A model generated the notes under the pieces. The model did no database searches. It was given only the letters and a program-made list of their open reading frames with translations, and was not told where the DNA came from. The position numbers and the translations under genes were made by a program. 64,000 bases of DNA from Rheinheimera sediminis (GTDB lineage Bacteria > Pseudomonadota > Gammaproteobacteria > Enterobacterales > Alteromonadaceae): assembly GCF_004005375.1 (NCBI RefSeq), contig NZ_RZUF01000011.1, positions 1 through 64,000 of the forward strand, in the 5' to 3' direction. Below are positions 1-64,000 of the stretch, piece after piece; the stretch's first letter is position 1; every line of letters begins with the position of its first letter.

Positions 1-75
1 GAATTTTAATTCAACATTCAAGGCCTGACCCAAGTCGTTTTAACCCAAGTCGTTTTTTTAGCCTGCCTCCAAGAA

Positions 76-960
76 TTACTTCATTTCTGCGATGATAGCC
101 TGCAAGCCCTTCAGCGAAGCTTCGACACTTTGCATTGGTGTCATTCCAGCAGGATAAGATTCTTGTTCTACCACCAGCCATTGAGTGCCGCCTATGGTTT
201 TATTGGCGGTGATTAAAGCTTTCCAGTCCGTGGTGTCTTTACCAATAATAGGATTTTCAGTATTACCGGGCTCAGGTGCTGAGGCCTTGTAGTGAGTGGT
301 GATAGTACGGCCAGGATAAGCTTTGACAAAATCGACCGGATCTTTGCCTGCCACTTCAGTCCAGCCTACATCTTGCTGCAAAATCACTTTGCTGTTGGTG
401 TTTTTACCAATCACATCCCAAGGAGTTTTCCCCATCTCACCCAGCATTTCTGGTTTATGGTTGTGATAACCGACCTGCATGCCATATGGCGTCAGTTTTT
501 CCTGCACAGCAGCTAAATCGGCAGCTACGGCTTTTGCACCTTCCACGGTAAAAGCACGCTGATCCATTGGAATAATTAAATAATGGCAATCTATAGCTTT
601 ATAAAAAGCCACAGTAGCTTCAAGTTGCTCCGCGCTAAGCTTTTCAAAAGGTACATGGGCACCTGAAGCTTTTAATCCAAGTTTAGTTAAAAACGCTTTT
701 AAAGCAGCAGGGTCATTGGCGTATTTGCCAAAAAAGCCTGCAAACTCAACACCATCAAAACCCATAGCTGCGAGTTTGGTGAGAGTCCCTTCAAAGTCGG
801 CCTGCATAGCATCTTTCACTGACCATAACTGCACACTCAATTGAGGTGCAGTCTCTACAACCTGCTCTGTGTTGGCATAGCTAAAATCCGATGCTGTGCT
901 GGCTAAAACCAGACTTAGTATCCCTGCAACTTTTGTCAGTTTATTGTTGAAAAAAAGCAT
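76..960 (-). CDS. Secreted sugar phosphate isomerase/epimerase-like TIM barrel protein
   Basis: Encodes 294 residues. The first ~29 look like a Sec signal peptide: basic start, hydrophobic core GILSLVLA, and SYA before the likely cut, so the enzyme is probably periplasmic. The rest matches the xylose-isomerase-like (AP endonuclease family 2) TIM barrel. Visible elements are GFDGVEFAGFFG near residue 70, GAHVPF near 100, GYHNHKPE near 165, QQDVGW near 195 and VVEQES near 267. These carry the Glu, Asp and His positions that bind a divalent metal in the family. The substrate is unknown; sugars or cyclitols are typical. AGGA about 7 bases before the ATG supports the start. A LacI-type palindrome lies 24 bp upstream (984-997). 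No other sugar gene is adjacent in the same direction. Confidence 0.8.
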   Translation of the reverse strand: MLFFNNKLTKVAGILSLVLASTASDFSYANTEQVVETAPQLSVQLWSVKDAMQADFEGTLTKLAAMGFDGVEFAGFFGKYANDPAALKAFLTKLGLKASGAHVPFEKLSAEQLEATVAFYKAIDCHYLIIPMDQRAFTVEGAKAVAADLAAVQEKLTPYGMQVGYHNHKPEMLGEMGKTPWDVIGKNTNSKVILQQDVGWTEVAGKDPVDFVKAYPGRTITTHYKASAPEPGNTENPIIGKDTTDWKALITANKTIGGTQWLVVEQESYPAGMTPMQSVEASLKGLQAIIAEMK

Positions 961-983
961 ACCCCTGTCCTTTTTATTGTCAT

Positions 984-997
984 TGAAAGCGATTTCA
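984..997. promoter_or_regulatory. LacI/GalR-type operator-like palindrome
   Basis: TGAAAGCGATTTCA has perfect TGAAA/TTTCA arms around a CG-containing centre, the form typical of LacI-family operators. It lies 24 bp before the start codon of the minus-strand TIM-barrel gene, where a repressor would act. The regulator is not encoded in this window. Function is inferred from sequence form only. Confidence 0.5.
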
Positions 998-1169
998 GAG
1001 TGCTTGATTTTCGCTTATAGATCAATGCTAAATGCGTTAGTTGGCGGTCAATTTTGGCAGTAAATGCTAGCAAGATTAAGTTGGGGCTTTACTCTGTATT
1101 GTGATTGCATCCCGCCAAGGCGTTTTGACATAAACAGGCTGGAGGTCTGAGAGCAACAGCGCACTGAAT

Positions 1170-1721
1170 TTAACCGGGCAATCGCAATTTAGGCCAAAGC
1201 TTCAGCCAGTCTTTTTGCTGTATCCGCTTTGCAAAAAGTTCAGCTTTTGGGTTTTGTGGATTGAGTTGTACATCAAGACTCCAATTCTGCTCCAGGCCAT
1301 AGGCCGCACAAAAGCTAAAAGAGTCATCTTGCTCCAGTCTGACGCCAACACAAGTTTGAATTTCAATCCATAGACTTATAGCTTCGGCTGTATTTTGATA
1401 AGGGGCATGGCCGTGCATCAGATGCATTCTGGCCTGATTACGCACTTGCCAGGGAACATCAGGCTGCAGTTGATTCAGCCGCATACTGAGCTGTTGCTCA
1501 GGCTCCATGGATAGGTCTGAGTCGTCAAAATACACCAGGTCGAGATCGTCTAGTGGCGTAGATGTGGGCACATTGTGCAGATGATCCCAGATGGCGTTGC
1601 GCAAAAAACCAGCTGCTACATAGTAGTCCCGCAGCTGCAATTGCCGGGCAGCTTTTAAACAGTCCATCCGAAAAGTATCACGGCGCAATAATTCTGTGGT
1701 CAGGGTCTGATAATTCGGCAT
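1170..1721 (-). CDS. Nucleotidyltransferase family protein (DUF925-like)
   Basis: The 183-residue product resembles the COG3575/DUF925 nucleotidyltransferase-fold family. It shows YVAAGFLRNAIWDHLH at residues ~33-48, followed by the acidic segment LDDLDLVYFDD at ~57-67. These match the expected G-x-R-N and D-x-D-like elements of this polymerase-beta-like fold. Family members are about this size and their substrates are generally unknown. It is transcribed in the same direction as the amylosucrase upstream, but a terminator at 1786-1803 lies between them, so it may use its own promoter. Biochemical function is not assigned. Confidence 0.7.
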   Translation of the reverse strand: MPNYQTLTTELLRRDTFRMDCLKAARQLQLRDYYVAAGFLRNAIWDHLHNVPTSTPLDDLDLVYFDDSDLSMEPEQQLSMRLNQLQPDVPWQVRNQARMHLMHGHAPYQNTAEAISLWIEIQTCVGVRLEQDDSFSFCAAYGLEQNWSLDVQLNPQNPKAELFAKRIQQKDWLKLWPKLRLPG

Positions 1722-1785
1722 GGAAAAGCACTAAGCTGTTTTTTTCAAATCATATAACAAACTCTATCTGGCAGCAGATAAAAAA

Positions 1786-1803
1786 AGCCCCTTGGCAGGG
1801 GCT
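1786..1803 (-). terminator. Rho-independent terminator after the amylosucrase gene
   Basis: AGCCCCT-TGGC-AGGGGCT forms a 7-bp stem. On the minus strand it is followed by a run of T (the A6 at 1781-1786), so it ends transcription of the amylosucrase gene that stops at 1847. Confidence 0.85.
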
Positions 1804-1846
1804 GTCAAAGTCAAACACCCGGGGAGGTGTTATCAGGGATCGACTA

Positions 1847-3772
1847 TCAGTGTGCCGGCGTTAACCACAGCACCTGATAAGGTAAAAGTTGTAATGGACC
1901 AGCAGCTAGCTTTTGCGCTGTCAGTTCATCGAACCAGAATTGGCCTGATAAAGAGCTGCAATGCTGCGGATGTTCAGAGAAATTCACTACTGCAACTAAG
2001 CGTTTACCGTCCAATTGACGCTGGTATAAAAACAGATGTGGATTATCATCCTGCAGTATTTCTGTAGTGCCTGATCCCAATAATGGCAGCTGCGCTCTGG
2101 TGCGGATGAGCTGTTGTAATTGCTGATAAATACGGCCAGACAGCGAGTCCGTGTTACCGGCGAGAGCCAACTGCTTGTCTGTGACTGCGACTCTGTTAAC
2201 CCAACGGCTGTCGTCTTTTTTCGCAGGGTCCAGCACGTAGCTATAGTCATTTTTTAAACCCAGCTCGTCGCCCATGTATAACAAAGGTAAACCGCCGATA
2301 CTTAAAATGACTGAATTCAGCAAATAGATCCGATGCAGTGAATGCTCAAGATGTATAGGGTTTGCCTCAAGTTCAGCCTTTTCGGCACCAACCAGAGAGG
2401 ACAGCATACCAGCAACTCTGCAATCACCTGTTACAGGGTTTTGCTGGAAAGGCACGCCTGCGGCAAAACTACCTTCAAACTGCCCTGTATAAAACTGGTT
2501 TAAAAACTGGCGGTGATGATCTGGGTTAATACCCAATTGCCAGGCAATGCTGTCATCAAAAGTCCAACCGATATCATCATGACAACGAATGTAATTAACC
2601 CAGCTGCAGTTCGGATCAATAGCAAAGCGTTTTCGCAGGGACTCGGTTAATAATCTAGTATGGCGTGTCGCTAAACTTTCCCAGAGTAGCGCCATTAATA
2701 GCGGGTTATACGATAGCTGGCATTCTTCCGGTGCTATGTATTTCACCACTTCATCAGGGTGAACAATGGCTTCAGATTTAAATTGCAAAGCCGGTGCAGC
2801 TATACGTGCTACTGAGTTAAAAGCTTTGATTAAAGTATGAGCCTTGGGCAAGTTTTCGCAGTTAGTGCCGGCTTGTTTCCAGACAAAGGCCAGCGCATCT
2901 AAACGCAGCACAGAAGCACCCTGATTGGCCAGGAATAACATTTCTTCAGCCATTGCATTAAATACGGCAGGGTTAGCGTAGTTCAGGTCCCATTGAAAAC
3001 TATTAAAGGTAGTCCAGATCCACAAGCCAGAGGTTTTATCCTGAGTAAAGCAACCGCGGCGAATTTCCGGGAAAATTTCGCGCAAAGTGGGTGCAAATTG
3101 ATCGCGTTGCTGTTCTGTCAGGAAAAAATAAAACTCGCGATACTCTTTATCTCCAGCTTTAGCCTTTTCTGCCCAGCGATGTTCGTCAGAGGTGTGGTTA
3201 AAGACAAAATCCAGCACAGGTTTAATACCTTGCAGGTGTAATTGTTGCATCAGCTCAGCCAACTGCTGCATGGTACCAAGTTGCGGCATGGTGCTGCGGT
3301 AATCAGAGACAGCATAACCGCCATCACTGTTGGGCTCTGGAGCTTTGAACAGCGGCATCAGATGCAAGTAGTTAATACCGCTCTGTTTTAAGTATGGGAT
3401 GCGTTTTTCCAGCCCGTTGAAATCTTTAGCGAATAAATCAACATAACAAGCTGCACCCAAAGCTGTTTCAGCCTTGTGCCAGTCTTGTGATTCTGCATCC
3501 TCCTTTCTTAAATAGGCCGGTCGTTGTGCGGAGCTTTTAGCCAACAGTTTTAGCAGCTGTTCGAGATGGTGGTAACAATCGTAGTTATCAGCATATAAAT
3601 GCAGATAAAGCTCAAGCAAAGCGGGGAGTTGTTGTTCAAGCCGGACTTTAAGCTCTGGCCAACAGTCTTTAGCCACTGCTTTTAAAGATGAGCTTAATCG
3701 TTTAAGTATCTTTTGGCTTTCAATAGTCAGCAGCTCTGGGTTCTCCAGGAGCTGGGCTGTGGTTCTTGGCAT
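1847..3772 (-). CDS. Amylosucrase-type GH13 sucrose-active enzyme
   Basis: A 641-residue cytoplasmic GH13 glycosidase with the helical N-terminal extension (~1-95) of amylosucrases. Conserved regions are DFVFNHTSDEH at ~188-198, RLDAL with the nucleophile Asp292, FKSEA with the acid/base Glu334, and the transition-state pair at H398-D399. These sit a constant few residues from the catalytic positions known in Neisseria amylosucrase (286, 328, 392-393). The enzyme would split sucrose, either transferring glucose to a glucan or hydrolysing it, and release fructose. It is divergent from a fructokinase gene at 3965, which would phosphorylate that fructose. Sequence alone cannot separate amylosucrase from sucrose hydrolase. 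No signal peptide is visible. Confidence 0.88.
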   Translation of the reverse strand: MPRTTAQLLENPELLTIESQKILKRLSSSLKAVAKDCWPELKVRLEQQLPALLELYLHLYADNYDCYHHLEQLLKLLAKSSAQRPAYLRKEDAESQDWHKAETALGAACYVDLFAKDFNGLEKRIPYLKQSGINYLHLMPLFKAPEPNSDGGYAVSDYRSTMPQLGTMQQLAELMQQLHLQGIKPVLDFVFNHTSDEHRWAEKAKAGDKEYREFYFFLTEQQRDQFAPTLREIFPEIRRGCFTQDKTSGLWIWTTFNSFQWDLNYANPAVFNAMAEEMLFLANQGASVLRLDALAFVWKQAGTNCENLPKAHTLIKAFNSVARIAAPALQFKSEAIVHPDEVVKYIAPEECQLSYNPLLMALLWESLATRHTRLLTESLRKRFAIDPNCSWVNYIRCHDDIGWTFDDSIAWQLGINPDHHRQFLNQFYTGQFEGSFAAGVPFQQNPVTGDCRVAGMLSSLVGAEKAELEANPIHLEHSLHRIYLLNSVILSIGGLPLLYMGDELGLKNDYSYVLDPAKKDDSRWVNRVAVTDKQLALAGNTDSLSGRIYQQLQQLIRTRAQLPLLGSGTTEILQDDNPHLFLYQRQLDGKRLVAVVNFSEHPQHCSSLSGQFWFDELTAQKLAAGPLQLLPYQVLWLTPAH

Positions 3773-3909
3773 AGAAATTCTTCCGGTCTTGAGCTGTAAT
3801 GCTTGTAATAGAACTCCATTTTTAGCATTTTGGCAAGGCTTTTAGCGGTGAAAACTTTAAATTTAGTGTTGAATATTTACACTCGGGCTTTTACTAGCTA
3901 AAGTTGATC

Positions 3910-3921
3910 TGAAACGTTTTA
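3910..3921. promoter_or_regulatory. LacI-type operator-like site between the sucrose genes
   Basis: TGAAACGTTTTA is one base from the perfect palindrome TGAAACGTTTCA, a common LacI-family operator form with central CG. It lies in the divergent intergenic region, 138 bp before the amylosucrase start and about 44 bp before the fructokinase start. It would suit a sucrose- or fructose-responsive repressor acting on both genes. The repressor gene is not in the window. Confidence 0.5.
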
Positions 3922-3964
3922 GTTTTGCCTCTTTGTGATGGGGCATCCAACAGGAATAAAGCTG

Positions 3965-4915
3965 ATGAAACCGACTCCGGTATGCTGTTTTGGTGAAGTG
4001 TTGATCGACTTTTTGCAGGATAAGACCCAGCCAGGTTTATTTCATCGTTTTGCAGGAGGGGCTCCGGCCAACGTGGCTGTTGCAGTCGCCAAGTTAGGTG
4101 GTCAAAGTAAATTTATAGGTATGCTGGGTAAAGATATGTTTGGTGACTTTCTGCAGCAGGAGTTGCAGAGTTATGGCGTCGATTGCAGCGCTGTGCGTCA
4201 GACTATGGACGCTAAAACAGCCTTGGCTTTTGTCGCCTTAAATGAGTTCGGTGATCGAAGTTTTTCGTTTTACAGGCCGCCAGCTGCAGATTTACTATAC
4301 AAAGCAGAACATTGTCCGACTGAACTTTGGCAAGATAAAGGCATTTTGCATTTATGTTCCAATAGCCTGACTGAGCCTGATATAGCTCAAACCAGTTTTG
4401 CTCTGGTAAGACTTGCTCAGCAACATGGCTGGCTGGTGTCAGTAGATGCCAATTTACGGCACAATTTGTGGAGTGAAGGGAAAGCCAGCATTGATTTGGT
4501 TACTCAACTACTGGAAATGGCTGATCTGGTGAAACTAAGTGAAGATGAATTAACCTATCTGGCTGGAGAGCAAAATGCAGCACAATGGTTACAGCATATT
4601 TTAACCTTTCGGCCGTCCTGGCTGGTGGTTACTGCCGGAGCAGATGAAGTGCAAAGTTACAGTAAAACCAGTTCTTTTTCTGTTCCTGTAGCCACTGTCC
4701 CTGTGCTGGATACCACAGCGGCTGGCGACGCCTTTGTTGGTGCCTGGTTGTTTCAGGTCGCAGATAAGTTAGCGTCTGGTAGTAGCTTTTCTGATCTGTT
4801 GAGTCAAAGTGAACTGCAAAATTCGATTATCACTCAGGCAATCAAAGCAGGCTCCTTAACTTGTCAGAAGTTTGGTGCCTTCACTGCGTTACCTACTGCA
4901 GCAGAGTGGTGTTAA
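3965..4915 (+). CDS. PfkB-family fructokinase
   Basis: A 317-residue ribokinase-fold sugar kinase. Family marks are CCFGEVLIDF at the N-terminus, the FAGGAPANVAVAVAKLGG segment (PfkB signature 1) and DTTAAGDAFVGAW near residue 250-260, with the catalytic Asp in the AAGD motif (PfkB signature 2). It would phosphorylate fructose with ATP. The neighbouring divergent amylosucrase gives the substrate, so a sucrose-to-fructose-phosphate route is inferred. The reading frame is open from GTG 3935 and ATG 3938. The start at 3965 is preferred because AGGA lies about 9 bases before it and MKPTPVCCFGE matches the family's N-terminus. Confidence 0.88.
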   Translation: MKPTPVCCFGEVLIDFLQDKTQPGLFHRFAGGAPANVAVAVAKLGGQSKFIGMLGKDMFGDFLQQELQSYGVDCSAVRQTMDAKTALAFVALNEFGDRSFSFYRPPAADLLYKAEHCPTELWQDKGILHLCSNSLTEPDIAQTSFALVRLAQQHGWLVSVDANLRHNLWSEGKASIDLVTQLLEMADLVKLSEDELTYLAGEQNAAQWLQHILTFRPSWLVVTAGADEVQSYSKTSSFSVPVATVPVLDTTAAGDAFVGAWLFQVADKLASGSSFSDLLSQSELQNSIITQAIKAGSLTCQKFGAFTALPTAAEWC

Positions 4916-4991
4916 TGTAGTCGCGCTGCTTATCCCCAGTTCAGTTTGCTGAAGCTGAGCTAACTGGTTATCAGGACACTCAGCTCTACAC

Positions 4992-5039
4992 CGACTAAAT
5001 AGAAAGGGCTAACGCAAGTTAGCCCTTTTTATTTAGTCG
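4992..5039 (+). terminator. Strong terminator after fructokinase
   Basis: AAAGGGCTAAC-GCAA-GTTAGCCCTTT gives an 11-bp stem with a GNRA-like loop and a T-rich tail. An outer pair, CGACTAAAT/ATTTAGTCG, extends the structure. It is placed about 75 bp after the fructokinase stop and can work in both directions. Confidence 0.88.
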
Positions 5040-5106
5040 CAGTCATCCTTACTGCTTACCTTAGAGGCCACTGCTTCATGGTGCAAAGGGTCGACGCTAA
5101 GACCTT

Positions 5107-5307
5107 TTACACCTTGATGTCAATATTCTGACCCAGGTTGCCGACAGGAACCGGACTTGGCGACTGCAATGCCGGAGACGATTTTACAGCACTATCAAGC
5201 AACTGCATCGTTTGTCTCCCTTCCTGTTTTTGCTGGGTTTTTGCCAGACTGGCACCCAGTAGTTCATAGCTCTGGCTGACTGCAGCTGAGCCTACGGATT
5301 GTGTCAT
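5107..5307 (-). CDS. YjfB-like putative motility protein
   Basis: A 66-residue small protein with no membrane segment. It has an Ala/Ser/Gln-rich helical N-terminal part, a TMQLLDSAVKSSP segment and the C-terminus LGQNIDIKV. That ending and the overall length fit the YjfB_motility family (putative motility protein), a family of unknown function. GGGAG about 6 bases before the ATG at 5307 decides this start over an in-frame ATG four codons upstream. No flagellar genes are nearby. Confidence 0.55.
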   Translation of the reverse strand: MTQSVGSAAVSQSYELLGASLAKTQQKQEGRQTMQLLDSAVKSSPALQSPSPVPVGNLGQNIDIKV

Positions 5308-5392
5308 AGTCACTCCCATGCCATATTTCCATACATCGTATCGGCAAAAGGATCCCAGACTTTAGATTTTTTTTCAGGATCTGGAAAAAAAT

Positions 5393-5420
5393 GAAGCCGC
5401 TCGTTGCAGCGAGCGGCTTC
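5393..5420 (-). terminator. Terminator after the DUF2726 gene
   Basis: GAAGCCGCTCG-TTGCAG-CGAGCGGCTTC is a perfect 11-bp stem with a 6-nt loop. On the minus strand it is followed by a T-run (the A7 at 5385-5391). It lies about 90 bp downstream of the minus-strand gene ending at 5509. Confidence 0.88.
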
Positions 5421-5508
5421 GGTCTTTAGGCGAGCGGAGTGACTTATGTTCCAAATGCCTGAAGTTGCTGAACTCTTTGTAAAAGTTCGTTTATTAACAG
5501 CTGATCTG

Positions 5509-6150
5509 TCAGTGGATCATGGCCGTTGATTGTGAGCGAATACCTGACTCCGGAATAATTGCAGGTAAAGTGCTGGCTTGAGCTGCAGGTTGCAAAGGGC
5601 GAATTGGTCTGGTTGGGCTTTTCTTTACTGTGCCTTTGAGCAGAGGCTCAGGTTTCAAATTACTTTGACCTATTTTCGCCGCTAAGCCTTGCTGAATATC
5701 GGCTATTGTATATCCTGCTTTGATTTTCATTCGCACATATGGAATACCAGCTGCTTCAAAAGCGCCGCTAACAAACCAGTCTGGCACCGCTTTATGACCG
5801 TCTTTGGTGTTATTATTCACTAAATCGACTGCAGCAACTATGCTCATATCAGTTGGATCGCAGAGCACAAAATCCAAGTATTTTGCGTTCAGTTTTACTG
5901 AAGCAGCTATACGAGACTTTGCATCAACATTGCTCTTCAATTCCAGAATGTCGGCCATTTTCACTCTGTTCATCACTTTGTACTTACCTTTAACCGCTTG
6001 TTCCAGCATGTTCAGGTAAGAACGTTCGACCTGAGTAAAAAGGCTGCTTTTTTTACTGAATGGAAAAGGGTTGCCATGGCTCATAAAACGGCTCGCTAAA
6101 AAAGCGGCAACCACAACCAACACTGTTAATACTAAAATTAATACTTCCAT
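5509..6150 (-). CDS. DUF2726 domain-containing membrane-anchored protein
   Basis: A 213-residue protein. Residues ~1-22 (MEVLILVLTVLVVVAAFLAS) form one membrane anchor. The following ~130 residues fit DUF2726: Q-E-R-S-Y-L near residue 42, a KVMNRVKMADIL element, then KYLDFVLCDPTDMSIVAAVDL. This last part resembles the nuclease-like beta core of DUF2726 proteins, which occur alone or with topoisomerase-type zinc fingers. The C-terminal ~45 residues are Pro/Ala rich and probably disordered. GGAGG 6 bases before the ATG at 6150 sets this start, although the frame is open for 26 more codons upstream. The function of the family is unknown; nuclease activity is only a fold-based idea. Confidence 0.72.
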   Translation of the reverse strand: MEVLILVLTVLVVVAAFLASRFMSHGNPFPFSKKSSLFTQVERSYLNMLEQAVKGKYKVMNRVKMADILELKSNVDAKSRIAASVKLNAKYLDFVLCDPTDMSIVAAVDLVNNNTKDGHKAVPDWFVSGAFEAAGIPYVRMKIKAGYTIADIQQGLAAKIGQSNLKPEPLLKGTVKKSPTRPIRPLQPAAQASTLPAIIPESGIRSQSTAMIH

Positions 6151-6344
6151 TAACGACCTCCGACAAACTTTTGACTCTGCAGTTCTCATTTTTTGACTGC
6201 ATGGAGGGTTTAGCATAAGGCGTGCCAATAAGTTAGTGTTAATACTCTAATTTGTATAGCTTTGCTGAATGTTTGGCATATTGCCTATTGATGGCTGAAA
6301 TGGTGGGGTTCGGCTTATAGTGAGATGACTTCCTATTGCTACAG

Positions 6345-6352
6345 ACAAGGAT
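6345..6352 (+). promoter_or_regulatory. aceB Shine-Dalgarno with CsrA-like core
   Basis: ACAAGGAT lies directly before the aceB ATG at 6360, so AAGGA is the ribosome binding site and fixes that start over the upstream in-frame TTG. ACAAGGAU is also the core of the CsrA SELEX consensus, but the following CA replaces the usual GU. CsrA control is a possibility only. Confidence 0.4.
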
Positions 6353-6359
6353 CAATACA

Positions 6360-7964
6360 ATGACAAGCAGCAACACTGCAGGATTAGAGATCAAAGGTCG
6401 TTTATCGGCTGAGTTCCAGACTATTTTAACGCCGGAAGCGTGCCGTCTGGTAGTTGAGCTGACTCGCGAGTTTCGAGCGCCATTAAAGCAATTACTGCAG
6501 CAGCGCAGCATCGAACAGGCGCTTTATGATTCAGGCGCTTTACCAGATTTTCGTGCTGATACTGCCGACATCCGTGCTGGTGACTGGACAGTTGCTGCTA
6601 TTCCTGCCGACTTACAGGACAGGAGGGTTGAAATTACTGGCCCTGTCGATCGCAAGATGATCATTAATGCGTTAAACGCTGATGTAAAAGTTTTTATGGC
6701 CGACTTTGAAGACTCGCAAGCGCCAAGCTGGGATGGTGTGATTGAAGGCCAGATTAACCTAAGGGACGCCAACCTGGGCACTATCAGCTATAGCGATCCA
6801 CTGTCAGGTAAGCAATATGCGCTGAGGGACAAACAGGCATTATTGATAGCCCGTGTTCGTGGTTTACATCTGTGGGAAAAGCATTTAGAAGTGGATGGCG
6901 AAGCTGTACCCGGTTCGCTGGTTGATTTTGCTTTGTACTTTTTCCATAACTACCAAACCCGTTTAGCCAAGGGGTCTGGTGTTTATTATTACCTGCCGAA
7001 GCTGCAAAGCTATAAAGAGGCGGCATGGTGGGATGCAGTATTCCGTTTTACTCAAACGAAGTTTAATCAGCCTGTTGGCACTATCCGCGCTACTGTGCTG
7101 ATAGAAACTCTGCCAGCTGTGTTTGAAATGGACGAAATCCTGCACGCACTGCGTGAGCATATAGTGGCATTGAACTGTGGCCGTTGGGATTATATTTTCA
7201 GTTATATCAAAACTTTAAAGAATCATGCTGACAGAGTCCTACCAGACCGTCAGGTGGTCACTATGGACCAGCCGTTCTTATCAGCATATTCAAAATTGCT
7301 GATTAAAACCTGTCATAAACGTGGTGCTTTGGCTATGGGTGGCATGGCGGCCTTTATTCCGGCCAAGGATCCTGTTGCCAATGAAGCGATTTTAACCAAA
7401 GTAACAGCGGATAAAGAGCGGGAAGCCAGTAACGGTCATGATGGCACCTGGGTAGCGCATCCGGGTTTAGCAGCTACAGCTAATGGGGTCTTTAATAAAT
7501 ACCTGACGGATGGCAATACCAATCAGCTGCATATCAGCCGTGCTGATGATGCGCCTGTCACAGCCGCCGATTTATTGACACCAAGCGCAGGTGAACGCAC
7601 CGAAGCAGGTATGCGCATCAATATCCGCGTCGCTTTGCAGTACATAGCGGCCTGGATCAGCGGCAAAGGTTGTGTGCCTATTTATGGTCTGATGGAAGAT
7701 GCAGCAACGGCGGAAATTTGTCGCACCTCGATTTGGCAGTGGATTAAGCATGGCAAAACTTTGAACAATGGTCAGTTGGTCACGAAAGAACTCTTTGCCG
7801 AAATGCTGCAACAAGAAGCTGCTGTGGTACGCACAGAAGTAGGAGAGGAGTTATGGCAACAACAGCAGTTTGAGCGCGCTCAGGCACTGCTTTTGCAAAT
7901 TACCACAGCCGATCAACTGGTGGATTTCCTGACGCTGCCAGCGTATGAGCTGTTAACGGCTTAA
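6360..7964 (+). CDS. aceB: Malate synthase A
   Basis: A 534-residue glyoxylate-shunt enzyme that condenses glyoxylate and acetyl-CoA to malate in the cytoplasm. Family marks in order are GLEIKGRLS at the N-terminus, FMADFEDSQAP near residue 115, GTIRATVLIETLPAVFEMDEIL near 245, NCGRWDYIFSYIKTL near 280 and YGLMEDAATAEICRTS near 445, which carries the catalytic-base Asp of malate synthase A. The length is as expected for isoform A. It precedes a convergent LysR gene and is followed by isocitrate lyase, the other enzyme of the shunt. The ATG at 6360 has AAGGA 7 bases upstream. Confidence 0.96.
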   Translation: MTSSNTAGLEIKGRLSAEFQTILTPEACRLVVELTREFRAPLKQLLQQRSIEQALYDSGALPDFRADTADIRAGDWTVAAIPADLQDRRVEITGPVDRKMIINALNADVKVFMADFEDSQAPSWDGVIEGQINLRDANLGTISYSDPLSGKQYALRDKQALLIARVRGLHLWEKHLEVDGEAVPGSLVDFALYFFHNYQTRLAKGSGVYYYLPKLQSYKEAAWWDAVFRFTQTKFNQPVGTIRATVLIETLPAVFEMDEILHALREHIVALNCGRWDYIFSYIKTLKNHADRVLPDRQVVTMDQPFLSAYSKLLIKTCHKRGALAMGGMAAFIPAKDPVANEAILTKVTADKEREASNGHDGTWVAHPGLAATANGVFNKYLTDGNTNQLHISRADDAPVTAADLLTPSAGERTEAGMRINIRVALQYIAAWISGKGCVPIYGLMEDAATAEICRTSIWQWIKHGKTLNNGQLVTKELFAEMLQQEAAVVRTEVGEELWQQQQFERAQALLLQITTADQLVDFLTLPAYELLTA

Positions 7965-7973
7965 TAAAAATGG

Positions 7974-8015
7974 GGTCAGCTCAGATTAGTTATGAGTAAC
8001 TAATCTGAGCTGACC
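7974..8015. terminator. Perfect 19-bp-stem palindrome, bidirectional terminator-like
   Basis: GGTCAGCTCAGATTAGTTA pairs perfectly with its complement across a TGAG loop. It is flanked by AATAAAAATG on the left and TCGTTTTAGTTTTT on the right. It separates convergent aceB and the LysR gene and could stop both. The GGTCAG...CTGACC ends recall palindromes that repeat in many proteobacterial genomes; a similar one is at 59050. Confidence 0.75.
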
Positions 8016-8027
8016 TCGTTTTAGTTT

Positions 8028-8969
8028 TTATAGATGCAACTCGTCTGCCACTTCTGTAATTAAGCGCCGCAGCCAGATATGACTGGCATCCTGATGCAAT
8101 AACGGGCTCCAGATCATCTTCAGCTCGATAGACGGAATCGGAAAAGGTGGATCCAATACTTTCATGGTTACATCATTCTGATACAAAAGCGCAGCCCGTA
8201 AAGGCAAGGTCGCTATCAAATCTGTTTCTACCGCCAAATGCATAGCTACATGATAATTTCGGGTAAAGACACTGATGCTTCGCTGTTTACCGAACTTCGC
8301 CAAGGCTTCATCCACCCAGCCAAGCTTCTGCACATCGGCCGGATCCATGCCCACACCTACACCAAAACCAGTTTTACTGACCCAGATATGCTGTGCTTTG
8401 AGGTAAGTGTCTAAATTAAAGTTGCCAAGAATAGGGTTTAAGCTATTGACCAGACAAGCAAAACTATCGCGCCATATGGTCTTTTGATGAAAAGACTGTG
8501 GCAGCTGATCAAAGCGGTTTATCGCCATATCCACTTTGCCGTTTTCCACATCATGAAAGGTCACGTCTGACGGTGTCATGATATCCAGCGAGGTACCTGG
8601 CGCCTGAGCCCGTAGCTTTTTTAATAAAGCTGGAATAAGGGTAGAAGCCGCATAATCGCTGGCCATAATACGAAATACCCTATGGCTGTGTTCTGGCTCA
8701 AAATCTTTGTTCGGTTGTAGAGTTTCTTCCAGAGTGAGCAGAATCCCCCGCACTACAGGCGCTAATTCTTTGGCTCGTTCTGTTGGCACCATACCGTCAG
8801 AGGTACGGACCAGAATAGGGTCGTTCAGCAAATCCCGCAGTCGTTTTAAGCCATTACTCATGGCTGGCTGAGTGATATTGAGCTGGTTCGCTGCCCGGGT
8901 AACGTTTTTCTCCCGCAGTAATACGTCCAGATACACCAACAAATTCAGGTCAATTTTACTGATATTCAT
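8028..8969 (-). CDS. LysR-family regulator between aceB and aceA
   Basis: A 313-residue LysR-type regulator. The winged HTH covers residues ~6-65 (LNLLVYLDVLLREKNVTRAANQLNITQPAMSNGLKRLR) and a type-2 periplasmic-binding-like effector domain covers ~90-305. The N-terminus resembles the NodD/SyrM-type subgroup, in which IDLNLL is common. It is convergent to aceB and divergent from aceA, with a 15-bp ATTCA/TGAAT palindrome in the shared promoter region. Control of the glyoxylate shunt is therefore the natural inference, since LysR regulators usually act on divergent neighbours. The effector is unknown. Confidence 0.88.
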   Translation of the reverse strand: MNISKIDLNLLVYLDVLLREKNVTRAANQLNITQPAMSNGLKRLRDLLNDPILVRTSDGMVPTERAKELAPVVRGILLTLEETLQPNKDFEPEHSHRVFRIMASDYAASTLIPALLKKLRAQAPGTSLDIMTPSDVTFHDVENGKVDMAINRFDQLPQSFHQKTIWRDSFACLVNSLNPILGNFNLDTYLKAQHIWVSKTGFGVGVGMDPADVQKLGWVDEALAKFGKQRSISVFTRNYHVAMHLAVETDLIATLPLRAALLYQNDVTMKVLDPPFPIPSIELKMIWSPLLHQDASHIWLRRLITEVADELHL

Positions 8970-9018
8970 TTGTTTCCACTTTTTATAACTGACTAAGTCT
9001 CGATTGCATGCTTTATAT

Positions 9019-9033
9019 ATTCACACAATGAAT
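9019..9033. promoter_or_regulatory. LysR-type box between the regulator gene and aceA
   Basis: ATTCA-CACAA-TGAAT is a perfect 5-bp-arm palindrome of 15 bp, the size and shape of a LysR recognition site. It sits 50 bp upstream of the LysR start codon and 117 bp upstream of the aceA start codon. Binding is inferred. Confidence 0.5.
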
Positions 9034-9149
9034 GATGAGAATCAAAAAAATCAGCTATATGAATCCTCTTTTTGAAACCTATAGTGAATGTCAACAGAGG
9101 CAGTTACCAAATGCCGGCTAAACAACAGACAACAAAACGAGGAAGCATC

Positions 9150-10748
9150 ATGTCAGCTTATCAACAGATCATTAAACAACTGGAACAAAGCTGCAAAGCG
9201 CAAGGAACAGGCTGGGCCGCTATCAATGCGGAGTCTGCTGCCCGCATGCAGTTACAAAACCGCTTTAAAACAGGGTTAGAGATTGCGCAGTATACTGCCG
9301 ACATTATGCGTGAAGACATGGCTGCTTATGACGCCGACAGCAGTCAGTACACTCAGTCTTTAGGCTGTTGGCATGGCTTTATCGGCCAACAAAAACTGAT
9401 CGCCATCAAAAAACATTTCGGCAGCACTAAACGCAAATACTTGTATTTATCTGGTTGGATGATTGCAGCGCTGCGTTCAGAATTTGGTCCTCAACCTGAT
9501 CAGTCTATGCATGAAAAAACTGCAGTGCCTGCCTTAATCGAAGAGTTATACACCTTCTTAAAGCAAGCAGATGCCCGTGAATTAGGTGGTTTATTCCGTG
9601 AACTGGATGACGCCCGCGCTAAAGACGATCAAGCCAAAGCAGCCGAAGTGCTGGCTAAAATTGACAACTTCGAAACTCATGTAGTGCCTATTATTGCCGA
9701 CATCGATGCTGGTTTTGGTAATGCCGAAGCAACCTATTTACTGGCGAAAAAGATGATTGAAGCCGGTGCCTGCGCCATTCAGATTGAAAACCAGGTGTCG
9801 GATGAAAAACAATGTGGTCACCAGGACGGCAAAGTTACAGTGCCTCATGCTGATTTCTTAGCGAAAATTAATGCAGTGCGTTACGCCTTTTTAGAATTAG
9901 GCATAGAGAACGGTATTATCGTTGCCCGCACTGACTCTTTAGGTGCTGGTTTAACCAAACAAATTGCGGTCACCAATGAAGCCGGTGATTTAGGCGATTT
10001 ATACAATAGTTTCTTAGATGGTGATTACATTCAAAGTGCCTCTGATATTCAAAACGGCGATGTGGTGGTTAAAGCGAACGGTAAGCTGTTAAAACCAAAA
10101 CGCCTGCAAAGTGGCTTGTTTCAGTTTAAACAAGGCAGCGGTGTCGACCGTGTAGTGCTGGATTGTATTACCTCGCTTCAGCACGGTGCGGATCTGCTGT
10201 GGATTGAGACAGAAAAACCTCATGTCGGTCAGATCGCTGAAATGGTCAATCGTATTCGTGAAGTGGTGCCTAATGCTAAGCTGGTTTACAACAATAGCCC
10301 GTCATTTAACTGGACGCTGAATTTCCGTCAGCAAGTTTTTGATGCATGGCAAGCTGCGGCTAAAGATGTATCTGCTTATGACAGAGCCAAACTGATGAGT
10401 GCCGACTACGACACCACGGAGCTGGCATTAGAAGCCGACAATCGCATACAGACTTTCCAGGCGGATGCTGCCCGTGAAGCAGGTATTTTCCACCACCTGA
10501 TCACTTTGCCTACTTACCATACGGCTGCCTTGTCGACCGACAATCTGGCGAAAGAGTACTTTGGTGCTGCAGGTATGTTGGGTTATGTGGCTGGCGTACA
10601 ACGCAAAGAAATTCGTCAGGGTATTGCCTGTGTCAAACACCAGAATATGTCTGGCTCTGACATTGGTGATGATCATAAAGAGTACTTCTCTGGGGAAGCT
10701 GCGTTGAAAGCCTCAGGGAAAGACAACACCATGAACCAGTTCTCCTAA
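9150..10748 (+). CDS. aceA: Isocitrate lyase
   Basis: A 532-residue isocitrate lyase, which splits isocitrate to succinate and glyoxylate as the first step of the glyoxylate bypass. The active-site segment KQCGHQDGKVTVP contains the catalytic Cys near residue 222. Metal and substrate elements include IIADIDAGFGN just before it and WIETEKPH further on. The length and the KQCGHQ variant match the longer class found in Pseudomonas-type organisms rather than the 434-residue E. coli form. GAGGA upstream of the ATG at 9150 supports this start over an in-frame ATG 26 codons earlier. A divergent LysR regulator probably controls it, and a terminator follows at 10921. Confidence 0.95.
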   Translation: MSAYQQIIKQLEQSCKAQGTGWAAINAESAARMQLQNRFKTGLEIAQYTADIMREDMAAYDADSSQYTQSLGCWHGFIGQQKLIAIKKHFGSTKRKYLYLSGWMIAALRSEFGPQPDQSMHEKTAVPALIEELYTFLKQADARELGGLFRELDDARAKDDQAKAAEVLAKIDNFETHVVPIIADIDAGFGNAEATYLLAKKMIEAGACAIQIENQVSDEKQCGHQDGKVTVPHADFLAKINAVRYAFLELGIENGIIVARTDSLGAGLTKQIAVTNEAGDLGDLYNSFLDGDYIQSASDIQNGDVVVKANGKLLKPKRLQSGLFQFKQGSGVDRVVLDCITSLQHGADLLWIETEKPHVGQIAEMVNRIREVVPNAKLVYNNSPSFNWTLNFRQQVFDAWQAAAKDVSAYDRAKLMSADYDTTELALEADNRIQTFQADAAREAGIFHHLITLPTYHTAALSTDNLAKEYFGAAGMLGYVAGVQRKEIRQGIACVKHQNMSGSDIGDDHKEYFSGEAALKASGKDNTMNQFS

Positions 10749-10831
10749 CCAACTGGTGCATGGCGACTATACCTAAGGTACTGACAGGGCTGAGGGTGGA
10801 TGTCCCCGACCTAATTGCTGAAAAGAAGAGT

Positions 10832-10889
10832 GACTCAAAGTAATTGATGTCGCAGTCAACAACGCTGCGGCTTCAAGTACGAAGAGTAT
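10832..10889. repeat. Shortened copy of the TATACCC/GGGTATA-ended dispersed element
   Basis: The segment has a left-end-like part (ACTCAAAGTAATTGATG) fused almost directly to a right end (GCTGCGGCTTCAAGTACGAAG). Fuller copies are at 14064-14190 and 50323-50504. It lies between the aceA stop and its terminator and looks like an internally deleted copy. Confidence 0.55.
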
Positions 10890-10920
10890 TTGATTTACGT
10901 GGTCGGGTTATACTGACATT

Positions 10921-10945
10921 GGCAGCCGCAAGGCTGCCTTTTTTA
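10921..10945 (+). terminator. aceA terminator
   Basis: GGCAGCC-GCAA-GGCTGCC followed by TTTTTT: a 7-bp GC-rich stem with a GNRA loop and a U-tract. It lies about 170 bp after the aceA stop. Confidence 0.92.
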
Positions 10946-11041
10946 TATGCGCAATAAGGCTTTAGTCTTGTCTTTATTACCTAAATCTGACATTTTCACT
11001 ACCTCACTAGCTATTTAATTTAAACCAAAGGGAGCTTCATT

Positions 11042-11281
11042 ATGATAAATGCTGTAAAGCATGCAAAACGTAACGCTTTGAAAAATAGTCTAAAAGTTGT
11101 AATTGTAGGCTTTCCGTTGGTAGGGGTTTTGGTAGGTACAGCTTTTGGCGTCATGCTGGGTGCTGGTTTTCATCTGGAGCAAAACTTATGGCAGTCACCA
11201 GCTGTGTTCTCGCTGGTCGTCGGTACAGCGTTATTACTGGGAGTGACTTGGTATTACGCTAAAAAAATAGAGCAGTTATAA
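11042..11281 (+). CDS. Small two-helix membrane protein, hypothetical
   Basis: A 79-residue protein with a basic N-terminus (KHAKRNALKNSLK) and two hydrophobic segments, ~17-42 and ~52-71, so it is probably an inner-membrane protein with both ends in the cytoplasm. GGGAGC is placed before the ATG. It lies alone between the aceA terminator and the AGCS symporter gene, 330 bp before the latter. I do not recognise the family. Composition and the clear ribosome binding site support a real gene. Confidence 0.6.
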   Translation: MINAVKHAKRNALKNSLKVVIVGFPLVGVLVGTAFGVMLGAGFHLEQNLWQSPAVFSLVVGTALLLGVTWYYAKKIEQL

Positions 11282-11610
11282 TCCAGCTAAGCTCTTCTGT
11301 ACATAAAAAAGGCAATATGGCTTGGGCCATGAGTCCTGAATCCAGAATCATACAGAGATTATAAGCAACAGATCACCACCTGGATACAGAGCTTTTGCCC
11401 TGTCCGTCAGGTTTAAAAAATAACAATGGTTCTGTGCTTTTTGCTGCGGTATCTTGTTATTGCAAAGTAAAGTGTTGAGCAAAACAGCCAGAACTGCGAA
11501 TTAACGCAGAAGTCTGACCAATAGGCTTGCTTTCTGGCTATTCAGCTATTGATATGGCAAATTAAGCGGCGTATGAAAATTTAAGTTCAGAATAATTATA
11601 AGGAAGGGAA
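11282..11610. other. Intergenic leader of the AGCS symporter gene
   Basis: This stretch of 329 bases has no convincing reading frame, no clear terminator and no recognisable riboswitch. The only clear element is AAGGAAGGG just before the symporter ATG at 11611, its ribosome binding site. The long leader could hold regulation that I cannot identify. Confidence 0.5.
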
Positions 11611-13128
11611 ATGGAAGGCTTTATTAGTGCGCTAAACAGCATAGTCTGGAGCCCGGCGCTGATTTACCTCTGCCTTGGCGCAGGCTTGTTCTACTCAATA
11701 CTCACCCGTTTTGCTCAAGTGCGTCATTTCAAAGAAATGTGCAAACTGATGCTCAACAACAACGAATCTGACAAAGGTATCTCGTCATTCCAGGCTCTGG
11801 CTGTGTCTTTATCTGGCCGGGTTGGTGTAGGTAATATTGCTGGTGTTGCAGCTGCTATAGGTTTTGGTGGCCCAGGTGCTGTGTTCTGGATGTGGATAGT
11901 CGCCTTTTTAGGTGCCAGTACAGCTTATGTGGAATCAACTTTAGGTCAGTTGTACAAAGTTGAAGAAAATGGCCAGTACCGTGGTGGTCCGGCCTATTAT
12001 TTTGAACGTTGTCTCGGCTGGCGCTGGCTGGGTATCTTGTTTGCTATTTCCGCCATTATCGGCTGCGGTATCTTTTTACCAGGTGTGCAGGCCAATGCGG
12101 TAGGTAATGCTATTACTCAGGTTTTTGGTGAAGGCACAGCTGTAGTCACCAGCTTTGGTGAAGTGGGAAGTCATAAGCTAATAGGCCTTGCTTTTATCCT
12201 GATTATCCTTGCTTTTATTATCTTCGGTGGCATCAAACGTATTGCTAACTTTACCCAAATTGTGGTGCCTTTTATGGCCCTGGGTTACATCATCCTGGCG
12301 CTTATTGTGGTGTTTCTTAATCTGGACAGAGTCCCTGCTATTTTTGGTTTGATCCTCAGTGATGCTTTTACAGCTCAGGCTGGTTTTGGTGCTGCTATCG
12401 GCTGGGGGGTAAAACGGGGTATTTATTCTAATGAAGCAGGTCAGGGCACTGGCCCTCATGCAGCTGCAGCAGCAGAAGTTGACCATCCCGCTCAGCAAGG
12501 TTTAGTGCAGGCATTTTCCGTCTATGTGGATACTTTATTTGTCTGTACAGCGACAGCTTTAATGATTTTGATGACTGGGCAATACAATGTTCAGACGGAA
12601 GATTTTAATGCGGCCACAGGTGCAGGCACTATGATCATGCAGAATATTGATGCATCCACTGTGGTGGCTTCACCTGCGTTTACCCAAATGGCTTTGCATA
12701 GTGTATTTGGTCAATTTGGTCAGGTGTTTGCTGGTCTGGCTATTTTCTTCTTCGCTTTTACCACTATTCTGGCCTACTACTACATCACAGAAACCAACGT
12801 CGCCTACCTGAATCGCCTATTCAACAATAAACTGCCTAATCTGGTATTTAAGTTGATATTGATGTTTATGGTTGCATACGGCACAGTCAACAGCGCTGGT
12901 TATATCTGGAATATTGGCGACTTGGGCGTGGGTATTATGGCCTGGGTGAATGTAGTGGGCATTCTGGTGATCTTCTTTATGTACAAGCCAACGATGCGCT
13001 GTCTGCGTGATTATGAAGAGCAGAAAAAGACTGGTGGTCCTGTAACTTTCGATCCCGTGAAGTTGGGCATTAAAAATGCGACTTTCTGGGAGAAACGCCT
13101 GGAACAACAGCAAAAAGATCAGAAGTAA
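11611..13128 (+). CDS. AGCS-family sodium:alanine/glycine symporter
   Basis: A 505-residue inner-membrane carrier with about 10-11 hydrophobic segments. Family marks are FQALAVSLSGRVGVGNIAGVA near residues 60-80, GGPGAVFWMWIVAFLGAST near 90, YRGGPAYYFER near 128, and GWGVKRGIYSNEAGQGTGPHAAAAA near 265, the AGCS signature. It imports alanine or glycine with sodium. The C-terminal tail is charged and cytoplasmic. It stands alone with its own terminator at 13150. Confidence 0.92.
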   Translation: MEGFISALNSIVWSPALIYLCLGAGLFYSILTRFAQVRHFKEMCKLMLNNNESDKGISSFQALAVSLSGRVGVGNIAGVAAAIGFGGPGAVFWMWIVAFLGASTAYVESTLGQLYKVEENGQYRGGPAYYFERCLGWRWLGILFAISAIIGCGIFLPGVQANAVGNAITQVFGEGTAVVTSFGEVGSHKLIGLAFILIILAFIIFGGIKRIANFTQIVVPFMALGYIILALIVVFLNLDRVPAIFGLILSDAFTAQAGFGAAIGWGVKRGIYSNEAGQGTGPHAAAAAEVDHPAQQGLVQAFSVYVDTLFVCTATALMILMTGQYNVQTEDFNAATGAGTMIMQNIDASTVVASPAFTQMALHSVFGQFGQVFAGLAIFFFAFTTILAYYYITETNVAYLNRLFNNKLPNLVFKLILMFMVAYGTVNSAGYIWNIGDLGVGIMAWVNVVGILVIFFMYKPTMRCLRDYEEQKKTGGPVTFDPVKLGIKNATFWEKRLEQQQKDQK

Positions 13129-13149
13129 CAACTGATTATCGTGAAATTA

Positions 13150-13175
13150 GGAGCCGCAAATGGCTCCTTTTTTTT
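13150..13175 (+). terminator. Terminator after the AGCS symporter
   Basis: GGAGCC-GCAAAT-GGCTCC followed by eight T. It begins 22 bp after the stop codon. The T-run ends just before the ribosome binding site of the next gene. Confidence 0.9.
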
Positions 13176-13187
13176 AAGAGGGAATTG

Positions 13188-13721
13188 ATGGTGATTTGTA
13201 AAACCGAGCGTTTAACTTTGCGTGAGCTGCAGCTAAGTGACGCTGAGTTTGTTTTGCGTCTCTATAACGACCCCAGCTTCTTACAGCATATAGGCGATAA
13301 AGGTGTTCGTACTGTTGAAGATGCTGAACAGAATGTGCGACAAGGTGCGATCGCCAGTTATGCACAGTATGGCTATGGCATGTGGCTGGTTGAAAATCAG
13401 CGGGGCCAGGCCATAGGTTTATGTGGCCTGATTAAACGCGACTTCTTAGCTGAAACAGACCTGGGCTATGCTTATCTGCCTGAGTTTTTTGGTTTAGGTT
13501 ATGCCTATGAAGCTGCAGTGGCTGTATTGGCTTATGTGGCAGAGCACAGCAGTTTAAAAACACTGGTTGCTATAGTGTCACCCGACAATCTGGCGTCTAA
13601 GGCCTTGTTACAGAAACTTGGGTTTGAGCAGGATGGTCAAGTGCTGGTGCCGGATAAAAATGAAATGGTCGATTTTTACCGTATTCAGTTAGATATAAAG
13701 CCTGCTACTTCGATAAATTAG
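13188..13721 (+). CDS. GNAT-family N-acetyltransferase (RimJ/RimL type)
   Basis: A 177-residue acetyltransferase. It starts with KTERLTLRELQLSDAEFVLRLYND, typical of RimJ/RimL-like GNAT proteins. The acetyl-CoA-binding motif A region is LGYAYLPEFFGLGYAYEAAVAVLAYV near residues 92-117, and the C-terminal NLASKALLQKLGFEQDG is the usual SxxLLEKLGF-type motif B. It would acetylate an amino group; the substrate may be a protein N-terminus or a small molecule and cannot be told. The ATG at 13188 is preferred over the TTG one codon earlier, with GAGGG upstream. Confidence 0.85.
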   Translation: MVICKTERLTLRELQLSDAEFVLRLYNDPSFLQHIGDKGVRTVEDAEQNVRQGAIASYAQYGYGMWLVENQRGQAIGLCGLIKRDFLAETDLGYAYLPEFFGLGYAYEAAVAVLAYVAEHSSLKTLVAIVSPDNLASKALLQKLGFEQDGQVLVPDKNEMVDFYRIQLDIKPATSIN

Positions 13722-13775
13722 AGCTCAAGCTTTTGCCTCTGTGATGAGGCATTGCAGTACAGCGAAGAAGAGGCT

Positions 13776-13800
13776 AACCCCAGAGTGGGTTGTTTTATTG
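13776..13800 (+). terminator. Weak terminator after the GNAT gene
   Basis: AACCC-CAGAGT-GGGTT is followed by a T-rich tail. The stem is only 5 bp. It overlaps the end of the convergent lipoprotein gene. Confidence 0.4.
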
Positions 13801-14037
13801 ATTTTTTGACTCAGAAGCTGGTGTTGTAGGAGGCTGTTGCTGCTTCTGCTGTTTTAAATACTCTTGATAAGTTCCGCCCTGACGTTCAAGACATTGAGCT
13901 TTAACTTGTGCCGGAAGCTGATTGCACTGAGAACGATGATCCCTTTGCATTCTTTCATACCACCATTCATCTGAGTTCCTGGGGCTGTAAGAACAGGCAC
14001 TTTGCAACAGAACCAGCAGCAATATGGCAATACGCAT
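13795..14037 (-). CDS. Small lipoprotein, hypothetical
   Basis: An 80-residue protein with a lipoprotein signal peptide: MRIAILLLVLLQSAC, with lipobox LQSAC and lipidation at Cys15. The mature part starts SYSPRNSDEWWYERM and is rich in Gln and charged residues, with two further Cys (NQLPAQVKAQCLER) and a Gln/Pro-rich tail. It resembles short envelope lipoproteins of unknown role. The start at 14037 is set by GGAGA before the ATG; the frame is open further upstream but runs through a dispersed repeat. The function is unknown. Confidence 0.72.
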   Translation of the reverse strand: MRIAILLLVLLQSACSYSPRNSDEWWYERMQRDHRSQCNQLPAQVKAQCLERQGGTYQEYLKQQKQQQPPTTPASESKNQ

Positions 14038-14063
14038 AAAGAGTCTCCGTTTCAATAAGTTGA

Positions 14064-14190
14064 TATAGCCAAAGTAACTGGAGTTGCAGCCAGATGACAA
14101 GAGCGTGAGACCCCATGAGTACAGTGTCCTATGTGATTGGGGCGAGCGCACGCAGTCAAAAAAGCTGCAGCTTCAAGTACGAAGGTTATA
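14064..14190. repeat. Complete 127-bp dispersed element with imperfect terminal inverted repeats
   Basis: The left end, TATAGCCAAAGTAACTGGAG, and the right end, CTTCAAGTACGAAGGTTATA, are imperfect inverted repeats of about 26 bp extending into TTGCAGC/GCTGCAG. The middle holds GACCCCATGAG...GATTGGGGCGAG, another pair of arms, so the RNA would fold. Related copies are at 10832, 38585 and 50323. No protein is encoded, so it is MITE-like or REP-like. Confidence 0.72.
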
Positions 14191-14325
14191 AAAGTATGCA
14201 TGTCTCAAGGGCTGATTACCAGAGTTTTGTCCCTGAGTGCTCAGGCCACTGCTGTCATTAAAAGTTCATCAAAAAAACTCAAACGCCTGCAACACAACCT
14301 TTTATTCTGATGATAAATCAATTCA

Positions 14326-15351
14326 TTGGCGCTCACTGTGCAAACCAAAAGACAACGTTCTCTGTTACCTGAACTGATCCGGCTGGAGGCACTGATCGAT
14401 ACTTTACCTGCAACTATTAAAGCCACAGAACTGGCCCGTTTTCAATCCGGTTTGCATTCATACCCCAGTTACTTGATAGAAATGGCAAGTTTTGACGCCA
14501 GCAAACCTACTTTGCTATTGACTGGAGGGGTACATGGTCTGGAGCGTATTGGCTCTGCAGTGCTGATTGCCTTTCTGGAAAGTTTGCTGCAAAGACTGGA
14601 GTGGGATCATGGGTTACAGCATCAGCTCAGCCAATTGAATGTTTTATTTTTACCTATGGTGAACCCTGTAGGTATGGCGACTCACAGGCGCAGTAATGGC
14701 AATGGTGTGGATTTAATGCGTAATGCACCAGTGCACTGTGAAGATAAAGCGGCGTTTTTAGTGGGGGGGCAGCAATATTCAGCTCGTTTGCCCTGGTTCA
14801 GAGGCAATCCGCAGCAACCTGAAGCTGAAAATCAGGTGTTGTTCGAGCTGGTGCGGCAAAAGTTATTTCAAAGCTCTTTTAGCATGGTGCTGGATTGTCA
14901 CTCTGGGTTTGGCCAGGTCGACAGGATCTGGTTTCCTTATGCCAAAAGCCGTAAACCTCTGCCGCATTTAGCTGAACTCTACCGCTTACGCCAGCTGCTG
15001 TTTGACAGCTATCCGCATCAGGCTTATCAGTTTGAACCTCAGTCGCTGCATTATTTATGTCATGGCGATTTATGGGATTATTTGTACGACGAGTCATTGC
15101 AGCAAAACACTTTGTTTTTACCTTTAACTCTGGAAATGGGCTCATGGAACTGGGTGCGGAAAAATCCCTTTCAGTTGTTATCCAGTTTAGGTTTGTTTCA
15201 TCCGGTCAAACCGCACAGGGTAAAACGGGTGTTGCGTACTCATTTAACTTTATTTCATTTTTTAATAGCAGCCACTGCGTCACACCAGCAGTGGCGGCGG
15301 GTGATGCATCCACGCATGCTCAGGCAAGAGGCAATGGAGCTATGGTATTGA
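14326..15351 (+). CDS. M14-family zinc carboxypeptidase / aspartoacylase-like protein
   Basis: A 341-residue zinc hydrolase. LLLTGGVHGLERIG provides metal ligands His70 and Glu73, LDCHSG provides His192, and LTLEMGSW provides the likely general base Glu270. NGNGVDLMRN near residue 125-134 is the substrate-binding N-x-x-x-x-R segment. The family includes carboxypeptidases and succinylglutamate desuccinylase/aspartoacylase-like enzymes; the exact substrate is unknown. Its last 10 bases overlap the next hydrolase gene, suggesting translational coupling. The start codon is uncertain: the frame opens with TTG at 14326 and I see no strong ribosome binding site. Confidence 0.8.
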   Translation: MALTVQTKRQRSLLPELIRLEALIDTLPATIKATELARFQSGLHSYPSYLIEMASFDASKPTLLLTGGVHGLERIGSAVLIAFLESLLQRLEWDHGLQHQLSQLNVLFLPMVNPVGMATHRRSNGNGVDLMRNAPVHCEDKAAFLVGGQQYSARLPWFRGNPQQPEAENQVLFELVRQKLFQSSFSMVLDCHSGFGQVDRIWFPYAKSRKPLPHLAELYRLRQLLFDSYPHQAYQFEPQSLHYLCHGDLWDYLYDESLQQNTLFLPLTLEMGSWNWVRKNPFQLLSSLGLFHPVKPHRVKRVLRTHLTLFHFLIAATASHQQWRRVMHPRMLRQEAMELWY

Positions 15352-16127
15352 ATCCGGATAAAACCCCGGTACTTTTGATCCGTGGGCTATTACGTGAAAG
15401 CCGGCATTGGTTGGATTTCCCGGTTTTGCTCAGTGAGCAGCTGCAACGGCCCGTTTTGACTCTGGATTTGCCGGGTTGTGGTGCTTTACACAAAGAAAAA
15501 TCGGCTGCCTCCATCCCAGCTTTACGCTCTGCACTGCAACAACAATTTGCAGCGCATTATCCACAATATCAGGGGCAGCAGCTTCATGTGGTGGCTATAT
15601 CCATGGGCGGCATGCTGGCACTGGACTGGGCGCTTGATGCGCCACAGCAGGTGAAGTCTTTGTCGATGATTAACAGCAGCAGTGCTGGTCTAAGTCCGTT
15701 TTGGCACAGGCTGCAGATGCGTAATTACTTGAAAGTATTATTAGCTGTGTTGGCAGGTCCGATACAACGCGAAGAGCTGATCTGGCAAATGACAGTCAGT
15801 TCAGCACTGCAGCCTGAGGTGTTAAAACAATGGCAACAGTGGGCTATAGAGCAACCTGTCAGTAGAAGCAATGCATTGCGCCAGCTTTGGGCCGCCAGCC
15901 GTTTTCGGGCTGAACGCAAGCCACTTTGTCCGGTATTCATTCTTTCCGGTCTGGCGGATCAACTGGTGTCGCCACTATGCAGCGTAGCTCTGGCCAATCA
16001 ACTACAAGCGCCTTTATTGACACATCCGACCGCTGGACATGATTTGCCTCTGGATGCGACAGATTGGCTGATAGAGCAGTTAATTTCTCATCTGTCATTC
16101 GATCATGAATCTAGATTGCGGTGTTAA
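15342..16127 (+). CDS. Alpha/beta hydrolase
   Basis: A 261-residue alpha/beta-hydrolase-fold enzyme. The nucleophile elbow is AISMGG with Ser87, an acid candidate is in LSGLADQLVS near residue 210, and the His is in TAGHDLPLD near 233. It starts inside the end of the preceding peptidase gene (10-bp overlap), with GGAG close before the ATG, so the two are probably translated together. Dividing lines between esterase, lipase and peptidase activity cannot be drawn from sequence. The frame is open a further 95 codons upstream, but that part lies over the preceding gene and is not real. Confidence 0.85.
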   Translation: MVLNPDKTPVLLIRGLLRESRHWLDFPVLLSEQLQRPVLTLDLPGCGALHKEKSAASIPALRSALQQQFAAHYPQYQGQQLHVVAISMGGMLALDWALDAPQQVKSLSMINSSSAGLSPFWHRLQMRNYLKVLLAVLAGPIQREELIWQMTVSSALQPEVLKQWQQWAIEQPVSRSNALRQLWAASRFRAERKPLCPVFILSGLADQLVSPLCSVALANQLQAPLLTHPTAGHDLPLDATDWLIEQLISHLSFDHESRLRC

Positions 16128-16439
16128 CTTCATAGATAAGTTAGTTTTTGTACTCTGGATCTAATGAGCACGTCAGTGGTTTGAGCTGGTTTAAACTCAG
16201 GGATATACAACTTCTATTAGCCTGCTGTCATGCAGTTTTCCATCTGCCCGGTTTATTCCGCCTAAGGAGGGGGCATAGTCATTATTGATGTTGAGTTTGA
16301 AGATAAAACACATAAAGCCAGCATTGACTCATGCACTGAAGTAAGTTGGATTAACACTCGAGATGAAAAAGTAGACTTGGTTTGGTAGTCGGCAGACACA
16401 GGCCGAAAAACAAGCTTGGCAGGCTCCTGGTGCAGCGCC
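16128..16439. other. Intergenic region with a possible start-less small reading frame
   Basis: The 312-base gap lies between a plus-strand hydrolase and a minus-strand membrane protein. On the plus strand, AAGGAGG (16264-16270) is followed by ATA at 16275 and an open frame to the TAG ending at 16389. It reads VIIDVEFEDKTHKASIDS..., about 38 codons with normal-looking composition but no ATG, GTG or TTG. It may be a decayed small gene or chance. Nothing else is recognised. Confidence 0.3.
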
Positions 16440-17039
16440 TTAGCGCTGCAGAAAGTCAACATGAGGCTGAAGTACTGTACAAGGCAAATCCGTTAGCTGA
16501 GTTTTGTCAATTTCTACACAGACCTCTTTTAAATCACCCATGTAACTTTTTGATAGCGCAAGATAAAGTTTGTTGTCCTGCACTACAAAGGCCGCGATGT
16601 CGTGATCATAAAACTGCTGCCAAAAGTCAGTAACCAGCACAAAACTGCCTTGGGCGCGATACAAAGTACTGGTTGTTCCTGATGTTGCTCCGGCCATGTT
16701 GTTGGTTTCGACAAAATACATAGCTCCATCAAAGGGGTGATAGGCAATGACAGAGTTGGGTTTAGCTGTTGGGCCAAGCCAATAATAGAGCAGACTCATC
16801 AAGATAAACCTTGTGACCTTGTGTTTGAACTTTGCTTCTTTGCGTTTTAGCCCTACAAAAAAACAAAGGGAACTCAGTAGTATCACGACTATAGTTTCTA
16901 AGCCGCCACCCACAATTTCCCAATAAAAGCTGAGGCCATTCCACAAGAATATCGCCCAGAGGTAAAATGGAAAATACAAAATAAGGTGAGTAACAGCAGC
17001 GGAGCTCAGCGCTTTATTCAGATCAGTATTCAATTTCAA
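16440..17039 (-). CDS. Hypothetical membrane protein with periplasmic or cytoplasmic C-terminal domain
   Basis: A 199-residue protein with three hydrophobic segments (~16-34, ~41-62, ~78-90), followed by a soluble ~105-residue domain that contains Thr/Ser-rich NMAGATSGTTSTLYRAQ and ends QPHVDFLQR. I do not recognise a family. The last bases overlap a GCAGCGC...GCGCTGCA palindrome. It stands alone, convergent with the hydrolase gene and upstream in direction of nothing obviously related. The long open frame with sensible membrane topology supports a real gene. A role cannot be stated. Confidence 0.6.
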   Translation of the reverse strand: MKLNTDLNKALSSAAVTHLILYFPFYLWAIFLWNGLSFYWEIVGGGLETIVVILLSSLCFFVGLKRKEAKFKHKVTRFILMSLLYYWLGPTAKPNSVIAYHPFDGAMYFVETNNMAGATSGTTSTLYRAQGSFVLVTDFWQQFYDHDIAAFVVQDNKLYLALSKSYMGDLKEVCVEIDKTQLTDLPCTVLQPHVDFLQR

Positions 17040-17177
17040 TAGAGCTCCAGGCAGTGGAAATGATCTGGGAATGTCTTCAATTGTGGCTCTGTCAACAGAC
17101 GCTACTGTTGTAACGAAGAGTTTGTTTTGAGTTATTAATTTTGTAAATTTGCTTTAATTAAATGCTTCATTTTGGTG

Positions 17178-17852
17178 CTATTTGAAAATCAGATGCGGTT
17201 TTCCCGCTATGTAGTTTTTACGAAAGATAGCAAAATAGGTTGTCAGCTCCTCTGCTGCTTTGCCATCACCAGCCAACTCCAACACAGCAATACCTACTTC
17301 AGCAGTACAAAGCTGATGCTCATGAGCGGCTTCGCGTAACTGATACAAGGAACTTTGTTCTGGTTGAATGCCAAGCACAGGAAAACCATCTAAATATGGG
17401 CTTTTACTGAACATCTTTTTGGCTTCGCGCCAGGTGCCGTCGAGCATGACAAAAAGCGGAATTTTATCGCCAGTGTCGACTGCGTTGATACAACGTTCAG
17501 CCGCCGCGTATTGCTGAGGGAAAACCACTATAGGGGCGTAGCGAGGATTTTTTAGCAAAGCCAGAAGCTCTGGATCAGGTTGGGTTCTGTCCCAGACAAA
17601 AGCAAAATTTTCCGGCGCTACATCGGCAATTAAACGCCCTGTATTGGTGGGCTTATAGGCTTCGCCTTTGTACATCACAAAACAAAAGGCACTGCGGCTG
17701 GATGGCGTTGGTTTGGCAGCACAAATACAATCCGGCACAGGCAATAAACACAAAGGGCAGCGAATAACCCGGCTACCACGGGCATTAAATACCCTGACCG
17801 TTTTTTGTAATTCGCGCTCTCTAAGCGCCATCACTGAATTGATATGAGACAC
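17178..17852 (-). CDS. DTW-domain tRNA-uridine aminocarboxypropyltransferase family protein
   Basis: A 224-residue protein of the DTW family, which includes TapT/YfiP, the enzyme making acp3U in the variable loop of tRNA from S-adenosylmethionine. The family name-giving motif is seen as DGTW at 138-141 in VMLDGTWREAKKM. A CxxC...CxC zinc-type cluster lies at Cys32, Cys35, Cys42 and Cys44. The C-terminus has the usual NYIAGKPH-like ending. It is followed on the same strand by no gene within the operon distance; aceK is upstream with a 60-bp gap, so co-transcription is possible. Assignment to TapT rather than another DTW paralogue is inferred. Confidence 0.82.
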   Translation of the reverse strand: MSHINSVMALRERELQKTVRVFNARGSRVIRCPLCLLPVPDCICAAKPTPSSRSAFCFVMYKGEAYKPTNTGRLIADVAPENFAFVWDRTQPDPELLALLKNPRYAPIVVFPQQYAAAERCINAVDTGDKIPLFVMLDGTWREAKKMFSKSPYLDGFPVLGIQPEQSSLYQLREAAHEHQLCTAEVGIAVLELAGDGKAAEELTTYFAIFRKNYIAGKPHLIFK

Positions 17853-17915
17853 AAACCGGATCCTTTCTTACCGCCAGACACCATGCCAAACGGGCGGCGG
17901 CATTGTACTTAAGCC

Positions 17916-19661
17916 TTAGTCTTTTGCATACTCTGCTTGATACAAAGCGTTAAAGCGCTGGCTTTGAGGATAAGGAAATACATCCTCGACTATTCCATCA
18001 CGAATACGCTGCTGCTTCTCCTGCCAATAGCTGGCATCCATCAGTTCAGGATGGCTTTGAATTAACATCTGGCGTATATCATTTTGTGCTGTGACATAAG
18101 TGGTAATTTGCTCCGGGAATACATCACCAGGGCCCACTGAATACCAGGGCTCGTTGCTTAGCATATCGTCGTAGTTATCGGTTTTTGGAATAAAGCGAAA
18201 ATTAACATCCAGCAGGTACTGCACTTCGTCGTAATCATAAAAAATCACACGACCGTGGCGGGTGACACCAAAGTTTTTCAGCAGCATATCACCAGGAAAA
18301 ATATTGGCGGCAATCATATCTTTCAGTGCCTGACCATAATCCGCCATCATTTTTACTTTCTGCTCATAGCTTGCCTGCTCTAAATACAAGTTCAAGGGCA
18401 GCATGCGCCTTTCGATATACAAGTGCTTGATAATGACTCTATCGTCTTCAATTTGCATAGAGCCAACTATGCTTTGTTGCAATTCTTCCAGTAGTTCAGG
18501 GCTGAACCTGCTCAGCGGCAAGGCTACATCTGAGTATTCCATGGTATCGGCCATACGGCCCACTCTGTCGTGTTTTTTCACCAGCAGATAACGGGCTTTG
18601 ACTGTGTCGCGGCCAAATTCTTTGGTGGGCGCAAACTTGTCGCGAATGACTTTAAATACATAAGGGAAAGAGGGCAGGGTAAACACCATCATGACCATGC
18701 CGCGTATGCCTGGCGCTGCGACAAACTGATCGCTGGATTTATCCAGATGCGTCAACAGTTCACGGTAAAACTCGGTTTTGCCTTGTTTATGCAGGCCAAT
18801 GGATGAATAGAGTTCGGCCAGGGTTTTATGCGGCAGCAGCTCTTTCAGAAAATGCACCAAAGCCGAGGGAACCGTCATTTCCACCATAAAATAAGCGCGG
18901 GAAAAACCAAAAATAATGGTCATTTGTTGTGGATCTGTGATCAGCGTATCGACATAAATACCCTGATCTTCATTATGCAGCAGCGGGATAATAAAAGGCT
19001 GCTGACCGTCAGGAGTTACCACCCGTCCTACAATATAGGCGGCTTTGTTGCGGAAAAATAACGATTTTAAAATATCAAAGCGCACCAAGTGCACAGGGAA
19101 ATGACCATGGCTGGACTGACCGATAAAAGTGCGTACCAGCAGGCGGATATCCCGCTCTAAATCGACAAATGGTGCCTGCAGATGAAAGCTGGCAACAATA
19201 GCTCTGATACTTTGTTTTAAACCATATTGAGCCGGAAAATAACTTTCATACACCGAAGCTACTGGAGCTGGTAAACGTTGTTTGCTTAAGGTGGACTCGA
19301 CAAAAATATTCTGATTATGAAAATACTTACGCTCGTACAGTCGGCAAAATACTGAGTTATAAAAGGTTTCAGCCAGTTCAGCCTGAGGGTGAAATAACAA
19401 ATACTGCTGGTACTGCTGCTTTACCTGTTGCCACAAACAGTCATTTAATTCAGTGCCCGTCAGCTTTTGTTGCAGCAAGTTCAGGGTTTCATTCACCCGC
19501 AAGTCGTAATAAGAAATGCGCTCCGAGCTGATACGTTGCAACTCCAGCCAGTTTTTTTCGGCAAAACCTTGCTGCGCCAAAGCGGTGATTTTTTGAAACA
19601 AGCTAAAATGGCGGCGAAAGCCTTTTAAAATAAGATCAGCTATTTCTGTAGCGTGCAGCAT
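17916..19661 (-). CDS. aceK: Isocitrate dehydrogenase kinase/phosphatase
   Basis: A 581-residue bifunctional enzyme that phosphorylates and inactivates NADP-isocitrate dehydrogenase, or reverses this, so controlling flux into the glyoxylate bypass. The length matches AceK. The C-terminal half shows the atypical kinase elements: APGIRGMVMMVFTLPSFPYVFKVIRDKF near residues 315-342 (glycine-rich loop and Lys) and MLLKNFGVTRHGRVIFYDYDEVQYL near 455-480 (catalytic and Mg-binding Asp/Asn). It is 7 kb from aceA and aceB here, not in an aceBAK operon. Its target icd gene is not obviously in the window; the dehydrogenase at 59081 is of the NAD type. Confidence 0.95.
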   Translation of the reverse strand: MLHATEIADLILKGFRRHFSLFQKITALAQQGFAEKNWLELQRISSERISYYDLRVNETLNLLQQKLTGTELNDCLWQQVKQQYQQYLLFHPQAELAETFYNSVFCRLYERKYFHNQNIFVESTLSKQRLPAPVASVYESYFPAQYGLKQSIRAIVASFHLQAPFVDLERDIRLLVRTFIGQSSHGHFPVHLVRFDILKSLFFRNKAAYIVGRVVTPDGQQPFIIPLLHNEDQGIYVDTLITDPQQMTIIFGFSRAYFMVEMTVPSALVHFLKELLPHKTLAELYSSIGLHKQGKTEFYRELLTHLDKSSDQFVAAPGIRGMVMMVFTLPSFPYVFKVIRDKFAPTKEFGRDTVKARYLLVKKHDRVGRMADTMEYSDVALPLSRFSPELLEELQQSIVGSMQIEDDRVIIKHLYIERRMLPLNLYLEQASYEQKVKMMADYGQALKDMIAANIFPGDMLLKNFGVTRHGRVIFYDYDEVQYLLDVNFRFIPKTDNYDDMLSNEPWYSVGPGDVFPEQITTYVTAQNDIRQMLIQSHPELMDASYWQEKQQRIRDGIVEDVFPYPQSQRFNALYQAEYAKD

Positions 19662-20022
19662 AAGCAGATATCCCGAAGTTCGTTGGTTTAGAAATAACTG
19701 AAATCCGACCAGATATCAAATGATGCTTCAAGTAAATAGTTGCTGCACTGAGTCTACAAATCTGGCTGACTGGTATTTATATCATACTGTGTTTGCTTCT
19801 CGGTGTTGCCTTGTCGAGCCACAGCCAGCTGTGGCGTTCGAAAAATGTACAGAAATCCACAGAAATAGGCGAATGCAGTCAGTAAAAGCGTAAGCCGATT
19901 GTATAAATCAGTTTATCTAAATGATGTATTGGGTGACCGGATTGAACACTGGCTTACAATCTTTCTTTTGCAGAAAAACCTGCCTTTGGGTTCTATTTTT
20001 CGTTGCACAAGCCACTGCATAT
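19662..20022. other. Intergenic region upstream of aceK
   Basis: This stretch of 361 bases lies between the aceK start and the end of the next minus-strand gene. I see no coding frame, repeat family member or strong terminator. It presumably holds the aceK promoter. The sequence is AT-rich near the aceK start. Confidence 0.5.
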
Positions 20023-20925
20023 TTACTGATCAGCGGCTTTGAAATCCTGAGGACTGAACCAGTATCTGCTGTCATTCACTGGAGTATCAGAGCTTAGCAG
20101 CGGGTTTTTCAGGCTGATCCATGGATCGGAACTATGGTGCTTCAGAGGAAATATGTGGCGCGTGAGCTCCTGTTGTTGCATATGTTCCAGTAATTCTCCG
20201 TCATCAATCATCTGCTCCAACCCTTGTTCAATCCACAGCGCCAAAGCTTCATTGCTTTTGTGGGTGAAAAAGTAGATAGCAAAAGGGTAGTGCAGCATGA
20301 TCGGGTTATACCTTACCAATTCAGGATATATAGCCAGGCGTTTTTCCAGTTCAATCGCACCTTCGTGCACGCCACGCGGAAAATAATCACAACGTTTGGC
20401 TGCTACTTGGCGAAAGATATTTTCATAAACAGGAGCTTCTTCTACTTTTAAGCCTGAGTACCGCATAATTTCCACATCAGGCCAGAACGCGCCCTGGCAA
20501 GCTGTGAATTGCTGCAACTGGTGCAGGCTGCGGATGCTATTAAATGTTGCGACTGAGTCTTTGTGCAGAATAAACTTACGAAAGCCCATTAAACCGCGTT
20601 CCAATGGAATACGAATAGCGCGGAATTCTTGTTCTTTCTTTATATCCGTACCAACCCACAATAGATCCAAAAATTCTCCTCTGCTTAGTTCTCGCAAAGC
20701 GCGGCCTTGCTCCATCACAAAAGTGGTTTTTATTTCAGGTATGGTCCGCCCTGCTGCTGCTTTCGTCAGGGCTTTATTCAGTAAGCTGGTGTAGTACTGA
20801 TGGTCGACGTCAAAGGTGGAATGAGGTTTAGTGATTAAAACCTGAGTTATTGTTTCTGAGCAGCTTGCTGCAGCGCTCATACAGCTGATCAAGGCGCAGA
20901 CTAAGATTGCTGGAAATAACTTCAT
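20023..20925 (-). CDS. Periplasmic substrate-binding-like protein
   Basis: A 300-residue exported protein with signal peptide MKLFPAILVCALISCMSAAAS (cut near residue 21). The mature part has the two-lobed layout of bacterial extracellular solute-binding family 3-like proteins: DLLWVGTDIKKEQEFRAIRIPLERGLMGFRKFILH resembles the first lobe-crossing region, and SLHQLQQFTACQG the second. It lacks adjacent permease or ATPase genes. Stand-alone proteins of this type often serve as sensors or have unknown ligands. GAGG about 6 bases before the ATG at 20925 decides the start over in-frame ATGs 4 and 14 codons upstream. Confidence 0.7.
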   Translation of the reverse strand: MKLFPAILVCALISCMSAAASCSETITQVLITKPHSTFDVDHQYYTSLLNKALTKAAAGRTIPEIKTTFVMEQGRALRELSRGEFLDLLWVGTDIKKEQEFRAIRIPLERGLMGFRKFILHKDSVATFNSIRSLHQLQQFTACQGAFWPDVEIMRYSGLKVEEAPVYENIFRQVAAKRCDYFPRGVHEGAIELEKRLAIYPELVRYNPIMLHYPFAIYFFTHKSNEALALWIEQGLEQMIDDGELLEHMQQQELTRHIFPLKHHSSDPWISLKNPLLSSDTPVNDSRYWFSPQDFKAADQ

Positions 20926-21129
20926 GAAAAACCTCATAGAGTCGGTATAGGTAAGTGTAAATGCCACCCACGCAAAGGCCTAATTTTATTCACGAGCGTT
21001 TTGTTATTGATAGAGAGGCTTAGCTTTGATGTTAAAATTAATTGTTAATGAATTGAATATTATTCTTCGATGGTCGTAAAAATCCGGTAAGCTACACCCC
21101 AGAGTCTAGGTTTCTTTTTAGGACAAGTT

Positions 21130-22068
21130 ATGCTTGAAATGAATTTAATTGTAACTGGCGCTTTGGTATTGGCGGTACTGATCCTGATTAGCAAAACTGT
21201 GGTGATTTTGCCACAAAATATGGCTTATATTATTGAACGTCTCGGTAAATACTACGAAACCCAAACTGCTGGTTTGCAGTTTGTTATCCCTTTTATCGAC
21301 CGTATTGCTTACAGGGTATCGCTTAAAGAAAGCGCTATTGATATTCCAAGTCAGTCTGCCATTACCAAAGACAACATAAGCCTGACCATCGACGGTGTAT
21401 TGTATATCAAGGTAATGGAACCTTATAAAGCCTCTTATGGTATTGATAACTATGTGTATGCAGTGATCCAACTGGCTCAAACCTCAATGCGGTCTGAAAT
21501 TGGTAAGCTGGATTTAGACAAAACCTTCGAAGAGCGCGACAGCCTGAATATTAAAATTATCCATGCCATTAATCAGGCGTCTGCAGCCTGGGGTGTGCAG
21601 GTCATGCGTTATGAAATTAAAGACATTAACCCGCCAGCTTCAGTATTAGACGCTATGGAAAAACAGATGCGGGCAGAGCGGGAAAAGCGAGCTTCTATTT
21701 TAGATTCTGAAGGCAAACGTCAGGCTGCCATCAACATAGCTGAAGGGGATAAACAAGCAACTGTATTGGCCGCTGAAGCTGAACGTGAACAGCAGGTTCT
21801 GAAAGCTGAAGGTGAAGCGCGTTCTATTACCTTAGTTGCAGAGGCAAAAGCCAGAGCATTAACCATGATAGGTCAAGCTGCAGCTACTCCAGAGGGGCAG
21901 GCTGCAGTGTTACTGGACTTAGCTTCGGAAGCCATAGCCGCCAAAAAAGCCATAGCCCGCGAATCTACCGTAGTGCTTATGGATAACGACAAATCGTCAG
22001 CTGGCAGCACAGTAGCTGAGGCTTTGGGAGTCGTTGCTGCTATTCAGAAATCCGGGGTTTTATCTTAA
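21130..22068 (+). CDS. SPFH/Band 7 (stomatin-like, QmcA-type) membrane protease-associated protein
   Basis: A 312-residue stomatin-like protein. A single N-terminal membrane segment (~5-24) is followed by the SPFH domain: VVILPQNMAYIIERLGKYYETQTAGLQFVIPFID, and later NDI-like INPPASVLDAMEKQMRAEREKRA. A long Ala/Glu-rich helical coiled-coil lies at ~180-250. Such proteins form large rings in the inner membrane and stabilise or restrain partners such as FtsH. The adjacent NfeD-like gene (20-bp gap) is the classical partner, so the pair is one operon. Confidence 0.93.
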   Translation: MLEMNLIVTGALVLAVLILISKTVVILPQNMAYIIERLGKYYETQTAGLQFVIPFIDRIAYRVSLKESAIDIPSQSAITKDNISLTIDGVLYIKVMEPYKASYGIDNYVYAVIQLAQTSMRSEIGKLDLDKTFEERDSLNIKIIHAINQASAAWGVQVMRYEIKDINPPASVLDAMEKQMRAEREKRASILDSEGKRQAAINIAEGDKQATVLAAEAEREQQVLKAEGEARSITLVAEAKARALTMIGQAAATPEGQAAVLLDLASEAIAAKKAIARESTVVLMDNDKSSAGSTVAEALGVVAAIQKSGVLS

Positions 22069-22088
22069 GGCACATTAGAGGGGCATTT

Positions 22089-22562
22089 ATGGAGCTAAAC
22101 TTGTTATCTGGCTTATTATTGCTGGCTTTACTCTGTCTGGCGTTGTTACCTTTTGCCATTCCCGGAGTATTGGAGGTATTACTGGCATTGGCCATTGCAG
22201 CTTTTGCCAGTGCTGGACTGATGTGGTTTGATTGGTTGCCGCAAGATGCCAGCCTAGTGCTGCTTACTTTGGCGATGTTAACGGCATTATCTGCAGTGTT
22301 GCTATGGAAGCCTTTACGTAAACTGCAAAAAACAGGTGTCCGCTTACAAGAAGACAGCGCTATATCTGATTTTGTTGGGACAGAATTGGTACTCACACAA
22401 CAGGCGCGTAAAGACTGTGATAGTTATATTCAGTTTTGTGGTCTGGAATGGCGGGTGAGGTTAGATCCAGAAGAGACTGCGTCCGTGGCTGAGACTGGAC
22501 AAACTGTTGTTATCAGTTCCGCCATGGTGGGTTTGTTACTTGTGAAAAATAAAAGTATCTGA
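22089..22562 (+). CDS. NfeD-family membrane protein
   Basis: A 157-residue partner of the stomatin-like protein upstream. The N-terminal ~75 residues hold three closely spaced membrane segments. The C-terminal ~70 residues (ISDFVGTELVLTQQARK...GLEWRVRLDPEETASVAETGQTVVI) form the NfeD OB-fold domain, ending with the typical V-small residue-hydrophobic strand. This is the short NfeD class without the ClpP-like protease domain. It follows the stomatin gene by 20 bp and is probably co-translated. Confidence 0.9.
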   Translation: MELNLLSGLLLLALLCLALLPFAIPGVLEVLLALAIAAFASAGLMWFDWLPQDASLVLLTLAMLTALSAVLLWKPLRKLQKTGVRLQEDSAISDFVGTELVLTQQARKDCDSYIQFCGLEWRVRLDPEETASVAETGQTVVISSAMVGLLLVKNKSI

Positions 22563-22629
22563 TGCTGTCTATCCGAAAGCATGTGAAGTCAGGGCAGCCT
22601 GCAAACCTGCTGTAGCAGAGATTCACTTT

Positions 22630-22860
22630 GGAACAGTGGGCTGCAAATACAACAAAGCCATAGCTTTAAGTACGTATAGCAACAAGCTATGGCCAAACGG
22701 AGCATTTAGTGGCGGGGGTTATCCCGGGTTCACATCAGGTTACTTAACCTGAACTCGGGATAATGAGTGTCGACTTTTTTCGATTTAATGAATTAAATCA
22801 ACGAAGTAAAATTGTTATGTTAAGCAAACAAAGTCTCTGCTGACTGAATGCTTCGACACT
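22630..22860. repeat. Rearranged/decayed copy of the TAACCTGAACTCGGGATAA-ended element
   Basis: From about 22640 to 22741 the sequence resembles the right half of the 38702 element: an ATAGCaacaaGCTATGG hairpin, GTGGCGGGGGTTATCCCGGGTTC, then CAGGTTA. From 22744 to about 22860 it resembles the left half (TTAACCTGAACTCGGGATAATGAGTGTCGAC, here at 22743 on, and CTGACTGAATG near 22840). The halves are in swapped order, as if two truncated copies lie side by side. The stretch fills most of the gap between the NfeD gene and the EAL gene. Confidence 0.6.
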
Positions 22861-22871
22861 CTCAGTTTAGG

Positions 22872-25415
22872 TTAATTTAATCTGAAGCCCTGCAGTTCAA
22901 ATTCAATCAACCATTGGCTAAACATCGCAAAGGGCATAGGTTTAGCCAGTAAATAGCCTTGGATCGCATCAGCGCCGAGACGCCGGACAAAATCCAGCTC
23001 TTTTAAGGTTTCTACTCCCTCGATCACAGTATAAAGCTGTAGTGACTTACCCAGCATAACGGCATACCTTAATACAGTGTCATCATTCAATCGTACCGCC
23101 TGACACAATAAGTCACGGTCAATTTTCAGTTCTCTCAAAGGTAAACCCTGTAAGCGTGACAAAGAGGATTGTCCCACACCAAAGTCATCTAAAGAGATGC
23201 AAATATTAGATCGTTCCAGCAGTTTAAGCGCTTGTTCTGAGTCTTTGACTAAATCAACAAAAGCAGTTTCGGTCAGCTCTAGTTGCAAGGGCACAGTAGA
23301 GTTACTTGCGCTTTGTACGGCCGCTATCACCTTCGAAATCAAAGCGGTATTGCGCAAATCCAGTGGTGATATATTTATCGATAATCGCAGATAAACACCA
23401 GCGTCTGCTAATTGCTTTTGTAAAAGCAGAGTTTTATCGAGGACCCATTCTGTCACTTGGCTGATCATGCCGGTTTGTTCTGCCAAAGGTATAAAATCAT
23501 CAGGTGCTATCTGGCCCATCTTGGGGTGATACCAGCGAATAAGTAACTCAGCAGCATGTATTTTTTGTTGCTTCAAATCCAGAATAGGCTGCACATAGAG
23601 TTCAAGTAGATCATCTTGCAGCGCAATATTTAGTTCGGACAACAGGTGAATATGTTCCAGGTTATGTTCCAGATACAATGGCTCATAAGGCAGGTAGAGC
23701 CCGGCTTTGTCAGCATGTTCTATGGTCGCCAAGGCTAAATCCAATGTATCAGAAGCTTTAGCGCAATCTGTCGGATAACGCACTGAGCTGTAAGCCGTGC
23801 CTAAATCCAGTTGCAGATTATCTACTTTCAATAATTGGTCCAACTGATGGCGCAATTGTTCAAACTGCGAACGAAAATCTGTCGGGGCAATAAGCACAGC
23901 ATAACTGTCACGCTCCAATACAAATATAGCTGGATACTGAGCCTCTGTTTGGCGCTGTTGTTCGGTCCAGCGTTTGAGCAATTTACTAAAACCAACAATA
24001 GTGTGATTGGCCTCCTCAACCCCTAAAGCCCGTTCAATCTGCCGAAAACGCTGATGCTCGATCATCACCAGATAAAAGTTGCTGTTTGGTTGTCGATCCA
24101 GTTCTTCCAGCCTGTTGATTAAGGCCTGCTTATTCGGCAAACCAGAAATATGATCTTTTAGTGCCTCAGCCAGTGCTTTGTGCTGAATACTCTGGATATG
24201 TTGCTGTTGTGCAAGAATTTGCTGTTGGAAAGCAATTTTTTTATTCTTTTCCAGATACAAATTTTGCAACATAGCAAAGACAAAAAACAACGCAGATAAA
24301 GCGTTGCCTATTTCCATCGCTGAATTGGTCAAAACAACCACAGGCAGGTAACCTTTGCTGCGAAGTATCATCACAGCGATACCTGTTAACATGGTCAATA
24401 AGGCCATAGACAAAAACAGGGCATTGGTATGACGCTTATGGAGCAACCAAAAACTCGCCAACAGCATAAGGCTGCCAGTTAAAGCAGTGAGTTCCACGCC
24501 TATTTTTTTTAACCAATAGACACCCAGCCATGGACTGGCAACCAGCAGAGCCACTGCAAAAACTCTGATTAACTGAAATGGCCACATTAGCCAATTTGGA
24601 GTTTGAGTATTACGGAAAAACGACAGCATAAAAGTAGTAGCAAGCAGAGATCCCAGCACTGTGCCATAGTCGGTCACAAAATTGTTGTTCGGTGACTGAG
24701 GCCAGACATAGGCAAAGAGTAAGCCGTTAATTTCCAGCTGGATTAATACAATGGTTAAAAACATACCTGAAAATGCAAGGAAATAGCCATGGCGGTAAAT
24801 CAGATAAAGCCCTGCAGAAAGTGCAATAAGACATAGAAAAACACCGCTGAACAGACTCTGAATAAATACCGACTGCTGTTCCTGTTGCTCCATATCAACC
24901 ATGCTACTTCGTTGCAGCGGCAGCATATTTGCACCTTTGTTGGTTACTTTGGCAAAAAGCCACAGGTCCTCTGCACTGGCAGGTATTGGGATAACAAAGT
25001 TCAGCGTAGGTAAAGGTCGCAGATTGTAGACTTGTTGATCTCCGAGTTGGTAACTGTGTAGCAGTTTGAATTGCCTGTCCAGCACATAGAGTTCTAGCTG
25101 ATCCAGAAAGGGTGCCAGTACCGATAGTGCGGTTTCAGTATCGCTGGGCGACAGGCGTGTTTTATACCAGTAGGCGTTTTGCTGATAGCCCAAACTGATG
25201 GAAGAACTGGGCAGAACTTGCCATTGCTCGGCTGGTTTGAAAATTAGTTGCTGTAATTCCGCGCTTTGTTCTGTCACAGGATAATAATGCACTTCACTCA
25301 ATGGTTTTAACATCTGTTGTGGAACCAGATGTATCAGTAGTAATGCCATCAGCAGAAAAACACACAAGGCCAAAAAAAATAAGTGATGGAACAACGGGGA
25401 TTGGCGAAAGGTCAT
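22872..25415 (-). CDS. Membrane 7TMR-DISM sensor with degenerate GGDEF and intact EAL domain
   Basis: An 847-residue inner-membrane c-di-GMP enzyme. Order: a membrane segment at ~12-30, a periplasmic 7TMR-DISMED2-like domain (~35-180), seven hydrophobic segments (~185-395), a short coiled coil, a GGDEF-like domain (~425-590) and an EAL domain (~595-845). The GGDEF signature is replaced by ERDSYAV, so cyclase activity is unlikely. The EAL domain keeps its marks: AELLIRW, the Asn in SINISPLDL, LELTET, DDFGVG, LKIDR, VIEGVE and IQGYLLAKP. It is therefore a probable phosphodiesterase that lowers c-di-GMP in response to an envelope signal, perhaps a carbohydrate. No partner gene is adjacent. Confidence 0.9.
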   Translation of the reverse strand: MTFRQSPLFHHLFFLALCVFLLMALLLIHLVPQQMLKPLSEVHYYPVTEQSAELQQLIFKPAEQWQVLPSSSISLGYQQNAYWYKTRLSPSDTETALSVLAPFLDQLELYVLDRQFKLLHSYQLGDQQVYNLRPLPTLNFVIPIPASAEDLWLFAKVTNKGANMLPLQRSSMVDMEQQEQQSVFIQSLFSGVFLCLIALSAGLYLIYRHGYFLAFSGMFLTIVLIQLEINGLLFAYVWPQSPNNNFVTDYGTVLGSLLATTFMLSFFRNTQTPNWLMWPFQLIRVFAVALLVASPWLGVYWLKKIGVELTALTGSLMLLASFWLLHKRHTNALFLSMALLTMLTGIAVMILRSKGYLPVVVLTNSAMEIGNALSALFFVFAMLQNLYLEKNKKIAFQQQILAQQQHIQSIQHKALAEALKDHISGLPNKQALINRLEELDRQPNSNFYLVMIEHQRFRQIERALGVEEANHTIVGFSKLLKRWTEQQRQTEAQYPAIFVLERDSYAVLIAPTDFRSQFEQLRHQLDQLLKVDNLQLDLGTAYSSVRYPTDCAKASDTLDLALATIEHADKAGLYLPYEPLYLEHNLEHIHLLSELNIALQDDLLELYVQPILDLKQQKIHAAELLIRWYHPKMGQIAPDDFIPLAEQTGMISQVTEWVLDKTLLLQKQLADAGVYLRLSINISPLDLRNTALISKVIAAVQSASNSTVPLQLELTETAFVDLVKDSEQALKLLERSNICISLDDFGVGQSSLSRLQGLPLRELKIDRDLLCQAVRLNDDTVLRYAVMLGKSLQLYTVIEGVETLKELDFVRRLGADAIQGYLLAKPMPFAMFSQWLIEFELQGFRLN

Positions 25416-25640
25416 AAAAGCTCAAATCGAATACACCTGATTTAACCTTAGCTGGCTGCACCTGAGATGCAACGGGCAAATTGATAAATTTAATAAAATT
25501 TTTATAGTTCGATGTTTTGTTCGAATTTATTGAACAGCCTTATCAATTTTTATTGCTTTTTAATTAAGCACTCAGGACTGATACTTAACTGGTGCCCCAA
25601 ACTGACAGGCGCCAACGGATTTTTAGTAAAGAGGATTTTT

Positions 25641-26702
25641 ATGCAAAGGTTTATAGGGATCAAAGCTCTGAGTTTAGCGGCGTTGACAGGAGTCCTACTA
25701 CTGTCTTTATCTGGTTGCTCTCAAAAGCAGGCTTTGAACTCAGTTGTCTGGCAACAGCAACTAAACTTGCCTTCTGTACTGCAGTCTACTGTAGTGGCTC
25801 AAAACTTAGCGCTGACGGTAGAGGAAATAAGTTTTGACTGGCTGGATCAAAGTAGAAATAGGGTAGTACCAGCCTTATTGTTTAAGCCTTCCCATCAGCA
25901 AAAAGCCAAAGCGCTCATCGTATTTTCTCATGGTTTAGGTGGTTCGAAAGAACGTTATGCCTATCTGGGGCAATACTGGGCCAGCCAAGGTTACGCCAGT
26001 TTACATGTGCAACATGATGGCAGTGACCGTAAGGTATGGCGTGGTAACAGGCTTTTGTTACCTTTTCGCTTAATGGATGCAGCAGATGAAACTGAAGCTT
26101 TAGCCAGAGTGCAAGACGTGAAGTTTGCCTTGGATCAGCTCTTAGACTCAGACTATGCTGCAGATTTTGACCAACAGAATATCATGATGGCTGGCCATTC
26201 TTATGGCGCCAATACCTCTATGCTGTTAAGCGGCGCACAAGTTGAGCAAAATGGTCAGCTAGTCAGCCTGAAAGATGAGCGGATTAAAGCTGCTATTTTA
26301 ATTTCAGCCCCGCCTTTTTATAACGATCAGCCTTTGGATCAAGTGCTGGCACAAGTGACTATTCCCACTTTGCATATCACCACCACTGAAGATGAAATTA
26401 AGGTGCCTGGTTATTATTCATCCCCATCAGACCGATTTGAGCTTTATTACGCTATGGCCAGCAGTTACAAAGTACTGGCAGTGTTCAGCTCAGGCAGCCA
26501 CAATATTTTCTCAGGCTGGCGCCGTGATTCAGACACAGCACCGCAGCAACAAGTGATCAAAGCCGCCACTCAGGCTCTATCCAGCGCCTTTATCGAACAA
26601 GTCACCACAGGAGATGGCCGTGCTATGAGCTTGTGGGCACAACAGCATCAGGCTGTGTTATCCGATTTCATCCGTTCAGATTTAGTGGCTGTGCTGGATT
26701 AG
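25641..26702 (+). CDS. Alpha/beta hydrolase lipoprotein (dienelactone hydrolase/chlorophyllase-like)
   Basis: A 353-residue exported lipoprotein: MQRFIGIKALSLAALTGVLLLSLSGC, with lipobox LSGC and Cys26 as the anchor. The mature part is an alpha/beta hydrolase with oxyanion element FSHGLGGSKERYAYLGQYWASQGY near residues 94-116 and nucleophile elbow GHSYGAN, followed by an SSGSHNIFSG segment with the catalytic His. The fold resembles dienelactone-hydrolase or chlorophyllase-like predicted esterases. GAGGA before the ATG at 25641 sets the start; the open frame upstream is not supported. Its stop is 1 bp from the end of the convergent cupin gene, with no visible terminator. The substrate is unknown. 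Confidence 0.85.
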   Translation: MQRFIGIKALSLAALTGVLLLSLSGCSQKQALNSVVWQQQLNLPSVLQSTVVAQNLALTVEEISFDWLDQSRNRVVPALLFKPSHQQKAKALIVFSHGLGGSKERYAYLGQYWASQGYASLHVQHDGSDRKVWRGNRLLLPFRLMDAADETEALARVQDVKFALDQLLDSDYAADFDQQNIMMAGHSYGANTSMLLSGAQVEQNGQLVSLKDERIKAAILISAPPFYNDQPLDQVLAQVTIPTLHITTTEDEIKVPGYYSSPSDRFELYYAMASSYKVLAVFSSGSHNIFSGWRRDSDTAPQQQVIKAATQALSSAFIEQVTTGDGRAMSLWAQQHQAVLSDFIRSDLVAVLD

Positions 26703-26703
26703 A

Positions 26704-27429
26704 TCATTGGTCTTGTGGCTTGAGTTGGTCTCCCAGCAATTGTGCCCCTAAATGCCCCACTTTGACATAAATCAGTGCGCCTTCAGCACCAGTAAAAGGC
26801 TGGTGCTTGCTCCAGCGGGGGCTGCGTAACCAGCTGCCTTTTGGGTAACTACCAAACTCGTCCTGAAACACCCCTTCGAGTACATAAATTTCTTCACCCC
26901 CTGCGTGCACATGAGGTTGAAAAGTGGTGTTGGGTGCCCAGCGCACTAAGGCTGTGTTGATACCATCAAACTGGTGCAAGGGTAAAACCTGTAAGCCTGG
27001 CACTAAACCCGGCAACCAATGCTGTTGTTCGGGTCGTATACACAACTGCTCTGTATCGTCTTGGCTGAATTGCCACAGTTTTACCAGTAGTAAGCAACCT
27101 TCTTTGGAAAATGGCGCGTGAGAGGTGCCGGGTGGATTACGTAAGTAAGTGCCAACTGGGTAATCGCCATTTTCATCGGAGAAGGTACCTTCCAATACCA
27201 GAATTTCTTCGCCGCCACCATGCTGGTGTGAGGCAAACTGGCTGTCGGGTAAATAGCGCACTAGGCTGGTCGCTTTGGCGACTTCCGCACCTATTCTATC
27301 TAAAGGCCTTCTGTGAATATCTTTGGCCGGAGATTCGAACCACAGAGCTTGCTCTGGCGTTTGCACAATGCGCTGACTTAAATCAGTATTTATTTCGGCA
27401 CTCATTTGAGTCCAGGGTAATAAAGTCAT
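26704..27429 (-). CDS. Two-cupin ChrR-like protein
   Basis: A 241-residue protein made of two similar cupin domains. The first metal-binding motif is SHQHGGGEEILVLEG near residues 68-82 and the second is PHVHAGGEEIYVLEG near 169-183. Both are followed by a G-x-Y/S-lacking-gap P-x-G-x-W/Y-L-R motif (DYPVGTYLRNPPGTSH and SYPKGSWLRSPRWSKH). This layout is that of ChrR-like cupins, related to the anti-sigma C-terminal domain but here without the zinc anti-sigma domain. It may be an anti-oxidative or dioxygenase-like protein; activity is unknown. The start could be the internal ATG 8 codons downstream. It lies 9 bp after the TIGR03643-like gene and is probably co-transcribed with it. Confidence 0.8.
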   Translation of the reverse strand: MTLLPWTQMSAEINTDLSQRIVQTPEQALWFESPAKDIHRRPLDRIGAEVAKATSLVRYLPDSQFASHQHGGGEEILVLEGTFSDENGDYPVGTYLRNPPGTSHAPFSKEGCLLLVKLWQFSQDDTEQLCIRPEQQHWLPGLVPGLQVLPLHQFDGINTALVRWAPNTTFQPHVHAGGEEIYVLEGVFQDEFGSYPKGSWLRSPRWSKHQPFTGAEGALIYVKVGHLGAQLLGDQLKPQDQ

Positions 27430-27438
27430 TTTAACGAT

Positions 27439-27690
27439 CTATCTCTTGTACTGAGTGGGACAGTAGCCACGATTAATTTCTGGAGATCGCAGCTTTAAAT
27501 GTTTGGTAGTGCGGCCTGTGGTGCGTTTACGCCATAACTCAAAGCTGCTGCGTTTTAGCTCTTTACGCATCAGCTCAATCAACTGGTGCTGGTTTAAACC
27601 ATACAAATCCTCTATGGCTTCAAAAGGTGTTCTGTCTTCCCATGCCATTTCAATAATTCTGGATAATTCTTCGGGACTGTAGCGGTTCAC
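27439..27690 (-). CDS. TIGR03643/DUF2805 family protein
   Basis: An 83-residue basic protein. IIEMAWEDRTPFEAIEDLYGLNQHQLIELMRKELKRSSFELWRKRTTGRTTKHLKLR is characteristic of the TIGR03643 (DUF2805) family, small proteins of unknown function found in many aquatic bacteria. The N-terminal half looks like a helix-turn-helix, so DNA binding is conceivable. It is followed 9 bp later by the cupin gene. The two are probably one transcription unit. Confidence 0.85.
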   Translation of the reverse strand: MNRYSPEELSRIIEMAWEDRTPFEAIEDLYGLNQHQLIELMRKELKRSSFELWRKRTTGRTTKHLKLRSPEINRGYCPTQYKR

Positions 27691-27766
27691 TTTGCTTTAC
27701 TTCGTCTGTTGGCTGGTGCTGTCTTTACGTGAGTTGTGGCTATACAGACCAATACAAAGCCATAAA

Positions 27767-28795
27767 TTACCATTTGGCATAATGATCTTCTGCCAGGCCT
27801 TTTACAGTGTTCAGTTCCAATCTTGTGCCATCTTGAAGCCACACAAAACCACTATAAAACCCAACATACTGGCGGAAGTTACTGGCAAGTAAAGCTATAT
27901 TGACCTTCTCCTGACGGCAATACAAAGGTGTAAATTCAAGCTGAACTTCGCCGCAAAGACTGCCGACTTGCCATGCTTTTGTATGGTCTTTACGGTCAAA
28001 CACAAAAGTGGCAGGACTGAGATGCTGAATATGGCCACCGAACCAAAGCGCATTTTCACAAAGCCCGGTTTCGTTCACTCCAGCAGCCATATTCAAACCA
28101 AAAGCTTTACCTTCAAGCATTGTATTGACACTGGCCCAGCGCCAGCTGGTGTGGCGGCGCATAAAACCTGCTGAAAAATCATAACCAGCTAACGCTTGAG
28201 CTAGATCCAAGGCTTTGCTTTGAAATTCGAGTGAGCCAGTCACCTTTAAGCCATTGGATTTTTCGGTGTAAGTAAAGCCGTTGTAGCCTGTAGGCGCACA
28301 TAAAGCCATAGGCATTTGGCTGGCTTTTTCTATGGCTAAACTGGCCTTTAACTCTTTGGTATTTATGTTCAATTGCCAGTCAGTTAGGCTGGTTTTTATT
28401 GTTACCTGGTAAGCTCCAAACTGTTGTTTGGCTTCTCCGGTACTGGGCGAATCACTCATCCGGCAGCCCAAAGCTCCGGGCAATAACAAGCCTTTGCTGA
28501 CAGCCAGGTTCATGTCAAAGCGATACAAATACGCGAAACCTGAGTTGGCATAACGAATATCGGCAATAGCGACAGCCAGTAACCAGTCAGAGCCTGTGAC
28601 ACAAATAAACTGAAACTGCTTATAGTGAAAATAACGGGCCAGGGCGCTGGCTTTGTTATCCATCAGATTCTGATAAATAAAATCCTGCAGATTAAAATCC
28701 ACAACTGAAGCATCAAACAAACCAAAGGCCGGTTGGCCATTGGCTTGAATAAGTTGTGCTGGTGCTTTGGTCAGTAGTGGCTGATATCTGCTCAT
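27767..28795 (-). CDS. DUF2804 domain-containing protein
   Basis: A 342-residue protein without signal peptide or membrane segment. It fits DUF2804 in length and pattern: an N-terminal LIQANGQPAFGLFD segment, a central HTSWRWASVN motif near residue 215 and the C-terminal QYVGFYSGFVWLQDGTRLELNTVKGLAEDHYAKW, which is the most conserved part of the family. The role of the family is unknown; a lipocalin-like beta structure is plausible. The neighbouring propionyl-CoA synthetase on the same strand ends 45 bp upstream, so the two may be co-transcribed. Confidence 0.82.
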   Translation of the reverse strand: MSRYQPLLTKAPAQLIQANGQPAFGLFDASVVDFNLQDFIYQNLMDNKASALARYFHYKQFQFICVTGSDWLLAVAIADIRYANSGFAYLYRFDMNLAVSKGLLLPGALGCRMSDSPSTGEAKQQFGAYQVTIKTSLTDWQLNINTKELKASLAIEKASQMPMALCAPTGYNGFTYTEKSNGLKVTGSLEFQSKALDLAQALAGYDFSAGFMRRHTSWRWASVNTMLEGKAFGLNMAAGVNETGLCENALWFGGHIQHLSPATFVFDRKDHTKAWQVGSLCGEVQLEFTPLYCRQEKVNIALLASNFRQYVGFYSGFVWLQDGTRLELNTVKGLAEDHYAKW

Positions 28796-28839
28796 AATGC
28801 ATCTTAGTAAAACCTTTGTTTTACTTTACTGCAAAGTGA

Positions 28840-30747
28840 TCAGGCTGTGCCAATTAAATCCTTTTGCTGCATCAGCTTTGCAAGCTCTGATAAACAGGCC
28901 GGGTCGTCTATGGTGGATGGCACTGTATAGTCACTGCCAGTGGCTATTTGGCGTAGCAATTTACGCAATATTTTGCCTGAGCGGGTTTTAGGTAAACGCT
29001 GGACTATAATGGCTTTTTTAAAGCAAGCCAAAGCGCCTATTTCTTGTCGCACCATAGCAACAAGCTCTGTCTCAAGTTGGCTTTCACTGATATCCACACC
29101 ATTTTTTACCAGTACCATAGCCAAAGGTTGTTGGCCTTTAATGGCCTCGTAAATACCTATTACACAACATTCGGCAACGGCAGGGTGGCTGGCGACTATT
29201 TGCTCCATTTCACCTGTGGATAAACGATGGCCTGCTACGTTAATCACATCGTCAGTGCGACCCATGACAAATAAATAGCCATCCTCATCTATATAACCAC
29301 CATCGCCGCTGGCGTAGTAGCCAGAGAAAGTGGACAAATAACCATCGACAAAACGTTCGTCATTGCCCCAGATACTGCTTAAACAGCCAGGAGGTAACGG
29401 CAGCTTAAGCGCTATATAACCTTGCTGATTGGCAGGCACAGGCAAGCCACTTTCATCCAGAATGTCCACATTAAAACCTGGTACAGGCACTGTGGATGAA
29501 CCTGCTTTGGCAGGCATTAATTCAAGCCCAGCTGGATTGGCGCTGATAGGCCAGCCGGTTTCGGTTTGCCACCAATGATCGATCACTGGTTTGCCAATCT
29601 TTTCGACCACCCAATGGTAAGTGGCAGGGTCAAGTCGCTCGCCCGCCATAAAAATATACTTCAGTGCAGATAAATCATAAGTTTGAAGTGCCGCTTCAGG
29701 GTCTTCTTTGCGAATAGCTCTAAAGGCGGTGGGAGCGGCAAATAACACATTGACTTTATGTTCGGCGCAGACCCGCCAAAAGGCACTGGCATCGGGCGTA
29801 AATACAGGTTTGCCTTCGTACAGCACTGTAGTGCAGCCTGAGAGTAAAGGCGCATACACAATATAAGAGTGACCAACCACCCAGCCGACATCTGAAGCTG
29901 CCCAGAATACGTCACCTGGTTTGGTGTCATACACAGCTTGCATACTGTAATTTAATGCCACTGCATGGCCGCCATTATCCCGCACAACCCCTTTGGGTTT
30001 GCCTGTAGTGCCTGAGGTATACAGAATGTAAAGCGGATCTGTAGCAAGCACTGGCACGCAGGCAGCAGGTTCTGCTAATAGCATTTGTTGTTGCCAGTCC
30101 AAATCACGGCCAGGGACTAAATCACAAGGTTGCTGCTGACGCTGATAGACAATACTGCAATTCACCTTATGACTGGCTTTTTGCAAAGCCTCATCCAATA
30201 GCGGTTTATAGGCAATAATGCGGTTAATTTCGATACCACAGGAAGCGCTGACAATAAGTTTTGGCTCTGCATCATCGATACGCATCGCCAGTTCATGTGA
30301 GGAAAAACCGCCAAAAACAACAGAATGCACAGCACCTAAACGAGCGACAGCGAGCATAGCTATGGCCGCTTCTGGGATCATCGGCATATAAATCACTACC
30401 CGGTCACCTTTTTCCAGGCCATTGGCTTTGAGTACACCGGCAAAAAGCGCCACTTGATCCCAAAGCTGCAAGTAGCTGTATTTTTTACTTTGTCCTGTGA
30501 CAGGGGAGTCGTAAATCAAAGCCGTTTGATTGCCACGGCCTTGTTCAATCTGATGATCCAGCGCCATATAACAGGTGTTCATCACGCCGTCGCTAAACCA
30601 TTGGTAATGATGATCATCCAGCTTTTTTAACATGCTGGTCGGCTTTTGATACCAGGCCAGTGTGTTGGCCTGTAAAGCCCAGAACTGCTCTGGATCTGTT
30701 TTTGCGAGCTCGCTATGCTGCTGATAAAGTGAGGTGCTTGCTGTCAT
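28840..30747 (-). CDS. prpE: Propionate-CoA ligase
   Basis: A 635-residue acyl-CoA synthetase of the acetyl/propionyl-CoA synthetase class. AMP-binding motif YILYTSGTTGKPKGVV lies near residues 246-261. WWQTETGWPI near 392-401 and the hinge/A8 region GRTDDVINVAGHRLSTGEME near 500-519 follow. The C-terminal KTRSGKILRK holds the acetylation-controlled catalytic Lys. The W-x-T-E-x-G-W-P-I form and the S-T-G-E-M-E ending favour PrpE over Acs. It activates propionate (and acetate) to the CoA thioester with ATP. It fits the window's short-chain acid metabolism. No other prp gene is adjacent. Confidence 0.88.
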   Translation of the reverse strand: MTASTSLYQQHSELAKTDPEQFWALQANTLAWYQKPTSMLKKLDDHHYQWFSDGVMNTCYMALDHQIEQGRGNQTALIYDSPVTGQSKKYSYLQLWDQVALFAGVLKANGLEKGDRVVIYMPMIPEAAIAMLAVARLGAVHSVVFGGFSSHELAMRIDDAEPKLIVSASCGIEINRIIAYKPLLDEALQKASHKVNCSIVYQRQQQPCDLVPGRDLDWQQQMLLAEPAACVPVLATDPLYILYTSGTTGKPKGVVRDNGGHAVALNYSMQAVYDTKPGDVFWAASDVGWVVGHSYIVYAPLLSGCTTVLYEGKPVFTPDASAFWRVCAEHKVNVLFAAPTAFRAIRKEDPEAALQTYDLSALKYIFMAGERLDPATYHWVVEKIGKPVIDHWWQTETGWPISANPAGLELMPAKAGSSTVPVPGFNVDILDESGLPVPANQQGYIALKLPLPPGCLSSIWGNDERFVDGYLSTFSGYYASGDGGYIDEDGYLFVMGRTDDVINVAGHRLSTGEMEQIVASHPAVAECCVIGIYEAIKGQQPLAMVLVKNGVDISESQLETELVAMVRQEIGALACFKKAIIVQRLPKTRSGKILRKLLRQIATGSDYTVPSTIDDPACLSELAKLMQQKDLIGTA

Positions 30748-30886
30748 AGAGGTACCCTGTCAGATTTTAGTTATAGCTATGCTTTTATGATCGCCTTACT
30801 TTAGCGAATTATGATGCGAAGCGAACTTAGACTTAAGGTGCATAGACTTTAGGTGTAGCCCAGTCAAACAGAGCATAAAACAAAAA

Positions 30887-30915
30887 GGGCATCAGTGTTA
30901 GCTGATGCCCTTTAT
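30887..30915 (-). terminator. gltBD operon terminator
   Basis: GGGCATCAG-TGTTAG-CTGATGCCC has a 9-bp stem. On the minus strand it is followed by TTTTTG (the CAAAAA at 30881-30886 on the plus strand), downstream of gltD. Confidence 0.85.
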
Positions 30916-30940
30916 TGATACATTGGCGAGACAGGCGGGT

Positions 30941-30986
30941 ACTGTAGGGGCTGGGCTTGTCCCTGCCCGTCAACCGCCCCTACAGT
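30941..30986. repeat. GC-rich palindromic repeat, short copy
   Basis: ACTGTAGGGGC and GCCCCTACAGT are perfect inverted arms around TGGGCTTGTCCCTGCCCGTC. The same sequence, with an added second half, is at 47625-47704. It lies between gltD and its terminator. It is REP-like or MITE-like. Confidence 0.7.
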
Positions 30987-31001
30987 AAATCCGATTTAAA
31001 A

Positions 31002-36892
<5,891 letters not shown>

Positions 36893-37336
36893 GACTCTTC
36901 CTCCAAACTTGTCCTGAAAATTTTCACCTTCTCAGTTGAAATTGAAGCTTTATTGATTCTGTTCAGTTGCCTCAGTTACCTGGTATCACCAGGGCTATGA
37001 AACTTCTTTACTTGTCGTCAGGCTGCAATATCAAATGAATTGGGTATAAATGTAAAATTTGTGAATTATTATTCTTTTATTTGGCGTTTTTATCCCTGAA
37101 AGAAAACAACAGCTATGCTTTCAGTCAGTTAGGTGGTCCGCATTGTTGTTTTTATGGCGTTTAGACGTCTATCCATAAATAACCAGTTAGATATACCCAG
37201 TTCAGCCTGAAATTGCAAGACCAGTCTGCCGCATTTAACTGACTATTTTATCTGAGTCGGTAAATTGGCTGGTTTGTAATAAAATTACATAAAGAGGAGG
37301 TTTTTAGCGGTTTAAAGGCAATAACCTAAAAAAAAA
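36893..37336. other. Intergenic region upstream of gltB
   Basis: About 440 AT-rich bases contain no supported gene. It should hold the gltB promoter, reading leftward. A single AGACGTCT (37163-37170), preceded by the partly matching TGGCGTTT, resembles a lone MetJ box. With no methionine gene adjacent I do not claim it is functional. Confidence 0.5.
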
Positions 37337-37359
37337 GGCCGCTATTGCGGCCTTTTTTT
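37330..37359. terminator. Bidirectional terminator after folE2
   Basis: A9-GGCCGC-TATT-GCGGCC-T7. On the minus strand it ends folE2, 30 bp after its stop. The mirror-image A and T tracts allow it to work in both directions. Confidence 0.92.
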
Positions 37360-37388
37360 GTAATTCTAACTATATTTTTATGCGGAAC

Positions 37389-38315
37389 TTATGCGTGATA
37401 ACCCTGTGACACACCCTTCACTGTGACAGCAACTGCATCATGGGCATGCAAAGATTCGTAGTGATTCACCCGCAGCCAGAAATCATCAAATTCTGACAAT
37501 TGATTTAGCGCGTGTTTTAAACGACGGGCAGCATCTTCACAGAACATCAGGTTTTGCCCATTTAAGCGGGCAAACTCTTGCTCATCTGCGCGTTTAACTG
37601 CTGCCTGTACCGGAGTTTGCAGCGCATCTTCAATAGCGTCAATTAAAGCAATGACAGGGAAGTCTGTGACTTTATGGTTCAGCTGTACTTTTATTTCAGC
37701 AATAGAACGCTGGCTGTGCGGCGTAGCTACTATACCCTGAGTGGTGCCTAACCAGTCTTTGACTTGTTCCGCGTTGACTTGGGCGTGGCCTGCAAATTTA
37801 GCGACAAAAGCGTCCTGAATAAGCTGGCGTGCTAAGGCGGCTGAACAAGGACAAGTTGATGAGTAAGGCACGTTGACCTTCATCTCTACGCCTAACTTGC
37901 CGTCTTTCAACTGGCCTATGATAGTCACAGGGTAAGCTTTCCAGCCTTGTTTTTCAGTGATCAGTGCTTTGCGGCGTAAATGCAGCTCGAAGTCAAACTT
38001 CACAAAAGCATGAGTACTTAAGTCTTCATGGCTGCTGATAAATCCGTGCAGCAGTTCGCTTAAGGTCGCAAAGCTTAAACTTGATTCTGTTGATAGCTGA
38101 TCTAACAGCAGATAAAGCCGCGACATATGAATGCCTTTGGCTTTTGGATCTTTTAAGTTTACAAAAGCTTCAACTTTGGCGCTGACCTGGCGTGGTGCTT
38201 CGCCTGCCACACTAAACATTAAGGGCAGTTCAATTTGGCTCATGCCAACCCATTCTAAAATACCTTCAGTGGTGGCGGAGGAATGGTTAGCTACATCTGG
38301 CATAGTGGTCGGCAT
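37389..38315 (-). CDS. folE2: GTP cyclohydrolase FolE2 (type IB)
   Basis: A 308-residue enzyme that makes dihydroneopterin triphosphate from GTP, the first step of folate synthesis. It belongs to the COG1469/FolE2 family, unrelated in motif order to FolE and able to work with metals other than zinc. MPDVANHS at the N-terminus, the GVKSYPVTIIG-like core, SSTCPCS near residue 152-158 with the metal/substrate Cys, and HSQRSIAEI near 195 fit the family. GGAG five bases before the ATG at 38315 decides this start over an in-frame ATG 9 codons upstream. In many bacteria folE2 is zinc-repressed by Zur; I see no clear Zur box here. Confidence 0.93.
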
Positions 38316-38584
38316 GAATACTCCAATGTCGGTCAAATGCAAAGAATTTCAAACCCTGTTATAGCTGAAACCACAGCATACATTTGGTAGGGTTTTGAAA
38401 ACGCCTTGCTGAAAATTTGGCGCACTTTATACCATAATTTGCCGCTCAGGCCGGTATAAAATCTGTGCACTCTAAGCTGATTTTTTTCGAATAGCTTAAA
38501 CGAAAAAAGCGAATACCCGACTAAATTTGTCGGATATTCGCTAAATTGGGATGCAGTAATGTAAATTCAACTCTTAACAACAGC

Positions 38585-38701
38585 TATACCCAAAGTAATT
38601 GCTGCTGCAGGGCGTTGACAACAGCGTGCGACCCCAGCAGCTAATCCTATCTACAATCAAAAAGGCTGAGAGCAGGCAGTCAACAAAGCTGCATCTTTAA
38701 A
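38585..38701. repeat. Truncated copy of the TATACCC-ended dispersed element
   Basis: It begins TATACCCAAAGTAATTGCTG and continues through GACAACAGCGTGCGACCCCAGCAG to CAGTCAACAAAGCTGCATCTTT. It is cut off where the 38702 element begins. The usual right end, CAAGTACGAAGGGTATA, is missing. Confidence 0.65.
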
Positions 38702-38933
38702 TAACCTGAACTCGGGATAACGAGTGTCGACCTATGTTGATTTAATCAATAAAATCAAAGGCGTAAAAGTATCTTTTCAAATAGCAAAACTCTTTTCTGA
38801 CTGAATGTGCAGATTTTTATGGATCTCAAGGCGCTTTGTCGTACGCCATAGCAAGCTATGGCTAGACAGAGCAACGCAGAGAGGCGTAAAAAGATGCCTA
38901 TTCAGTGGCGCGGCTTATCCCGAGTTCAGGTTA
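38702..38933. repeat. MITE-like element, copy A
   Basis: A 232-bp element bounded by perfect 19-bp inverted ends, TAACCTGAACTCGGGATAA and its complement. Inside are an AT-rich left part (GAGTGTCGAC, TGATTTAATCAATAAAATCA) and a right part with the strong hairpin CCATAGC-AA-GCTATGG enclosed by GCTTTGTC/GACAGAGC. It encodes no protein. An inverted copy is at 44930-45162. It fills the gap between folE2 and the dipeptidase gene. Confidence 0.85.
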
Positions 38934-38948
38934 AATAGCACAGTTAGG

Positions 38949-40130
38949 TTATTGTTCGAAGGTACCTTTGACTATGGCTTTACCGTCTTTTACCAACAGA
39001 CGGCCTTTGGCGAAAACATCACGAATGGTTAAATCACTTTTATGCAAAAGCACAAAGTCTGCGTCCATTCCTGTTGCAATACGACCTTTTTGTTTCAGCC
39101 CCAATACTGAGGCAGGTGCTGCAGTAATAGCGGTAATGGCATCAGATAAAGCCACCTGATATTCAAGCACTGCCTGACGCGCTGCCTGATACAAGGTTTG
39201 TACCCGACCTACTTCAAGCCCGACCAATTCTCCATGGTCGTTATAGACAGGCAAGCTGGCATTGCCATCTGAGCTTAATGTAAGGTGCATAGCTGGGATA
39301 CCTGCAGCTAAAGCTCTGGCTAAAGCTGCTGCAGCGGCGACTTCGCCATGTTGTAAGTCGTAATTCGTTGTGCTGGTGGTGAAATCAATAACACCACCTG
39401 CTTTAGCAAACTCAATACCGGCATGAAACACCGCTTCGTTGCGGTTCATGTGGGTGGGGTAAAACTGTGACAATTTAAGCTCTGTACCCTCGATAGCCCG
39501 CCAGAGAGGTTGCAACAAGGATGCGCCGCTACCCACATGTACACTGACCAGACCTGCTTTGCCCGACAAGATACCACCCACTTTTGCGGCAGCTGCTACT
39601 TTGCGAATTTCATCTATGGTGGGTTGAGAAGACCGAAAATCGCTGATGGCTATTTCACCTACTCCGATAAACTTATCAATTAAGATCAGATCATCTGTGA
39701 TATTACCCATTAAAGTACGGCAGGGAATTTCGTAAGAGCCGGTATGACAATAAGTACTGATGCCTTCGGTTTCCAAAGCCTGAGCTTTGGCTAACAGATT
39801 TGTTAAAGTTCTGGTGGTGGCGTCTGTGCCGAGCACGCCAATAGCTGTAGTGACACCACCTAAAGTGGCATCTGTTAACTGCATTTCTGGAGTACGACTG
39901 GCAAAACCACCTTCACCGCCGCCACCAATAAAATGCACTAAAGAATCAACAAAACCCGGCACTAAATAGCAATCGCTGGCATCAATGACTTCTATGGGTA
40001 AATTACAGTTACCTAGATCGAAATCGTTGTGCAAGGCTGCAATTTGCCAACCTGCAACTAAAAGATCCATTGTGCCCAAATCCGCAGGGCTTAATACATG
40101 GGCATTTTTAAATAGTTTTACTGCGCTCAT
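38949..40130 (-). CDS. iadA: Isoaspartyl dipeptidase (IadA-like amidohydrolase)
   Basis: A 393-residue amidohydrolase-superfamily enzyme of the IadA family, which hydrolyses beta-aspartyl (isoaspartyl) dipeptides. GGGGEGGFASRTPE near residues 69-82, STYCHTGSYEIP near 126-137, YPTHMNRNE near 225 and TLSSDGNAS near 285-293 match IadA. Metal ligands His199, His228 and Asp289 and substrate residues Tyr134-region and Arg167 are in place. Two ligand positions differ from E. coli: the first His of the HxH motif is Leu64 (DSLVH), and the carbamylated Lys is Glu160 (GVGEIAISDF). It forms a cluster with a YfcC carrier (9 bp upstream) and a TonB receptor. Confidence 0.85.
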   Translation of the reverse strand: MSAVKLFKNAHVLSPADLGTMDLLVAGWQIAALHNDFDLGNCNLPIEVIDASDCYLVPGFVDSLVHFIGGGGEGGFASRTPEMQLTDATLGGVTTAIGVLGTDATTRTLTNLLAKAQALETEGISTYCHTGSYEIPCRTLMGNITDDLILIDKFIGVGEIAISDFRSSQPTIDEIRKVAAAAKVGGILSGKAGLVSVHVGSGASLLQPLWRAIEGTELKLSQFYPTHMNRNEAVFHAGIEFAKAGGVIDFTTSTTNYDLQHGEVAAAAALARALAAGIPAMHLTLSSDGNASLPVYNDHGELVGLEVGRVQTLYQAARQAVLEYQVALSDAITAITAAPASVLGLKQKGRIATGMDADFVLLHKSDLTIRDVFAKGRLLVKDGKAIVKGTFEQ

Positions 40131-40139
40131 TTTACGTCC

Positions 40140-41621
40140 TTATTGATAACCAATAGCTACTGCGAGCAGTATTGCTGTACTAGCCAATGCAAAAAGCCAG
40201 ATTTGTAAACGCCAGGCAAACTTTGCCCATAACATCCAGTCAACCCGCACCACTCCCAGACAACCAATTAAAGAAGCGGAAGTGGGTACTATGCAGTTGG
40301 TTAAACCATCACCTAATTGAAAAGCTAAAACAGCTATTTGGCGCGATACTCCCACTAAATCAGCCAGCGGTGCAACCAAAGGCATAGTTAAAGCGGCCTG
40401 GCCCGAACCTGAGGTGACGAAGAAATTAAATACAGACTGAAAAATCAACATAAACCAGGCGGAAACATAGCTGGATACGCCATCAAAGCTGCTTCCTGCA
40501 TAATGCAGCAAGGTATTGAGTATCGAGGGTTCAGTGGCATCGTCGCCGCCTAACAGCAACACTATCCCTTTGGCCATACCTACTATCATGGCGGCAGGTA
40601 GTAATTCGGCTGCACCTTGTTTAAAGGCGTCAGCAGCTCCATTCACCGTCATTCGTTTGCCAACAATACCTAAAATGGCTGTAGCTATACCTAAAGCAAA
40701 AAACTGAGTGGCAATCTCTGGAATGTAATAACCTCGGGCCACTACGCCCCAAATCACCCAGCTGATACCGGCGACAAAGAGCAATAAAATGGCAGCGTCT
40801 AAGGTGTTGAAGCTGGTGCTTTGTTGTTCTTGCTGTTGGGCGCGCAGTTTTTGATCTGAAGCAAAGCTGACAGAGAGCTGTGGGTTCTTTTTAATTTTTG
40901 CCGCATAACGCATGGTAAAGATGATGCCGAAAAGAGTGAATACAACCCAAAGCGCAATACGATAGTCAGCCCCTGACATCAGAGGTAAACCTGCAATACC
41001 CTGAGCTATAGCAACACTAAAAGGGTTCATCCAGGAGGTTGCAAAACCAATCTGAGTGGCGATATAAGTAACCAGCACAGTGGTAATAGCGTCATAACCT
41101 AAAGCTAGCATTAAAGGCAGCAGCACTATACAAAAGGCAATGGCCTCTTCACCCATGCCAAAAACGGCACCCCCCAAAGAAAACAGCAAAAACATTAGAG
41201 GGATGAATAAAAAGTCTATGTCTTTGGTTTTGGCTATTAATGCCAGAATACCGTTGTTAACAGCTCCGGTTTTCATAATGATGCCAAAGGCGCCGCCGGT
41301 TAGCAGAATAAAGGCAATAACCCCTATAGCTGCGCCCATTTTGTCACCTGAAACCATGCCTTCAAAGGCGTAGTTTAAAAAGCCAACCTGACCGCCTTCA
41401 CCAAACAAAGGCACTGCTTTGTTTTGTTCCTCAGCAAAGGTGAAGCTGTTTGGGTCAATACGGGCTTTAACAGTTTCACCTGCGTCGTTTAGACTTTCCG
41501 GTAACATCTGAAAATAACCAGCCGGAATAAGGTGGGATGCAATAGCTGCCGCTATCATCACAAAAAAAAGTATGACAAAAGCATCCGGCATGCTAACCGG
41601 TTTTTTGCTTGTAACTTGCAT
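40140..41621 (-). CDS. YfcC-family (DcuC superfamily) amino acid/peptide carrier
   Basis: A 493-residue inner-membrane carrier with about 12 hydrophobic segments. It starts with MPDAFVILFFVMIAAAIASHLIPAGYF, the usual YfcC/DcuC-superfamily N-terminus. GAVFGMGEEAIAFCIVLLPLMLALGYD near 150-176, GFATSWMNPFSVAIAQGIAGLP near 190-211 and VTSGSGQAALTMPLVAPLADLVG near 408-430 are conserved. The family includes putative basic amino acid and dicarboxylate transporters. The 9-bp gap to iadA suggests that it imports the dipeptide or exports a product. Substrate is inferred from context only. Confidence 0.85.
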   Translation of the reverse strand: MQVTSKKPVSMPDAFVILFFVMIAAAIASHLIPAGYFQMLPESLNDAGETVKARIDPNSFTFAEEQNKAVPLFGEGGQVGFLNYAFEGMVSGDKMGAAIGVIAFILLTGGAFGIIMKTGAVNNGILALIAKTKDIDFLFIPLMFLLFSLGGAVFGMGEEAIAFCIVLLPLMLALGYDAITTVLVTYIATQIGFATSWMNPFSVAIAQGIAGLPLMSGADYRIALWVVFTLFGIIFTMRYAAKIKKNPQLSVSFASDQKLRAQQQEQQSTSFNTLDAAILLLFVAGISWVIWGVVARGYYIPEIATQFFALGIATAILGIVGKRMTVNGAADAFKQGAAELLPAAMIVGMAKGIVLLLGGDDATEPSILNTLLHYAGSSFDGVSSYVSAWFMLIFQSVFNFFVTSGSGQAALTMPLVAPLADLVGVSRQIAVLAFQLGDGLTNCIVPTSASLIGCLGVVRVDWMLWAKFAWRLQIWLFALASTAILLAVAIGYQ

Positions 41622-41685
41622 GAGATTTACCTGTTTAATGCAGCCGGGTTAAAAGCCCGGCTTCTATTATTCGCTTCGAGTGCTG

Positions 41686-44598
41686 TTAAAACTTATGGCT
41701 TAGCGCAATACGGAAGCTACGACCTAACGCATCATGGTTAATAGAATCAAAACCACGGCTTGATCCATAAGCTGTTGGTGGATCCCGATCAAACAGATTG
41801 TCGATATTAAAGCTAATAGTGGTTTTGGCAAAATCATATCCCAAATTCATTCGCCAGGTAGTCCAGGACGAGACCTGACGTGTACCCTCTGCGTTTAATT
41901 GACCTAAGTCTTCCAGCTCATCCAGTTCGCGGCCACGCAGCCCTTCGATATCATCTTTGTAGGAATCCGTGTAATTCGCCGAAATACTGCTAAAAAAGTC
42001 CCCTCTGGACCAGCTAAAACGCACACCAGCTACAGTTTCAGGGTAACGCCAAGTGCCAATCAGCTCTTCAATTTCATCGGAACCTGCTTTGTTGCGTTCA
42101 AAAGACAAATAATGAGTGGCATCCAGGCTCAGGCCGAATCGACCTGCTTCAGTATCAAATCTGTGATCGTAGGCCAGATCTATACCGCTGACAGTTTGTT
42201 CGCCGGTGTTTTCCAACAGCAATACGTGGTCACGCAGCAGGGGTAACTCCGCAAAACGTGGGTCGTCGTAAGCTACCCAGGCATCCAGTATTTCTGCCAT
42301 ATTAGCGCCGTCTTGCTCAATGTTGAGACCTGCGTTGTCTGTTACATCACATAAAGCTTCATCAAAAGAAATACCTTGATTGCCTTCAGGCACCAGACCA
42401 CAATGGCGTAAAGAAGCATCCCCAATAGCTCTTGCCAGAACACCAGTCATATTGGTATCGACCAGATTCTCATGTTCAAAACGCCAGTAATCCACAGTTA
42501 AAGTGCTGTCTTCAGACAAACTTAACGCAAAACCTAAACTGAAGGAGTCTGACTCTTCAGCCCGTAGTTCCGGGTTACCCAACTCCAGCACGTTTTCGCT
42601 GCGTTCATCACCAAAACCTTCGCAAAACAAATCAGCGACAGCCTGATTGGCGCTACAGTCAAAACTTGCTGTGGTGGTTCTGAGTTTCACACCAGCCTGA
42701 GTCAGAGAAGGGGCGCGGAACGAAGTGGCGTAGGAAGCCCTGACAATCAGCTCTTCCATGGGGCGATAGCTAAAGCCAATTTTAGGATTAAAGGTGCTGC
42801 CAAAATCATCAAAGTGATCATAACGTGCAGCAAGCTGCATATCTAAAGTACTGGCCAGTGGCACATTAAATTCAGAGAACGCTGCCCATTGAGTCCGTTC
42901 AGACGCTGATAAACTGGAACCAAAACCAAACACATCGACCAGATAACCATTTTCTGCCCTGGCAATTGCATTGTCTGAAGGGGTGTCAGTAATTTTTTCT
43001 TTGCGAACTTCAAGGCCAAAAGCAGAGCTGATAGTACCATCGTTAAATTCGATTAAATCTCCATTAAAACGCGAATCCCAGCCTATTACAGTACTTTTGC
43101 CGTTACGGTTTGGTTTTTCCTGCGCCAAAGCTAACAAGGCATCATTGTTGCTGTTATTTTGCAAGAAAGGGTTGTACATAGCACCTAAAGTACCGCTGCT
43201 GCAGCTTAAACTGCGATTTGCGGAGTTGTAGCTTGCGATAGAACCGTCAGAGCAGAGCTCTCCAGCTAAGGCTGCATGGTACTTATATCTGTTGTAAACG
43301 CCACTTGTTGCTACCTGATCAGATTTGGATTCTGAGTAAATTACCGCGGACTCCCAGCCCCAATCACCAATAGAACCTGACAAAGCACTGACTAAACGCA
43401 ACGCATCAGTTTCTACTTCTACAGTGCGGGGTGTGCCAAAACGGGCATCAAAAGCAAAGCCATATAGCTCGCGGCCAGCGACCGTATCAAAAGGGTCTAT
43501 ATACAGCTGGTCAAGCAACGCATCCCGTAAAACAGGACCAAAAATATCCAGAGCACTTTCGTCAACAAAAGGGCCTTCACTGTCATCCAATTGGTTAATT
43601 GGCGCAGGGCTGGACAGAGCCACAGATTTGGTATTGCTGAAAAATACATCGGTATCCCAACTGATATCACCAAACTCTTTCTGGAAAATAGCACCAGTGG
43701 AGTAACTGGTTAGATCTGAGTTCAGTTGATCGTCTTCATTCGGGTAATAAGCGCAAATTTCTTCACCAAACTCTGTAGTCACCAGTTCTGTCGCACAGCC
43801 AGGTATTGCCAATTCATTACCTGAACGGACAGAGTTGAAATAAATATTGGGTGTGTTTTTTGGCAGGTAAGAGTACGAACTTTGTAGCAGGGGAGAGCGG
43901 GTAAACTCTCTGTCCTGAGCACTAAACGCATTGCGGTCAAAATAGTCAGCGAAAACTGTTAATTGGCCACCAGCCACTTGCTGACCAAACACCAGATTCA
44001 GGTTACGGCGGCTTTCGTCGCTGGACGCCGCACTGTCGCCATAAGAGACATTAAGCTCCATGCCTTCATAATCTTTTTTCAGTATGTAGTTAATAACACC
44101 GGCAACTGCATCTGCCCCGTAAATGGCTGATGCGCCAGTGGCTAATACTTCAATACGCTCAATAGCGGCTAAAGGAATACTGTTAACATCGACAAAGTTC
44201 TGAGTGCCAGCGGCAAAAGAGCTGGCTGCAACACGACGGCCGTTAATGAGTGTCAAAGTAGAAGCCGGGCCCAAACCACGCAATGATGCTGCGGCCTGAC
44301 CTGCTGGTGTTGAAGTTGAAGTAGCGCCACTTTCACTGGTGGAGAAAGTTCCTTCACCGCCTCTCAGTTGGCCTACGTCTTTCAATAAATCAAAAATCGT
44401 ATTAGCGCCGGACTTTTTAATATCCTCGCTGCTGATCACAACCAGCGGCTGAGCGCCTTCTAAATCGACACCTTTGAGGCGGGAGCCTGTGACTTCGATT
44501 TTTTCTATTGAATCGTTTTCAGTTGAAGTTTCAGTTTGAGCAGATACGGAAAAGCAGCAAGCCGCAACGGCCAGCGAAAGCATAGAGGGTTTGAACAT
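41686..44598 (-). CDS. TonB-dependent outer-membrane receptor
   Basis: A 970-residue outer-membrane receptor. Signal peptide residues 1-20 (MFKPSMLSLAVAACCFSVSA) are followed by a TonB-box-like IEKIEVTGSR segment and the plug domain (~45-175: QPLVVISSEDIKKSG, SLRGLGPASTLTLINGRRVA, IERIEVLATGASAIYGADAVAGVINYIL). The rest is the 22-strand barrel, ending in RSFRIALSHKF with the terminal Phe used for outer-membrane assembly. It belongs to the large class of Alteromonadales receptors for oligomers such as peptides or sugars. Its place upstream of the YfcC carrier and iadA, same strand, suggests uptake of a peptide with isoaspartyl bonds. Confidence 0.9.
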   Translation of the reverse strand: MFKPSMLSLAVAACCFSVSAQTETSTENDSIEKIEVTGSRLKGVDLEGAQPLVVISSEDIKKSGANTIFDLLKDVGQLRGGEGTFSTSESGATSTSTPAGQAAASLRGLGPASTLTLINGRRVAASSFAAGTQNFVDVNSIPLAAIERIEVLATGASAIYGADAVAGVINYILKKDYEGMELNVSYGDSAASSDESRRNLNLVFGQQVAGGQLTVFADYFDRNAFSAQDREFTRSPLLQSSYSYLPKNTPNIYFNSVRSGNELAIPGCATELVTTEFGEEICAYYPNEDDQLNSDLTSYSTGAIFQKEFGDISWDTDVFFSNTKSVALSSPAPINQLDDSEGPFVDESALDIFGPVLRDALLDQLYIDPFDTVAGRELYGFAFDARFGTPRTVEVETDALRLVSALSGSIGDWGWESAVIYSESKSDQVATSGVYNRYKYHAALAGELCSDGSIASYNSANRSLSCSSGTLGAMYNPFLQNNSNNDALLALAQEKPNRNGKSTVIGWDSRFNGDLIEFNDGTISSAFGLEVRKEKITDTPSDNAIARAENGYLVDVFGFGSSLSASERTQWAAFSEFNVPLASTLDMQLAARYDHFDDFGSTFNPKIGFSYRPMEELIVRASYATSFRAPSLTQAGVKLRTTTASFDCSANQAVADLFCEGFGDERSENVLELGNPELRAEESDSFSLGFALSLSEDSTLTVDYWRFEHENLVDTNMTGVLARAIGDASLRHCGLVPEGNQGISFDEALCDVTDNAGLNIEQDGANMAEILDAWVAYDDPRFAELPLLRDHVLLLENTGEQTVSGIDLAYDHRFDTEAGRFGLSLDATHYLSFERNKAGSDEIEELIGTWRYPETVAGVRFSWSRGDFFSSISANYTDSYKDDIEGLRGRELDELEDLGQLNAEGTRQVSSWTTWRMNLGYDFAKTTISFNIDNLFDRDPPTAYGSSRGFDSINHDALGRSFRIALSHKF

Positions 44599-44732
44599 TT
44601 TTTATTACCTGTTGCTTCATTACAGCCGTGCTTGCTCCGGCAACCCTGTTGCAGAGTGATGATAAGCAGACTGTTAGTTAGTGTGATTTAGTTTTAAATA
44701 GCAAAACAGCCAGCAGTGAGCTGGTGGTGTTG

Positions 44733-44772
44733 CTACTCGTTAAACCACTCCGACAGGTAGTAAGACGAGTAG
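44733..44772. promoter_or_regulatory. Inverted repeat upstream of the TonB receptor gene
   Basis: CTACTCGT (44733-44740) and ACGAGTAG (44765-44772) are perfect 8-bp arms separated by 24 bp, 135-174 bp before the receptor start codon. It could be an operator or an RNA hairpin in the leader. Function unknown. Confidence 0.3.
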
Positions 44773-44929
44773 TAATATGTAGAGAGACAAACCGCTTTCT
44801 TTAGCATATTACTTTACAGATGGTTAAGTTCAGATAGTGTTTAGATTTAACCGCTCTGTCATCTTCTGTCAATCATTACTGGCAAGTAAAATGGATGCCA
44901 GATAAAAAAAGTTTCTGACGCCGATTATT

Positions 44930-45162
44930 TAACCTGAACTCGGGATAAGCAGCGCCACTGAACGAGCATCTTTTCGTGCCTCTCTGCGTTGCTTTGTCTA
45001 ACCATAGCTCGCTACGGCGTACGACAAAGCGCCTTGAGATCCACAAAAATCTGTGCGTTCAGTCAGCATAGACTTAAGCTACTTCAATGAATTCATTTAT
45101 CTAATTGATTTGTAATGTTAAATTTAGAGTGTTCGACACTCATTATCCCGAGTTCAGGTTAT
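44930..45162. repeat. MITE-like element, copy B (inverted relative to copy A)
   Basis: A 233-bp element with the same 19-bp inverted ends as 38702-38933, lying in the opposite orientation. It has the same internal parts: GCTTTGTC and GACAAAGC arms around CCATAGCTCGCTACGG, and GAGTGTTCGACACTC near the right end. The hairpin loop region has diverged by several bases. It lies between the TonB receptor and arcB starts. Confidence 0.85.
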
Positions 45163-45302
45163 TTAACTCTTTGGTTTCAGCCTGTGACAAAATTTAACGG
45201 GACAAAAACCCGCAGGATCTGGCAGACTTGCTGAACTGAAAACAACCTGTGAATCGGGTCTTTCGCCCCTTGTTGTTATGAATTGATTTTCAAAGGCAGA
45301 TA

Positions 45303-47588
45303 ATGCAGCAGAGTGTTCACCCGCTAGTCCGGCGTTTAGCTGGTTTTTTAACACAATGGGGTTGGTTACAGTGTTTTTGTCTGTGCTTTATTCTGTTACA
45401 GGCTCTGACAGGTGTGATGACAGGTCTGTACAGCCTGCTGATCCACGATATGGTACTGTGGTCCATGGTGCTGGGGGCTTTGCTTTTTTCGGCCTCTATA
45501 ACGCCTGCTTTTTTATTGAGTAGCTTTTATCTGGTTCGTCACTTAGATGAAGCCTTGTTTTATTTGCAGGATTCAATTCGACAGGAAAAACTGTTGAATC
45601 AGAATATGCAGGAAACCATTCGTCAGCTGAATTTTGAAATTGAGGAGCGGAAAAAGGCGTTTCAGGCCAAACGTCGAGCTGTAGATGAGCTACGTCGCGA
45701 AATTACTGAACGTCGTAAAACACAGCAAGAGCTGGAAGAACAGAGTTTGTTAATCCGCTCCATAGTCGACAGTTCGCCTGATTTGTTTTATTACCGCGAC
45801 GAAACAGGCCGTTTTGTCAGTTGCAATAAGATGTTTGAAATTATTATGGGTAAATCAGCCAAAGAACTGATAGGTCATTATCCGGCTGAACTTTACGATG
45901 CGGAATCCACTCCTATAGCCATTCTGACTGACCAGGAAATCTCGGCCAGCCGGGTTGAACTGACGTTAGATGTAGACTACCAGACCCCTGATGGCCGCAT
46001 GTTGTGGTTTGAGATGCGCAAAGTGCCATTTTTTGATAAACAAGGCCGTTATATTGGCTTACTCGGTTTTGGCCGTGATATTACCTCTCGTAAACTTGCC
46101 GAGCAGGCGTTGGAAAAAGCTTTTCATGACAAGGGCAAGTTTATTGCTACCTTAAGCCATGAACTGCGCACACCGCTAAATGGCATAGTAGGCTTAACCA
46201 GACGTTTACTGGAGAGCCCTTTATCCACAGAGCAGCGCAGCTGGAGTAATACCATCTTCAGCAGTGCTGAGACTTTAGGTAATATTTTTAACGACATTAT
46301 CGACTTGGATAAAATTGACCGGCAGGATCTGGATATTGTTTATCAGTCGGTACAACTCAACGAATTTGTCCATGATATTTGCAATTTTGCCCATCTAATC
46401 TGCCAGCAAAAAGGTCTGATCTTTATTGAACCAGAGCCAGTGCCAAATCAGCTCTATGTTCGTCTGGATCCTACAAGAGTTCGGCAGGTGTTATGGAATC
46501 TTATTAATAATGCGGTGAAATTTACGGCTCGCGGTTCAGTGCAACTGGAAGTTTTATTGACTACTGATAATCCGGCAGAGCTTTGTTTTAGTGTTTCAGA
46601 TACAGGTATAGGTATAGTCGAGGCTGAACAGCAACGTATCTTTGATATGTACTATAAATCCAGCGATGGCAGGCGTTTAAGTATAGTGGGCTCTGGTATA
46701 GGTTTATCTGTATCCCGGGCTTTAGTTGAAGCTATGTCCGGTCAGATTAAACTTTGCAGTGTGCCGGGGCAGGGCAGTACTTTTAGTATGTATTTGCCTG
46801 CTGAACTCACCTCAGCGCCTGAAGCGGTGCCCCAGGCTTTGTATCCGGCTTTAACCATATTATTAGTTGAAGATGTACCTTTAAATGCTGAAATTGCCAC
46901 TAACTTGCTGGAGCAGCGTGGCCATCAAGTCATTTTGGCAGAAACCGGCGAAGATGCTATGGCCTTGCTGGAAACCGAAGATGATATAGACCTGGTTTTG
47001 CTGGATATGCAATTACCCGATATGTCTGGTGATCAGGTAGCGCGTTTTATTCGCTCTGAACCCGATTTAGTCAGACTACCAGTGGTGGTATTAAGCGCTA
47101 ATGTGCGTAAAGCTGAACAGCAACTACAGGATGTGCGAGTGGATGGCTCTTTAGCCAAACCTATTAATACAAATAAGCTGGACCAGATCCTGCACCAACT
47201 TTTTGGTGCTCCACCACCTAAAGAAATCAGCGCTGAAAAAGCTCAGGATCAACAAATTTTGGATCAGCAAACGCTGGACGATTATCTGCAGTCTTTAGGT
47301 AAACAGACTATGCTGCGCAGCGTGCAATTATTCACTCAACTCTTGCCTGGCTATATCAATAAAATGGTAGAAGCCGCAGTGCAACTGGAGATCAGTGAAT
47401 TTCAGCAGGCGGCACATAAACTCAAAGGCGCAGCTGCTTCGGTAGGCCTATTGTGGGTGCACCATCAGGCAAAATCATTGGAACACTGTACTGAGCTACA
47501 AGGTATAGAAAAACAGCTGATCAATTTTCATTTAACAATAGAGCGGCACTTGGCGGCTCTGGGGGAATACATCGAACAATCTGTTTAA
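45303..47588 (+). CDS. arcB: ArcB-type hybrid sensor histidine kinase
   Basis: A 761-residue tripartite sensor kinase. Order: two membrane segments (~18-45, ~50-75), a linker coiled coil (~85-145), a PAS domain (~147-270), HisKA with FIATLSHELRTPLNG (His near 285), HATPase with NLINNAVKF, DTGIGI and GSGIGLSVSRALVE, a receiver domain (ILLVEDVPLNAEIA, VLLDMQLPD, near 520-640), and a C-terminal Hpt domain with AAHKLKGAAASVG. This matches ArcB, which senses quinone redox state. The convergent neighbour is ArcA, its response regulator, which supports the call. AAGG before the ATG supports the start. Confidence 0.92.
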   Translation: MQQSVHPLVRRLAGFLTQWGWLQCFCLCFILLQALTGVMTGLYSLLIHDMVLWSMVLGALLFSASITPAFLLSSFYLVRHLDEALFYLQDSIRQEKLLNQNMQETIRQLNFEIEERKKAFQAKRRAVDELRREITERRKTQQELEEQSLLIRSIVDSSPDLFYYRDETGRFVSCNKMFEIIMGKSAKELIGHYPAELYDAESTPIAILTDQEISASRVELTLDVDYQTPDGRMLWFEMRKVPFFDKQGRYIGLLGFGRDITSRKLAEQALEKAFHDKGKFIATLSHELRTPLNGIVGLTRRLLESPLSTEQRSWSNTIFSSAETLGNIFNDIIDLDKIDRQDLDIVYQSVQLNEFVHDICNFAHLICQQKGLIFIEPEPVPNQLYVRLDPTRVRQVLWNLINNAVKFTARGSVQLEVLLTTDNPAELCFSVSDTGIGIVEAEQQRIFDMYYKSSDGRRLSIVGSGIGLSVSRALVEAMSGQIKLCSVPGQGSTFSMYLPAELTSAPEAVPQALYPALTILLVEDVPLNAEIATNLLEQRGHQVILAETGEDAMALLETEDDIDLVLLDMQLPDMSGDQVARFIRSEPDLVRLPVVVLSANVRKAEQQLQDVRVDGSLAKPINTNKLDQILHQLFGAPPPKEISAEKAQDQQILDQQTLDDYLQSLGKQTMLRSVQLFTQLLPGYINKMVEAAVQLEISEFQQAAHKLKGAAASVGLLWVHHQAKSLEHCTELQGIEKQLINFHLTIERHLAALGEYIEQSV

Positions 47589-47624
47589 CCCGTCAGCATC
47601 CAATGGAATTATAGAAGGATAGGT

Positions 47625-47704
47625 TGTAGGGGCTGGGCTTGCCCCTGCCCGTCCATCTGTACCGCGGTATCATTAGACGGGCGGGTACAAGACCCGCCCC
47701 TACA
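47625..47704. repeat. GC-rich palindromic repeat, long copy
   Basis: TGTAGGGGCTGGGCTTGCCC...GACGGGCGGGTACAAGACCC...GCCCCTACA: a near-perfect inverted repeat of about 29 bp per arm around CATCTGTACCGCGGTATCATT. The left half is the same as at 30941. It separates convergent arcB and arcA and might help end transcription. Confidence 0.75.
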
Positions 47705-47707
47705 GTA

Positions 47708-48415
47708 TTACTTTTCCAGTTTACCTACAAAGCGGTAACCTTCACCGTGGATGGTGCTGATTAACTCAGGGCTATCCATGTCTGACTCAAAATGCTTACG
47801 AATACGACGAATGGTTACATCCACTGTTCTGTCATTTGCTCTGAGTTCCCGACCTGTCATATGACGGATCAACTGCTCACGGGTGAAAATTTTACCTGGG
47901 CTATCCAGCATTAAACGCAGAGCACGGTATTCACCTTTAGGTAAACGGCGTGATACACCCTCAGGCGACGTCAGATTACGGCTGTTTTCATCCAACACCC
48001 AACCATTAAATCTGACCACGCTTTTATGCTCTTCCACTACAGGCTGAGATACGGTGCGATTTAACAGGTTACGGGCACGGATAGTCAATTCGCGTGGGTT
48101 AAAAGGTTTAGTCAGGTAATCGTCAGCACCTATTTCCAGGCCTAAAATGCGATCAACTTCACTGTCACGTCCGGTGAGGAAAATCAGCCCCAGGTTTTCT
48201 TTTTGGCGTAATTCACGAGCGAGGATCAGGCCATTTTTGCCGGGCAGATTGATATCCATAACAATTAAATTGATTTTGTGTTGTGACAGCTTCTGGTTCA
48301 TTTCTTCACCATTTACTGCTTCAACCACATCATAGCCTTCGCCTTCAAACAAGCTGACCAAATTTAGTCGTGTTACTTCTTCATCTTCAACAATCAGAAT
48401 AACAGGGGTCTGCAT
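47708..48415 (-). CDS. arcA: ArcA response regulator
   Basis: A 235-residue OmpR-family regulator. The receiver domain begins [23 protein letters not shown] and contains [15 protein letters not shown] with the phosphorylated Asp near residue 54, [21 protein letters not shown] with Thr/Lys switch residues, then [19 protein letters not shown]. The winged-HTH DNA-binding domain covers ~135-232 (LTPREYxLLxLM-like region reads [13 protein letters not shown]). The similarity to ArcA is close through the whole receiver domain. It represses aerobic-respiration and glyoxylate-shunt genes in related bacteria when phosphorylated by ArcB, its convergent neighbour here. Confidence 0.95.
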
Positions 48416-48599
48416 TATGCTTAAACCTTATGTGAACTTAGTTAAGTATTTGATTTCTATCTTTTTAGAAAGAAAGCGACTCGTGGTCGGTGCCCGCGCA
48501 ATTATATAGACCACAGATTTTGTTAACAAGTTTATTTGTTAACAATTAGCTCGAGCTAATTTAAGTGGTTGAAAATTATATTGTTGTTAAAAAAATAAC

Positions 48600-50213
48600 T
48601 TATTTGGGTATCACCGGAAAATCGATTTGAATATCGATACCATGATCCAAAGCACTCTCTAGCTGAATTTTTCCATTTAAAGCTTGTGTCACCAGATTAT
48701 AAACCAAATGCATACCCAGGCCGCTGCCACCTTCGCCTCTTTTGGTAGTAACAAAGGGATCAAAAATACGTTTTCTAATATTCTCCGGCACGCCTGAACC
48801 GTTATCTTGATAGTGCAGGTAACAACGGCTATTGGCCAGAGTAACACTGATGGTCATAGTGCCTTGCTCTTTGTTTTCAAAGGCATGGATTAGGCTATTC
48901 ATAATAAGGTTAATTAATATTTGACTGATAGGGCCTGGTTTGCTCTCGAACTCCAGCTGCTGATCACAATTCAGTATCACCTGGTGCTGCGTTTTTTTCA
49001 GGTTGGGCCTTAGTGACAGCACAACTTCATTCAACAACTGGTGCATGTTGAAGTATCTTCTGTTGTCGTTAGATTGGTCGACAGCTACTTGTTTAAAACT
49101 GCGGATCAGGTTTGCTGCGCGTTCAAGATTGCGGTAAATAATTCCAAGATTCTCTGCGCTTTCTCCCAAAAACTTTGCCAACTGGTTTGAGGTTAATTTC
49201 TTCTCATCAAAAGCTTTTTGTATCTCGGCCAATTTATCCTGCATCAAAGTTGAGGCTGTTACGCCAAGCCCTATAGGTGTATTTACCTCATGGGCTACGC
49301 CTGCCACCATTTGACCTAAACTGGCCATTTTTTCAGTTTCAACAATTTGATTCTGATACTGATGCAAGGTAGATAATGTATTAAGTAAATCCTGATTTGA
49401 GGTTTTTAGAGCCTGAGTTCTGTCGGTAATTTTTTGTTCCAAATCCTGGTTTAGCTGGCGTATTTCACTTTCAGCACTACGCAGCTTAGTAATTTGTTGT
49501 TCAGTTCTGTCCAGCATTGTGTTCACTGCCCGCCCCAGATTATGAAACTCAGTAATTTCCATAGCAGGCACACGAATTTGGTAGTCTTTTTCTTTGGATA
49601 CTTTTTGTACTAGCGTTAACAGACTATACAGAGGTTGGGTAAAACGTCGCTGCAACCTGGTTGCGATAACGAAGGCACCTATTAAAGAGCAAAGTGCGAT
49701 CAAAATATCAAACAACACTCTGTTTTGTACATAGCGGCTGAGTTCTTCCAGGCTGGCGCGAATGTAGACATAACCTAGTAATTTACCGTCAGACTGTATT
49801 TTTTTAGTCAGCTCCATTACGCCATCTCCAATAGTGGCGTTTTGATACTGTTCTGCTTTGTTAAACTGAGTAGGATAGGGGCCAACATCCCTTCTGTTGT
49901 AACTGGCGAAAAAGCTAAGCTCGCCATTTTCCTGTAGTTTATAAATATGAATGTTGTGTAAGCGGGATTCCGCAGCAAAAGAAGCAAGGCGGCGGTCTTC
50001 TATTTCTGAGTCATCTATTTCAATGGAACTTACGGCATTAAAAGCAATAATGGCTGCATAAGAGTAAAGCTGTTCAGATAAGTTCTTTTTTTCAGCTCTA
50101 ATATCCTGCAAAGTGGCAATAGTGAGAGAGATACATAAAGTGATACTGCAAATCAGCATCACAACCCATATCAGTGCGCCTTTGATTGAACTCGCTTTTA
50201 AAGCTGGACCCAT
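48600..50213 (-). CDS. CHASE8/HAMP-type sensor histidine kinase
   Basis: A 537-residue membrane histidine kinase. A membrane segment (~13-33), a periplasmic CHASE8-like domain (~35-155: YAAIIAFNAVSSIEIDD is typical), a second membrane segment (~165-185), HAMP (~188-240), a coiled coil, then the kinase core. The phospho-acceptor box is GVAHEVNTPIG, the variant HEVNTP class, and the ATPase domain has NLIMNSLIHAF, DNGSGVPE and GGSGLGMHLVYN. No cognate response regulator is adjacent except arcA in the same direction (180 bp downstream), which already pairs with ArcB. AAGGA before the second ATG (50213) favours it over the ATG 5 codons upstream. Confidence 0.85.
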   Translation of the reverse strand: MGPALKASSIKGALIWVVMLICSITLCISLTIATLQDIRAEKKNLSEQLYSYAAIIAFNAVSSIEIDDSEIEDRRLASFAAESRLHNIHIYKLQENGELSFFASYNRRDVGPYPTQFNKAEQYQNATIGDGVMELTKKIQSDGKLLGYVYIRASLEELSRYVQNRVLFDILIALCSLIGAFVIATRLQRRFTQPLYSLLTLVQKVSKEKDYQIRVPAMEITEFHNLGRAVNTMLDRTEQQITKLRSAESEIRQLNQDLEQKITDRTQALKTSNQDLLNTLSTLHQYQNQIVETEKMASLGQMVAGVAHEVNTPIGLGVTASTLMQDKLAEIQKAFDEKKLTSNQLAKFLGESAENLGIIYRNLERAANLIRSFKQVAVDQSNDNRRYFNMHQLLNEVVLSLRPNLKKTQHQVILNCDQQLEFESKPGPISQILINLIMNSLIHAFENKEQGTMTISVTLANSRCYLHYQDNGSGVPENIRKRIFDPFVTTKRGEGGSGLGMHLVYNLVTQALNGKIQLESALDHGIDIQIDFPVIPK

Positions 50214-50322
50214 TAATCCTTCCGTCATCAGTCAATCCATACTCCAAGCTATAATATTGAAGTTACACGCATTTGCAAATTTTCACCAGTTAGTACGCTG
50301 ACAAAAAATAAAACGGCTTCTA

Positions 50323-50504
50323 AGTCAAAATAATTGATGGTGCAACGAGGTGGCACTGCATGGTTCCCTGAGGCCATAGTGATGCTGTGTTCAATTCGAT
50401 TGCAGCAATAACTCGCCGGTCGGGACTGCAAACAGCTGCCACTAACTCTTGAGGCAAGAAAATACAGATAACAAAGTTGCAGCTTCAAGTACGAAGGGTT
50501 TATA
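50323..50504. repeat. Diverged copy of the TATACCC/GGGTATA-ended element
   Basis: The right end, GTTGCAGCTTCAAGTACGAAG followed by GGTTTATA, matches the 14064 copy well. The left end (GTCAAAATAATTGATGGTGC) is diverged. It fills most of the gap between the histidine kinase and the DUF3293 gene, including its likely promoter. Confidence 0.6.
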
Positions 50505-50535
50505 GTGAATACACTTGTGATGGAGGAGCGAAACC

Positions 50536-50931
50536 ATGGACTTATGGGATAACTACAAAACGAGTGTCTTTTTGTGCCATCAACCTCTTGGTGACCAAAT
50601 TAATTTTGCTATTATCAGCGCCCAAAATCCTTGCGGTCATGTTCAAACCCCTTCCAGAAATTTACTGCTCGATAATTATTTTGCCAATACCCTCGACAGC
50701 CTGAGTCTGCCTTACAGAGAAATTGTGGGATGTTCACCAGATTTGAGTTTTCGCGAGAAAAGCTGGGCTGTAATTTGTGATAAACCAAAAGCTATAAAGC
50801 TCGCTATTATGTTTGAACAGCACGCTATTTATTGGGTAGAACAAGGCAAGTTGTTTTTGGTTCCAGCTTTGTTACAGCAAGCTGAGGAGTATTTGGGGGA
50901 GTTTCATCCGCGTCAAATTGTAATGAGTTAG
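50536..50931 (+). CDS. DUF3293 domain-containing protein
   Basis: A 131-residue cytoplasmic protein. FAIISAQNPCGHVQTPSRNLLLDNYFANTL, then VGCSPDLSFREKSWAVIC and MFEQHAIYWVEQGKLFLV are the characteristic segments of DUF3293, a family of unknown function. GGAGGAGC upstream of the ATG supports the start. A dispersed repeat lies directly upstream. It is convergent with the small exported protein gene at 50948. Confidence 0.8.
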   Translation: MDLWDNYKTSVFLCHQPLGDQINFAIISAQNPCGHVQTPSRNLLLDNYFANTLDSLSLPYREIVGCSPDLSFREKSWAVICDKPKAIKLAIMFEQHAIYWVEQGKLFLVPALLQQAEEYLGEFHPRQIVMS

Positions 50932-50947
50932 TACTGCAGATTCAGAA

Positions 50948-51247
50948 CTAATTTTTCAAAACCTGCAGGATAGGCTCTATTTTTTGACCCAAAGCGTACT
51001 CAAGCCTGAGTCGTTTCAACTTTTGTTTATGAGCCTCATCTCTGTCCGTTGGTTCTGATAAAAACTCTTTAAAATCAGCGACACAGATACAGAGTATCGC
51101 CGGTTTTTCCATAGTGTCCAGCTGACCAAGCCGGTAAATTTGGTGAGGACAAGCTAAAGTGCGTTCTGGCGACTGAATACATTCAGTGGCGGCGGTACTT
51201 AAAGAGCATACACCCAGAACAGGCAACAGCGCTAAAGCCAGTCTCAT
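50948..51247 (-). CDS. Small exported protein, hypothetical
   Basis: A 99-residue protein with a signal peptide (MRLALALLPVLGVCSLSTAAT, cut near 20). Four Cys in the mature part (TECIQ, ACPH, ILCICV) suggest disulfide bonds or metal binding. The C-terminal half is charged and helical. It follows rsmC on the same strand with a 12-bp gap, so it is probably in that transcript. I do not recognise the family. Confidence 0.65.
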   Translation of the reverse strand: MRLALALLPVLGVCSLSTAATECIQSPERTLACPHQIYRLGQLDTMEKPAILCICVADFKEFLSEPTDRDEAHKQKLKRLRLEYALGQKIEPILQVLKN

Positions 51248-51259
51248 CGATCGATCCTT

Positions 51260-52288
51260 TTATTTGCGGTCTTTCTTACAATAATAAACCACAAAACCAT
51301 CGCGACGACCAAGTTCTTTTACCTGACCAAAGATCTCAGTGAGCTGAGCTACGTAAGGTAAATGCACGTTAGCCACTAAAGTTAAAGTACCGCCAGGTTT
51401 CAATTCATTAAAAGCGTCGCGGAAAAACTGCTCGCTGATATGGTAGTCGGTTTTTAAACCTGTGTGGAAAGGCGGGTTGCTGACAATATGGTCATAAGCA
51501 GCGCTGCGTGACGGAATACCATCAGCGGCTATAGTTTCGCCCGGCAATTTATTGGCCTTTAAAGTAGCAGCTGTAGAGCTGACAGCTAAAGTGCTGATGT
51601 CCGAAGCAGTTAGTTTGATTTCCGGGTGCTTTTTGACTAAAAAGGCACCGATAAAACCAGCACCACAAGCAAAATCCAGCACTTTACCTTGCTGAATATG
51701 GCCTAAATGCTCCAGCAGTAAGTTAGTTCCCAAATCCAGTTTGCCATGGTTAAACACGCCAGGCAAAGAGCATAGCTTTAAACTGATACCAGCTTTTTCG
51801 ATACTAAACTGATGAAAGTCTGCAGTTTTGAGTTCGCTTTGTAACAAACCATCCAGCTCAAACCATAAACAGTGTTTGGCATTGTCATGCTTGAAGGCTT
51901 TTAACCCCAGCTTTTCAGCCTGATTACCTAAGCTTTTAATGCCACCTTTGTTATCGCCCACCAGATAAACTTCGGTTTTATCATTCAGTACAGTTTTAAT
52001 CTGAGCTAAAGAGCTTTGCAGCTGATCTTTGCTTTTAGGGTAAAACAGCACCACCCTGTCTACTGTTAAATCAGTTGGTAAAGCGTCACCCAAATAACAA
52101 GGGCTTTTGCTTTGCTGCTGCCAGTTGTTAGCAACAGCCATGTTTGAGGTTAAACAAAACAGCTCCAGCTCTGGCGCTTTTTGTTTTAATTCAGCGGCCA
52201 GACGGTCGGCCATAGGTTCTACCAGCAGCACTTTGCCTGATAAAAAATCAATATTGCGCAGCAGCAGCTGACTGGTATTGTCCAACAT
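51260..52288 (-). CDS. rsmC: 16S rRNA (guanine-1207-N2)-methyltransferase
   Basis: A 342-residue rRNA methyltransferase of the RsmC family. The N-terminal half is the degenerate duplicated methyltransferase domain. The C-terminal half is the catalytic domain: VLDFACGAGFIGAFL near residues 200-214 (SAM binding), then HIVSNPPFHTG near 267-277, the NPPF motif that methylates the exocyclic amine of G1207 in 16S rRNA with SAM. Its ribosome binding site (AAGGAAG) lies directly beside the end of a 268-bp repeat element, so its promoter may be inside the element. Confidence 0.93.
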   Translation of the reverse strand: MLDNTSQLLLRNIDFLSGKVLLVEPMADRLAAELKQKAPELELFCLTSNMAVANNWQQQSKSPCYLGDALPTDLTVDRVVLFYPKSKDQLQSSLAQIKTVLNDKTEVYLVGDNKGGIKSLGNQAEKLGLKAFKHDNAKHCLWFELDGLLQSELKTADFHQFSIEKAGISLKLCSLPGVFNHGKLDLGTNLLLEHLGHIQQGKVLDFACGAGFIGAFLVKKHPEIKLTASDISTLAVSSTAATLKANKLPGETIAADGIPSRSAAYDHIVSNPPFHTGLKTDYHISEQFFRDAFNELKPGGTLTLVANVHLPYVAQLTEIFGQVKELGRRDGFVVYYCKKDRK

Positions 52289-52302
52289 ATGAATCTTCCT
52301 TC

Positions 52303-52570
52303 TAGAGCGTGTTAACGCTTCGAGGTTAAATTTTGTTCGCTCTGGCGCCGCTTTGATCGCGAAACGAGGAGCGACGTTTAGTTAATCTAAATGAGCGACG
52401 AGTGACAATGAGCAAGGCGCCGCCAGACGAACCCGAAGGGCAGCGCCTGGCCGGCCTTTCTGCAGCGTTAAAGCCTGCTTATGTAGAATTACTACACCGC
52501 GCAGTCTTTGCCTTGCATAAAAACCGGCCAGACTGCTGCAAAAATAACCCTGAAGCGTCAACACGCTCTA
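52303..52570. repeat. 268-bp MITE-like element between trmB and rsmC
   Basis: The ends TAGAGCGTGTTAACGCTTC and GAAGCGTCAACACGCTCTA are inverted repeats with one mismatch, extending into AGGTTA/TAACCCT. The centre is GC-rich (GGCGCCGCCAGACG, GCCGGCC). The right end overlaps the trmB stop codon and the left end touches the rsmC ribosome binding site. An internal 60-codon minus-strand frame exists but is not supported as a gene. Confidence 0.8.
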
Positions 52571-53289
52571 AACATCAAATCCCAAACACCATGGCCTAAA
52601 TTAACACCACGGTTTTCAAATTTAGTCAGAGGTCTATGCTCAGGGCGCGGCACATAGTCATTGGTCTCTGACAGGTTGCTGTAACCTTCGGCAACTTTCA
52701 TCACTTCCAGCATATGTTCAGCGTAGTTTTCCCAGTCGGTGGCCATATGAAATACACCACCGATCTTTAATTTGCGGCGTAATAACTGGGCAAACTCGGC
52801 CTGCACAATACGTCTTTTATGGTGACGTTTTTTATGCCATGGATCAGGGAAAAACAACTGCACTGTGCTTAAGCTGTTGTCGGCAATTGAGTCGTTTAAA
52901 ATTTCGATGGCGTCGTGTTCAAATACTCGCAGGTTTTTCACGCCTTCAGTTTCGGCTTCACCTAAACAAGCACCTACACCTGGTTTATGTACTTCGATAC
53001 CAATAAAGTCTTTATCTGGCGCGGCTTTCGCCATTTGCACCAAAGATTTGCCCATGCCAAAACCAATTTCCAGCACTAAGTCGGCTTCACGGCCAAAGAC
53101 TGCTGTCATATCGTAAGGCGTGGCCTGATGCTCCAGGCCCATAGTTGGCCAAAATAAATCTAAACTGCGCTGCTGGCCTTTGGTCAGACGACCTTCCCTT
53201 AAAACAAAACTACGGATGCGGCGCAGGTATTTGTTTTCCTGAAGCTCATCGTCCTGTGGCTCTGTATTTGGTTGTTCCGGGTGGGTCAT
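52558..53289 (-). CDS. trmB: tRNA (guanine-N7-)-methyltransferase
   Basis: A 243-residue SAM-dependent enzyme that methylates G46 of t[20 protein letters not shown] is the SAM-binding motif, [13 protein letters not shown] follows, [18 protein letters not shown] carries the catalytic Asp and basic RNA-binding residues, and the C-terminus has [20 protein letters not shown]. The last three residues (RAC) and the TGA lie in the end of the repeat at 52303-52570, so the original C-terminus was replaced. GGAGACC before the ATG at 53289 decides the start over the upstream TTG. It is divergent from mutY. Confidence 0.94.
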
Positions 53290-53452
53290 CTTGGTCTCCA
53301 AAAAATGTGATGCAGCTTGCTACTGCATGAAGTGCTATCTAATGCGGCGCGTATTATCCTTGTTCTGCTGCTAATGCTCAACCGCTAATCTTGATTCAAC
53401 AACAATACGAAAAAATGCTAGGCTGAGCGCCGCTTTGAAAAACTAACTTTGA

Positions 53453-54490
53453 GTGCTTAACGCCGTGCTAACTTCTGAGTATTTAACTTGCCCTGATCTT
53501 TTTGCCGATACTGTTGTTGATTGGCAAAAAACTGATGGCCGCAATGCCTTACCATGGCAACAAGACCCCAGTCCATACAGAGTGATGGTCAGTGAGCTGA
53601 TGTTACAGCAAACTCAGGTAACTACTGTGATCCCGTATTTTCAGCGCTGGATGCAAAAGCTACCTGATATTCATGCCTTAGCAGCTGCCGACACCGACAC
53701 TGTGATGGCGTTATGGCAGGGCTTAGGTTATTACGCCAGAGCCCGTAATTTACATAAAGCCGCTAAATACATAGTGTTTGATTTAGGTGAGTTTCCTTTT
53801 GAATTAAATGACTTATTAACCATTCCTGGTATAGGCCGTTATACAGCTGGTGCTATCCGCTCTTTTGCTTATGACGCTTACGGCCCCATAGTGGATGGTA
53901 ATGTCAGGCGTTTATTCTGCCGTTTATTTGGAATCGAAGGTGTACCAACCACTTCTGCAGTGGATAAGAAGTTGTGGGCTTTGGCGGATGCATTAACGCC
54001 AAAACAAAACAACAGACGTTTTGCGCAAGCCTTGCTGGACTTGGGCGCTACGGTTTGCAAACCCAAGCAGGCTGATTGTTTAAGTTGCCCGCTGCAAACT
54101 CAGTGTGTGGCTTTTAATACAGGCCGTGTGGCCGAATTACCAACTGCTAAACCTAAAAAGATGACTCCAACCAAAGCAGGGCACTTTTTGTGGATAGAGC
54201 AAGGCGATAAGCTGTTGCTGCAAAAAAGACCAGACTCTGGCATCTGGGCTGATTTATGGTCTTTACCCCAGGTTGATGAAACTGCTGAGTCTTTGTTGCA
54301 AGCCAAACTACAGGGCCAGTTTCAGCATGTGTTTTCGCATTACAAGTTAGATGCTTCGGTTTGGCATCCGGTGTCAGGTGTATCCGAGCCTGCAGGCAGC
54401 AGTTGGTACAACAAAGAGCAAGTGCTAGAGATTGGATTACCTGCACCTATCCGAAGCTGGATTGAAAAGAACTGGCTGAAGAAAAGCTAA
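53453..54490 (+). CDS. mutY: Adenine DNA glycosylase MutY
   Basis: A 345-residue DNA repair enzyme that removes adenine mispaired with 8-oxoguanine. LPWQQDPSPYRVMVSELMLQQTQV carries the catalytic Glu region, LLTIPGIGRYTAGAIRSFA is the helix-hairpin-helix and IVDGNVRRL carries the catalytic Asp. The 4Fe-4S ligands are CX6CX2CX5C in CKPKQADCLSCPLQTQC. A C-terminal MutT-like domain for 8-oxoG recognition follows (~220-340). It is followed by yggX 62 bp downstream, as in E. coli. It starts with GTG; an alternative GTG four codons later cannot be excluded. Confidence 0.95.
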   Translation: MLNAVLTSEYLTCPDLFADTVVDWQKTDGRNALPWQQDPSPYRVMVSELMLQQTQVTTVIPYFQRWMQKLPDIHALAAADTDTVMALWQGLGYYARARNLHKAAKYIVFDLGEFPFELNDLLTIPGIGRYTAGAIRSFAYDAYGPIVDGNVRRLFCRLFGIEGVPTTSAVDKKLWALADALTPKQNNRRFAQALLDLGATVCKPKQADCLSCPLQTQCVAFNTGRVAELPTAKPKKMTPTKAGHFLWIEQGDKLLLQKRPDSGIWADLWSLPQVDETAESLLQAKLQGQFQHVFSHYKLDASVWHPVSGVSEPAGSSWYNKEQVLEIGLPAPIRSWIEKNWLKKS

Positions 54491-54552
54491 CTGCTTGCGA
54501 TGAAGTCGTTTACAATATCGACCTTTTTAAAAGCTAAGCATTGAGGTGAATA

Positions 54553-54825
54553 ATGTCCCGTCAGATATTTTGTGTTTATTTGCAAAAAGAAGCAGCAGGT
54601 TTAGATTTTCAGCTGTATCCGGGGGAGCTTGGCAAAAAAATCTTCGACAACATCAGCAAAGAAGCCTGGGCTTTATGGCAGTCGAAACAAATTATGCTGA
54701 TCAATGAAAAAAAGCTGAATATGATGAATCTTGAGCATCGCAAGTTGCTGGAGGAGCAAATGCAGCAATTTTTATTTGAAGGTAAAGAAGTTCAGATTGA
54801 AGGTTACGTGCCTAAAGCTAATTAA
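54553..54825 (+). CDS. yggX: Fe(2+)-trafficking protein YggX
   Basis: A 90-residue protein of the YggX family, linked to protection of iron-sulfur clusters against oxidation. It has the invariant N-terminal Cys (RQIFCVYL, Cys7), and the segments [20 protein letters not shown] and [20 protein letters not shown]. The order mutY-yggX is conserved in gammaproteobacteria. The ATG has GAGGTG close upstream. Length is as expected. Confidence 0.96.
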
Positions 54826-54928
54826 ATCTGCTGGATATAGTGGACTGTAGCTGGTGCAGTTCACTGCCTTTCTCTATAATTTGCATTAGAAAAATTAATT
54901 CAACACCCGTCGTTTAAGGTTGCAGACT

Positions 54929-55861
54929 ATGGCTCGGCGCTTACCCCCTCTTAATGCGTTAAAGGCTTTTGAAACTGCCGCCCGCCATCTTAGTTTTACT
55001 AAAGCGGCTGAAGAAATGTTTGTTACTCAAGCTGCTATTAGTCATCAGATCAAAGCACTGGAAGATCATTTAGGTTTAAAGCTGTTTATGCGGAAAAACC
55101 GCTCTTTGCTGTTGACTGAAGAAGGCCAGAGTTACTTTTTAGATATAAAAGAGATTTTTCTGCAGTTGCATGAAGCCACAGAGAAGTTACTGGCGCGAGG
55201 GGCCAAGGGGTCTTTGACCGTAAGTTTGCAGCCTAGTTTTGCTATTCAGTGGCTGGTGCCGCGTTTAAGTTTATTTAGTGAAGAGCACTCTGACATAGAT
55301 GTGCGTATCAAAGCTGTTGACTCAGATGAAGGCTCGTTAACTGACGACGTAGATGTGGCAATTTATTATGGTCGTGGCAGCTGGCGGAATTTGCATGCTG
55401 ATAAGCTGCATACCGAATACCTGTTGCCTGTTTGTTCGCCATTATTGTTAAACGGCAGCAAGCCTTTAAAAGACGTCGCTGATTTACGCCACCATACTTT
55501 GCTGCATGATGGTTCACGTCAGGCCTGGAAAGATTGGTTTGTTAGTCAGGGCTTTAAAAATTTCAATGTGAATCAGGGGCCGATTTTTTCGCATACAGCA
55601 ATGGTGTTGCAGGCTGCTATACATGGTCAGGGTGTGGCTTTGGCGCATAACGTGTTGGCCAGGCCTGATATTAATTCAGGTCGCTTAATAGTGCCTTTTC
55701 ACCATGTATTACTGAGTAAAGACTCGCATTATCTGGTGTGCCGTGAAAACCAGACTGAGCTTGGCAAAATTGTCGCGTTCCGGCAGTGGATGGCTAAACA
55801 AGTAGAGCTGGATCAGCAAGATTTTGTTGAGCAGCATTTTAATAATTCGACACCGGATTGA
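54929..55861 (+). CDS. gcvA: GcvA-type LysR regulator
   Basis: A 310-residue LysR regulator. The N-terminus RRLPPLNALKAFETAARHLSFTKAAEEMFVTQAAISHQIKALEDHLG is typical of GcvA, the regulator of the glycine cleavage operon. The effector domain covers ~90-300. Its position upstream of ygdD and rlmM matches E. coli, which strengthens the call. The ATG at 54929 with AAGG upstream is preferred over TTG 3 codons before. The following hydrolase starts 3 bp after the stop, so they form one operon. Whether it controls gcv here is inferred. Confidence 0.85.
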   Translation: MARRLPPLNALKAFETAARHLSFTKAAEEMFVTQAAISHQIKALEDHLGLKLFMRKNRSLLLTEEGQSYFLDIKEIFLQLHEATEKLLARGAKGSLTVSLQPSFAIQWLVPRLSLFSEEHSDIDVRIKAVDSDEGSLTDDVDVAIYYGRGSWRNLHADKLHTEYLLPVCSPLLLNGSKPLKDVADLRHHTLLHDGSRQAWKDWFVSQGFKNFNVNQGPIFSHTAMVLQAAIHGQGVALAHNVLARPDINSGRLIVPFHHVLLSKDSHYLVCRENQTELGKIVAFRQWMAKQVELDQQDFVEQHFNNSTPD

Positions 55862-55864
55862 TTA

Positions 55865-56506
55865 ATGCCAGAGTTGTTAGTCCAAAGTGTTGTTAAAGCT
55901 TCAAAACCTATCGCCAGACTGCTGCTATGCCATGGTGCCGGAGCTCCGGTGCAATCAGAATTCTGCCAGCTGTTAGCAGAGCAGCTTACTGAGCAAAATA
56001 TTGAAGTTTGGGGTTTTAACTTTGCTTATATGCAAAAGACCCTTACTGGCCACAGGCAGCTACCGGCTAAAATGCCGGTATTAATGGCTGAGCTGCTCGA
56101 ACAAATACGCCAGGTACCAACAGATTTACCTTTGTTTATTGCAGGTAAGTCGATGGGCGGCCGGGTTGCCACTCTGCTTGCTGCATCGGATTTGTTACCT
56201 GCGCAAGTGAACGCAGTGATAGCTTTTGGTTATCCTTTTCACCCGCCGAAAAAAGATAGTTGGCGAATAGAGCATTTTGCCGATTTAAAAAGGCCCGTGC
56301 TGGTGTTGCAAGGAGAAAGAGACCCTTTTGGCAGCATTCAGGAACTGGTCAATAGGAGTTTGCCCGAGATAGCTATTAGGTGGCTAAAAAGCGGCGACCA
56401 TGATTTTTTGCCATTAAAAAAATCAGGTTTGAGCCAACAGCAGCTTATTGAGCAAGCGGCTACTATTAGCAGGAGCTTTATTAATGAATGTATTCTGGAA
56501 AATTAA
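55865..56506 (+). CDS. Alpha/beta hydrolase (KANL3/Tex30-like)
   Basis: A 213-residue cytoplasmic alpha/beta hydrolase. LLLCHGAGAPVQSEF at ~18-32 is the N-terminal oxyanion segment, FIAGKSMGGRVATLLA at ~93-108 is the nucleophile elbow, VLQGERDPFG at ~148-157 holds the acid and KSGDHDFLP at ~177-185 the His. The G-K-S-M-G-G form is typical of the KANL3/Tex30-like family, of unknown substrate. It lies between gcvA (3-bp gap) and ygdD (23-bp overlap), an insertion relative to the E. coli gcvA-ygdD-rlmM order. Confidence 0.85.
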   Translation: MPELLVQSVVKASKPIARLLLCHGAGAPVQSEFCQLLAEQLTEQNIEVWGFNFAYMQKTLTGHRQLPAKMPVLMAELLEQIRQVPTDLPLFIAGKSMGGRVATLLAASDLLPAQVNAVIAFGYPFHPPKKDSWRIEHFADLKRPVLVLQGERDPFGSIQELVNRSLPEIAIRWLKSGDHDFLPLKKSGLSQQQLIEQAATISRSFINECILEN

Positions 56507-56870
56507 CACTAGTCTGGCAGCCTTTTATGGCGCAGTGACTGTAGGTTCTGCCGCTGCTTTAATGCATTTATGGCGTGGCACTATAGATACAGAGCAACTG
56601 GCTGTGCTTTTAAGCGCAGGTTTTATTTTAGCTTTTCATGCAATGGCTTTATTGGCCTTATCTGCTTTTGACAAGCTGCAACAACAAAGCCCGTGGCTAA
56701 GCCGCATCTGCGCTTGCGCCATGCAAATAGGGCTATGGTTATTTGTTTATACTCTGGTAGCTGGTGTATTTAAGCTGCCTTTACATTTTTCAGCTCTGGC
56801 GCCTTTAGGTGGTCAGTTGCTTATTTTAAGCTGGCTGGCTTTGGCCATCAGCCCTTGGATCAGGAAATAA
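56484..56870 (+). CDS. ygdD: DUF423 inner-membrane protein (YgdD)
   Basis: A 128-residue membrane protein with four hydrophobic segments. FYGAVTVGSAAALMHLW...LAVLLSAGFILAFHAMALLAL is the usual DUF423/YgdD N-terminal half, and GLWLFVYTLVAGVF and LAPLGGQLLILSWLALAI the C-terminal half. AGGAG 8 bases before the ATG at 56484 decides the start, inside the end of the preceding hydrolase gene. The position between gcvA and rlmM is as in E. coli. The function is unknown. Confidence 0.88.
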   Translation: MNVFWKINTSLAAFYGAVTVGSAAALMHLWRGTIDTEQLAVLLSAGFILAFHAMALLALSAFDKLQQQSPWLSRICACAMQIGLWLFVYTLVAGVFKLPLHFSALAPLGGQLLILSWLALAISPWIRK

Positions 56871-56871
56871 T

Positions 56872-56949
56872 ATGAGTAATTGGCAGGATAGACAATTTCC
56901 ACAGCCGCAGGCTGCCCATCAGGGTGCTGCACATGGAGGTGCAGCATGA
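56872..56949 (+). CDS. Micro-ORF 1 of the tandem array (25 residues)
   Basis: It starts 1 bp after the ygdD stop with AGGAAATAAT upstream, reads MSNWQDRQFPQPQ...GAAHGGAA and stops at TGA that overlaps the next ATG. It differs from units 2-4 at five bases, all changing amino acids (S for K, P for S, P for T, H for R). It is probably the ancestral or free-diverging unit. Its C-terminal codons build the hairpin for the next start. A real translated peptide is inferred from the intact frame and ribosome binding site. Confidence 0.6.
   Translation: MSNWQDRQFPQPQAAHQGAAHGGAA
56925..56946 (+). promoter_or_regulatory. Junction hairpin 1 with Shine-Dalgarno in the loop (CsrA/RsmA-like site)
   Basis: TGCTGCAC-ATGGAG-GTGCAGCA has a perfect 8-bp stem and a 6-nt loop. 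The loop holds GGAG, the ribosome binding site of unit 2. ACATGGAGGT (56931-56940) fits the RsmE/CsrA consensus (A/U)CANGGANG(U/A). The A of the next ATG closes the stem. Confidence 0.65.
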
Positions 56950-57023
56950 AAAATTGGCAGGATAGACAATTTTCACAGACGCAGGCTGCCCGTCAGGGTG
57001 CTGCACATGGAGGTGCAGCATGA
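56946..57023 (+). CDS. Micro-ORF 2 of the tandem array
   Basis: A 25-residue frame, MKNWQDRQFSQTQ...GAAHGGAA, starting inside the TGA overlap (ATGA) of unit 1. GGAGG lies 6 bases before the ATG. Identical to units 3 and 4. No known family is recognised; the peptide has a basic N-terminus, then Gln/Ala, Gly/His. Translation would be coupled to the unit before it. Confidence 0.55.
   Translation: MKNWQDRQFSQTQAARQGAAHGGAA
56999..57020 (+). promoter_or_regulatory. Junction hairpin 2 (CsrA/RsmA-like site)
   Basis: Same 8-bp stem and ATGGAG loop as junction 1. ACATGGAGGT is at 57005-57014. It covers the ribosome binding site of unit 3. Confidence 0.65.
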
Positions 57024-57097
57024 AAAATTGGCAGGATAGACAATTTTCACAGACGCAGGCTGCCCGTCAGGGTGCTGCACATGGAGGTGCAGCATGA
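57020..57097 (+). CDS. Micro-ORF 3 of the tandem array
   Basis: Identical in sequence to unit 2, in the next frame. Starts in the ATGA overlap of unit 2 and ends in that of unit 4. Translational coupling is inferred from the 4-base overlaps on both sides. Confidence 0.55.
   Translation: MKNWQDRQFSQTQAARQGAAHGGAA
57073..57094 (+). promoter_or_regulatory. Junction hairpin 3 (CsrA/RsmA-like site)
   Basis: Same hairpin; ACATGGAGGT is at 57079-57088, over the ribosome binding site of unit 4. Confidence 0.65.
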
Positions 57098-57171
57098 AAA
57101 ATTGGCAGGATAGACAATTTTCACAGACGCAGGCTGCCCGTCAGGGTGCTGCACATGGAGGTGCAGCATGA
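57094..57171 (+). CDS. Micro-ORF 4 of the tandem array
   Basis: Identical to units 2 and 3. Its TGA (57169-57171) overlaps the rlmM ATG, so ribosomes ending here are placed on the rlmM start. This makes the array a leader of rlmM. Confidence 0.55.
   Translation: MKNWQDRQFSQTQAARQGAAHGGAA
57147..57168 (+). promoter_or_regulatory. Junction hairpin 4 controlling the rlmM start
   Basis: Same hairpin; ACATGGAGGT (57153-57162) contains the rlmM ribosome binding site in its loop. CsrA-family binding would block ribosome access; the coupled upstream peptide would open it. Confidence 0.65.
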
Positions 57172-58238
57172 ACCAACTTTTGCTGTACTGCCGTTCAGGT
57201 TTTGAGAAAGAATGTGCTGGCGAAATTCAGGATAAAGCGGGGCAGCAAGAGGTGTTTGGTTTTTGCAAACTGACCAAAGACTCAGCTTTTGTCATTTTTG
57301 AGGCTTACGATAGTGACGCTTTAGCCGCCTTTTACCGTGACTATGACTTTACTAATTTCATTTTTGCCCGCCAGTGGTTTTTACTGGTGGATGATTTGCT
57401 GCAACTGGATCCGGCCGACCGTATTACTACAGTGGTCGAATCGGCAATAGCTGCTGAATTATCTGCTTTTGGTGAGATCAGGGTCGAATACCCAGAAACC
57501 AATGACGGCAAAACTTTATCTACTTTGGCCCGCAAACTGACAGTGCCTTTGCGCCAGTCGTTACGCAAAGCTGGCGTATTGCTGCAAAAAGAAAACTCCA
57601 GAGCTCCGGTGCTGCACTTGTTTATGCAAAGCGGCAGCAGTGCTTATTTAGGTATTTCTTACCCTGAAAACAACAGCCCGCTGGAAAACGGCATTATGCG
57701 GCTGAAGTTTCCAGCTGATGCGCCAAGTCGCAGTACCTTAAAGCTGGAAGAGGCTTTTATTCAGTTTATTCCGAAGGACGAATGGGATACCCGTTTAACT
57801 TCAGGCATGAGAGCAGTGGATTTAGGCGCTTGTCCTGGCGGCTGGACTTATCAGCTGGTGAAACGCAGCATGATGGTCACAGCTATAGACAACGGCATGA
57901 TGGCGCAGTCTTTAATGGATACAGGCCAGGTGAAACACTTTCAGGTCGACGGTTTTAAATTCAGCCCGGACAAACGTAATGTGTATTGGCTGGTCTGTGA
58001 CATGATTGAAAAACCACAACGTGTTGGCAAGCTGGTCTGTGACTGGCTGATCAACGACTGGTGTCAGGAAAGTATTTTTAACCTGAAACTACCTATGAAA
58101 AAACGCTACGAAACTGTGGTTGAAGTGCTGGATATGATGCAGCATCACTTCAACGAAGCAGGGCTGGATGTAGAGTTTCAGGCGAAGCACTTGTACCACG
58201 ACCGTGAGGAAGTGACAGTGCATGTGAGGAAGTTTTAA
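57168..58238 (+). CDS. rlmM: 23S rRNA (cytidine-2498-2'-O)-methyltransferase
   Basis: A 356-residue SAM-dependent enzyme that 2'-O-methylates C2498 of 23S rRNA. The N-terminus MNQLLLYCRSGFEKECAGEI matches E. coli RlmM from the first residue, which confirms the start at the ATGA junction. A THUMP-like domain covers ~1-170. The Rossmann domain has DLGACPGGWTYQLVKR near 221-236 and VCDMIEKP near 280-287, with KLPMKKRYE near 306-314; the K-D-K-type catalytic set is present. It follows the four-unit leader. Confidence 0.95.
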   Translation: MNQLLLYCRSGFEKECAGEIQDKAGQQEVFGFCKLTKDSAFVIFEAYDSDALAAFYRDYDFTNFIFARQWFLLVDDLLQLDPADRITTVVESAIAAELSAFGEIRVEYPETNDGKTLSTLARKLTVPLRQSLRKAGVLLQKENSRAPVLHLFMQSGSSAYLGISYPENNSPLENGIMRLKFPADAPSRSTLKLEEAFIQFIPKDEWDTRLTSGMRAVDLGACPGGWTYQLVKRSMMVTAIDNGMMAQSLMDTGQVKHFQVDGFKFSPDKRNVYWLVCDMIEKPQRVGKLVCDWLINDWCQESIFNLKLPMKKRYETVVEVLDMMQHHFNEAGLDVEFQAKHLYHDREEVTVHVRKF

Positions 58239-58255
58239 AGCTGCTTAAACAAACA

Positions 58256-58279
58256 GGGCAGGGATAAACTCTGCCCCTT
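58256..58279 (+). terminator. Weak hairpin after rlmM
   Basis: GGGCAG-GGATAAACT-CTGCCC, then CTT. The stem is 6 bp and the T tract is poor. It lies between convergent rlmM and the GST gene. Confidence 0.35.
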
Positions 58280-58296
58280 AAATATCACTGATGCCA

Positions 58297-58941
58297 TCAA
58301 ACATAAGGCTTCACTAAGCCATCGTAATCCATCACTTTTTGTACTGCAGGGCGAGCTAACACCTTTTGTACCCAGAGCGCTATAAAAGTGAAATCTCGGG
58401 CTTTTTTCTGGTCGAAATGGCGAGTCCAGCGGCATAACATCATGGCGTAAATATCGATTAGTGAGAACTCTTCGCCTAAAAACCATGGGCTGCAGTGGCT
58501 GGCTAAATGTTTATCCAGTTGCTCCAGCAAGCTTTGGGCTTTTAGTTCTGCATGACGTTTTACATCAGCTGCGTTTTGCTCTGAACTTACCCAACGCTCA
58601 GGATAAAAATACACCACTAAAGTGCTTTGTAGGGTGGCAGATAACCAAATCAGCCATTTGTAAGCTTCGGCGCGTTGAAGAGTGCCGGGGGCTGGGAATA
58701 AGTTTTTTTCCGGGTGGCTGTCCACTAAGTGCAGACAAATGGCGGCAGTTTCAAAAATAACATGGCCCTGGTCGACTAAGGTTGGAATAGTGCCATTAGG
58801 GTTTAACGCCAGATAGTCAGCTTTTTTATGTGAGCCGATGGCTGTGTCTGTTAAAACCAGCTCGTAAGGTACAGAGAGCTCTTCCAGCAGAATATGCGGC
58901 GCCATACTGGCGGTGCTTGGTGAATAATACAGTTGGTACAT
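58297..58941 (-). CDS. Glutathione S-transferase family protein
   Basis: A 214-residue protein of the GST superfamily. The N-terminal thioredoxin-like domain (~1-80) has MYQLYYSPSTASMAPHILLEEL with a Ser catalytic candidate near residue 9-11, GTIPTLVDQGHVIFETAAICLHL with the cis-Pro and the Glu-Thr/Ser element near 50-70. The helical C-terminal domain has WFLGEEFSLIDIYAMMLCRW near 153-172. It is of the bacterial beta/YfcG-like groups; its substrate is not known. Confidence 0.88.
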   Translation of the reverse strand: MYQLYYSPSTASMAPHILLEELSVPYELVLTDTAIGSHKKADYLALNPNGTIPTLVDQGHVIFETAAICLHLVDSHPEKNLFPAPGTLQRAEAYKWLIWLSATLQSTLVVYFYPERWVSSEQNAADVKRHAELKAQSLLEQLDKHLASHCSPWFLGEEFSLIDIYAMMLCRWTRHFDQKKARDFTFIALWVQKVLARPAVQKVMDYDGLVKPYV

Positions 58942-59049
58942 AGATACTCTCCCTGAAGTTAAAACTTATCAGAGCATAGTAGTGTGAAGCGCAGATGATG
59001 GCAAAACTATATTGGGAGTGGGCTGGCGTATAAGGTGGGGAAAAATAAA

Positions 59050-59075
59050 TGGGTCAGAGCCGAGGCTCTGACCCA
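59050..59075 (-). terminator. Palindrome and terminator after the isocitrate dehydrogenase gene
   Basis: TGGGTCAGAGC-CGAG-GCTCTGACCCA has an 11-bp stem. On the minus strand it is followed by TTTATTTTT, so it can end transcription of the dehydrogenase gene that stops at 59081. Its ends resemble the GGTCAG palindrome at 7974. Confidence 0.8.
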
Positions 59076-59080
59076 AAGTA

Positions 59081-60088
59081 TCAGAGACGTTCCAGCATAG
59101 CTGCTGTGAAATCTGTAGTGCCGTGGCTGCCACCTAAGTCGCGGGTGGTGCGGTCGCCTGATGCAATCACATCAGTTAAAGCAGCCAGAATTTTTTCTGC
59201 TTTGTCTTTCATGCCCAAATATTCCAGCATCTGAATAGAAGCTAAAATCACTGAGCTTGGGTTGGCCAGGTTTTTGCCTGCAATATCCGGCGCGCTGCCG
59301 TGTACTGCTTCAAAAATGGCGCAGTCTTTGCCGATATTGGCGCCTGGAGCCATACCTAAACCACCGACTAAACCGGCACATAAGTCAGATAAAATATCGC
59401 CAAACAGGTTGGTAGTGACTATCACATCAAACTGCTGTGGATTCATCACCAACTGCATACAAGCGTTATCAACGATCATCTCGCTGGCTTGAATATCAGG
59501 GTAACGTAAAGCCACTTCACGGGCAGTTTTTAAGAACAGGCCAGAAGTAGATTTCAGGATGTTGGCTTTGTGAACAATAGTGACTTTTTTACGGTTTTCG
59601 CGACGAGCCAGTTCAAAGGCGAACTCAACAATACGTTCAGAGCCTTCGCGGGTGACGATGCTCATGGCTTCCGCCAGCTCGCCTTCGTTTTTCACGACCT
59701 GGCCAGCACCAGAGTACATACCTTCAGTGTTTTCACGTACTGTAATGATGTCGATATTTTCGTAACGGGCTTTAGTGCCTTTAAACGATATTACCGGGCG
59801 TACGTTAGAGTACAGGTTGAATTTTTTACGTAAGGTCACGTTAATAGAGGTGAAACCTTCTCCCACTGGGGTGGTTAATGGGCCTTTTAAAGTGATCTTA
59901 TTGCGAGCAATAGCATCAAGCGTGGTTTGTGGTAATAATTCACCAGTAGCTTCTAACGCAGTCAAGCCAGCTTCAACATATTCGTAGTTAAAGTTACAGC
60001 CTACTTTATCCAGCACCTGGATAGCTGCTTCTACTATGCTTGGACCTATGCCATCACCTTTGATGACTGTAATAGTTTGTGAACTCAT
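59081..60088 (-). CDS. Isocitrate dehydrogenase, NAD-type (short class)
   Basis: A 335-residue member of the isocitrate/isopropylmalate dehydrogenase family. GDGIGPSIVEAA at the N-terminus, SINVTLRKKFNLYSNVRPV near residues 82-100 with the Ser and Arg that bind isocitrate, TVRENTEGMY near 115-124, and DNACMQLVMNP then NLFGDILSDL near 205-235 are typical. The short length and NVTLRKKF form resemble the NAD-dependent homologues of mitochondrial type and not the ~415-residue NADP enzyme that AceK targets. Substrate (isocitrate versus homoisocitrate or isopropylmalate) and cofactor are inferred. Confidence 0.82.
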   Translation of the reverse strand: MSSQTITVIKGDGIGPSIVEAAIQVLDKVGCNFNYEYVEAGLTALEATGELLPQTTLDAIARNKITLKGPLTTPVGEGFTSINVTLRKKFNLYSNVRPVISFKGTKARYENIDIITVRENTEGMYSGAGQVVKNEGELAEAMSIVTREGSERIVEFAFELARRENRKKVTIVHKANILKSTSGLFLKTAREVALRYPDIQASEMIVDNACMQLVMNPQQFDVIVTTNLFGDILSDLCAGLVGGLGMAPGANIGKDCAIFEAVHGSAPDIAGKNLANPSSVILASIQMLEYLGMKDKAEKILAALTDVIASGDRTTRDLGGSHGTTDFTAAMLERL

Positions 60089-60231
60089 AACTTTCCTTTA
60101 ATAACTTAATCTGATGTGGACTGTTGTATTCGACACAAAGCTGGATTTATACATTGTTTTTATATCAGCTATTGTATTAATGGTTGTAAAAAACGCCGAA
60201 AATATACCAGTTTTGGTGTTTATTTTCCAGT

Positions 60232-61998
60232 TTATGCCGACATCTGCGACAAATCTGTGACTTCTTGCGGCATAACTTTGAAAAATGGAGAAATAAAACT
60301 ACAGCTGGCTAAAAGTTGGGTAACAGGTTGAGTGCTCTCTACCACTAAGTCCTGCCACTCTGAAGCTGTCTGTGCTGTCAGTGAATGGATTGAGAAGTAG
60401 GGCTCTACAAATCTATAACTCTGCTCAAGCCTGCGCTTATCGTCGTCTGCCGAAAAGACGGAATCCGTCAATTCAAAAGCAAAGGCTAAAACAAAAGCCA
60501 TAGGATAAGTCTTGCTTGCATTTGGTAAAGTTCTATATTGCATACAGGCGTCTTGCCAGCTTTGATTAAACTGAAAGTGCTTCAGCGTTTTTAACGTGAG
60601 TTGCTGGTACTGCTCACTTTGCCATAGCTGCTGCTTCAACCATGGGCTGATCAGGCAGAGGGCTTGCCCGGGATGTGACAACGCTAAAAAACGCAAGTCA
60701 GATTGTTGCCACAAAGGCCAGCATAAACACCAGGCCAAGAGTTCTGCCTGCTGCAAAGTTAACGAATAAAACTTGACCTGCTGTGTCAATAAATACAAAG
60801 CTCTGGCCAAGACTCGCCTAAACTCCAGCAACCACTGATGATGAGGTTGATGTTGCTGCTGACAATGTTGTTCCAACCAGGCCTGTTTTAATAAAGGTAG
60901 CAATTGTTCTTGGCCCAGCATGGCAATAGCATGTTGAGTTGAATGAATTTTTTGCTGTTGTCTGCTCAGAGCTGAGGCTTTTTCCTGAAGTTGATGCATT
61001 AGCCAAGGGTGCTGTTCAATTAAAGCAGCTTGCTGGCTAACTTTGGCCGCCTGTCCAAGTTGTTGCAACCAACTTAATGCAGGAAGCGCTGCGGTTTCCG
61101 GCCATTGTGGAAGCAAGTCGTGTTCTTGTTGCCAGCCACACATCCATTCATCCTGACTGTATTGTCTTGGGTTTAACAGTTGCCAATCAGAAGCATTGAC
61201 TATCAGTGGTTGCAACAAGTCTTTGCTTCTTTTTTCATAAGGTTGCACCAACAGCACTATTTGCTCTGCGGTTTGAGCTTCACAAAGCAGCAGAGCCAGA
61301 TTGGCATCAGAGTCCCGCACAAAACGTCCTGTGCTGTAGCTGCTGCTATTTAGACAAGATAGTGCCTGCCAAAACTGCTGCTCTGTTGAATTAGCTTGTG
61401 GCAGCAGCATAGCGGAAATTTTTTCCAGTGTTACTAGCCTGCCAGCGCCGGGTAACATCAGTCGTGTTAGTTGCCAGCAAAAACTAATCAATTGACTGAA
61501 ATAGGGGCTTTGCCAAGTGGCTAAACCTTTATTTTTTCCATAGCACTGGCGCAACAGGTTGAATACGCCAGTTTTTTCTGCCAACTCTTTATGTTGCTTA
61601 ATAGTCACAACAGCTGGAAACTTCAGCTGTTGTTGTTCTAAAGCGCTTAGATCTTCAGCTTTGGCCGACTTTTCCAATACAGCAGTGACAGACAAGTGCT
61701 GCAGCAGGCAGCCTTTTAACAGCTGTACAAATAATTCTTCGGGCCAGCGACCGGCCATAGCTATAGCTGTTAACAAAGCTGCTTCTTTGATAAAGATTTT
61801 GCTTGAAATACAAGCATTAGCTGGAGTCAGTGAGAGTTGTGACAACAACAGAAAAGGTGATTGATAGGCCAGTTGTGTTAAAAGCTTGCAGATCCGTTGC
61901 AGCAATTCAAGTTGCTGCTGTGCAGTCAGCTCGTGCTTTCCCGCATAAAATTTAGTGCAGTTTTGATAAAGCTCTGTTAAAGGTCCCAAAGTTGCCAT
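60232..61998 (-). CDS. HDOD-like protein of unknown function
   Basis: A 588-residue Leu/Gln-rich, almost wholly helical protein with no signal peptide or clear membrane segment. A region near residues 335-420 (ALSRQQQKIHSTQHAIAMLGQEQLLPLLKQAWLEQHC) resembles the HDOD domain motif S-x-x-x-A-I-x-x-L-G-x-x-x-L, where a non-catalytic HD-like fold is used in signalling. No other domain is recognised. It is the last of a minus-strand run ppnN-xni-DUF3192-this gene with 1-bp and 8-bp gaps. The function is unknown. Confidence 0.6.
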   Translation of the reverse strand: MATLGPLTELYQNCTKFYAGKHELTAQQQLELLQRICKLLTQLAYQSPFLLLSQLSLTPANACISSKIFIKEAALLTAIAMAGRWPEELFVQLLKGCLLQHLSVTAVLEKSAKAEDLSALEQQQLKFPAVVTIKQHKELAEKTGVFNLLRQCYGKNKGLATWQSPYFSQLISFCWQLTRLMLPGAGRLVTLEKISAMLLPQANSTEQQFWQALSCLNSSSYSTGRFVRDSDANLALLLCEAQTAEQIVLLVQPYEKRSKDLLQPLIVNASDWQLLNPRQYSQDEWMCGWQQEHDLLPQWPETAALPALSWLQQLGQAAKVSQQAALIEQHPWLMHQLQEKASALSRQQQKIHSTQHAIAMLGQEQLLPLLKQAWLEQHCQQQHQPHHQWLLEFRRVLARALYLLTQQVKFYSLTLQQAELLAWCLCWPLWQQSDLRFLALSHPGQALCLISPWLKQQLWQSEQYQQLTLKTLKHFQFNQSWQDACMQYRTLPNASKTYPMAFVLAFAFELTDSVFSADDDKRRLEQSYRFVEPYFSIHSLTAQTASEWQDLVVESTQPVTQLLASCSFISPFFKVMPQEVTDLSQMSA

Positions 61999-61999
61999 T

Positions 62000-62383
62000 T
62001 TAATCCAACTGGTTAAATTGCTCGACTGCGGTTTCGCCTATCGCAATCAATTGCTGATTTTTAAATAAAATAGCAGTGCATTCATCTTTGGTGGTGATGC
62101 CATCAGTTTTTGTTCTGTGAGTGCGGTAATACAGTACCTGAAAAACCTGCTGCTGGTGCTTTTTGGCTTCAGTAATATCAGGGCCGCCGAGAAAATTTAT
62201 CACCTGATTTCTGCTGATGGCTTTGGTTAAATCCAGTTTATAAATATATTTAGTGTTAAATGCTTCTCTGTCCTGCCAGTTCATCTGATCAGGATCATCT
62301 TTATAAAACATCAGGGTAATACTGGTTAAACCGGCATACAGCACTAATCCTGCAAGTAACAAGGCTATGGTTTTTAGTTTCAT
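62000..62383 (-). CDS. DUF3192 domain-containing protein
   Basis: A 127-residue protein with one N-terminal membrane anchor (~5-25: TIALLLAGLVLYAGLTSITLMF). The rest fits DUF3192: NWQDREAFNTKYIYKL, INFLGGPDITEAK, VLYYRTHRTKTDGITTKDECTAILF. This family of anchored proteins is common in gammaproteobacteria; the beta-strand-rich part resembles SmpA/OmlA-type folds. GAGG before the ATG at 62383 decides this start. It follows xni by 8 bp and precedes the HDOD-like gene by 1 bp. Confidence 0.82.
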   Translation of the reverse strand: MKLKTIALLLAGLVLYAGLTSITLMFYKDDPDQMNWQDREAFNTKYIYKLDLTKAISRNQVINFLGGPDITEAKKHQQQVFQVLYYRTHRTKTDGITTKDECTAILFKNQQLIAIGETAVEQFNQLD

Positions 62384-62391
62384 TTTTTGCC

Positions 62392-63195
62392 TCAGCATGC
62401 TGTAAAACGTACTTGCTGTAAGTTAAGCCCCAACTGTAAATCAGTTCTGAGACTTAAAATCTGCATAAATAACTGCAGTTCAGCACGGGACGCCATAATC
62501 TTCTCTTTTAGTTTGGCCGGACAATCCGGATGAGCCAGAGCCGTTCTAATATCTGGCCCCAGTTTTAACAGTTCTGTAGCCGTTTTGGGCCCTATTCCTG
62601 TCAGACCACTAATGTTATTCGTTTTATCGCCAACCAGACTCCAATATCGGACTAACTGCTCTGGTAACACGCCAAACTTCTGCTGCACTGTCTCAGCGTT
62701 ATGTTGCTGGCGATTAAAATGGTCGTACACAGCCACACCTTCAGCTAATAAAGGTAAATAGCCCTTGTCTGTTGATACTATAGTAACTTGCTGCTGATGT
62801 TTACGCATCGTCATAGCAAGGCTGGCTATCACATCATCAGCTTCCTGATCTGGCATTTGCAGGCTTTCGATGCCTATATCTGCCAGTTTTTGCTTCAGTG
62901 CAGGCAAAGCCGTTTGTAAATGCTCCGGCATCGGCAAACGATCCGCTTTGTAAGCAGGGTACAGCTGAGTGCGCCAGTTCAGATGTGTCACTTCGAACAC
63001 TGCCAGTGCATGGCTGGGCTTAAATTGCCGCGTTAGCTTGACTACGATTTGTTGCAGCTGCTCTGCGGTATTGTGCAGCAGTTGCTGGCCAGTAGCTTCA
63101 CTGTACGGAGCAGGGGAGTTATGAAAAGGACGTTCCTGTGCGGCGTATAAACGACGGACTAAATTTAGCCCGTCGAGCAATAACAAATGCGCCAT
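62392..63195 (-). CDS. xni: Flap endonuclease Xni (ExoIX)
   Basis: A 267-residue 5' nuclease-like protein of the Xni/ExoIX class, related to the N-terminal nuclease domain of DNA polymerase I. LLLDGLNLVRRLYAA carries the first Asp, DQEADDVIASLA near residues 117-128 the central acidic cluster, TDKGYLPLL near 141-149, and GDKTNNISGLTGIGPKTATELL near 187-208 the helix-hairpin-helix. The smaller set of acidic ligands is typical of Xni. It is placed next to ppnN, as ygdH and xni are near each other in E. coli. Confidence 0.92.
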   Translation of the reverse strand: MAHLLLLDGLNLVRRLYAAQERPFHNSPAPYSEATGQQLLHNTAEQLQQIVVKLTRQFKPSHALAVFEVTHLNWRTQLYPAYKADRLPMPEHLQTALPALKQKLADIGIESLQMPDQEADDVIASLAMTMRKHQQQVTIVSTDKGYLPLLAEGVAVYDHFNRQQHNAETVQQKFGVLPEQLVRYWSLVGDKTNNISGLTGIGPKTATELLKLGPDIRTALAHPDCPAKLKEKIMASRAELQLFMQILSLRTDLQLGLNLQQVRFTAC

Positions 63196-63196
63196 A

Positions 63197-64000
63197 TCAG
63201 TTCAGAATTTGATAACAAGGCTCATAGGTCGAGCCTGGTAGCTTCATCCTGCCCTGAACGACAAAAGCCTGCAGCAGCTTATCCATCAGGTTCATCAATG
63301 CAGGTTCACCTGATAGCTGAAAAGGCCCGTTTTGTTTGATGGCTCTTATACCTTCATCTTTGACATTACCAGCTACTATGCCAGAGAAAGCCCGGCGCAA
63401 GTGGGCGGCTAATTTAGCTTTGTCCTGCTCCAGATGCAGGTCTAAAGACGCCATATTCTGGTGAGTGGGAGCAAAAGGATGCTGGAAGTCAGGCGCTATA
63501 TGTAAGGTCCAGTTGAAGTGATAGGCGTCACCACAACTTTTACGGTATTGCCTTACTTCAGCGCAGCCTTGTTTCAGGCGTTGCGCGACCAAAGCTGGGT
63601 CATCTATGATGATTTCAATCAGGTTCAGAGCCTCTTTTCCCAAAGTTTGCTCTATGAAACTAGCCAGTTCAGTAAAATAAGCAGCGCTTTGCTGTGGTCC
63701 TGTCAGGATCACCGGAAGTTTTTGCTCTTTGTTTTTTTCGTGCAACATAATACCCAGTAAATACAGCAATTCTTCCGCTGTTCCTGCTCCACCCGGAAAA
63801 ATGATAATGCCGTGAGCCACCCGGATAAATGCTTCCAGACGTTTTTCAATATCAGGCAGTATTACCAGCTCGTTAACTATAGGGTTTGGTGGTTCTGCTG
63901 CAATAATACTTGGTTCTGTTAAACCTAAATAACGGCCTTTGGTATTGCGCTGCTTGGCATGACCAATAGTAGCGCCTTTCATTGGGCCTTTCATAGCGCC
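63197..64000 (-). CDS. ppnN: Pyrimidine/purine nucleotide 5'-monophosphate nucleosidase, C-terminal part (cut by window edge)
   Basis: The reading frame is open to the end of the window; 267 codons are present, the N-terminus (about 190 residues in the family) lies beyond it. It is a LOG-like nucleosidase that releases ribose-5-phosphate and base from nucleoside monophosphates. The signature [15 protein letters not shown] lies near the middle of the fragment's first quarter ([15 protein letters not shown]), preceded by the invariant Arg in FIRVAHG. The C-terminal part ends YEPCYQILN, as in YgdH/PpnN. It is 1 bp from xni and probably the first gene of that operon. Confidence 0.92.

Follow-up and report, generated by a model that had tools for sequence, protein, structure and literature searches.

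Within the window, that is, the whole stretch of 64,000 nt analysed here, a 74-bp tandem repeat (positions 56878–57172; 4.0 copies, 98% matches) lies between a DUF423 gene and rlmM, both identified by Pfam. The four repeats are arranged head to tail, and each unit coincides with an ORF of 25 codons that is joined to the next by an ATGA overlap, the last one overlapping the start of rlmM. Four hairpins are placed on each unit: H1 near the 5′ end, with the loop AGGATA; two smaller hairpins, H2 and H2b; and H3 at the junction, which in copy 1 contains the Shine-Dalgarno of the next ORF (Table 1). By reading, H2 carries one mismatch in copies 2–4. These three copies are identical and differ from copy 1, and therefore part of the array is a recent duplication. 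The whole array is enclosed by the stop of the DUF423 gene and the start of rlmM, in a run of genes on the same strand, which speaks against an independent sRNA transcript.

Table 1. Positions in the window of the array units, their outer hairpins and the flanking genes.
Feature	Position	Strand	Basis
DUF423 gene, upstream of the array	56484–56870	+	Start 56484 by eye; mechanical ORF from 56448
Element copy 1 (four hairpins and 25-codon micro-ORF)	56872–56949	+	R1 score 103.9 bits
Element copy 2	56946–57023	+	R1 score 102.4 bits
Element copy 3, identical to copy 2	57020–57097	+	Tandem repeat, R1 match
Element copy 4, identical to copy 2; TGA stop overlaps rlmM ATG	57094–57171	+	Tandem repeat, R1 match
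Hairpin H1 of copy 1, one T-T mismatch, loop AGGATA, second candidate CsrA site	56876–56899	+	A1 structure placed on window; covariation
Hairpin H1 of copy 2, loop AGGATA	56950–56973	+	A1 structure placed on window
Hairpin H1 of copy 3	57024–57047	+	A1 structure placed on window
Hairpin H1 of copy 4	57098–57121	+	A1 structure placed on window
Hairpin H3 of copy 1, loop AUGGAG, candidate CsrA site	56925–56946	+	Fits RUACARGGAUGU / ANGGAN
Hairpin H3 of copy 2	56999–57020	+	Hairpin scan of window
Hairpin H3 of copy 3	57073–57094	+	Hairpin scan of window
Hairpin H3 of copy 4, contains rlmM Shine-Dalgarno	57147–57168	+	Hairpin scan of window
rlmM, host gene, start codon occupied by the array	57168–58238	+	Pfam RlmM_FDX, RLMM_N, FtsJ

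An earlier note on this DNA had placed a hairpin at every micro-ORF junction, and a scan of the window bears this out: all four junctions hold TGCTGCAC-ATGGAG-GTGCAGCA, an 8-bp stem with an ANGGAN loop. No further hairpin with an ANGGAN loop and a perfect Watson-Crick stem of at least 4 bp was found on either strand of the 64-kb window. In 60 dinucleotide shuffles of the window, the mean number of such hairpins over both strands was 0.32, 0.10 and 0.017 for stems of at least 5, 6 and 8 bp, respectively. Because copies 2–4 are identical, the four hairpins do not amount to four independent coincidences. Folded alone, the window unit does no better than its own shuffles (z −1.13), and the whole leader is not clearly better than its shuffles (z −1.76); a variant unit from Sedimenticola folds at z −5.24. 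Single-sequence folding is weak evidence here, and it is comparison between copies that supports the structure.

Such comparison is possible because the unit is not private to rlmM. The genome of the window has 20 matches to a covariation-supported model of the unit, R1, and a DNA search of 31 genomes located further copies in unrelated places of the same genome and of its relatives. A local tandem duplication of a private leader is ruled out by this dispersal. All 20 places fetched hold one to six units, some of them truncated. The host genes are gspM (7 places) and genes for a ynbE-like lipoprotein (6), a DUF6691 protein (4) and an amidohydrolase (3, with up to six units in front); one member per group was checked by Pfam and the others were assigned from matching flanks. 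By reading, the host gene begins at a start codon of its own behind the last unit, or else the last unit is truncated and enters the gene in frame. In L064, L070, L071 and L082 the truncated unit is in frame with the ynbE-like or amidohydrolase protein, whose N-terminus it replaces.

Across the genus, R1 matches occur in 20 of 22 genomes. The 74-nt unit is also found in Sedimenticola at other genes, among them one for an ABC-2 permease (L092) and one whose product has poly(A)-polymerase-type domains (L095). Some Sedimenticola units carry additions: L109 has a long extra insert within H2b, and in L098 and L113 the H3 of the second unit is interrupted by one that bears a hairpin. Pattern matches in Thioclava (L084) and in an alphaproteobacterial MAG (L097) had only the short pattern in common and were dropped. 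Two tandem arrays of diverged copies are present in the window's own genome (L194 1478–2037, G000:C17:82528-83036; L146 1682–2437, G000:C57:160530-161055), with periods of 145 and 226 bp, many small hairpins and overlapping matches on both strands.

Mobile mini-elements are recognised by clean empty orthologous sites, and these are found at both rlmM and gspM. Before rlmM, six of the 22 genus genomes carry 4, 3, 3, 2, 2 and 1 units and the other 16 carry none; an empty example (L007) reads ...AAATAACATGAAGC..., and a filled one (L006) reads ...AAATAACATGA-AAAATTGG...GCAGCATGAAGC.... The gspL-gspM junction is readable in 19 of the 22 genomes, where 11 are empty with a plain ATGA and eight are filled. 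In the filled junctions, ATGA (once GTGA) flanks the insert on both sides, or the last unit is truncated. At both genes, ATGA is thus replaced by ATGA-element-ATGA, so that stop and start both remain, and the element brings a Shine-Dalgarno. The second ATGA may have arisen by duplication of the target or may belong to the end of the element. On these sequence comparisons, the element is judged to be mobile or once-mobile.

The family reaches well beyond these genera. With R1 at E ≤ 0.001, matches were obtained in 79 of 369 class genomes sampled, and with R2 in 101 of 398 phylum genomes sampled. The diverged relatives are placed at ATGA overlaps, in tRNA 3′-end repeats and elsewhere. For instance, in distant genomes the element occupies the ATGA overlap before an outer-membrane efflux gene (L162) and before an AbiEii gene (L132), and copies behind tRNA genes sit in repeats of the tRNA 3′ end, as TTCGA-element-AATCC...CCA. 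Away from ATGA sites, NNGA predominates at the left end, and NTGA, NTCA or NTAA are frequent at the right. One copy (L123 1501–1576) lies in frame inside a prmA-like gene, which we take from its translation to be prmA, with TATGA on both sides and about 24 residues added. Other copies (L118, L124, L149, L239) are placed at the 3′ end, or close to it, of genes that look by eye like recombinase genes, with in-frame read-through or ATGA. Outside the class, the family f223 (for example L235, L237, L238 and L243-L247), with genomes of about 1–3 Mb, is element-rich, many members having at least 11 matches; we guess that these are Zetaproteobacteria. The small SRP RNA gene follows the element at about 90 nt in L235, L238, L243 and L247; in two of these, L243 and L247, a tRNA gene precedes the element by about 80 nt.

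Placement on a start codon is the habit of only part of this family. An ORF of at least 80 codons begins at the element's 3′ end in 11 of 111 copies of set A2, in 0 of 48 of set A3 and in 11 of 63 of set A4, where many rows are followed by a further unit of the array. As a control, an ORF of at least 60 codons begins at 44 of the 409 ATGA sites of the same loci, a share that the A2 figure does not exceed, the two criteria being different. Since so few copies start an ORF, start-codon placement is a property of sub-forms and not of the whole family. What emerges above all is a structured element, dispersed over the phylum and with paired GGA loops, of which one sub-form occupies start codons. 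Among the titles and abstract beginnings brought up by full-text searches of open-access literature, none describes such an element.

The structure was examined in two alignments. In A1, which comprises 38 units from Rheinheimera and Sedimenticola, four hairpins are supported (H1, columns 5–28; H2, 31–43; H2b, 44–53; H3, 54–75). Paired cells make up 93.9% compared with 90.2% in shuffles, none of 500 of which was as high, and changes on both sides occur at 11 of 24 pairs; sliding the partner by 1–3 columns leaves a pairing of 30–40%. For A2, 78 sources were chosen, which gave 111 copies, 107 of them distinct. This alignment was made to fit the structure and is to that extent biased towards pairing; in it all 24 pairs show changes on both sides, with 510 compensatory cells against 117 after shuffling. 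Slid controls bring the pairing down to 31–44%.

The loops are conserved in an uneven manner. Among the 107 distinct A2 copies, which were found by models from GGA-bearing seeds and are to that extent ascertained in favour of GGA, the loop holds GGA in 103 (H1) and 101 (H3), compared with only 9 and 7 for the two inner hairpins. The seeds also had fixed inner loops (GCA, GTCA), and these are not retained, which argues against the bias as the sole cause of the conservation of GGA. H3 reads CANGGANG in 88 of the 107. When one copy per genome is taken, GGA is present in 50 of 51 for each outer loop; the corresponding counts for H1 and H3 are 41/46 and 42/46 in A3, and 49/56 and 49/56 in A4. A further set, A5, was drawn from sources outside the first loop counts: L125, L141, L177 and L178; L129, L156-L159 and L197, some of them near-duplicates; and L131, which is covered by L205, so that part of the set overlaps with L205. 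There, 19 of 22 distinct copies have GGA in H1 and 19 of 22 in H3, the inner loops have it in 1 and 0, and CANGGANG occurs in 15.

A GGA in a hairpin loop over a Shine-Dalgarno had led the earlier note to read the array as a CsrA target. The CsrA-family protein which that reading presupposes is present in the genome as one csrA match, whose ORF keeps L4 and R44, residues described as critical in PMC7652899. The same source gives the SELEX consensus RUACARGGAUGU, with mostly six-base loops and AC/GU pairing, stems of four bp or fewer in most SELEX hairpins, an ANGGAN loop in the NMR structure of the RsmE complex, and bridging by CsrA of sites 10–63 nt apart. H3 fits the consensus as had been proposed, being a six-base ANGGAN loop closed by AC/GU, and the detailed agreement extends to the C-G that closes the loop and to the free N. 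The H1 loop has GGA but not the A of ANGGA, an A that is rare in H1 throughout A2 (2/107). The two GGAs of one unit, in H1 and H3, are 46 nt apart, and the GGA of H3 is separated by 22 nt from that of the following H1, both distances being inside the 10–63 nt range. The four sites counted before all stand as H3 candidates, and the H1 hairpins add four, so that the number of candidates is eight.

The distribution of csrA points in the same direction. In the class sample, the element is present in 74 of 313 csrA-positive and 5 of 56 csrA-negative genomes (Fisher p 0.013), or 68 of 280 and 1 of 34 when completeness is at least 90% and contamination no more than 5%, and in the phylum sample in 95 of 220 and 6 of 178 (Fisher p 1.6e-22), a co-occurrence that is confounded by phylogeny and genome size, whole csrA-less groups being also without the element. 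Eleven carriers are csrA-negative (G067, G135, G182, G222, G349, G072, G480, G502, G628, G657 and G677), of which six are at least 95% complete: G072, G480 and G502, in 80–100 contigs, and G135, G182 and G349, in 470–780 contigs with 5–7% contamination. Ten copies were taken from six of the eleven, and nine of these copies keep GGA in both outer loops.

Taken together, the presence of csrA, the consensus of H3, the retention of GGA in the outer loops and the co-occurrence with csrA strengthen the CsrA reading, which we still only infer. Against it stand the GGA kept in csrA-negative genomes, the 8-bp stem of H3, which may be too stable for CsrA, and the RtT RNA of E. coli, a tRNA-linked repeat and probable relative whose copies are without GGA, which counts against a universal role of CsrA. 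On balance, we regard it as probable that the array consists of four tandem dispersed structured elements of about 74 nt, seated on a start codon and clamped by CsrA, and that elsewhere the element serves as a CsrA decoy. In the mRNA, a CsrA dimer would clamp H1 and H3 of one unit, or H3 and the H1 of the next, with eight candidate sites over the four copies. The clamp would hide the Shine-Dalgarno in the H3 loop and repress the downstream cistron. Were CsrA titrated away, ribosomes on each micro-ORF could melt H3 and reinitiate at AUGA along the chain as far as rlmM. In tRNA-linked or intergenic RNA, the element would act as a decoy for CsrA.

Alternatively, the GGA loops could be end marks for a mobilising enzyme, an HUH/Y1-like transposase of single-stranded DNA binding H1 and H3 as DNA, with CsrA irrelevant. 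The GGA common to the outer hairpins at both ends and the clean empty sites agree with this, as do the matches on both strands in some diverged arrays (L146, L193 and L194) and the RtT copies without GGA in the csrA-positive E. coli. The stems lend it some weight as well. Selection on the transcript only would make G-U pairs clearly exceed A-C, and the excess is slight: 34 against 23 in A2, 19 against 8 in A3, 24 against 13 in A4 and 18 against 17 in A1 (each p ≥ 0.05), or 77 against 44 for A2–A4 pooled (p 0.003, related sequences being counted apart). Mobility may therefore impose a constraint on the DNA in addition to any role of the RNA. Against the end-mark explanation stand the association with csrA and the detailed fit of H3 to the CsrA loop. 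No mobilising enzyme was identified; Y1 transposase genes, of the kind that would move IS200/IS605 or REP/RAYT elements, occur in 19 of the 22 genus genomes with no visible relation to copy number, two genomes without an element match have Y1, and three without Y1 have 1–4 matches. These counts give no backing to Y1 transposase as the driver, and we consider the end-mark explanation unlikely.

The micro-ORFs suggest another alternative, in which the repeat is neutral, H3 is a mere Shine-Dalgarno hairpin that spares the host gene, and termination-reinitiation runs down the chain without regulation. ATGA overlaps are a known coupling device (PMC6728339), and 35 of the 36 A1 units without gaps can be read through all 25 codons. 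The peptide is under little constraint: the variable columns number 15, 12 and 13 at codon positions 1, 2 and 3, the dN/dS-like ratio is 0.79, and no Pfam or NCBIfam match was obtained. The description of the array as a coding leader thus holds for the open frame and is weakened for the peptide. The GGA of H3 can serve as a Shine-Dalgarno only where a gene follows, yet it is about equally frequent in tRNA T-loop-type copies (39/43) and in TGA-ending ones (40/42; three copies are in both groups), and the GGA of H1 serves no ORF seen in the window as a Shine-Dalgarno. These observations make a purely neutral repeat quite improbable. That the micro-ORFs encode a functional repeated peptide is very improbable, for apart from the open frame the little coding constraint, the lack of a Pfam or NCBIfam match and the length of most of the diverged copies (73–79 nt), in which the frame is not kept, all disfavour it. 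The frame may help to pass ribosomes to the next AUGA, and the peptide does not seem to matter.

Should CsrA bind as preferred here, a transposable operator would be the concrete agent by which the Csr regulon grows, and the number of copies (0–4 at rlmM, up to 6 at the amidohydrolase gene) would offer a natural dose series. The broader proposal, that a phylum-wide mobile element is a portable CsrA operator at ATGA overlaps and start codons, with decoys by tRNAs and between genes, and that its transposition rewires the Csr regulon, is put forward tentatively and seems to us rather doubtful as a whole. If CsrA plays no part, separate observations are still joined into one family by an insert that settles on stop/start overlaps, leaves both genes readable and is probably related to RtT.

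Among known systems, the leaders of CsrA/RsmA targets of the glgC and hcnA type are similar to the array in having GGA in a six-base loop over the Shine-Dalgarno and a second GGA hairpin upstream within bridging distance. They differ in that the candidate sites of the array belong to a portable repeated insert with micro-ORFs. The sponge RNAs CsrB, RsmY and RsmZ likewise have several GGA hairpins in a short stretch, and the earlier note had likened the array to them. This membership could not be upheld, since those are stand-alone sRNAs, whereas the element is a dispersed insert before genes and in tRNA-linked repeats. A single weak RsmY match (28 bits; gathering 57) lies outside the element, in L130 1231–1313. 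REP/BIME and the MITE class are dispersed palindromic mini-elements of bacteria. The element resembles them in being short, hairpin-rich, dispersed and polymorphic in presence, and differs by its sub-form on ATG/ATGA, its own Shine-Dalgarno and its four fixed hairpins. TwoAYGGAY (RF01731) is a predicted CsrA-binding RNA with two GGA-type hairpin loops, proposed from motif matches in PMC4333381, and no match to it was among those listed by Rfam for the window region and the family loci.

For the window region, no known Rfam family comes near its threshold. Two copies in L224 (1506–1605 and 6618–6717) score 38.6 and 38.1 bits with AaHKsRNA22 (RF02902), just below its gathering score of 39.8, and this sRNA family may therefore belong to the new one. 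The nearest counterpart is RtT (RF00391; rttR, downstream of tyrT/tyrV in E. coli). Some family copies are found, as RtT is, in a tRNA 3′-end repeat (TCGA...AGTAATCC). With the Rfam RtT model, the E. coli control scores 133–138 bits and the tRNA-linked family members 29–37 bits (best L126, 36.9; gathering 45). The array itself does not reach the gathering score and is not counted as an RtT member; positions 56400–57600 of the window give no RtT match up to E = 10. In the reverse direction, the four RtT repeats match R2 at 27.3, 26.2, 22.3 and 17.8 bits with filters off (E 2e-6 to 4e-4 on 2.2 kb). These matches are carried mostly by H2, H2b and H3, the alignment of H2 and H2b being good. In each of the four repeats H1 either contains non-standard pairs or is skipped, and none of the loops has GGA. 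From the matches in both directions, RtT and the new family are probably related.
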